From a virus: a stretch of 28,529 nucleotides of DNA. Below are positions 1-28,529 of the stretch, piece by piece. Both the position numbers and the translations under genes were made by a program. The notes beneath the pieces are model-generated. The model was not told the origin of the DNA and did not search any database. It saw only the letters and a list, made by a program, of their open reading frames with translations. The DNA lies in IMG/VR virus record IMGVR_UViG_3300021197_000466, positions 1 to 28,529 of that record, one strand, 5' to 3'. Position 1 is the stretch's first letter, and every line of letters begins with the position of its first letter.

Positions 1-126
1 AAGCCAAAGGCAGGAGAGTCAGATAGAATGAAAGCAAAGCGTAAAAGCTTTAAAGCAAGACACGCTAAGAACATTAAGAAGGGTAAGATGAGTGCAGCTT
101 ATTGGGCTGATAGGGCCAAGTGGTAG
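1..126 (+). CDS. Hypothetical basic protein, C-terminal end only (cut by window edge)
   Basis: An open frame runs from the first base to a TAG at 124-126 and gives 41 residues of a very basic C-terminus, including KSFKARHAKNIKKGKMSAAY and ending in DRAKW. I recall similar Lys/Arg-rich tails ending in a tryptophan from small marine phage proteins of unknown function, but no domain can be named. The start lies outside the window. Its strand matches the structural genes at the right end, so it probably belongs to the late block. The function is unknown. Confidence 0.6.
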   Translation, partial: KPKAGESDRMKAKRKSFKARHAKNIKKGKMSAAYWADRAKW

Positions 127-338
127 CTCTAGTATCACCCGCAGTATCATCCTCTAGTGTGTTGTTAAACAGCTATGTTAATACACAGACTAAGCAGGAA
201 GTTACTAATGATAACGGTAATAAGACAGCCACTATAGATACTACTATTTATAAGACTGTCTTTTACCAGTATGCTAACGGTACTGTGAGCACTCACAATG
301 TAAGTAGTAGCTCACGTACTATTAACCTTTTAGTTTAA
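120..338 (+). CDS. Hypothetical small Ser/Thr/Asn-rich protein, possible
   Basis: A 72-residue frame opens with GTG at 120, overlapping the previous gene's stop by 7 bases, and ends with TAA at 336-338. The protein is rich in Ser, Thr, Asn and Tyr, with little charge and alternating polar and hydrophobic residues that suggest beta strands. It has no recognisable domain, signal peptide or membrane segment. Its stop meets the stop of the minus-strand gene at 335 and shares 4 bases with it, so this is where the two transcription directions converge. I saw no clear bidirectional terminator there. The overlap with the upstream gene supports it being real, but the GTG start has no strong ribosome site. 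Confidence 0.45.
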   Translation: MVALVSPAVSSSSVLLNSYVNTQTKQEVTNDNGNKTATIDTTIYKTVFYQYANGTVSTHNVSSSSRTINLLV

Positions 339-544
339 TTAAAGTAAGCTAGTTCTCTTTCTAAGTCAGAATGAAGTTTCTTAAATTTAGGACTTAACTC
401 TTTTAATATTTTATTAAGCACCGCTATATCACCACCTTCAAATAACTTATTTATTTGTTTGTAAGGAAGCTCACTATACTCAGTCATCAAAACTCCTTTA
501 GAGTCTATAAAAACTTTAAAAGATACTATATTACCTTCACGCAT
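335..544 (-). CDS. Hypothetical protein, 69 aa, last gene of the leftward block
   Basis: A 69-residue charged, helical-looking protein with no recognised domain. It starts at ATG 544, sharing one base with the nrdB stop (TAATG), and a GAGG stands just upstream, so it is translationally coupled to nrdB. Its C-terminal half (from about residue 38) reads as a Lys/Glu/Leu-rich amphipathic helix. Because it follows nrdB directly it could assist nucleotide metabolism, but nothing in the sequence shows that. Confidence 0.65.
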   Translation of the reverse strand: MREGNIVSFKVFIDSKGVLMTEYSELPYKQINKLFEGGDIAVLNKILKELSPKFKKLHSDLERELAYFN

Positions 545-1518
545 TATACCTCCATATCTTTAAATGTTATCTTATCTACGCTTCCTCTCATACCAGCTTT
601 CATATATGTAGTAGCTCTACCTTCAAAAAAGTTCTGATGTTCTACACCTAGTACATCATCCAGCCAATCCAGAGGATTATCTTTAACATTGTAGTTAGGC
701 TTTAGTCCTAGCTGTAGCAACCTACGGTCAGCAATGTATCTAATATATTTCTGCATTTCTGCTTTAGTAAGACCTTCAATATCTCCTTGTTCAAATACTA
801 AATCTAAAAATCTATCTTCTAAATCAACCATCTCTCTACAAGCTTGATAGATTTCAGCCTTGAACTCATCATCCCATACATCTATATTTTCTTGTATAAA
901 CTCTCTAAACAGCTTAGTCATTGCTTCTACATGCAATGATTCATCTCTAATGCTGTATGTAATGATCTGACCCATGCCTTTCATCTTACCAAACCTAGGG
1001 AAGTTCAGTAGGATAATGAAGCTAGAGAACAACTGTAGACCTTCAGTAAACCCAGAGTACACAGCAAGTGCCTTAGCTATGCTTCTCTTGTCTCCCTTAG
1101 TAACCTTTACAGCGTCAATATACTCATGCTTGTCTGCCATAGCCTCGTAGTCTGCAAACGCCTTATACTCCACCTCAGGCATTCCTACGGTGTCTAAAAG
1201 TAGACTGTAAGCATGTTGGTGTATGGACTCCATGTTGTTGAAGGCACCCATCATCATCCTAGCTTCAGGCTTCTTAAAGATCTTCATGTATCTATCTACA
1301 TAACCAGAGCTAACATCTACATCTGATTGTGTAAACAATCTAAAGATTTGTGTAAGAAGATTCTTTTCTTCTTCAGACATAGTTTGCCAATCTCTTATAT
1401 CATTATGTAATGGTACGTCTTCAGGAAACCAATGCATTTGATTCTGCTGTGAGTAGTAGTCAAACATCCACGGATGGTCAAATGGTTTATAATAATCTCT
1501 TGTTCCTAATAAGCTCAC
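544..1518 (-). CDS. nrdB: Ribonucleoside-diphosphate reductase beta subunit (class I, R2)
   Basis: This is the radical-generating small subunit that works with NrdA to reduce ribonucleoside diphosphates to dNDPs for phage DNA synthesis. At 324 residues it is slightly shorter than cellular R2 (about 375). The di-metal ligands are visible: D66, E97 and H100 (ESIH), E159 (FTEG), and E193 and H196 (DESLH). Tyr104, seven residues after E97, sits where the stable tyrosyl radical forms in class Ia enzymes. The start is GTG at 1518, overlapping the MazG-like gene's stop as GTGA; the next ATG would remove 17 conserved N-terminal residues. The C-terminus keeps the EGRATTYMKAG type of tail usual in phage R2. 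The gene is separated from nrdA by four small ORFs. Confidence 0.96.
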   Translation of the reverse strand: MSLLGTRDYYKPFDHPWMFDYYSQQNQMHWFPEDVPLHNDIRDWQTMSEEEKNLLTQIFRLFTQSDVDVSSGYVDRYMKIFKKPEARMMMGAFNNMESIHQHAYSLLLDTVGMPEVEYKAFADYEAMADKHEYIDAVKVTKGDKRSIAKALAVYSGFTEGLQLFSSFIILLNFPRFGKMKGMGQIITYSIRDESLHVEAMTKLFREFIQENIDVWDDEFKAEIYQACREMVDLEDRFLDLVFEQGDIEGLTKAEMQKYIRYIADRRLLQLGLKPNYNVKDNPLDWLDDVLGVEHQNFFEGRATTYMKAGMRGSVDKITFKDMEV

Positions 1519-1820
1519 GCTACATCTCCCTCTTTAATAAATATACCTTCGCTGTTCATATGTCCCTTACGATCCTTAATGTCATCGTAGGCTACCTCTA
1601 GGCAGCGTTCTAAGGATGTATCAAACATAACAGCTAGTGTGTTAAGTACTACCAAACAATCGCCTATATCGTCCTCTACGTTGCGCTGCTTGGCTATGTT
1701 ATCTCCTAGCTCACCTACTTCAGACACTAGCTTTGCAAACTGTGCTAATGGTGTACTGTTGTTTATGATACCTCTGGACATACTCCAAAGGTTTACTTTT
1801 GCTACTAAATCTTCATTCAT
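1515..1820 (-). CDS. MazG-like nucleotide pyrophosphohydrolase
   Basis: A 101-residue all-alpha protein with the metal-binding pattern of the MazG/dUTPase-like NTP pyrophosphatase superfamily: E34-x2-E37 (SEVGELGD) followed by D51-x2-D54 (DDIGDCLVVL). The second motif has Asp where Glu is usual. Single-domain MazG proteins hydrolyse NTPs or dNTPs to monophosphates; in phages they are thought to adjust the nucleotide pool or alarmone level, but the substrate cannot be read from sequence. It sits just before nrdB, overlapping it by 4 bases, and overlaps its own upstream neighbour by 8 bases, which fits a role in nucleotide metabolism. Confidence 0.85.
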   Translation of the reverse strand: MNEDLVAKVNLWSMSRGIINNSTPLAQFAKLVSEVGELGDNIAKQRNVEDDIGDCLVVLNTLAVMFDTSLERCLEVAYDDIKDRKGHMNSEGIFIKEGDVA

Positions 1821-2037
1821 ATTCTAGTCCTTCTACTTGAGGAGTTATTAAAGCTACTTTAAAAAGTTCTAACATGTATAACAAATCTTTATTATCTAAA
1901 GATGTAGATGCTCTAGCAACTAAATTATTATCTTTATCCCAACCTAAAACTAAAAGATCTTCATACTCATCTTTGCAATTATCTAGTATTTCATTTGCTG
2001 TAGATTGTACAGGTATAAGATTTATTATATTACTCAT
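1813..2037 (-). CDS. Hypothetical phage protein, 74 aa
   Basis: A short acidic protein with a central VLGWDKDNNLVARAST block followed by a Leu-rich helix (LLYMLELFKVAL). I recall this pattern, a Gly-Trp/Tyr-Asp strand, a Ser/Thr turn and then a helix ending in Leu, from many small phage and bacterial proteins of unknown function. It overlaps the MazG-like gene and the upstream gene by 8 bases each, so it is part of the nrd transcription unit. No catalytic residues are evident. Confidence 0.75.
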   Translation of the reverse strand: MSNIINLIPVQSTANEILDNCKDEYEDLLVLGWDKDNNLVARASTSLDNKDLLYMLELFKVALITPQVEGLEYE

Positions 2038-2245
2038 TAAAATGTGTCTCCAATACTATCATCTTGTCTTCATTTTCAGCTATCTGCTGTACCAGTTTGT
2101 CCATAGTTTCTAAAAACGTATGCTCTCCTACGGCTGATGGATGCTCCAAGTAGCTTGTAAGCTCTGAAGCTGCCCAAGTTATCTGTGCTTTGTAGTAGTC
2201 TTTCAACGCTCTTATTTTATGATCTTCCATCTTTGTACCTTTCAT
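2030..2245 (-). CDS. Hypothetical protein, 71 aa
   Basis: A helical, charged protein (DYYKAQITWAASELTSYLEH, then a helix ending ENEDKMIVLETHFNE) with no domain I can name. Two starts are possible: ATG 2245 with GAAGG upstream, or ATG 2230 with AAAGG upstream; the longer form is given. It overlaps the preceding gene by 29 bases and the next by 8. It belongs to the group of small genes inserted between nrdA and nrdB. Confidence 0.65.
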   Translation of the reverse strand: MKGTKMEDHKIRALKDYYKAQITWAASELTSYLEHPSAVGEHTFLETMDKLVQQIAENEDKMIVLETHFNE

Positions 2246-2483
2246 TGTAACCTTCTTTTAATAAATCTTCATACTTACTAATGTATTGTGCATAGGTCAA
2301 AGGCACTTGTCTTCGTACCTCATCATTCATATAGTTAGCCCACATCTGAGCACAGAAGCCTGAGTAAGTAGCTATGTCTTTATCCTGCTCTCTGTAGTAC
2401 TCTAAATAAGAAGGCCAGTCTACTGCTTTCTTTAGCTCATCTATATAAAACATAGCTCTATATATTGGGTGATCATCCTTCAC
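2217..2483 (-). CDS. Hypothetical protein, 88 aa, next to nrdA
   Basis: An 88-residue protein rich in Tyr, Trp and acidic residues (YIDELKKAVDWPSYLEYYRE, then a helical segment with MWANYMNDEVRRQVPLTYAQ). No known fold or motif is recognised. It starts at ATG 2483, inside the last codons of nrdA (11-base overlap), so its translation is probably coupled to nrdA. The composition and overlapping arrangement support a real gene of unknown function. Confidence 0.65.
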   Translation of the reverse strand: MKDDHPIYRAMFYIDELKKAVDWPSYLEYYREQDKDIATYSGFCAQMWANYMNDEVRRQVPLTYAQYISKYEDLLKEGYNERYKDGRS

Positions 2484-4374
2484 AGCTTAGGCACTCCCCT
2501 TCTTCAAGATTGATTCTTGGTATTTTAATGTTAACATTCTCTGTATTTCTAGCTGCTGTAGAGCGGAGGTAATACATAGATTTGAGTTTGTTAGCTCCTG
2601 CCCAATGCACACTATTAACATATTCCAAATACTCATCATGTACCTCCTGTTCTGCTGTGGCTGCTGGTGGATTAAAAAACAAGTTAACTGACTGTGCTTG
2701 ACATACATACTTCTGACGCTGATATGCGTGCTCTATGATCCATATCTGATTCAGTTCAGGCGCAGTCTTAAATACATCTTTCTCATCTTCAGTAAGTCCA
2801 TCAAGCTCTGCCACAGAACCTTCAGCAGCTGCAATAGCTTTCCAAGTCTTTTCATTGTTCATCTTTTTAGATTCTAATAACTCTGTAAGATATTTATTTT
2901 TTACTTTAAAAGAACCTGTTAACGTCTTGTGCGTAAATACGTTAGCCCTCGTAGGCTCAATAGAAGGAGACGTTCCACCACATATAATACTGCTACTAGC
3001 GTTAGGGGCAACAGCAAGCAAGTGAGAATTCCTCCTAGAACTACCAGCCATATCAGGTGCTGTCCCACGACTTGCGCCCAAGCTAATACTAGTTTCTTCA
3101 GCCCGTTCTTTGATGTGTTTAAATGCTCTATTGTTGAAGCTTGAGGCGTACATTCCCTCAAAAGGGATTCCATTACGTTGTAAGTAACTATGAAAGCCCA
3201 TCGCTCCAAGGCCAATCGCACGTTCTCTATATGCACTATAAGCGGCTCTTTTAAAACCTTCTTTACCTTCTTGTACAGTGAAGTCTTCATACTTAGCTCC
3301 GTATGGTTTTCTATTATCTGCGTTTCTTTCAATACGACCACAAGCATGTTCAATAAAATGTTCTATGATATTATCAAGCATTGTTATTAAGTCTTGAATA
3401 AATTTCTCATTATCTTTCCACTCATCAAAGTATTCTAAGTTAACGCTAGACAAACAACATACAGCGGTACGCTCTTTATTTGTAGGTAATGTTATCTCTG
3501 AACATAAATTACTTTGTTGTACTTTTAAACCTATTTCTTTTTGTAATTCAGGAAGTGCTTCATTACACCTATCCATGTTTACAATATATGGTTCACCTGT
3601 TTCTGCTCTAGTGTGTAGCAACTGCCACCATAGATCTCTAGCTGATACAGTTTGAATAGCTTGTTGTGTTTTAGGATCTATTAATCTCCACTCTTCATCA
3701 TTTTTTACACGACTAAGAAAGGCATCACTAATGTTAACACCATTGTGTAGATTAAGACATTTACGGTTAAGATCTCCACCAGTGGTCTTTCGCATAGCAA
3801 TAAACTCTTCAATCTCTGGATGGCTAATATCCATATATGCTGCATAACTACCTCTTCTTGTAATACCCTGATTGAAAGCTAACATTTGACTATCAACTAC
3901 ATGCATGAAAGGGATAGATCCAGTAGAACGACTACCGTTACGAGTAGAGACACCGTTACTACGAACTTGTCCCCAATAGCCTCCGATACCTCCTCCTGAA
4001 CTTGATAGCCAGATATTCTCATCATAGTGAGAAGAAAGACCATCTCTTGAATCAGGAACGTAGTTGAGGAAGCAACTGATAGGTAAGCCCCTAGTCGTTC
4101 CCCCGTTAGAAAGTATAGGAGTGCTGAACATAAACCAATTATGGCTGCTGTAGTCGTAAAGCCTTTGAGCCATAGACCAATCAGTATACCCTTTATATGT
4201 TGCCCCATAAATACTAGCCCTTGCGTAAGCTTCCTGTGCATGTGTTTCACCTGTGTCAAAGTATCTGTCTTTTAAAGTTTCTAAAGAAAAATCATTTAGT
4301 TTTTCTTCACGGTCATAATCAATCTGAATCCCTAGATAGTCTTGCTTCCCAATCTTTAATGTCGTTAATGTCAT
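2473..4374 (-). CDS. nrdA: Ribonucleoside-diphosphate reductase alpha subunit (class I, R1)
   Basis: This is the catalytic large subunit of class I ribonucleotide reductase, 633 residues. C101 (PISCF) and C306 or C307 (AVCCLSS) correspond to the redox-active pair; NLCSE at 289-293 holds the thiyl cysteine C291 with N289 and E293. Y601-Y602 match the radical-transfer tyrosines, and C628-x2-C631 form the C-terminal shuttle cysteines reduced by thioredoxin or glutaredoxin. The glycine-rich SSSGGGIGGYWGQVR block at about 124-138 is typical. The family is usually about 750 residues; the N-terminal ATP-cone that switches the enzyme off with dATP is missing, as in many phage enzymes. The start at ATG 4374 has AAGGG upstream and lies inside the preceding 58-aa gene. 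Confidence 0.96.
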   Translation of the reverse strand: MTLTTLKIGKQDYLGIQIDYDREEKLNDFSLETLKDRYFDTGETHAQEAYARASIYGATYKGYTDWSMAQRLYDYSSHNWFMFSTPILSNGGTTRGLPISCFLNYVPDSRDGLSSHYDENIWLSSSGGGIGGYWGQVRSNGVSTRNGSRSTGSIPFMHVVDSQMLAFNQGITRRGSYAAYMDISHPEIEEFIAMRKTTGGDLNRKCLNLHNGVNISDAFLSRVKNDEEWRLIDPKTQQAIQTVSARDLWWQLLHTRAETGEPYIVNMDRCNEALPELQKEIGLKVQQSNLCSEITLPTNKERTAVCCLSSVNLEYFDEWKDNEKFIQDLITMLDNIIEHFIEHACGRIERNADNRKPYGAKYEDFTVQEGKEGFKRAAYSAYRERAIGLGAMGFHSYLQRNGIPFEGMYASSFNNRAFKHIKERAEETSISLGASRGTAPDMAGSSRRNSHLLAVAPNASSSIICGGTSPSIEPTRANVFTHKTLTGSFKVKNKYLTELLESKKMNNEKTWKAIAAAEGSVAELDGLTEDEKDVFKTAPELNQIWIIEHAYQRQKYVCQAQSVNLFFNPPAATAEQEVHDEYLEYVNSVHWAGANKLKSMYYLRSTAARNTENVNIKIPRINLEEGECLSCEG

Positions 4375-4495
4375 CCTGTTCCCTTAATTGTGATTGCCTA
4401 TACCCTTTGGTACGTGCTTTGTTTTGTTTCTTATTCTTTACTTTGTTTCTTTTATGAAACATTTCAGACCTTTCAGTCTTCCTATCCCAAGACAT
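4319..4495 (-). CDS. Hypothetical small basic protein, 58 aa, overlapping nrdA start
   Basis: Reading the minus strand gives a 58-residue frame from ATG 4495 to TGA 4319-4321. The first 37 residues are strongly basic (KRNKVKNKKQNKARTKGYRQ); the end is a mixed-charge helix (DDINDIKDWEARLSRDSD). A GGAG stands 8 bases before the ATG. The gene overlaps the DUF3310 gene by 14 bases and nrdA by 56, and it fills what would otherwise be the only gap in this part of the block. A highly charged N-terminus suggests nucleic acid or protein binding, but no fold is recognised. The overlap with nrdA in another frame lowers certainty. Confidence 0.6.
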   Translation of the reverse strand: MSWDRKTERSEMFHKRNKVKNKKQNKARTKGYRQSQLREQDDINDIKDWEARLSRDSD

Positions 4496-4913
4496 CCTGA
4501 TTCTCCATCAGATACTTCATAAGTCTATCTTCATACCAACGTGCTTTACGGAGATCTTCTATAGGTTTATTTTTATATCTAAACCTCCACCTATATTTGT
4601 GTGAGTTGCCGCGTAGATAGCCTATGAATTCATCAGGTGTAAGCATTGCTTGTATAGAGTCTATACATTCTATGTCACCTGAGTTGTAGTGAGCGGGGCT
4701 ATCGACAGCGTCATCAACAGTTTTAAACTTATAACTCTTAGTCATTGCTGCCTCTGCTACTACAGGCTCATCCTTGGTAGGGAACAGTGGGTGCTGGTCT
4801 GGCCCGTTAAGATCATACTTAGAAGGTGTCTTTACTCCCTTATTACTTTTCCACCCCCACCCTTTAACTTTTAGATCATTCCAATCTTCTGGTGTTGCGT
4901 CATCAATACTCAT
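4482..4913 (-). CDS. DUF3310 family phage protein
   Basis: From ATG 4913 the protein is 143 residues. The C-terminal half carries the DUF3310 signature: D71-SPAHY (72-76), IECIDSI (81-87), GYLRGNSHKYRWR (98-110) and EDLRKARWYEDRL (119-131). This family is common in phages; it is sometimes annotated as a nucleotide kinase, but I know of no firm biochemical function. An upstream ATG at 4952 would extend it into the endonuclease gene. The shorter start is preferred because it forms TAATG with the endonuclease stop and follows GGAG. The N-terminal 70 residues are charged and probably disordered. Confidence 0.88.
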   Translation of the reverse strand: MSIDDATPEDWNDLKVKGWGWKSNKGVKTPSKYDLNGPDQHPLFPTKDEPVVAEAAMTKSYKFKTVDDAVDSPAHYNSGDIECIDSIQAMLTPDEFIGYLRGNSHKYRWRFRYKNKPIEDLRKARWYEDRLMKYLMENQDVLG

Positions 4914-5332
4914 TACTTCCACTCCTTTGGAAATGTTTTTTCTGAAAACCATTTAAATTTATTTTTATCTGCCCATTCAGAATGCGTAAACTTAGTACCA
5001 TTCTTTCTGCGTTTAGCTGCTGGCATGGGGGCATAAGGAGAAGCGAATAAAAAAACTAACTCATAGTTTTCTGGAAGAGATTCTTTAATCCAAATATACT
5101 TATTGTATTCTTGGTAATCCCAGAATCTTCCTTTAGCTTCTAAAAGAATTGTCTTGCCATCTATAACTTTAATAAAGTCAGGATGATAAGTGTGCTTTAT
5201 TATATAAGATAATTTCTCAGAATGCAAGTCCCAATTTGGTATTAAATTCTGATGTAAAGAATACTCCCATTTTGAGTCATATCCTTTAGGCTTATCTTTT
5301 TCAACAGGTCTGCGAACTCTAGGCTTACGCAT
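4913..5332 (-). CDS. Endonuclease I (T7 gp3-like Holliday junction resolvase)
   Basis: A 139-residue protein matching phage T7 endonuclease I in length and motifs. E23 (YDSKWEYSL), D52 (YHPDF), and E65 with K67 (LLEAKGRF) correspond to the four catalytic residues of T7 gp3. In T7 this enzyme resolves branched DNA during replication and packaging and helps break down host DNA. The N-terminus is basic (RKPRVRRPVEKDKPKGYDSK), suited to DNA contact. It overlaps the 95-aa gene upstream by 8 bases and shares one base with DUF3310 downstream. It is the third nuclease in succession in this operon. Confidence 0.9.
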   Translation of the reverse strand: MRKPRVRRPVEKDKPKGYDSKWEYSLHQNLIPNWDLHSEKLSYIIKHTYHPDFIKVIDGKTILLEAKGRFWDYQEYNKYIWIKESLPENYELVFLFASPYAPMPAAKRRKNGTKFTHSEWADKNKFKWFSEKTFPKEWK

Positions 5333-5612
5333 TTAAAACCTCTGACAATGATATGCTCATAATATCTTTATGATTCTTATATTTATTCAAAACTTTCTTT
5401 GCTCTTTTCTTAAACCATTTTAAAGTAAAAGAATTTATGCGTGTCTGACCTGCTGAAAAAAAGTAAGGCTCTGTTGGTAATGCTTTAAAAATATCTTCAG
5501 CACTTAGATCTTCTACTTTATCTTCAGGCAGCACAGAAAGAACCCATTGAAATGCTAACGCGTGAGTAATCACATTCATCTTTTGTTTTTTACTGATAGG
5601 TTTTCTTAACAT
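5325..5612 (-). CDS. Hypothetical protein, 95 aa, between two nuclease genes
   Basis: A basic, helical protein (HALAFQWVLSVLPEDKVEDL, then a C-terminal half with LKWFKKRAKKVLNKYKNHKD) with no recognised domain. The ATG at 5612 follows the exonuclease stop directly (TAAATG) with AGAGG upstream, and the 3' end overlaps endonuclease I by 8 bases. Its position between two DNA-processing enzymes and its basic C-terminal half suggest a DNA-related role; this is inference from context only. Confidence 0.7.
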   Translation of the reverse strand: MLRKPISKKQKMNVITHALAFQWVLSVLPEDKVEDLSAEDIFKALPTEPYFFSAGQTRINSFTLKWFKKRAKKVLNKYKNHKDIMSISLSEVLNA

Positions 5613-6455
5613 TTATAATACCTCTTCTACTTTAGGCTCGTTAACTACTTTAACTAAATAAGTTAAACCTTTGGAATACTTAAAAGTTCTAAGGTCAGGA
5701 TAACACTTATGCTTATGAGAACAAAAGCCACACTGTTTAGGAAGTTTCATATTACCAGACTTACCTTCAGGTATAGGAGGATAACATATTTCTTCTGGTG
5801 GTGTGTCTAAATCCATAGCTTGTTTAGCTTTGCTTATTGTATATCTTATATTAGGCTTGTCTAATTCGTCTGGCCTGTATAATGAAATCTCTCCTGTTTC
5901 TTTATTGATTGCTAAGAAGCCACCGGCATTAGTCTTTTCTGCTTCTTCATAACCACTTAGCTGAGCTAAATACCCAAAGGGATCATCATCTCTTAGAGTA
6001 CCTTCTTTAAACTTTTTAAAAGCAAAGTTAGATGCTGTCTTTACATCTACTATTTCTCCATTAATCTTACAATCAATGTGACCTTTAATATTATCTACTA
6101 CAACTTCTTTTTGCATATCAGTAACTTCATGACCTGCTAGCTTTACAAAGAATATAAGAAGCTCTTCAAGTAAATGCCCATACAAAAATCTAATAGGTAA
6201 GAAAGGTGACTCATTAAATTTCTTATCTGATTCTTCTTTCATATCAAAGTATAACTGTCTTACAGGCTTACCTATATTAGACATCCTTAAATACTTTGTA
6301 GCATTCTCTCGTGGTGTAGCCCACCCTCTAATACAATCTTTAAACGCTTCGCCAAGTTCATCAAGCATTTCAGGATCTATTTCTAACCCTTTATTGTTAT
6401 TAAGAGGTTTAAGCGTTGAATAAATATCTTCAACTAACGTATCTAAATGTTTCAT
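5613..6455 (-). CDS. PD-(D/E)XK (RecB/Cas4-like) exonuclease
   Basis: A 280-residue nuclease. The core motifs run in the order expected for the RecB/Cas4-like branch: H94 (GHLLEELL), D128 (GHIDCKI), D137-x-K139 (IVDVKTAS) and Q165 with Y169 (QLSGY). C224, C242, C245 and C251 lie near the C-terminus, the region where iron-sulfur cysteines occur in Cas4 and AddB; the usual N-terminal cysteine is replaced at SNIGKPVRQLYF, so metal binding is uncertain. It holds the place T7 gives to its gp6 exonuclease, so host DNA degradation or recombination is likely. The start overlaps the upstream stop as ATGA. Confidence 0.85.
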   Translation of the reverse strand: MKHLDTLVEDIYSTLKPLNNNKGLEIDPEMLDELGEAFKDCIRGWATPRENATKYLRMSNIGKPVRQLYFDMKEESDKKFNESPFLPIRFLYGHLLEELLIFFVKLAGHEVTDMQKEVVVDNIKGHIDCKINGEIVDVKTASNFAFKKFKEGTLRDDDPFGYLAQLSGYEEAEKTNAGGFLAINKETGEISLYRPDELDKPNIRYTISKAKQAMDLDTPPEEICYPPIPEGKSGNMKLPKQCGFCSHKHKCYPDLRTFKYSKGLTYLVKVVNEPKVEEVL

Positions 6456-6733
6456 AATCTATGTTTTACAAACCTTAATTTTCTAGTTTTTGAATTGTAA
6501 TGTAAGTACTGCACACCAAGATCTTTTTGTTCTTGCGTTCTACCAGATAGTCTAGCATCTTTATAAGACTTAACATCAATTTTTTTAATGTTGCCTTTTT
6601 TATCCATAGCTATTAAATCTATAGGGCCTGTACACCCACAGTTTTTAAAGACTTGATAGTCATTATCCCACAACCATGTTATAGCATAATGCTCTGCTAA
6701 ATCGCCAGTTCTATTTGGATCAGTGTGTTTCAC
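6452..6733 (-). CDS. Small PD-(D/E)XK endonuclease, resolvase-like
   Basis: A 93-residue nuclease fold: G10-D11-L12-A13-E14, then TGPIDLIA with D39, then IDVKS with D53 and K55. This is the E...D...(D/E)xK order of restriction-endonuclease-like Holliday junction resolvases and related small PD-(D/E)XK proteins. At 93 residues it is little more than the minimal core. It overlaps the polymerase 3' end by 14 bases and the following exonuclease as ATGA. Whether it resolves junctions or nicks host DNA cannot be told from sequence. Confidence 0.82.
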   Translation of the reverse strand: MKHTDPNRTGDLAEHYAITWLWDNDYQVFKNCGCTGPIDLIAMDKKGNIKKIDVKSYKDARLSGRTQEQKDLGVQYLHYNSKTRKLRFVKHRL

Positions 6734-8453
6734 TCCAGTTATCTCCTACCTTATACTCTCCATCTAGAGGGCATCTTAGATTAAAATAAATACCAGCATC
6801 TACTATAGCTTGTACACCACGTTGTCCTACTTCTTCTACATGCTCTTCTTTAACTTCTATCTGCCACTCGTCATGTACATTAGCTACAAAGTGAGCATCT
6901 AACCCTTTTAAAGATTCATTAAGAATTACTAAAGCTTTTTTCATTACAATAGCTCCAGCACTTTGCAATAAAGTATTTAATGCTGCGTGCTCTGAACGCA
7001 CTGTAACTTTACGATCATCTAAACCTTTTAAGAATCCTCTTTGAGCCGCTCTTTCAACCCTATCTTTAAGAGTTGCAAGTGCTGGTAAATTATGGAGGAA
7101 ACGCCCTCTAAGTTCCTTACCATCTCTTCTGTTTCCTTTAACCACTGTTCCAAGCTTTGCATCTCCTGCACCGTATAGGAATGCATATATGAATGTTTTC
7201 GCCTGATCTCTTGATTCAATTCCTGCAAGGTTTTGATTAGCTGTGTGTATGTCTCCGTTGAGGATTTCATCAGTATATTCCTTATCGTTCATATAATGTG
7301 CTAACATTCTTAATTCTAAACCACTTGCGTCAATACCTACTAGCTTATAACCTTTAGGTACTGTCCAGCATTCTCTACATTCTTTGCCGTAGGGACTATA
7401 TACTGCTGGTATCTGAGCCATGTTAGGTTTATGGTGTGTCATCCTACCCGTAACAGCACCGTTGTGTATAGTATACCCATGTACTCTATCGTCTTTTAAA
7501 AACTTTAACCAAGACTCTACCAAACCTATTCGTTTATTTAACAAAAGAAACTTATTAATTAAAGCAGCTTCAGGGATTCCTTTTATTGTTTTTAAAGTTC
7601 CTTCATCAACTACAGGCAAACCTGTTTTTGTAAACTTCTTAGGTTTCCACCCAAAGTCTTGAAGGTACTGACCTATTTGTTGTCTTGAGTTTAAATTAAA
7701 ATCTTCTATCTTATGTCTATCAAATGCTAACACTTGGCTTACGTTCTTAGTTGACAAACATTTAAACTCTTCTTCTGTTAAACCTTGTTTAGATAGCGAC
7801 CCATCTTTTTTAAATTTAGGTACTACTGTTTTAACTTTAACTTTCTTTGGCAAAAATACTTTATGTACTTCAGCTACAATCTCAGCATTTTGTTCTCTAA
7901 AGTTAGCTAATAATTTATCAGCTTTTTCTACGTTTAACATGAAGCCATACTGCTCTTGCTGTTTGAGTATGTCAGATACTTCATGCTCTATTTTTACACA
8001 CTCTTCACCAAACCCAGACATCTCTACCATTAACGCTTGAAAAACTAAAGTATTTAATTCAACATCATTAATGCAATACTCCAACATCTCTGGTGTATAT
8101 CCAGCAGTAAAGTCTTCTTCTTTCATTTCCCCTTTATTGTAATTTAATTTAAATCCCCAAGGCTTCAAACCATGCCCAGCTCTTTCTGGATTAGCTAAAC
8201 GAGACAAGACTAAAGTATCAATTACTTTCTTATCTTTGAAAGACATACCTGTTAAATTTTTAAGTACAGGTATATCAAACCCTACAATGTTATGACCAAT
8301 AAGTATGTTAGCTTTTTCCAACAGCTCTAGCCCTTCATCTATTTTTTCTGGAGGGTAGGCGTAAACTTGATTAGTATCTATATCCTTAGCCACGATGCAC
8401 CAAATAATGGTTGCATCAAGGCCGTCTGTTTCTATGTCGAATACAAGGTTCAT
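6720..8453 (-). CDS. DNA polymerase, family A (T7 gp5-like)
   Basis: The replicative polymerase, 577 residues. An N-terminal 3'-5' proofreading domain shows D6 and E8 (DIETDG), D60 (IVGFD) and Y126-x3-D130 (YCIND). The polymerase motifs are A with D375 (GIDASGLELR), B with R415, K419 and Y423 (RDQAKTFIYAFLYGAGD), and C with H527-D528-E529. Tyr423 is the position equivalent to E. coli 762; tyrosine there, as in T7, is generally found in virulent phages. The protein is about 125 residues shorter than T7 gp5, and I see no clear thioredoxin-binding insertion in the thumb. It follows the primase-helicase after 11 bases and has GGA 6 bases before the ATG. Confidence 0.96.
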   Translation of the reverse strand: MNLVFDIETDGLDATIIWCIVAKDIDTNQVYAYPPEKIDEGLELLEKANILIGHNIVGFDIPVLKNLTGMSFKDKKVIDTLVLSRLANPERAGHGLKPWGFKLNYNKGEMKEEDFTAGYTPEMLEYCINDVELNTLVFQALMVEMSGFGEECVKIEHEVSDILKQQEQYGFMLNVEKADKLLANFREQNAEIVAEVHKVFLPKKVKVKTVVPKFKKDGSLSKQGLTEEEFKCLSTKNVSQVLAFDRHKIEDFNLNSRQQIGQYLQDFGWKPKKFTKTGLPVVDEGTLKTIKGIPEAALINKFLLLNKRIGLVESWLKFLKDDRVHGYTIHNGAVTGRMTHHKPNMAQIPAVYSPYGKECRECWTVPKGYKLVGIDASGLELRMLAHYMNDKEYTDEILNGDIHTANQNLAGIESRDQAKTFIYAFLYGAGDAKLGTVVKGNRRDGKELRGRFLHNLPALATLKDRVERAAQRGFLKGLDDRKVTVRSEHAALNTLLQSAGAIVMKKALVILNESLKGLDAHFVANVHDEWQIEVKEEHVEEVGQRGVQAIVDAGIYFNLRCPLDGEYKVGDNWSETH

Positions 8454-8464
8454 TTTATTTCCTT

Positions 8465-10150
8465 TTAAAATGGTATAAAGTTAGTATCATTATCTGAATC
8501 TAATAAGTTAAGAGCCTCCTCTTCTGATGGGAAGATTTCATTTAATCTACCTGTTGCATGATCATATAGCAAATGTGCAGCTACACCTACGTCACCTGTA
8601 TAACGTGACTTAAGTATACGTATCTTTGTAGTATTAGCTACTATTCTATCTTCATCTTGTTGATTTCTTTCTAATGCAATAATACAATCTGAAATCTGTG
8701 CGATACTGCCTGAACCACGAAGATGACTAGCTGCTACTTCTGCACCATTTTCATGACCTAAGTTACCGTCTGCTTTACGAAGATGTGATACTAATATAAA
8801 GCCTACACCCGTCTCTTCAATAAGACTTCTTAGTTGTGTCATTACATTATCTATTAGTCTACGTTCATCACCTTCTGATATAGAAGATACAAGCATGTGA
8901 AGGTGGTCAAGTATAATCCATTTACATTCACAACCTACAATTAAGTATCTTAACTTAGTAAATATATCTTCTATATTATTTATACCAAAGTGTGCATGTA
9001 CAAACAAGCGATCATTCTCAGTTACCCTAGCATACATCTGATCTAGTTCTTCTTCTGTATAGTTATCTCTTACTTCTTGTAAGTGCATCTTTTCATTATA
9101 TTCTACTGAGATAATACCATCTACTGTACGTCTCCAATCTTCTTCTAATGCAATGATACCTACATTATCTTCTGTATTGTTTAATATCCAATGTTCTAAT
9201 TCACGCATCAAGCTAGACTTACCTACACCTGTACCTGCTGCAACTGTGATAAGCTCACCTCTTCTCATACCTAAAAGCTTATCGTTCAAACCTTTCCACG
9301 GATATTGTAAACTAATACTTTGTGATCTATCTTTCCACTCTGTTATCTTTTCAGATACTCTAATGATTCCTGCAGGTGTAACAGTCTTTGCTTGCCAAAA
9401 ACAATCTACAAACTCTTTGTGCTTATGCTTTTTTAGCATATCGTTTGGATCTTTGTAGTCTACAGGAAGAGACATTATCTTAGCTTTGTTGGGTGGAAAT
9501 AATGCTGCAACTTTTCTAGCTGCTTCTCTTCCGGGTTTATCAGAATCAAAACAAATGATAATGTTTTCAAAAGAGTTCAAGAATTCTAAGTTTCTTTTGA
9601 TGTCTGACGCTGCTGCTTGCGCTCCATTCTTCACTGACACTACAGGCCAGCGACTACCAGTGAGTTCGTATGCTGCCATAGCATCACATTCACCTTCAGT
9701 AATTGTAATATACTTAGCACCTTGATTACATATTTGCTGTCCAAACAACTGACCTTTTTGCATTTGTCCTTGGCTACTAAAACCTTTGTTAGCTACCTTA
9801 CGTATCTTGTAAGCTACAATTTCATTACCTTCATAGTAAGGATAATAGTGTTTATCTATCTCACCTGCACTATCGTAAGTAACTCTTACATTATATTTCT
9901 TTGCTGTTTCTTCAGTAATACTTCTATCTCTTAACGCTCCAAATACACCAGTGTAAGTATCTTGCGATATAGGTATCTCTTTCATCGTAACATTTTCTCT
10001 TGTATATACTTCATTTAAACTAACAGGTTTTTCATAGTTAGGAAAGAATTCTCCACAACTAAAACACTTTGCTGAGCCGTCTTCATTTACGCTCACAGCA
10101 TCGCTACTTTCACACGCGCTACAGGCAACATGAAACTTTACAAAAGCCAT
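8465..10150 (-). CDS. Bifunctional primase-helicase (T7 gp4-like)
   Basis: A 561-residue protein that unwinds the fork and makes primers. The zinc-binding domain has C10, C13, C29 and C32; the TOPRIM primase domain has E152 (TEGECD) and D202-S-D204; the RecA-like helicase has Walker A at 306-312 (GTGVGKS), a glutamate at 336 (ALEED) and Walker B ending at D415 (WIILDH), then a RGSGSIAQISD segment. The start is ATG 10150 with GGAG 7 bases upstream; a TTG four codons earlier is less likely. It heads the core replication gene series and is preceded by a 78-base gap with a GC-rich hairpin. Confidence 0.96.
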   Translation of the reverse strand: MAFVKFHVACSACESSDAVSVNEDGSAKCFSCGEFFPNYEKPVSLNEVYTRENVTMKEIPISQDTYTGVFGALRDRSITEETAKKYNVRVTYDSAGEIDKHYYPYYEGNEIVAYKIRKVANKGFSSQGQMQKGQLFGQQICNQGAKYITITEGECDAMAAYELTGSRWPVVSVKNGAQAAASDIKRNLEFLNSFENIIICFDSDKPGREAARKVAALFPPNKAKIMSLPVDYKDPNDMLKKHKHKEFVDCFWQAKTVTPAGIIRVSEKITEWKDRSQSISLQYPWKGLNDKLLGMRRGELITVAAGTGVGKSSLMRELEHWILNNTEDNVGIIALEEDWRRTVDGIISVEYNEKMHLQEVRDNYTEEELDQMYARVTENDRLFVHAHFGINNIEDIFTKLRYLIVGCECKWIILDHLHMLVSSISEGDERRLIDNVMTQLRSLIEETGVGFILVSHLRKADGNLGHENGAEVAASHLRGSGSIAQISDCIIALERNQQDEDRIVANTTKIRILKSRYTGDVGVAAHLLYDHATGRLNEIFPSEEEALNLLDSDNDTNFIPF

Positions 10151-10189
10151 TGCTTTCTCCAATTATATTTATATATTTTAAGGAAGTGA

Positions 10190-10218
10190 GGGACTTCGCC
10201 CAGTGCGGATGAAGTCCC
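10190..10218 (-). promoter_or_regulatory. GC-rich hairpin before the primase-helicase gene
   Basis: GGGACTTC at 10190-10197 pairs perfectly with GAAGTCCC at 10211-10218 around a 13-base loop. It lies between the 92-aa gene and the primase-helicase start, in minus-strand transcripts. No run of T follows on the minus strand (TCACTTCC), so it is not a standard terminator; a partial terminator, RNA-processing site or mRNA-stabilising end is possible. Confidence 0.55.
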
Positions 10219-10240
10219 GAAGGGAAGGGTAGTTTACTTA

Positions 10241-10519
10241 CTAATCAACACGCCAGTCATGATCTGGGCCTTCACCTAATTCTTCTTCTGAATCAGGTAG
10301 CTCTGGATCAACTGCATGAGTTTCAATAAGAGCATCTGGTGTAAGGTTAGCTACTACTATATCAGTATAAACCTTACCTGCTGCTACATAAATGTCTAGA
10401 TCAGTACGTAAGCTGTCTGAACGAGATTGAATATTCACTAAAGCTTTAAAAGCTAATTGAGCTTCTGGAGATAATAGTGAGGCATCATATTCTTGATCAT
10501 CATGTATAAAAGTTTGCAT
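10241..10519 (-). CDS. Small acidic protein, DUF6447-like
   Basis: A 92-residue protein opening with MQTFIHDDQEYDASLLSPEA, which resembles the pattern of DUF6447 (an Ile-Asp-Asp-x-x-Tyr strand, a Leu-Ser-x-Glu turn, then a long helix with a tyrosine near its end). The last 25 residues are strongly acidic and probably disordered. The function of the family is not known to me. Its ATG follows the SSB stop directly (TAAATG), so it is likely made together with SSB. The family assignment is from memory of the pattern and is tentative. Confidence 0.7.
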   Translation of the reverse strand: MQTFIHDDQEYDASLLSPEAQLAFKALVNIQSRSDSLRTDLDIYVAAGKVYTDIVVANLTPDALIETHAVDPELPDSEEELGEGPDHDWRVD

Positions 10520-10951
10520 TTAAAACTCCGATTCTTCTTCAATGTATCCTAGCTCTGCACCGTCATCTGATGCATCACCACCATAAGGTACTAAGTTAAG
10601 CACTTGCATAGCTTGAAAGTCAAGCCCTTTGAATGTGCCATAACTATTAGTAGCCTCCCATTCACGATACTGCACTTTAACATCTGAACCGTTACCCACA
10701 AGTATATCTATGGGTTGTTGATTAAGGTCAAGTAATTTAGGTAAAGGATTCTTTTGTCCTTTCTTATTAGTTACTTTGCGTTTAAGTACAATAGCTGGGC
10801 CTTCCTGCATTTGTTTTACAGTGTAGCCTTTAGATGAAAATTGTTTTGCAACATCTTCATCAATCACTAAGTTGACTGAGTATACTGGTTCAAACTTTGT
10901 ATTGGGTGTTGTTACTGATGCCCAATATGCTTTACCTTCTACTACTGCCAT
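10520..10951 (-). CDS. Single-stranded DNA-binding protein (T7 gp2.5-like)
   Basis: A 143-residue OB-fold-type protein resembling phage SSBs of the gp2.5/DUF2815 kind: an N-terminal AYWASV strand, then EPVYSVNLVID, and a DVKVQYREW strand. The C-terminus is acidic and ends in an aromatic residue (IEEESEF, F143), the hallmark tail by which gp2.5 and other SSBs contact polymerase and helicase. It is the first gene after the palindromic site at 10975-10991 and has AAAGGAG before its ATG, fitting strong expression. It would coat single strands during replication and recombination. Confidence 0.85.
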   Translation of the reverse strand: MAVVEGKAYWASVTTPNTKFEPVYSVNLVIDEDVAKQFSSKGYTVKQMQEGPAIVLKRKVTNKKGQKNPLPKLLDLNQQPIDILVGNGSDVKVQYREWEATNSYGTFKGLDFQAMQVLNLVPYGGDASDDGAELGYIEEESEF

Positions 10952-10974
10952 TTCTTTTCTCCTTTGTTTAAAGT

Positions 10975-10991
10975 CTGTATAGTTTATACAG
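10975..10991. promoter_or_regulatory. Operator-like palindrome upstream of SSB
   Basis: CTGTATA-GTT-TATACAG is a perfect inverted repeat of 7-base arms with a 3-base centre. A further half-site, TGTATAG, follows at 10994-11000. It lies 23 bases before the SSB start and just downstream of a small HTH gene. On the minus strand the region has candidate promoter parts (TAGACA at 11009-11004, then TATAAA or TATACA). A dimeric repressor or activator site overlapping an SSB promoter is the simplest reading. Confidence 0.6.
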
Positions 10992-11018
10992 TTTGTATAG
11001 TCTTGTCTACATTTATTT

Positions 11019-11264
11019 TTAAGACATATGTCCTAGACGGTTGTAAGAAGGTTCAACACTACACCTTCTTACTATTCCGCTTACAGTATCATAAGTTAAA
11101 CCTGTCTCCTTTGTTATTTGTGTTGGTGTTAGTCCTTTACGAAACAACTTGATGCACTCAATAGCATGAGGTGTAGGAACCCCTGCCAGTGGGTGATTAC
11201 GGTGAGGCACGACATAGTCTAGATTATCTTGAGACTTGATAGCTCTCATAAACATATCAGTCAT
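11019..11264 (-). CDS. Small helix-turn-helix DNA-binding protein
   Basis: An 81-residue protein with an HTH segment at about residues 44-67 (KGLTPTQITKETGLTYDTVS then GIVRR), the layout of Sigma70 region 4-like or homeodomain-like HTHs: a helix, a Gly turn, then a recognition helix. The N-terminus has a Pro/His-rich stretch (PHRNHPLAGVPTPHA) like the basic HNH-type or HTH-linker regions in phage proteins, but no nuclease motif is complete. It is followed 27 bases later by a perfect 17-bp palindrome, so it may be a transcription regulator of SSB and itself. It overlaps the 56-aa gene upstream by 8 bases. Confidence 0.75.
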   Translation of the reverse strand: MTDMFMRAIKSQDNLDYVVPHRNHPLAGVPTPHAIECIKLFRKGLTPTQITKETGLTYDTVSGIVRRCSVEPSYNRLGHMS

Positions 11265-11427
11265 TTTTTACTACCTCAGTCATACCACGCCATTCATTAA
11301 TTTTAAAAAACTTGCCACGTTTATGGAAAGGAATATACCAAGACCGTTTACCTATATGGATTGCTAAATAGGAACGACCAGATTTAATTCCATAACGCTT
11401 CTTAAACTTTCTTAGACGATAGATCAT
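11257..11427 (-). CDS. Hypothetical basic protein, 56 aa
   Basis: A 56-residue frame from ATG 11427 to TGA 11257-11259, coupled on both sides: ATGA overlap with the gene upstream and an 8-base overlap with the HTH gene downstream. It is very basic (RLRKFKKRYGIKSGRS, then HIGKRSWYIPFHKRGKFFKI) with alternating hydrophobic residues that suggest a small beta sheet. This looks like a nucleic-acid-binding or host-inhibitor protein, but no family is recognised. It fills an otherwise empty 159-base gap. Confidence 0.75.
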   Translation of the reverse strand: MIYRLRKFKKRYGIKSGRSYLAIHIGKRSWYIPFHKRGKFFKINEWRGMTEVVKND

Positions 11428-11624
11428 ACTGTAAACTCCATATAGACAGATGGAGAACCCATCATGCCGTGTATAGGAGAATATTTAATATTAAGGCTAT
11501 CCAACTTACCTGATTCTAGTTCATACCCAAACTCATCAGTTTTAATAACAACTTCAACAGTTTTATGTCCTAGATCTTTGGGCATGTCATTCATTATAAA
11601 TGCTGCTAATTCATTATACGTCAT
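11424..11624 (-). CDS. Hypothetical protein, 66 aa
   Basis: A 66-residue protein with an N-terminal helix (YNELAAFIMNDMP) followed by a strand-rich part (KTVEVVIKTDE, then SPSVYMEFTV). The pattern of a short helix followed by beta strands resembles another small gene of this block (the one ending at 14485). No known domain. The ATG at 11624 overlaps the previous stop by one base (TAATG). Confidence 0.7.
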   Translation of the reverse strand: MTYNELAAFIMNDMPKDLGHKTVEVVIKTDEFGYELESGKLDSLNIKYSPIHGMMGSPSVYMEFTV

Positions 11625-11827
11625 TACAATTCCTCACTTGATTCAACTTGAAATTCAATAGCTTCTTTAGCTAAGACATTCTCAATCTTTATTGAAGCTT
11701 CACCTGCATCGAAAGCTTTGATATAAAATCTAACTTCCACCATAAAATCTTTAACTTCAGCGTCACCCCAATGCTTTTCAATTAGGACAGCATCACTTAG
11801 CTCACGCAGTCTATCTATATCATTCAT
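11624..11827 (-). CDS. Hypothetical acidic protein, 67 aa
   Basis: A 67-residue acidic protein, helical at the start (DIDRLRELSDAVLIEKHWGD) and strand-like later (DFMVEVRFYIKAFD). No recognised motif. The ATG at 11827 overlaps the stop of the 56-aa gene upstream as ATGA, so it is translated as part of the early small-gene chain. Confidence 0.68.
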   Translation of the reverse strand: MNDIDRLRELSDAVLIEKHWGDAEVKDFMVEVRFYIKAFDAGEASIKIENVLAKEAIEFQVESSEEL

Positions 11828-11994
11828 AATTGTTCCTTTATAAATTGTTCAGCTGCATCTCTGTTAGCTGAAAGTGAAACGTAAAGACTAGTGATGTCTT
11901 CATCCCATACACCACCACTCTTATTATCTACAAACTTATCTATAGCTTGCATAAGCTTATCAAGATCTGGTTGATCACCTGTTATAGTGCTCAT
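11824..11994 (-). CDS. Hypothetical acidic protein, 56 aa
   Basis: A 56-residue frame from ATG 11994 to TGA 11824-11826, ATGA-coupled to its neighbours on both sides. It is acidic and helical (DLDKLMQAIDKFVDNKSGG, then WDEDITSLYVSLSANRDAAE). No family is recognised. The precise overlaps on both ends, and the gap it fills, make it likely to be real. Confidence 0.75.
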   Translation of the reverse strand: MSTITGDQPDLDKLMQAIDKFVDNKSGGVWDEDITSLYVSLSANRDAAEQFIKEQL

Positions 11995-12221
11995 AATACT
12001 TTAACTCCCATGTCTGTTTCAATCCATACTTTAGCACCACAAGCTAGAGGTTTATCAGGACTGTAAATTACACGCGCTACTACGTTACCAGCATTGTCTA
12101 ATATTTCAGCAGCATTAGTTTTGCGATTATGCTTATAATCTTTAACTGTTATCACAGGTAAGTCAAATCCTTTAGCATTGGCTTTGATATGATGCTGATT
12201 GATATGTATTCTAGTCTTCAT
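11991..12221 (-). CDS. Conserved hypothetical phage protein, 76 aa
   Basis: A 76-residue protein with the arrangement HINQHHIKAN, PVITVKDYK, then YSPDKPLACGAKVWIETD near the C-terminus. I recall this PLxCGAxVWIET ending from a widespread family of small phage and actinobacterial proteins without known function. Its strand-rich pattern suggests a compact beta fold. The start at ATG 12221 overlaps the upstream gene by 11 bases. Confidence 0.8.
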   Translation of the reverse strand: MKTRIHINQHHIKANAKGFDLPVITVKDYKHNRKTNAAEILDNAGNVVARVIYSPDKPLACGAKVWIETDMGVKVL

Positions 12222-12459
12222 CTTCTACTCCAAGGTATTTTAATGCTGTTTTAAAGCCGTAAACACAGCCTTCATGCCACGTATACATGCTAGGCCCAGT
12301 ACCTGCAAACTTCATAGATTCTTCATGCTCATATACTTGATGAGCTAAAGCTCTACAAACATACTCAATATCAACAGGCTTTTCTTTCTTATTAATATTC
12401 ATACTGTCTAACAAACCCTCACCAATAACTTCATTTAACTGATTAAACAAATCAGACAT
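12211..12459 (-). CDS. Hypothetical protein, 82 aa
   Basis: An 82-residue acidic protein with helical ends and a Trp/His-containing centre (GPSMYTWHEGCVYGFKTALK). The ATG at 12459 has AGGAG 6 bases before it, a good ribosome site. It overlaps the next gene by 11 bases. No domain is recognised. Confidence 0.7.
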   Translation of the reverse strand: MSDLFNQLNEVIGEGLLDSMNINKKEKPVDIEYVCRALAHQVYEHEESMKFAGTGPSMYTWHEGCVYGFKTALKYLGVEDED

Positions 12460-12460
12460 A

Positions 12461-12736
12461 CTATTCTCCTCTGCAATCTACTGTTATTTTAATTGGTGGA
12501 TTCCGCATCTCACTAAGTCTAAATGCTTCTGCCATTGCATCTTTGCTAGTAGCATGACAGCTTATTAAAAGACCATCATCAGTTATAGACCAGCCCTTAG
12601 AGCCAGCCCTCTCTACTAATAGTTCACGCTCTAGAAATGCTTTAGCCTTAGCTCTACGCTTCTTCAATACATGCTGCAAAGGATCTACACCTTTAGCTAT
12701 AAGATCAAAGAACTCTTGAGATCTATCTGTATTCAT
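12461..12736 (-). CDS. Hypothetical protein, 91 aa, just downstream of the tRNA
   Basis: A 91-residue protein with a basic helical N-terminal half (LKKRRAKAKAFLERELLVER) and a mixed C-terminal part ending KITVDCRGE. No known family. The ATG at 12736 lies 24 bases after the tRNA 3' end, with AGGA 7 bases upstream, so the transcript probably carries the tRNA in its leader and would be freed by tRNA processing. Confidence 0.7.
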   Translation of the reverse strand: MNTDRSQEFFDLIAKGVDPLQHVLKKRRAKAKAFLERELLVERAGSKGWSITDDGLLISCHATSKDAMAEAFRLSEMRNPPIKITVDCRGE

Positions 12737-12760
12737 AGTTATTCCTATGTTATTTAAATT

Positions 12761-12835
12761 TGGAGAGGGAGGAGGGAATCGAACCCTCGTAAATGGAGTT
12801 GCAGTCCATTACATAAGCCACTCTGTCACACCCTC
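12761..12835 (-). tRNA. tRNA-Cys (anticodon GCA), CCA encoded
   Basis: The minus strand folds into a 75-base cloverleaf. The acceptor GAGGGTG pairs with CTCCCTC (one T-T mismatch at position 6). The D arm has 3 pairs around a GTGG-containing loop. The anticodon stem ATGGA/TCCAT holds the loop CTGCAAC, giving anticodon GCA for cysteine. The T arm is GAGGG-TTCGATT-CCCTC. Position 73 is U, the identity base of tRNA-Cys, followed by a gene-encoded CCA. It may support cysteine codon supply for the phage. It is embedded in the leftward early transcript. Confidence 0.95.
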
Positions 12836-12875
12836 AAAGGAGTAGTTTTACATCTTGCTCAGGATAGGAGGGAAA

Positions 12876-13883
12876 CTAAGCTGCTAGTCTGAAAGTATTA
12901 TCTGTTCTCATAATCTTTCTAACTCTCTCAAAAGCTTGAGTTTGTAGGGAGGCTACTGTACTACCAGTATTCTTGCGAGTAACTTCTTGACCTTTGGTAC
13001 TCCAATCAGTCATTACATTATACAAAGACCATAAGTTACTACCTAAGCTTGGCTTGTAATCTGATCTCCATAGATTCCATAGCGTTGCCAAAGAACTATT
13101 GACTCTTGAGCTACCATCTTTGTTTTGAGTAGCTTCTTCAAGAGTTTCTAAGATACTAGATGTACCATTATTAATGGAGTCTACACTATTCAAAGCGTAT
13201 GTATTTTTAGATAACTGAGCTATTACTTGCCAAGCTTGCTCATCTGTTACAGGTGTATTGATCCAGTTATTCCACTTGTCTGACTCACTCAAGAATGTTT
13301 CAAGACAATTCATAACTTGAAGAGCACCTTTCTCATAGTTAATATTCTTTGTATGCCTCTGCTTAGACACTGCAAAGACACTACCAAATACACACTTATT
13401 AAGACATGCCCAACGCTCTGCACCGCCTTCAAAGATAGTAGGCCAGCTACCATCAAAGCTATTACGACACAATATATCTAAAGCAACTGGGCCTGTATTA
13501 CCTACAGTAACCTCATGTGCTGGGAAACTATAACGAGCATAAGCTCTAGCACCATCATGTGATACAGATATTTCTCTCTTCATCTCAGAAAGATCTAAGT
13601 TAGAAGCAACTATCTTATCTTCAACAGCTTGGAACTGTTGCATGTGGCTATAGTCATTGGTGTACTTATCACCTACTACAGCTAACTGCTGACCTGTTTG
13701 ATCATTAATCAGAATCTTTTTGTTATTAACTTCTTTCTGAACCTTATGAGAAAGATATTCTGATTCTGTTTCATAGTACATAGGAACTTTAGTAGTCCCA
13801 AATGTAAAGTCTTCACTCCAACCACCTAGGTCTGAAATAATTTGCTTTCTAGTAGTGTACTGATTATTTAAATTAACTAACAT
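12876..13883 (-). CDS. DUF932-like phage protein
   Basis: A 335-residue protein. The N-terminal part has a VVGDKYTNDYSHMQQFQAVE stretch and the middle GGAERWACLNKCVFG, then a KQRHTKN segment; these match the pattern of DUF932 (YfjQ/phage-plasmid-like) proteins, which have a Gly-Asp-x-Tyr region and an R-x-x-C-x-N block followed by a histidine. The family is common in phages and plasmids; its biochemical role is not established. It is the largest protein of the early region. It follows a GC-rich hairpin and has a TTTTCC/AAGGAAAA ribosome site before ATG 13883. Confidence 0.75.
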   Translation of the reverse strand: MLVNLNNQYTTRKQIISDLGGWSEDFTFGTTKVPMYYETESEYLSHKVQKEVNNKKILINDQTGQQLAVVGDKYTNDYSHMQQFQAVEDKIVASNLDLSEMKREISVSHDGARAYARYSFPAHEVTVGNTGPVALDILCRNSFDGSWPTIFEGGAERWACLNKCVFGSVFAVSKQRHTKNINYEKGALQVMNCLETFLSESDKWNNWINTPVTDEQAWQVIAQLSKNTYALNSVDSINNGTSSILETLEEATQNKDGSSRVNSSLATLWNLWRSDYKPSLGSNLWSLYNVMTDWSTKGQEVTRKNTGSTVASLQTQAFERVRKIMRTDNTFRLAA

Positions 13884-13913
13884 TCTATTTTCCTTTTTAG
13901 AATAAAAGATTGA

Positions 13914-13939
13914 CGGGATCGTCAGAGGAACAGATCCCG
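13914..13939 (-). promoter_or_regulatory. GC-rich hairpin before the DUF932-like gene
   Basis: CGGGATC at 13914-13920 pairs perfectly with GATCCCG at 13933-13939 around a 12-base loop. It lies between the stop of the 85-aa gene and the DUF932-like start, read on the minus strand. The bases after it (TCAATCTTTTATTCT) are only partly T-rich, so it may be a weak terminator or an RNA-processing site. It is similar in size and position to the hairpin at 10190-10218. Confidence 0.5.
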
Positions 13940-13954
13940 GAGATCGTTTCCTAT

Positions 13955-14212
13955 TTACTTTACTATGTGTGTAAATCTTGATAGCGCATCTGCATTATGC
14001 AAACTACTAATCAAAAAATCTGCTGCTAAGTCCCACTCTTTTTTGTATTGCTTTTTAACAATACGTTCTTTTAAAACACAATGACCACCTAACCCCAACA
14101 AAGCTGATACAGCACTCCAGCCTTGATCGTTATGAGCTTTATTAGATTTTACTCTAGCTCTAAGATAATTAATTTTATCTTCATAGGTTAAATACTTATT
14201 GGCTTCTACCAC
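13955..14212 (-). CDS. Hypothetical protein, 85 aa
   Basis: An 85-residue basic, helical protein (LRARVKSNKAHNDQGWSAVS, a Gly/Leu-rich turn, then a C-terminal helix). The start is GTG at 14212 with a full AGGAGGT ribosome site, the strongest in the early region. No known domain. It follows a 102-base gap holding two inverted repeats and precedes the hairpin at 13914-13939. Confidence 0.7.
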   Translation of the reverse strand: MVEANKYLTYEDKINYLRARVKSNKAHNDQGWSAVSALLGLGGHCVLKERIVKKQYKKEWDLAADFLISSLHNADALSRFTHIVK

Positions 14213-14252
14213 TTTATTACCTCCTTTAGTAATAATTATAATAAAATAAATC

Positions 14253-14294
14253 CTTTATGTACATAGCAATCAATAGCAGTTTTCGTACATAAAG
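14253..14294. repeat. Perfect 10-bp inverted repeat in early intergenic region
   Basis: CTTTATGTAC at 14253-14262 pairs with GTACATAAAG at 14285-14294 around 22 bases. It lies in the leader of the 85-aa gene, shortly upstream of its strong ribosome site. It could be a protein-binding site or an RNA stem. Confidence 0.6.
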
Positions 14295-14296
14295 AA

Positions 14297-14319
14297 CTTA
14301 ATGCTTAAAAATCATTAAG
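14297..14319. repeat. 7-bp inverted repeat at the end of the zinc-ribbon gene
   Basis: CTTAATG at 14297-14303 pairs with CATTAAG at 14313-14319 around 9 bases. The minus-strand stop codon (14315-14317) is inside the stem. The stem is AT-rich and has no adjacent T run, so it is a weak terminator at best. Confidence 0.4.
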
Positions 14320-14488
14320 ATATTATATCCTTCTTTGTATGCTTACGCAACTCTTCTTTTATGAAACATGTAATACAACTAAAACCATTCTTGCTTTTTT
14401 GTTCAGACTTAAAGATTGTCATAGATCTAAGTGGCTTTTCTACTTTACATAAGACACAATTTTCTGTAGAGGATTTGTATAAGCTCAT
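14315..14488 (-). CDS. Small zinc-ribbon-like protein, 57 aa
   Basis: A 57-residue frame from ATG 14488 to TAA 14315-14317. Two CxxC pairs, C11-VL-C14 and C38-IT-C41, separated by 23 residues, make a likely zinc-binding knuckle pair. The C-terminus is basic (KEELRKHTKKD). The ATG overlaps the upstream stop as ATGA. Small zinc ribbons like this often bind nucleic acid or act as early phage regulators, but nothing shows its target. Confidence 0.72.
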   Translation of the reverse strand: MSLYKSSTENCVLCKVEKPLRSMTIFKSEQKSKNGFSCITCFIKEELRKHTKKDIIS

Positions 14489-14691
14489 ACTTTTATCTCC
14501 TCATCTAATCTAATGATTAACTGTTTCTTTCCAAACTTCACAACTTCTTGACATCTAATGTCTGAAAAGTGTGTAGACTCAACAGTCCTATAAAAAATAT
14601 TATGTTCTTGAACTTCTACTATTCTTATAGGTTTATCTAATTCTTCTTGAGACATCTGATCTAAAATTTTCTTTAGTTCTACATAAAGCAT
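14485..14691 (-). CDS. Hypothetical protein, 68 aa
   Basis: From ATG 14691 the protein is 68 residues: an N-terminal helix (MLYVELKKILDQM) and then strands (PIRIVEVQEHNIFYRT ... KKQLIIRLDEEIKV). It resembles in pattern the 66-aa gene ending at 11424. ATG 14691 is chosen because AAGGA lies 6 bases upstream; the ATG two codons earlier has no room for a ribosome site. It is preceded by one of the two related leader elements. No known domain. Confidence 0.65.
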   Translation of the reverse strand: MLYVELKKILDQMSQEELDKPIRIVEVQEHNIFYRTVESTHFSDIRCQEVVKFGKKQLIIRLDEEIKV

Positions 14692-14704
14692 AAGCATTCC
14701 TTTT

Positions 14705-14773
14705 CATTATTCCAACAGCACTAAGCTAGTTTATAGTTTTAAAAATAAGCATTTTATAGACATGCTTAGGTCT
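14705..14773 (-). repeat. Structured leader element, copy 1
   Basis: This intergenic element is related to 15124-15196. Shared parts are CATTATTCCAACA at the left, TTATAGACATGCT and GGTCT at the right. TAAGCA (14746-14751) pairs with TGCTTA (14763-14768) around an 11-base loop that is nearly identical in both copies. A second small stem is ACTA/TAGT (14720-14730). On the minus strand it lies directly upstream of the 68-aa gene and its AAAAGGA ribosome site. Confidence 0.65.
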
Positions 14774-14778
14774 TACTA

Positions 14779-15090
14779 CTAGTGTACTTTAGAAGTTGTT
14801 GATACTTCTTTATCCGTAGGTAATCCAAACTCAGCAAACAACAAATCACCTAGAGCTTTCTTTTTCTCTAGTATTCTAATATCTTCTTGAACAACAGTTA
14901 TTAGAAGTTTAGTCCATTGCTGAACTACTTTATTCAAAACTAGTTTAACATCAAGATCTTCAGCTTCTTCCAGTTTCTTTGAACTAATATCAACAAAATT
15001 TCTAACATTTTCAGAAACTATTTCTATTGCTGCATTTTCTGCTTCTAAAATAACTATCTGATTAAGAGCTTCTTTCTTACTTAAAGACAT
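14779..15090 (-). CDS. Hypothetical helical protein, 103 aa
   Basis: Read from ATG 15090 (MSLSKKEALNQI), which has AAAAGG 9 bases upstream; the comparison with the other copy of the leader element supports this start. An upstream in-frame ATG at 15126 would add 12 residues but has only a weak GGA site. The protein is almost entirely helical and charged (ILEAENAAIEIVSENVRN, then DVKLVLNKVVQQWTKLL and EDIRILEKKKALGD), suggesting a coiled coil. No family is recognised. Confidence 0.65.
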   Translation of the reverse strand: MSLSKKEALNQIVILEAENAAIEIVSENVRNFVDISSKKLEEAEDLDVKLVLNKVVQQWTKLLITVVQEDIRILEKKKALGDLLFAEFGLPTDKEVSTTSKVH

Positions 15091-15123
15091 AACATTATTC
15101 CTTTTAACTATATCTATTAATTT

Positions 15124-15196
15124 CATTATTCCAACAACACCAGCCTAGGTGTCTCTATAAAAAAGGGGTTAGCAGTTTATAGACATGCTAAGGTCT
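15124..15196 (-). repeat. Structured leader element, copy 2
   Basis: This copy matches 14705-14773. TTAGCA (15169-15174) pairs with TGCTAA (15186-15191) around an 11-base loop; compared with copy 1, one base pair of the stem has changed on both sides (A-T to T-A). A second stem is ACACC (15137-15141) with GGTGT (15148-15152). On the minus strand it lies between the 142-aa and helical protein genes, just upstream of the latter. Confidence 0.65.
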
Positions 15197-15202
15197 AGGG
15201 GA

Positions 15203-15631
15203 TTAACTAACTAATGCTGACCAATCTATTGCCTTGGCTTCTGCTGCTATACGCTGCTTAGCTTCTAGCTGGGCTTTCTTCCTCACATCTTGGTCTGTGC
15301 TGAACTGGTAATCGCTAGTAGGCATCGTTAGCCCTAGCTCTATTATAGCCTGTTTCACTAGCTCTACCAGAGGAGCAGGTAACTTTGGCAGATCACCATT
15401 CAACAAAGCATAACACTGTTGGTAACCTAAACGCTCGCTAGCGTCTAGCCTTTCCAAGACACTCATGATGCCTTTACTGTAGGCATAATTAGGCTGTATT
15501 TTTCTACGAGTTGCTAACTCTACATCTACGTTAGCAAAATCTAAAGTACTACTAAATCTTTTAGATATTGCTACATGCATAGACTTGCCAGACTGAAAGG
15601 GTCCATTTGAATTGTTGTTTGAGTTACTCAT
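15203..15631 (-). CDS. Hypothetical protein, 142 aa, first gene of the leftward block
   Basis: A 142-residue protein with an Asn/Ser-rich, probably disordered start (about residues 1-15) and a helical remainder, including MSVLERLDASERLGYQQCYA and a Lys/Ala-rich C-terminal helix (AQLEAKQRIAAEAKAIDWSA). No known domain. Being the promoter-proximal gene of the early block, it may act first after infection, for example in host takeover; this is inference from position. AAGGAAC lies before ATG 15631. Confidence 0.72.
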   Translation of the reverse strand: MSNSNNNSNGPFQSGKSMHVAISKRFSSTLDFANVDVELATRRKIQPNYAYSKGIMSVLERLDASERLGYQQCYALLNGDLPKLPAPLVELVKQAIIELGLTMPTSDYQFSTDQDVRKKAQLEAKQRIAAEAKAIDWSALVS

Positions 15632-15895
15632 TTTGAGTTCCTTGTATAGTTTAGATTATGGGACAAAAGAATTTTTTTGACCCAAAGGGGAAAGAAAAAA
15701 TTATGTAGCTTATGTGTATTTTAATTTAGTTAGTGGTATTATGAGTAAGGAAGACAACAATTCTCTAGGCTCTTGAATCTAAAAGATTTATAGCCTGTCT
15801 AGTGTATAAAAATACAGGCTAATTAGTCTTGGTAAGGCTAGTGAACTAGGTAGAGCTAGGGCTGTTCAGCACAGCTAGGGGGAGCTAAGCAGCTT

Positions 15896-15912
15896 GTCTA
15901 GCCTACCTAGAC
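15896..15912. repeat. Inverted repeat in control region
   Basis: GTCTAG pairs with CTAGAC around CCTAC. It stands in the CTAG-rich cluster of the divergent region. A protein-binding site or stem is possible. Confidence 0.45.
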
Positions 15913-16030
15913 CTAGTAGCTGCTAGACTATAGGGGTAGGCAGGATGCCATGCCCCCCTAGGTGGTATAGATAGCAATCTTATACATTTTTACAGACTAA
16001 ATGATGTGTACCAGACTATGCGGGCTATTA

Positions 16031-16082
16031 AACCTACTAGACTTTACATGAGGAGGTATTGAAACCTATAAGACTTTATAGG
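16031..16082. repeat. Direct repeat with palindromic second copy
   Basis: AACCTACTAGACTTTACA at 16031-16048 recurs as AACCTATAAGACTTTATA at 16063-16080, 32 bases apart with three changes. The second copy is also part of a palindrome, CCTATAA-GACT-TTATAGG (16065-16082). The site lies about 100 bases upstream of the late promoter, where an activator or repressor could bind. Confidence 0.5.
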
Positions 16083-16171
16083 CTATACATATAATATATG
16101 CAACCCCGGCTAGGGATTGCTCCAGTATAGTATTCAAATTTTAATTTGTCAAGAATTATTTTAATTAATGC

Positions 16172-16200
16172 TTGACTTATTCTTATATAGCTTCTATACT
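16172..16200 (+). promoter_or_regulatory. Sigma70-like promoter for the late block
   Basis: TTGACT at 16172-16177 and TATACT at 16195-16200 are 17 bases apart, one mismatch each from the consensus TTGACA and TATAAT. This is the best sigma70-type promoter I saw in the gap and faces the terminase-to-tail genes. The small terminase ATG is at 16208, only 7 bases after the -10 box. Confidence 0.75.
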
Positions 16201-16207
16201 TAGCAAG

Positions 16208-16615
16208 ATGAATTATTTATCTAGTAAACAGAAGAAAAAAGAACTGACTGAAATGCAACAAGCTTTTCTTAATAAAGTAGTTGAGACAGGAGGTGATCTA
16301 AAAATAGCGGCGGAGCTTGCTGGGTATCAGGGAAATCACTATCAAGTAATAAACAGTGTTAAAAATGAACTAGTCGATTTAGCCCAAGACCTCTTAGCTC
16401 ACAACGCACCTAAAGCTGCACTAAAAATGGTAGAAGTACTTTCATCAGATCGTCCTGTACCACAAGCAAATGTTAAATTGCAAGCAGCTCAACAAATTTT
16501 AGATCGTGTAGGTCTAGCTAAAACTGAAAAGTTAAGCGTAGATCATACAGTTCAGGGTGGTATTTTTATATTACCTACAAAAGAAACTGTGGTTATTGAT
16601 GCAGAAAGAGATTAA
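16208..16615 (+). CDS. Terminase small subunit (TerS)-like
   Basis: From ATG 16208 the protein is 135 residues. Residues 13-40 (LTEMQQAFLNKVVETGGDLK, then IAAELAGY) form the TerS helix-turn-helix pattern; ALKMVEVL (70-78) and the KLQAAQQILDRVGLAKTEKL stretch (90-109) match the oligomerisation helices seen in phage small terminases; the end GGIFILPTKETVVI is common to this kind. TerS recognises the packaging site and recruits TerL. A longer frame from TTG 16172 is rejected because that codon is the -35 box. No ribosome site precedes the ATG, so leaderless translation is possible. Confidence 0.85.
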   Translation: MNYLSSKQKKKELTEMQQAFLNKVVETGGDLKIAAELAGYQGNHYQVINSVKNELVDLAQDLLAHNAPKAALKMVEVLSSDRPVPQANVKLQAAQQILDRVGLAKTEKLSVDHTVQGGIFILPTKETVVIDAERD

Positions 16616-16617
16616 TT

Positions 16618-16893
16618 ATGGATATACCAGAGGGGTTTATAAGAAGAGCTACCTCTACCATTCCTTTTGGATACAGGCTTTCTGATATTCAAGGGTGGTT
16701 AGAACCTATTGAAGAAGAATTAGATTCTTTAAAGCTTATATCAGATATGATAGCTAATGAAGAGATTAGTCTAAGAATGGGTTCGGAGTGGTTAGAGTAT
16801 AAAACGGGGAGATCTATTTCTCCTAGAGGACTTCAAAAACATATAGATAAAACCTATGGCAGAAGAACAGAAAGATTGGGAGCTGCATCCTAA
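16618..16893 (+). CDS. Hypothetical protein between TerS and TerL, 91 aa
   Basis: A 91-residue protein: a short start (PEGFIRRATSTIPFGYRLSD), a helical part (LEPIEEELDSLKLISDMI) and a C-terminal LRMGSEWLEYKTGRSISPRG segment, which has an HTH look similar to that in recombinase or terminase-associated proteins. I recall similar genes before TerL in marine phages. Function unknown; a role in packaging is inferred from position. It overlaps TerL by 38 bases. Confidence 0.75.
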   Translation: MDIPEGFIRRATSTIPFGYRLSDIQGWLEPIEEELDSLKLISDMIANEEISLRMGSEWLEYKTGRSISPRGLQKHIDKTYGRRTERLGAAS

Positions 16894-18550
16894 TAATTAC
16901 TTGACAGATGAAGAAGGTTCTTTTGTTTTAAAGAAAGATGGTACTCCTAAAAAGAAAGCAGGAAGACCTAAAGGTTCTACATCTCAATATAATTATCATA
17001 GTGAAGTAAAAGCTAAGATACAAGCAAGAAGATCTGTATCAAAGCAAAAGAAAGATATAAAGCATTTAACAAATAAGTTAAATAATAAGAAGACAAGATT
17101 AAAAAATAAAGAAGAAGTCTTTAAAAAGCTTGACAACATTAGTAATAACAAAGTTGTTGAAGAAGATATTCTAGATGACTTACCAGAGTCTGTTAAAAAA
17201 CATTTAGAAGAAACTAATCAAGATGTTATTTTTAGAGCTAATGAAGGGCCACAGACAGACTTCTTAGCAGCATCTGAAACAGATGTATTGTATGGTGGTG
17301 CAGCAGGGGGTGGTAAGTCCTATGCTATGCTCGTAGATCCCCTTAGGTTCGCTCACAGGGCTGCTCATAGGGCGTTGATACTTAGACGCTCCATGCCTGA
17401 ACTAAGGGAACTAATTGATAAGTCTAGGGAGTTATATCCAAAGGCTTTTCCCGGCTGTAAGTTTAGAGAAGTAGAAAAGATTTGGACGTTTCCAAGTGGA
17501 GCTAAGTTAGAGTTTGGGTTCCTTGAAAGAGATGCAGATGTATACAGGTATCAAGGTCAAGCCTATAGTTGGATTGGTTTTGATGAGATTACTCACCTTA
17601 ATACAGAGTTCTCTTGGAACTATCTAGCATCACGACTGCGTACTACAGACTCTGAAATTACGCCCTACATGCGTTGTACAGCTAACCCCGGTGGTGCTGG
17701 TGCGACATGGGTAAAGAAGCGTTATGTGAACCCATCCCCGCCTAATGAGAGCTTCACAGGCAAAGATGGTTTGACACGAAGATTCATACCCGCAAGGTTA
17801 GAAGATAATCCTTACCTAGCTACAGATGGTAGATACGAGCAAATGCTTAAAGCTCTACCAGAAGTACAACGTAGACAGTTACTAGAAGGTAACTGGGATA
17901 TTACAGAAGGTGCAGCCTTTACAGAGTTTGATGTAATGGTGCATGTTGTTACTCCTTTTGAAATACCTATAGGTTGGGAAAGATTAAAGGGGATTGACTA
18001 TGGTTATGCTTCTGAAAGTTCTTGTATTTGGGGTTGTGTTGATCCCTCTGATGGTACATTAATTATATACAGAGAGTTATACCGTAAAGGTTTAACAGGT
18101 GAGATGTTAGCTCAAATGATTACTAACATGGAGCTAGAAGATCCTTATTCAGTGCAAGGCGTACTAGATACCGCAGCATGGAACAGAACAGGTACAACAG
18201 GCCCTACAGTTGGAGAAACTCTTCAACGTGCGGGGCATAAGCTGCGTAGAGCAGACAAAAACAGAATACAAGGTAAGATTCAAATCCACGAATACTTGAG
18301 AGTTCAACCAAGTGGCAGACCTAAGATACAAATATTTAATAGCTGCCCAAACTTGATCAGAGAGCTTCAAAGTATTCCTCTGGATAAATCTAACCCAGAA
18401 GATGTAGATACACATGCGCCTGACCACGCATACGATGCTTTAAGATACTTAATTATGTCAAGACCTAAAGTCAATGACATCTTTAGTCAGTTTAGAAACA
18501 TGCGTATGGAACAGGCTTATACACCCGTTGATTCAGATTTTGGATACTGA
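16856..18550 (+). CDS. Terminase large subunit (TerL)
   Basis: A 564-residue packaging motor and nuclease. Walker A GGAAGGGKS is at 147-155, Walker B SWIGFDE ends at D243-E244, and motif III TANP is at 275-278. The C-terminal RNase H-like nuclease has D381 (GIDYGYA), D438 (LDTAAW) and D523/D527 (PDHAYDALRY). The first 130 residues are an unusual basic, coiled extension with a GRPKGS AT-hook-like motif (36-41) and many Lys/Asn residues, perhaps for DNA or portal contact. It starts at ATG 16856 inside the upstream gene with no clear ribosome site, so translation is probably coupled. Confidence 0.96.
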   Translation: MAEEQKDWELHPNNYLTDEEGSFVLKKDGTPKKKAGRPKGSTSQYNYHSEVKAKIQARRSVSKQKKDIKHLTNKLNNKKTRLKNKEEVFKKLDNISNNKVVEEDILDDLPESVKKHLEETNQDVIFRANEGPQTDFLAASETDVLYGGAAGGGKSYAMLVDPLRFAHRAAHRALILRRSMPELRELIDKSRELYPKAFPGCKFREVEKIWTFPSGAKLEFGFLERDADVYRYQGQAYSWIGFDEITHLNTEFSWNYLASRLRTTDSEITPYMRCTANPGGAGATWVKKRYVNPSPPNESFTGKDGLTRRFIPARLEDNPYLATDGRYEQMLKALPEVQRRQLLEGNWDITEGAAFTEFDVMVHVVTPFEIPIGWERLKGIDYGYASESSCIWGCVDPSDGTLIIYRELYRKGLTGEMLAQMITNMELEDPYSVQGVLDTAAWNRTGTTGPTVGETLQRAGHKLRRADKNRIQGKIQIHEYLRVQPSGRPKIQIFNSCPNLIRELQSIPLDKSNPEDVDTHAPDHAYDALRYLIMSRPKVNDIFSQFRNMRMEQAYTPVDSDFGY

Positions 18551-18551
18551 T

Positions 18552-18917
18552 ATGAAAAGAACAAAATATAATAATGGTGGCTTATACACTTCTTATTCAA
18601 AAGGTGTTTTTGGTTTAGAAGGAAATGCTGGGGGTAATCAAAAACAAAGAAATGTTTCTGCTACAGCAAGTGTACAAGGTAAAGGTTTTAAAGCTTCTGC
18701 AAGTAGGGGAGTAGACAATTTAGCAGGTAAAAGCACTAACTATAGTTTACAAAAACAATTACCTAATAGATCTTCTGTAGCTGTCCAAACAAATAAATAC
18801 AATACTAGTGCTTCTTATCATAAACAAACTAAAGGTGGCACTCAGTTACATTTTGGTTTAAATAAAAATGCTCAAGGTACTTTAGGTGCAAGCATGAGTT
18901 TTTCTAAACCTTTATAA
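18552..18917 (+). CDS. Hypothetical small Gly/Ser/Asn-rich protein, 121 aa
   Basis: From ATG 18552, one base after the TerL stop, the protein has 121 residues. It has many short alternating stretches (SATASVQGKGFKASASRG, NTSASYHKQTKGGTQLHFGL, GTLGASMSFSK), which suggest beta strands in a repeated sheet or barrel. No signal peptide is seen. I recall comparable proteins between TerL and portal in uncultured marine phages. A longer frame from 18474 would run through TerL and is rejected. The role is unknown; a virion-associated function is inferred from position. Confidence 0.72.
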   Translation: MKRTKYNNGGLYTSYSKGVFGLEGNAGGNQKQRNVSATASVQGKGFKASASRGVDNLAGKSTNYSLQKQLPNRSSVAVQTNKYNTSASYHKQTKGGTQLHFGLNKNAQGTLGASMSFSKPL

Positions 18918-18928
18918 ACGGTAAATCT

Positions 18929-21100
18929 ATGTCAGAAAATAATTTAACAGCCAATGAACTTTACTTTAATGAAGTAGAGGGAGAGCAAGGTATAGAGCTT
19001 ACTCTAGATGAGCAGCTTCAAAATAACCTTGTAGGGCTTATTAATGATCGTTATGTTTCTGCTAAGACTGCTAGAGACTTAGATGAGACACGGTGGCTTA
19101 CAGCGTATCACAACTACCGTGGTCTTTATGGTAAGAACATTAGATTCAGAGAGTCTGAAAAGTCTAGGATCTTTGTTAAAGTTACTAAGACTAAAGTACT
19201 AGCAGCTTTTGGACAACTTGTAGATGTTGTGTTTGGTGCTAATAAGTTTCCTATCGGTATCAGTGAAACTAAAGTACCTGAAGGTGTTTCAACATACGCT
19301 CATTTAAATCCACAAGCACCGGGAATTGAAACCTCTCAAGAAGCTCCTAGTGAAGAAGAAGAAGTAGTTACAGAAAATCCTTTTGATGTTGGTTATGAAG
19401 GAGATGGTAAAACTTTAAAGGCTGGTGCTACTTATGGTACTGGTAAGTTTGAAGATCTTCTTCTTGATAAAAAAGCAGAAGAAAATGATATGCTTATTGA
19501 AGGGCCTTCACCAGACCCTCAAGTAATAGAAATTAGTCCTGCACAAAAAGCTGCAAGACGTATGGAAAAATTAATACATGACCAAATAGAAGAATCTAAT
19601 GGTGCTAGTGAGTTAAGGAACTCATTGTTTGAAGCATCTTTATTTGGTACAGGTATTGTTAAGGGGCCTTTCAATTTTAATAAAACGCTACATAGATGGG
19701 AAGAAGGAGAGGATGGCGAACGTACTTATTCTCCTGTTGATGTGCGTGTCCCTCGTTTGGAGTTCGTTAGTATATGGGATTTCTTTCCTGATCCTAATGC
19801 AACTAATATGGAAGAAGCAGAGTACTCATTCCATAGACATCGAATGAATCGTACACAGCTTCGCAGTCTTGGTAAGCTTCCTTACTTTGATAAAGATGCT
19901 ATACGAGAATGCTTAAATGATGGCCCTAACTATGTTGAAGAAGATTACGAACAAGAGCTAAAAGATGATAGTCGTAATGATGAGTATGGTGCCTCTCAAT
20001 ATGAAGTATTAGAGTATTGGGGTGTAATGGATGCAGAGTACTGCCGACAGGTAGGTATGGATATTCCTGAAGAAGTAGATGACTTAGATGAAGTACAGAT
20101 CAACGCTTGGATTTGTAACGGTAGAATGCTTCGTAGTGTAGTTAATCCATTTACTCCTTTCCGTATTCCTTACCATGCTTTCTGCTATGAAAAAAACCCA
20201 TACAGCTTTTTTGGTATTGGTGTAGCTGAAAACATGGATGACTCTCAAAAGATTATGAACGGTCATGCACGTATGGCTATTGACAACTTAGCCCTATCAG
20301 GCTCCGTAATCTTTGATGTAGATGAGACTGCCCTTGTGGGTGGTCAGTCAATGGAGATATATCCCGGTAAAGTATTCCGTAGGCAAGCAGGTGTACCCGG
20401 AACAGCTATTAATGGCTTAAAGTTTCCTAACACTACCAATGAAAACATGCAGATGTTTGATAAGTTCAGACAGCTTGCAGACGAACAAACAGGCATACCT
20501 TCGTACAGTCACGGTCAAACAGGCGTACAGAGCATGACTCGTACTGCTTCTGGTATGTCTATGTTGCTTGGTGCAGCATCTTTGAACATTAAAACTGTTA
20601 TTAAGAATCTTGATGACTTCCTTCTAAAGCCTTTAGGTGATGCTTATTTCCAGTGGAATATGCAGTTCTTAGAGTCTAAGTTAGGTGTTGTAGGTGATTT
20701 AGAAGTAAAAGCTACGGGTACGAACAGTCTGATGCAGAAAGAAGTAAGGTCACAAAGACTTACAATGTTCCTTCAGACAGCAGCTAACCCTGCCGTTGCA
20801 CCGTTTATTAAAATGAACAAGCTAATTAGTGAACTTGCTTACAGCTTGGATCTAGACCCAGATGAACTGATGAATGATCCAGAAGAAGCAGCAATGATGG
20901 CTCAAATTATAGGAATGGCAAACAATGCTGGACAAGTCCCTAGCCAAGAAGCTGGCCCCGTTGACCAAGGACAAGCTCCAATGGGAGGCCCTGAAGGAGT
21001 ATCTGGACAGCCTCAAGACCTTGGAGCTACAGGTACTGGTGGCGGCAACATCGGAACTGGAAATGTTCCGCAGTCAGGGGAAGCTGAATTCTCTGGCTAG
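18929..21100 (+). CDS. Portal protein (podovirus type)
   Basis: A 723-residue protein of the size and pattern of podovirus portals: an N-terminal helical region (RWLTAYHNYRGLYGKNIRFR), long charged insertions (about 110-200), and a helical body (PYSFFGIGVAENMDDSQKIM; GIPSYSHGQTGVQSMTRTAS). Portals form the dodecameric ring through which DNA enters the capsid. It directly follows TerL and one small gene, as usual. The last 58 residues are Gly/Pro/Gln-rich and probably disordered; the same bases are read in another frame by the next gene. The ribosome site before ATG 18929 is weak (CGGTAA). Confidence 0.92.
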   Translation: MSENNLTANELYFNEVEGEQGIELTLDEQLQNNLVGLINDRYVSAKTARDLDETRWLTAYHNYRGLYGKNIRFRESEKSRIFVKVTKTKVLAAFGQLVDVVFGANKFPIGISETKVPEGVSTYAHLNPQAPGIETSQEAPSEEEEVVTENPFDVGYEGDGKTLKAGATYGTGKFEDLLLDKKAEENDMLIEGPSPDPQVIEISPAQKAARRMEKLIHDQIEESNGASELRNSLFEASLFGTGIVKGPFNFNKTLHRWEEGEDGERTYSPVDVRVPRLEFVSIWDFFPDPNATNMEEAEYSFHRHRMNRTQLRSLGKLPYFDKDAIRECLNDGPNYVEEDYEQELKDDSRNDEYGASQYEVLEYWGVMDAEYCRQVGMDIPEEVDDLDEVQINAWICNGRMLRSVVNPFTPFRIPYHAFCYEKNPYSFFGIGVAENMDDSQKIMNGHARMAIDNLALSGSVIFDVDETALVGGQSMEIYPGKVFRRQAGVPGTAINGLKFPNTTNENMQMFDKFRQLADEQTGIPSYSHGQTGVQSMTRTASGMSMLLGAASLNIKTVIKNLDDFLLKPLGDAYFQWNMQFLESKLGVVGDLEVKATGTNSLMQKEVRSQRLTMFLQTAANPAVAPFIKMNKLISELAYSLDLDPDELMNDPEEAAMMAQIIGMANNAGQVPSQEAGPVDQGQAPMGGPEGVSGQPQDLGATGTGGGNIGTGNVPQSGEAEFSG

Positions 21101-21152
21101 GATATTAGAACTACCTTTAGTAGTAGACGAAGCATTAAATAGGACAGAATAA
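20925..21152 (+). CDS. Overprinted small helical protein, 75 aa
   Basis: A 75-residue frame starts at ATG 20925 inside the portal gene (+2 frame relative to it) and continues 52 bases past the portal stop to TAA at 21150-21152. It is charged and helical: LAPLTKDKLQWEALKEYLDS, then LELQVLVAATSELEMFRSQG and LNSLARILELP. I recall similar small proteins with a Trp-containing helix and a FRSQGK pattern after portal genes in podophages. In this segment it uses many G/C-ending codons, unlike the rest of the genome, while the portal reading is low-complexity. It ends one base before the next ATG, as expected of a real gene. Confidence 0.75.
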   Translation: MLDKSLAKKLAPLTKDKLQWEALKEYLDSLKTLELQVLVAATSELEMFRSQGKLNSLARILELPLVVDEALNRTE

Positions 21153-21153
21153 A

Positions 21154-22476
21154 ATGGCAAGCACACTTTTACTAGATGATTTTAACGAAAGATCAAAAAT
21201 GACAGAAAAAAAATATAAGCAGAAATTAAGATCTCTTATTGGAGGAGATTCTTATCAAGATGCTGTAGATGATATGGTTGAAGCTGAAGGTGGTAAGCTT
21301 ACTAATACTGTAAGTCATCAAGGTAAAAGCCCTGAAAAATATCAACAAGACGTAGATAGAATGGTTGAAAGAGGTGCTCAGTTAAGAAAGCGTCAAAGTA
21401 AAAAAGATAATGATAAAATGCTTAGAGAAGGTGATCCTAGGCAAACATATGAAAAAGGTGGTTCTCTAATGGTTCCTAGAGAACAATACGGTGTAGGTAC
21501 TTTAGTTAAAGGAGCTAAAAAAGCTTTTGATAAAGCTTTAAAAGCTAGTAAATCTTTTTCAGAAGAAGCTTATCCCGGTGAAGCAGGTGATATTAGAGAT
21601 ATAGAAGAGTTTGAAAAAATATTAAGTACTCCTAATTCAGACGCTTTATATTTTAGTAAAGAAAAATTAAATGAGTTAAAAAATGAAGTAGGTGCTCAAG
21701 ATGCATACGCAGAAATGCTTGGCGAGTTTGTTGCTATACGCTCTCAAGATGATCGTATTATTAAACAAGCTACAGAATTAGGATATAACAAAGATAAAAT
21801 TAAAAATATCTTAACAGGTAAAAAATCAGATATTGAAGCTTTAGATGATGCACATTTTAATTTAATAGAAAAAAGATATGAAGAAGCGCAAATTGAAAGT
21901 TTAGGGGATGCTCCCGGACGTAGAGATTCCAGAGCAGAAGGCTCTCTTATGATTCCAGAAGAAGGTATGCCAGTAGACACATACGATAACATCCCTCCAG
22001 AAGAGATGGATGAAGCAATGGCTTCACAGCTTCCAGACGATGACATGGAAGATGAATATTTAGATTATGTAATAGGTGAATCTTTAGATGATTCAGAACA
22101 ACAATATTTAGCACAGGCATTACAAAATGATCCACAACTAGGAAACATTTTAGATAAAGTAATGACTGTAGCGTCAGAGTTTTCGGGTGCTGGCGAAGTT
22201 GACGGCCCCGGAACTGGTGTATCAGACTCTATCCCCGCTCGTTTGAGTGATGGAGAGTTTGTTATTACCAAGAAAGCAACCGACCAAATAGGCGCAGACA
22301 ATCTCCAAGTAATGATGGATGAAGCTGAACGTGCCTATGATGGCGGTTATCAAATGAAGGCTATTGGCGGCTATATGGAAGAAGACCCAGAAGAGCAAGA
22401 TTCACCCCTCTCTCAGACAGACGAGGAAATCAAGAAGCTTATGATGGGTGCCAATAAGATGCCTAGCCTTCGATAA
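21154..22476 (+). CDS. Hypothetical virion-associated protein, 440 aa
   Basis: A 440-residue acidic protein. The C-terminal part carries a motif, GPGTGVSDSIPARLSDGEFV (351-370) followed by ITKKATDQIGADNLQ, that I recall from many marine phage proteins encoded near portal and capsid genes; its function is not known. The motif GSLM[VI]P appears twice (103-108, 263-268). The stretch between them is more AT-rich and Lys-rich, and could be a later insertion. The region after the second motif is strongly acidic (MPVDTYDNIPPEEMDEAMAS and on). A structural or internal virion role is inferred from place only. Confidence 0.8.
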   Translation: MASTLLLDDFNERSKMTEKKYKQKLRSLIGGDSYQDAVDDMVEAEGGKLTNTVSHQGKSPEKYQQDVDRMVERGAQLRKRQSKKDNDKMLREGDPRQTYEKGGSLMVPREQYGVGTLVKGAKKAFDKALKASKSFSEEAYPGEAGDIRDIEEFEKILSTPNSDALYFSKEKLNELKNEVGAQDAYAEMLGEFVAIRSQDDRIIKQATELGYNKDKIKNILTGKKSDIEALDDAHFNLIEKRYEEAQIESLGDAPGRRDSRAEGSLMIPEEGMPVDTYDNIPPEEMDEAMASQLPDDDMEDEYLDYVIGESLDDSEQQYLAQALQNDPQLGNILDKVMTVASEFSGAGEVDGPGTGVSDSIPARLSDGEFVITKKATDQIGADNLQVMMDEAERAYDGGYQMKAIGGYMEEDPEEQDSPLSQTDEEIKKLMMGANKMPSLR

Positions 22477-22483
22477 TTTTTAC

Positions 22484-22571
22484 GGCTACCTTGGTAAGAC
22501 AAGCCCCATAAACTTGACGGAGTTAATATGGCTACCTTGCAAAGACACAAGCCCCGTAATGGAGATTGAAG
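22484..22571 (+). repeat. Direct repeat of a translation-start region, with a 13-aa reading frame
   Basis: GGCTACCTTG-gt-AAGAC-AAGCCCC (22484-22508) is repeated as GGCTACCTTG-ca-AAGACac-AAGCCCC (from 22530), with each copy followed by GGAG. In the second copy ATG 22528, with GGAG 5 bases before it, opens a 13-residue frame (MATLQRHKPRNGD) whose stop TGA (22567-22569) lies 2 bases before the scaffold ATG. It may be a leader peptide or the remains of a duplication. Confidence 0.5.
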
Positions 22572-23393
22572 ATGTCAGAAGTACAAGAAGAAGTTAGTAA
22601 CCCTTACAATGCTAGAAAAGAATGGCACACAGAAGATGAGCCAAGTCAAGGTTCAGCAGACGGGTTATTTTTTGAGCGTCCACAGGCTACCCGTGAAGAA
22701 GCGGCCCCTGAAGAAAAAGAGACACGCAAAAGAACTAACTATAAGAAAAGATACGATGATCTAAAAAAGCATTATGATCAGAAACTTTCTGAATTTAAGC
22801 AAAAGGAACAGGAACTTTTAGCGCAAGCTAGGGCTGCTGAACCACAGTATCAACCACCTAAAAGTGTAGAAGATATTGAAAGCTTTAAAGAAGAATACCC
22901 TGATTTGTATAACACTGTTGAAACTGTAGCACATATGCAGAGTCAACGACAGGTTGCAGATCTAGAAGCACAGCTACAGTCCATGCGTCAGCGTGAGTCT
23001 GAAGTAATGCGACAAGATGCTGAACTTACGTTGAGAGAACGTCATCCAGACTTTGAGGACATCAGAGGAGATGAAAGTTTTCACGCATGGGCAGAAGAAC
23101 AACCTGAGCAAATACAAGATTGGATTTATAATAATCCTGATAATGTTGCTTTAGCTTCAAAAGCTATTGATCTTTATAAATTAGAAACTGGCAAAAATCA
23201 ATCAAAACAACAGCCCAGAAAGCAGTCTAGGGCATCAGCGGCTGACATGGTTTCAACTAAAACAACCAATGTCGATGCTGGACAGCCTAAAATCTGGACT
23301 GAACGGGAAATAGGAGCTATGTCCTTAGACCAGTTTGATAGATTTGAAGAAGATATTAAACAAGCAATGATCGAAGGGCGCGTAGTTCCATAA
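22572..23393 (+). CDS. Capsid scaffolding-like protein
   Basis: A 273-residue, highly charged, helical and Gln/Glu/Lys-rich protein directly before the major capsid gene, the usual place of the scaffold. It has a long coiled-coil-like middle (YKKRYDDLKKHYDQKLSEFK, then a Gln-rich VADLEAQLQSMRQRE) and a conserved-looking HPDFEDIRGDESFHAWAEEQ block, then IYNNPDN and AIDLYK, a pattern I recall from marine phage scaffolds. ATG 22572 is chosen because GGAG lies 7 bases upstream; a TTG two codons earlier is rejected. It would guide capsid assembly and then be removed. Confidence 0.85.
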   Translation: MSEVQEEVSNPYNARKEWHTEDEPSQGSADGLFFERPQATREEAAPEEKETRKRTNYKKRYDDLKKHYDQKLSEFKQKEQELLAQARAAEPQYQPPKSVEDIESFKEEYPDLYNTVETVAHMQSQRQVADLEAQLQSMRQRESEVMRQDAELTLRERHPDFEDIRGDESFHAWAEEQPEQIQDWIYNNPDNVALASKAIDLYKLETGKNQSKQQPRKQSRASAADMVSTKTTNVDAGQPKIWTEREIGAMSLDQFDRFEEDIKQAMIEGRVVP

Positions 23394-23423
23394 TTAAATT
23401 TGTGTTCTTAGGAGAATATTAAC

Positions 23424-24413
23424 ATGGCTTATAATCAATCAGATCAGTTTTTTGAACCATCAACAGATACCAATGCTAACTTTGGTAACTCTGTTTCAGG
23501 ACAGAACAATTCGTTCTTCCTACCTAAAGTTTATTCCAAGCAGGTACTAAACTTTTTCCGTAAGTCTTCTGTAATTGAAGCAATCACTAACACTGACTAT
23601 GCTGGCGAGATTGCTGCATTCGGTGATAGTGTACGGATCATCAAAGAGCCTACGATTACTGTTTATCAGTATGAGCGTGGTCAAGATGTAACAGCTACTA
23701 AGCTAACCGACCAAGAAGTAACAATGGTTGTAGATACAGCTAACGCATTTAAGTTTATCGTAGACGATATTGAAACCAATATGTCTCACGTTAACTTCCG
23801 TGACGTTGCAACCTCTTCAGCAGCTTACGCATTGCGTGATGCTTTTGACGAAGGTGTATTGGCATCTATGTTCTCTGGCGTATCTAGCTCTAGTCCTGAC
23901 CATATTCTTGGTACAGACAATGCTACTGACATTGCTGAAGGCACCTTTGACGGTACTGGTAACCTAGACCTTGGTTTTGGCACTAATGAGCATGACCCTC
24001 TAGACATTATGGCTCGTATGGCACGTTTGCTAGACGAACAGAATGTTCCAGAAGAAGGTCGCTGGTTTGTTGCTAGTCCTGAGTTCTACGAAGTACTCTC
24101 AAGCTCTAGCTCTAAGCTATTGTCTGTAGACTACAATGCTGGTCAGGGTTCAATCCGCAATGGATTGGTAAGCTCTGGTAAGCTACGTGGCTTTAACATG
24201 TACAAGTCTAACAACATTCCTGCGGTATCTAATGCTGCTGGTCAATGTCTTGCTGGTCACTTGTCTTCTACAGCTACTGCTCAGACAATCACAAGCACTG
24301 AAGTCATCCGTGACCCAGATAGCTTTGGTGATATTGTACGTGGTCTTCACGTTTACGGTTCTAAGGTACTGCGCCCAGAAGCTCTGGTTTCAGCCTTCTA
24401 CGGTATCGACTAG
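23424..24413 (+). CDS. Major capsid protein
   Basis: A 329-residue protein with the features of podovirus major capsid proteins: an N-terminal extended arm, then KQVLNFFRKSSVIEAITNTD (start of the spine helix), VRIIKEPTITVYQY, a strand block (MVVDTANAFKFIVDDIET), and VRGLHVYGSKVLRPEALVSA near the end. It builds the icosahedral shell around the scaffold. A good ribosome site (TAGGAG) precedes it by 10 bases, and a strong terminator follows, together suggesting high, separate expression. No protease gene is visible nearby. Confidence 0.95.
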   Translation: MAYNQSDQFFEPSTDTNANFGNSVSGQNNSFFLPKVYSKQVLNFFRKSSVIEAITNTDYAGEIAAFGDSVRIIKEPTITVYQYERGQDVTATKLTDQEVTMVVDTANAFKFIVDDIETNMSHVNFRDVATSSAAYALRDAFDEGVLASMFSGVSSSSPDHILGTDNATDIAEGTFDGTGNLDLGFGTNEHDPLDIMARMARLLDEQNVPEEGRWFVASPEFYEVLSSSSSKLLSVDYNAGQGSIRNGLVSSGKLRGFNMYKSNNIPAVSNAAGQCLAGHLSSTATAQTITSTEVIRDPDSFGDIVRGLHVYGSKVLRPEALVSAFYGID

Positions 24414-24425
24414 ACCTTTTAGGAT

Positions 24426-24455
24426 GGGGCTGCTTCGGTGGCCCCTTTCCTTTTT
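24426..24455 (+). terminator. Rho-independent terminator after the capsid gene
   Basis: GGGGCTGC (24426-24433) pairs with GTGGCCCC (24438-24445), eight pairs including two G-U pairs, closed by a TTCG tetraloop, followed by TTTCCTTTTT. It stands 12 bases after the capsid stop. Tail genes beyond it must be read through it or have their own promoter; I saw no strong one. Confidence 0.92.
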
Positions 24456-24468
24456 ACTGGAGATAAAA

Positions 24469-24675
24469 ATGCCACAACTTGGTTCAGATGCAAAGCCTAT
24501 GATGATGAGAAGTACTATTGCTGGTAAAGGCAGTAGAGTTCGTAAGGGTAGTAACTATGCACGTTACAAAGATAACTTTGATAAAATTTTTAATAAAGAC
24601 TCTGACCCTGAGTGCTCAACAGAGTTAGAAGGTGCTAGAGCAATTAGTAAAACTTTTTCAATGGGGCAAGACTAA
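24469..24675 (+). CDS. Hypothetical protein, 68 aa, after the capsid terminator
   Basis: From ATG 24469 (GGAG upstream) the protein has 68 residues, basic in the first half (GKGSRVRKGSNYARYKDNFD) and acidic with one Cys later. A longer frame from 24187 would run in another frame through the capsid gene and is rejected. No known domain; its position suggests a virion-associated role. Confidence 0.75.
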   Translation: MPQLGSDAKPMMMRSTIAGKGSRVRKGSNYARYKDNFDKIFNKDSDPECSTELEGARAISKTFSMGQD

Positions 24676-24821
24676 TGAAATATAAAGAAAATAAGTACAC
24701 AGGTAGAAACCTTATGATGAGTAAAGGTAGTAAGGTTAAATACAATAAAGGTGGCTATGCTTCTGTACAAGATATGGAAAAGATGTGTGGCAGTAAGACT
24801 GTCAAGCAGTCAGTAAAATGA
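24675..24821 (+). CDS. Hypothetical small basic protein, 48 aa
   Basis: A 48-residue frame from ATG 24675 (TAATG overlap with the previous stop) to TGA 24819-24821. It is Lys/Gly-rich (MMSKGSKVKYNKGGYASVQD) with one Cys. The SKGSKVxYNKGGY stretch is like the short KGGSV-type motifs in phage virion-associated proteins. Coupling on both ends supports it. Confidence 0.65.
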   Translation: MKYKENKYTGRNLMMSKGSKVKYNKGGYASVQDMEKMCGSKTVKQSVK

Positions 24822-24961
24822 AAGTAGCTGCACCTAAAGGTTATCATTGGATGAAGGCTGGTAAGTCTTACAAGCTTATGAAAGATCCTAAAGATGGTTT
24901 TAAACCACATAAGGGTGCAAGCAAGTCAGCAACCTTTGAGATTCAAAAGGCACATAAATAA
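24818..24961 (+). CDS. Hypothetical small basic protein, 47 aa
   Basis: A 47-residue frame from ATG 24818 (ATGA overlap) to TAA 24959-24961 (TAATG overlap with the next gene). It is basic with the arrangement APKGYHWMKAGKSYKLMKDP, then FKPHKGASKSATFEIQKAHK. I recall this pattern in small proteins before the tail-tube A-like gene in marine phages. The function is unknown. Confidence 0.72.
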   Translation: MKVAAPKGYHWMKAGKSYKLMKDPKDGFKPHKGASKSATFEIQKAHK

Positions 24962-25728
24962 TGGCAACATATCTAGAGTTAGCTAATGAACTCCTACGGG
25001 AGATGAATGAAGTAGAGCTTACCAGTTCTAACTTTACTTCTGCTGTGGGTATTCAACAACATGTTAAAGATGCTATCAACAGAGCATATCTAGATATAGT
25101 TAATGAAGAACCTCAATGGCCTTTCCTTGCTGCTGATCTTAGCGGTGAGACAGATCCTATGTACGGTAATGTATATGTAGAAACAGTAATAGGACAGCGT
25201 TGGTATACACTGAAACCTACTAGCTCTTCTCTTACTACTGACTATGGCTATATTGATTGGAATAACTTTTATTTGACTACTGTTGGCGTTAGTGGAGAAA
25301 CTACTCCTTACACAGCACGTAACCTAAGATTCATGTCTACAGATGACTGGAAGGACTACAGAAGAATCTCTGAAAACTTAGATGATGCAGATTCTCAAAA
25401 CTATGGTGTGCCTAACAGCGTAATCAAAAGTCCAGACAATCGTAAGTTTGGTTTGAGTAACATACCTGACAAAGTTTATCGTGTATGGTTTTATGCTTAT
25501 GTACTACCTACAGAGCTTTCTAGCTATGGTGATGAAACTGTATTCCCAAATACTTATAAGCCTGTACTACTTAATAGATCTAGATATTATATTTATCAGT
25601 TTAAAGAAAGTCCACAGTTTTCAGCCTTTGCATTAGAAGATTACAAGCGTGGCTTACGTCTAATGAAAAGCAATCTAATGACTCCTAATCCGGGCATACT
25701 TACTGATGATCGCATGAGGTTTGTTTAA
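24961..25728 (+). CDS. Tail-tube A-like protein (T7 gp11-like adaptor)
   Basis: A 255-residue protein whose N-terminal helices (LELANELLREMNEVELTSSN, then VKDAINRAYLDIVNEEPQWP) and mixed body match the pattern of podovirus tail-tube A proteins. Such proteins form the adaptor ring under the portal. The following gene is tail-tube B-like, the normal partner. It shares one base with the neighbouring genes on both sides. Confidence 0.82.
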   Translation: MATYLELANELLREMNEVELTSSNFTSAVGIQQHVKDAINRAYLDIVNEEPQWPFLAADLSGETDPMYGNVYVETVIGQRWYTLKPTSSSLTTDYGYIDWNNFYLTTVGVSGETTPYTARNLRFMSTDDWKDYRRISENLDDADSQNYGVPNSVIKSPDNRKFGLSNIPDKVYRVWFYAYVLPTELSSYGDETVFPNTYKPVLLNRSRYYIYQFKESPQFSAFALEDYKRGLRLMKSNLMTPNPGILTDDRMRFV

Positions 25729-27332
25729 TGTCACAACCGTTTGGTTTATCAGCTAAAGGTGGTTTATACACAAGTCTTAACCAGCTTGAGATGCTTCAGC
25801 AGCCGGGAATTGCTTCTAAGCTTGTAAACTTTGAAGTGGATATTAATGGTGGCTATAGGCGTGTAAATGGCTTTAATGCTTTTGGTGGTGGTAGTGCAGT
25901 ACGCCCTAATGGTAACACTAAAGTATTAGGTATTAGAGGCTATGCTGATGGCGTAATAGTCTGTTCAGGTACTGGTATATTTTTTAGTCAAGACGGTACT
26001 TCTTGGATTTCTATATCTAAGTCTAGTGTACACAGCAGCGGTGATAACTATTCTACTTTTACTGGGCGTACAGATTTAGCACGTACTAATCAAGGCCAAA
26101 CTAGCTTTGCATTCTTTGAAGGTCTTTCAGACTACGGTGAGATTCTTATATGTGATGGCGTTAACAAGCCTTATTTCTTTAGGATGGAAGGTACTGGTGC
26201 TTTAACTTCTCGTACTTTCTTTGCAGGTGAGATTACAGTTGATGGTACAGTTGCTCCAGCAGTAGGCACTATACATGATAAGCACTTTGTAGTTGCTGGT
26301 GCAGGTTCTACATCTAATACAATCTACTACAGCCATACGAATGACCCTGATAACTTTTCAGGTACAGGCGCAGGTTCTATTGTACTTGAAGACCAAGTAG
26401 TAGGACTAGCCAGTTTCCGTAGTGACTTAATTATCTTTTGCCGTAATAGTATTTTTAAACTTTTAAATATTAATGATTCTAATAGTATTACTGTTCAACC
26501 TATTACAAAGAACGTAGGTTGTTTAAGTGCTGGTAGTATTCAAGAAATTGCAGGTGACCTTTTGTTCCTAAGTCCTGATGGCTTGAGAACTGTTGCAGGT
26601 ACAGCACGTATTGGTGACGTAGAGTTAGGCGCAGTAAGTAGACCTATTCAATCTATTATTCAGAGTATTGCAGAAAATGTTGATGCTCTTACTATATCAA
26701 GTGTAGTACTTAGAGATAATTCACAGTACAGATTATTTTATAATACTCAAAGTACTGCTAATGCTTCTGCTAAAGGCATTATAGCTACACTAACAAACGA
26801 AGGATTCCAATACTCAGAACTTCAAGGAATAAAAGCTACGGCTATTACTTCAAACTTCGGAGCAGATGGTATTGAAAGGACATGGCATGGAGATACTAAT
26901 GGCTATATCTATAATCATAACATAGGTTTTTCTTATGACTATGCTGGTACTCCATCTAATATAACAGCATCTTATCAGACACCTAACTTAGACTTTGGTG
27001 ATGTAGGTACTAAAAAGACTATGCGCTATGTTAGGCTTTCCGTAAGCCCTGAAGGTGGTATCCAACCTACGTTACGTGTGCGTTATGATTATGAAGATCC
27101 TTTAGTCGCACAACCTTTAGATTATATTTTAGATGACATACCTCTTCCTAGTATATTTGGTTCAGGTATATTCGGTACTAATGTATTTGGAGCTACTCCT
27201 GATCCTTTAGTACGTCAAGCAATTCAGGGGAGTGGTCATACTGTAAGCTTTATTATAACAAGCTCAGATACTAACTCACCTTATACTATTAATGGTCTTT
27301 ATGTAGACTACACCCCTTCAGGTAGGAGATAA
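25728..27332 (+). CDS. Tail-tube B-like protein (T7 gp12-like nozzle)
   Basis: A 534-residue strand-rich protein. The N-terminus, GLYTSLNQLEMLQQPGIASK followed by VNFEVDINGGYRRVNGF, matches the start usual for the podovirus nozzle. Repeated strand-turn blocks, such as GIRGYADGVIVCSGTGIFFS and ADGIERTWHGDTNGYIYNHN, suggest the beta-propeller of tail tubular protein B. The end (SPYTINGLYVDYTPSGRR) is also typical. It would form the distal tube to which fibres attach. Confidence 0.86.
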   Translation: MSQPFGLSAKGGLYTSLNQLEMLQQPGIASKLVNFEVDINGGYRRVNGFNAFGGGSAVRPNGNTKVLGIRGYADGVIVCSGTGIFFSQDGTSWISISKSSVHSSGDNYSTFTGRTDLARTNQGQTSFAFFEGLSDYGEILICDGVNKPYFFRMEGTGALTSRTFFAGEITVDGTVAPAVGTIHDKHFVVAGAGSTSNTIYYSHTNDPDNFSGTGAGSIVLEDQVVGLASFRSDLIIFCRNSIFKLLNINDSNSITVQPITKNVGCLSAGSIQEIAGDLLFLSPDGLRTVAGTARIGDVELGAVSRPIQSIIQSIAENVDALTISSVVLRDNSQYRLFYNTQSTANASAKGIIATLTNEGFQYSELQGIKATAITSNFGADGIERTWHGDTNGYIYNHNIGFSYDYAGTPSNITASYQTPNLDFGDVGTKKTMRYVRLSVSPEGGIQPTLRVRYDYEDPLVAQPLDYILDDIPLPSIFGSGIFGTNVFGATPDPLVRQAIQGSGHTVSFIITSSDTNSPYTINGLYVDYTPSGRR

Positions 27333-27335
27333 TAA

Positions 27336-28529
27336 ATGGCTCAGAGCTATACAAGACAAAGTACATTTTCTGATGGGGATACTATCACAGCATCTTTGTT
27401 TAATAATGAATACAATCAGCTTTTAAACTCTTTTAGTTACTCATCAACTAATGTAAGTACTACTGGTCACAGACATGATGGTACTGCTGGTCAAGGTGGT
27501 AACATATTTAAGATTGGTGATCTAGACTTCCTTAATAAGATTGAAGTAGATAGTACTAATAACCGATGGGGCTTTTATGTAGAAGTCTCTAGTGCTGCCG
27601 TAGAACAAATACGTATTCAAGATGGTGCTATTGTACCTGTAACAACTAATGATATTGATCTTGGTACTTCTTCCTTACAGTTTAAAGATCTTTATATTGA
27701 TGGTACTGCAAATCTTGACAGCCTTGTACTGTCTAGTGGTACAACTGTTACAGTTATTCTTGATGAAGATGACCTAACTACTAACAGTGCTACAGCCTTA
27801 GCAACTCAGCAGTCTATTAAAGCCTATGTAGATGCACAGGTAACTGCTCAAGACTTTGACTTCTCAGCAGACTCTGGTGGTGCTCTAAGCATAGATCTAG
27901 ACAGTGAGGCTATGACCTTTACAGGTGGTACAGGTATTGATACATCTGGTTCAGGTAATGCAGTAACCTTTGCAATTGATAGTACTGTAGCAACTCTTAC
28001 AGGCTCACAAACTCTTACTAATAAAACTATTACAAGCCCGGATATTAATGGCGGTACTGTAGACGGTGCTACTATTGCTACGTCTGATATTACTGTAGGG
28101 TCTGGAAAGACTCTAGATGTCTCAGCAGGTACTCTTACAATTGCAGACAATCAAATCTCTGGTGATAAAGTAGAGGGTGGCACTATTGCTGCTACTACTA
28201 TTACAGACCTAACCTTTGGAAGTCTTGATGATGGTACAATTAACATCACAGCTTTTGTTGATGAAGATAACATGTCATCAGATAGTGCAACGCTTGTGCC
28301 TACTCAACAGTCTGTTAAAGCCTATGTAGACTCTCAAGTAACTGCACAAGACTTAGATGTAACTACAGACTCTGGAACTATTGCAATTGATCTTGATTCA
28401 GAGACGCTTACAGTTTCTGGAGGTACTGGCCTTGATTCTAGTGCTACGGGTAATGCTATAACAGTAGCTATTGATTCTACTGTAGCTACTCTCACAGGCT
28501 CTCAGACGCTCACTAACAAGACTTTAACT
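27336..28529 (+). CDS. Tail-fibre-like repetitive protein, N-terminal part (cut by window edge)
   Basis: An open frame from ATG 27336 (AGGAG upstream) runs to the window edge without a stop, giving 398 residues. A unit of about 166 codons occurs almost twice, marked by TQQS[IV]KAYVD at about residues 157 and 323 and by VATLTGSQTLTNKT at its end. The TGSQTLTNKT motif is frequent in marine phage tail proteins. Gly/Thr/Ser/Asp-rich strands suggest a beta-helical fibre. The N-terminal TSFxDGDTITASLFNNEYN-like region may attach to the nozzle. The receptor-binding end is outside the window. Confidence 0.85.
   Translation, partial: MAQSYTRQSTFSDGDTITASLFNNEYNQLLNSFSYSSTNVSTTGHRHDGTAGQGGNIFKIGDLDFLNKIEVDSTNNRWGFYVEVSSAAVEQIRIQDGAIVPVTTNDIDLGTSSLQFKDLYIDGTANLDSLVLSSGTTVTVILDEDDLTTNSATALATQQSIKAYVDAQVTAQDFDFSADSGGALSIDLDSEAMTFTGGTGIDTSGSGNAVTFAIDSTVATLTGSQTLTNKTITSPDINGGTVDGATIATSDITVGSGKTLDVSAGTLTIADNQISGDKVEGGTIAATTITDLTFGSLDDGTINITAFVDEDNMSSDSATLVPTQQSVKAYVDSQVTAQDLDVTTDSGTIAIDLDSETLTVSGGTGLDSSATGNAITVAIDSTVATLTGSQTLTNKTLT

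Follow-up and report, generated by a model that had tools for sequence, protein, structure and literature searches.

A small gene for a protein of 75 residues lies across the last 176 bases of the portal gene in the 28.5-kb virus record analysed here (the whole stretch is hereafter called the window), and judged from the sequences of its relatives it appears to be a genuine, hidden and conserved dual-coding gene of pelagiphage-type marine phages. We consider it very likely (probability about 0.87) that this gene is a true member of an all-helical protein family whose gene immediately follows that of the portal in podoviruses of the HMO-2011 type and their relatives and, in the pelagiphage branch, overlaps the portal gene by 173-224 nt, the same DNA encoding the disordered tail of the portal protein. 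An earlier note on this DNA had proposed an overprinted gene of this size that ends just before the next ATG, and both proposals were borne out by the coordinates (Table 1). The note had placed the gene in the +2 frame, which is corrected here to a +1 shift from the portal frame, as in 443 of 443 loci of the long-overlap type.

Table 1. Positions of the overlapping genes and associated features in the window
Feature	Position	Strand	Description
Portal protein gene	18929..21100	+	723 aa; PHROG 332, E 1e-79; Pfam SU10_portal, E 5e-27
In-frame stop TAG	20910..20912	+	four codons 5' of the small-gene ATG
AGGA	20911..20914	+	possible Shine-Dalgarno sequence, 10 nt 5' of the small-gene ATG
Small gene	20925..21152	+	75 aa; ATG at 20925, TAA at 21150-21152; predicted all-helical
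Dual-coding stretch	20925..21100	+	176 nt; small frame +1 relative to portal frame; dual-frame constraint
Linker part of the overlap	20925..21028	+	portal frame near neutral, small frame constrained
Portal C-terminal motif TGTGGGNIGTGNVPQSGEAEFSG	21029..21097	+	both frames constrained; small-frame reading is the ATSELEMFRSQGKLNSL core
Next gene	21154..22476	+	440 aa; ATG one base past the small-gene stop

The nearest named relatives of the window portal are those of the pelagiphages HTVC115P (61% identity), HTVC103P, HTVC104P and HTVC033P, of Roseobacter phages and of HMO-2011. Two other genes of the neighbourhood deserve comment. The ORF at 18474-18917, listed with a 77-nt overlap of the terminase gene end, probably begins at a later ATG near 18552 (MKRTKYNNGG...), and the overlap may therefore not be real; a PHROG search with this ORF gave no match. 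In the 440-aa protein encoded after the small gene, about residues 328-400 resemble tape-measure and endolysin PHROGs (E down to 1.7e-8), which is odd for a podovirus gene at that place.

Homologues that stand alone after portal genes, for which the earlier note had proposed a search, were found in several phage groups beyond the pelagiphage branch, as genes of 60-80 residues directly 3' of the portal gene in HMO-2011 and in Roseobacter, Rhizobium, Vibrio and Pseudoalteromonas phages. The overlapped and stand-alone small proteins match with an hhalign probability of 99% and with hmmsearch scores of up to 58 bits, and the likeness exceeds what the portal sequence forces, since 40 of 40 loci beat all 60 of their synonymous redraws. 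The motifs W..L..YL and RxQG are common to the window protein and the stand-alone members, and W20, Q51, G52 and L63 are near-invariant in the family. By sequence similarity, by these key residues and by a position on the same strand directly after or over the portal end, the window gene thus belongs with the HMO-2011 gp50 type. Homologous proteins are encoded at the same place in HMO-2011 (gp50), CRP-212 (gp39), phiM6 (gene 11), RHph_N3_19 (gene 108), CHOED (gene 090) and Slicky01; the stand-alone member carries the annotation 'hypothetical' in HMO-2011, most CRP phages, phiM6, RHph_N3_19, CHOED, MQM1 and Slicky01, and is present and unannotated in CRP-1 and CRP-345. Unlike the window gene, the stand-alone members share no more than about 98 nt with the portal gene, and they lie after the portal motif instead of containing it. 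The equivalents in HTVC033P, HTVC103P, HTVC104P and HTVC115P, in contrast, show no essential difference from the window: they have the same overlapped layout (about 191-200 nt) and the same phase between the portal motif and the small-gene core. GenBank holds no CDS for the gene in these four phages, which are all of the pelagiphage isolates of this type, in agreement with the suspicion that automated calls may reject it.

The helical nature of the protein, also claimed earlier, is supported by AlphaFold, which from the window and IMG/VR loci as inputs predicts a four-helix fold with a pLDDT of 96.4. The best match in a library of predicted viral folds is a 70-aa protein (TM 0.85-0.90, 32% identity), which, judged by its length, may be the Rhizobium phage homologue. 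Searches for a named family in Pfam, PHROGs, NCBIfam and the PDB, the last by both sequence and fold, gave scattered weak matches only, none of them convincing. A more distant member lies after the portal gene of Pseudomonas phage Rollin, with a weak but significant score of 27.5 bits; it overlaps the portal end by 76 nt, and the Rollin portal is about 26% identical and has a tail without the Gly-rich motif. De novo birth of the gene by overprinting on the portal, under which the family should be absent outside the overlapped clade, was considered and rejected, as stand-alone homologues occur in diverged phages and a homologue occurs in Rollin.

In Rollin (locus L582, 3725-3940) a homologue of 71 residues seems to have been truncated to the annotated 44-residue CDS. 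In HMO-2011 (L087, 3479-3694), where gp50 is annotated from 3518, homology places the start at the ATG at 3479; the protein then has 71 residues and its gene overlaps the portal gene by 74 nt. Aeromonas phage 1233 (L585, 1501-1731) carries an unannotated family member after its portal gene. In CRP-3 (L097) the annotation places one further small ORF, an unrelated one (3525-3689), between the portal gene and the family member; it is the sole such insertion seen.

The place of the gene between the portal gene and the downstream structural genes is strictly fixed across widely diverged phages, and because of this gene order we tentatively suggest, at somewhat less than even odds, that the small protein is a head-assembly factor working with the portal or the scaffold. 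A gene of the same position and size is known from SU10, whose portal names the Pfam family matched by the window portal: its gp7, of 78 aa, lies between portal and scaffold. It shows no detectable sequence similarity to the small protein and was rejected as a homologue (hhalign probability 0.1%, scores no better than shuffles); the comparison is an analogy and not a test of the role of the small protein. In the mass-spectrometry table published for SU10, the gp7 product is not listed among the late proteins (PMC4281155). The small protein might instead act on the host or on late gene expression, its position serving only for timing. The fact that virion or assembly evidence exists for no family member would fit such a role, but the strict fixation of its place in phages so diverged speaks against it, and we regard it as less likely than not.

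Selection in the two frames was assessed from independent pairs of closely related sequences: each substitution was classed according to what it changes in either frame, and the portal gene just upstream served as control. This is a simple count over pairs, with transitions given an assumed weight of 2, and it was used instead of position-specific variability without codon alignment, for which the controls were unreliable. In the upstream control, the values for portal-synonymous changes lie between 51 and 72 (arbitrary units) irrespective of their effect in the +1 frame. In the overlap, the portal-synonymous changes that are nonsynonymous in the small frame fall to 17.8 (51.2 in the control) and those creating small-frame stops to 9.9 (71.8 in the control), a seven-fold avoidance. 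Changes that are nonsynonymous in the portal and synonymous in the small gene reach 34.6 in the overlap versus 5.0 in the upstream portal, and among all portal-nonsynonymous changes the frequency of those silent in the small frame is about 2.6 times that of the small-nonsynonymous ones. Over the whole overlap, omega_small is 0.37 [0.33-0.41] and omega_portal 0.80 [0.70-0.90], with similar values in the subclade of the window (0.39 and 0.82, respectively); for the genes where they do not overlap, the values are 0.20-0.22 for the small gene and 0.27-0.33 for the portal tail, both from few pairs. Both frames are thus open and under purifying selection, the small frame more strongly, as befits an overprinted pair.

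The earlier note had regarded the portal tail as a passenger of the constraint on the small gene. This stands for the linker half of the overlap, where omega_portal is 1.10 [0.94-1.26] and omega_small 0.37 [0.32-0.42] (class A pairs), and it is contradicted in the last ~23 residues, the terminal motif, where omega_portal is 0.48 [0.39-0.57] and omega_small 0.33. In the overlap, selection on the portal frame falls mainly on this Gly-rich motif, which was found in 431 of 443 overlapped portals and in 106 of 119 other portals. Because the motif is constrained, and is kept also in portals where it is not overlapped, the tail is only partly a passenger; by these counts the claim holds for about half of the overlap. 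The strong form of the claim, with selection acting on the small gene only, could draw on the neutral linker and on the excess of portal-nonsynonymous, small-synonymous changes, but it is refuted for the motif part and is improbable as an account of the whole overlap. Constraint on both frames, in unequal measure, is likewise found in phiX174-type and other virus overprinted genes (PMC8227390); the present case differs from the phiX174-type overlaps in that the same two proteins also occur as a separated pair in close relatives.

The earlier note had also argued for the second frame from the local use of codons ending in G or C. This argument proved to be an artefact, as third codon positions of the small frame are first codon positions of the portal frame. 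GC3 of the small frame in the overlap is high (0.78 in the window, 0.69 across the overlapped class) because it equals the portal GC1, which is raised by Gly, Pro, Gln, Ala and Glu codons. The portal-frame GC3 in the overlap is 0.27, identical to that of the portal core, and GC3 is 0.18 in the unique 3' end of the small gene in the window and 0.28 in separated copies of the small gene from the same phage group.

With regard to expression, translation of the small protein would start independently at the internal ATG, given its own AUG, a nearby AGGA and the in-frame stop upstream. Each of the 443 overlapped loci has an ATG of its own for the small protein, 412 have an in-frame stop 3-4 codons 5' of it, and in 328 an AGGA, GGAG or GAGG precedes the start, although the AGGA is only suggestive as a Shine-Dalgarno sequence since conserved portal codons also constrain it. 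The next gene may then be reached by translational coupling, which is possible because its ATG follows one base after the small-gene stop; the two lie close together in most relatives. A literature search returned no transcript, ribosome-profiling or proteomic evidence for the small protein. That the second frame is instead a frameshift extension, providing an alternative portal tail and no separate protein, is very unlikely: the frame does run until just before the next gene, and programmed slippage is known in some phage structural genes, such as gp9-gp10 as described for SU10 (PMC4281155), but the in-frame stop so close to the ATG argues against a fusion, the ATG is universal among the overlapped loci, and relatives encode the same protein as a separate gene.

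A bare open frame of this length over the portal codons of the window is not rare by chance (P about 0.16 in synonymous redraws), and it is therefore conservation that exceeds chance: 442 of 442 long-overlap loci are open in the small frame, against about 87 expected. As a query with the small protein would favour intact copies, a second search was based on the portal core only, and all 80 loci found in this way contain an intact ORF of 71-85 residues with its ATG 172-217 nt 5' of the portal stop. A broken second frame beside a conserved portal tail, which the earlier note had named as grounds for refutation, was seen in none of these 80 relatives. In all, the survey covered 581 loci (436 distinct sequences once identical stretches were removed), of which 562 have the small gene; a further 18 are cut off, and in a single locus, L483, the gene is not intact. 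It is thus present in 562 of 563 evaluable loci. The portal of the single exception has a second frame break elsewhere, and this locus is therefore probably a poor-quality contig. The idea that there is no gene here, and that Gly/Pro/Gln-rich portal codons leave the frame open as a side effect, has only the redraw probability in its favour and is refuted by the conservation in both searches, the stand-alone homologues, the avoidance of small-frame stops and the confidently predicted fold, which leave it a negligible chance.

The lengths of overlap are bimodal across the loci, being either at most 98 nt or 173-224 nt, with none between. In the long-overlap class, the DNA for the portal motif GGGNIGTGxVPxxGExxFSG also encodes, in the small frame, the ATSEQEMYRSQGKLxSL core. 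The other class has the same motif in its portals and, after it, a small gene of its own. As motif and small protein are present in both classes, both proteins are homologous between them, but their placement on the DNA differs. On the portal tree, built, as were the others, with FastTree, the long-overlap class forms one branch with separated forms nested inside, although some nodes are weak. In the clearest case, that of the separated form L293, identity to the overlapped locus L344 is 97.8% along 2.1 kb, as far as the linker, and identity to L346 is 99.8% along the 1.9 kb that begin at the end of the small gene; between the two matches L293, its genes being separated, has about 307 nt, and L346, its genes being overlapped, about 125 nt. 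On the small-protein tree, L293 groups inside the overlapped forms (local support 0.90-0.97), which favours loss of the overlap in that lineage, spread as a cassette, with the reservation that the L293 cassette is a single metagenome contig and a chimeric assembly is possible. Separated forms of the L298 type are found in several contigs, with portal cores 97-98% identical to those of overlapped relatives. From these sequence comparisons, it seems that lineages can switch between the two forms.

With regard to direction, the separated state may be the older one, as its wider distribution, which extends to diverged phages, would suggest. A passage from separated to overlapped genes is, however, hard without convergence, since both proteins must fit one stretch, while separating an overlapped pair by duplication is mechanically simple. 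Two traces of a duplication were sought, the portal motif in the off-frame of stand-alone small genes (mean rank 0.40) and, in the +1 frame of portal tails from stand-alone loci, the small protein (mean rank 0.53). Neither did better than synonymous redraws, and no double copy of the small gene was found among the loci surveyed, so that a duplication is conjectural. A history in which the overlapping pair formed and later came apart, probably via duplication and loss of one frame per copy, with both states exchanged between phages by recombination, is thus a speculative one, which we consider less likely than not.

A conserved overlap of 173-224 nt is unusual in a dsDNA phage, given that the median length of viral +1 overlaps is only 14 nt (PMC8903798). 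With this finding, one of the most abundant groups of marine phages gains a conserved gene of the structural module, which annotation has missed in its overlapped form. Further, the overlapped and side-by-side relatives represent a natural experiment on how overlapping genes arise and separate: as both versions exist in near-identical backgrounds, the costs and benefits of gene overlap could be measured directly, and not just argued from models.
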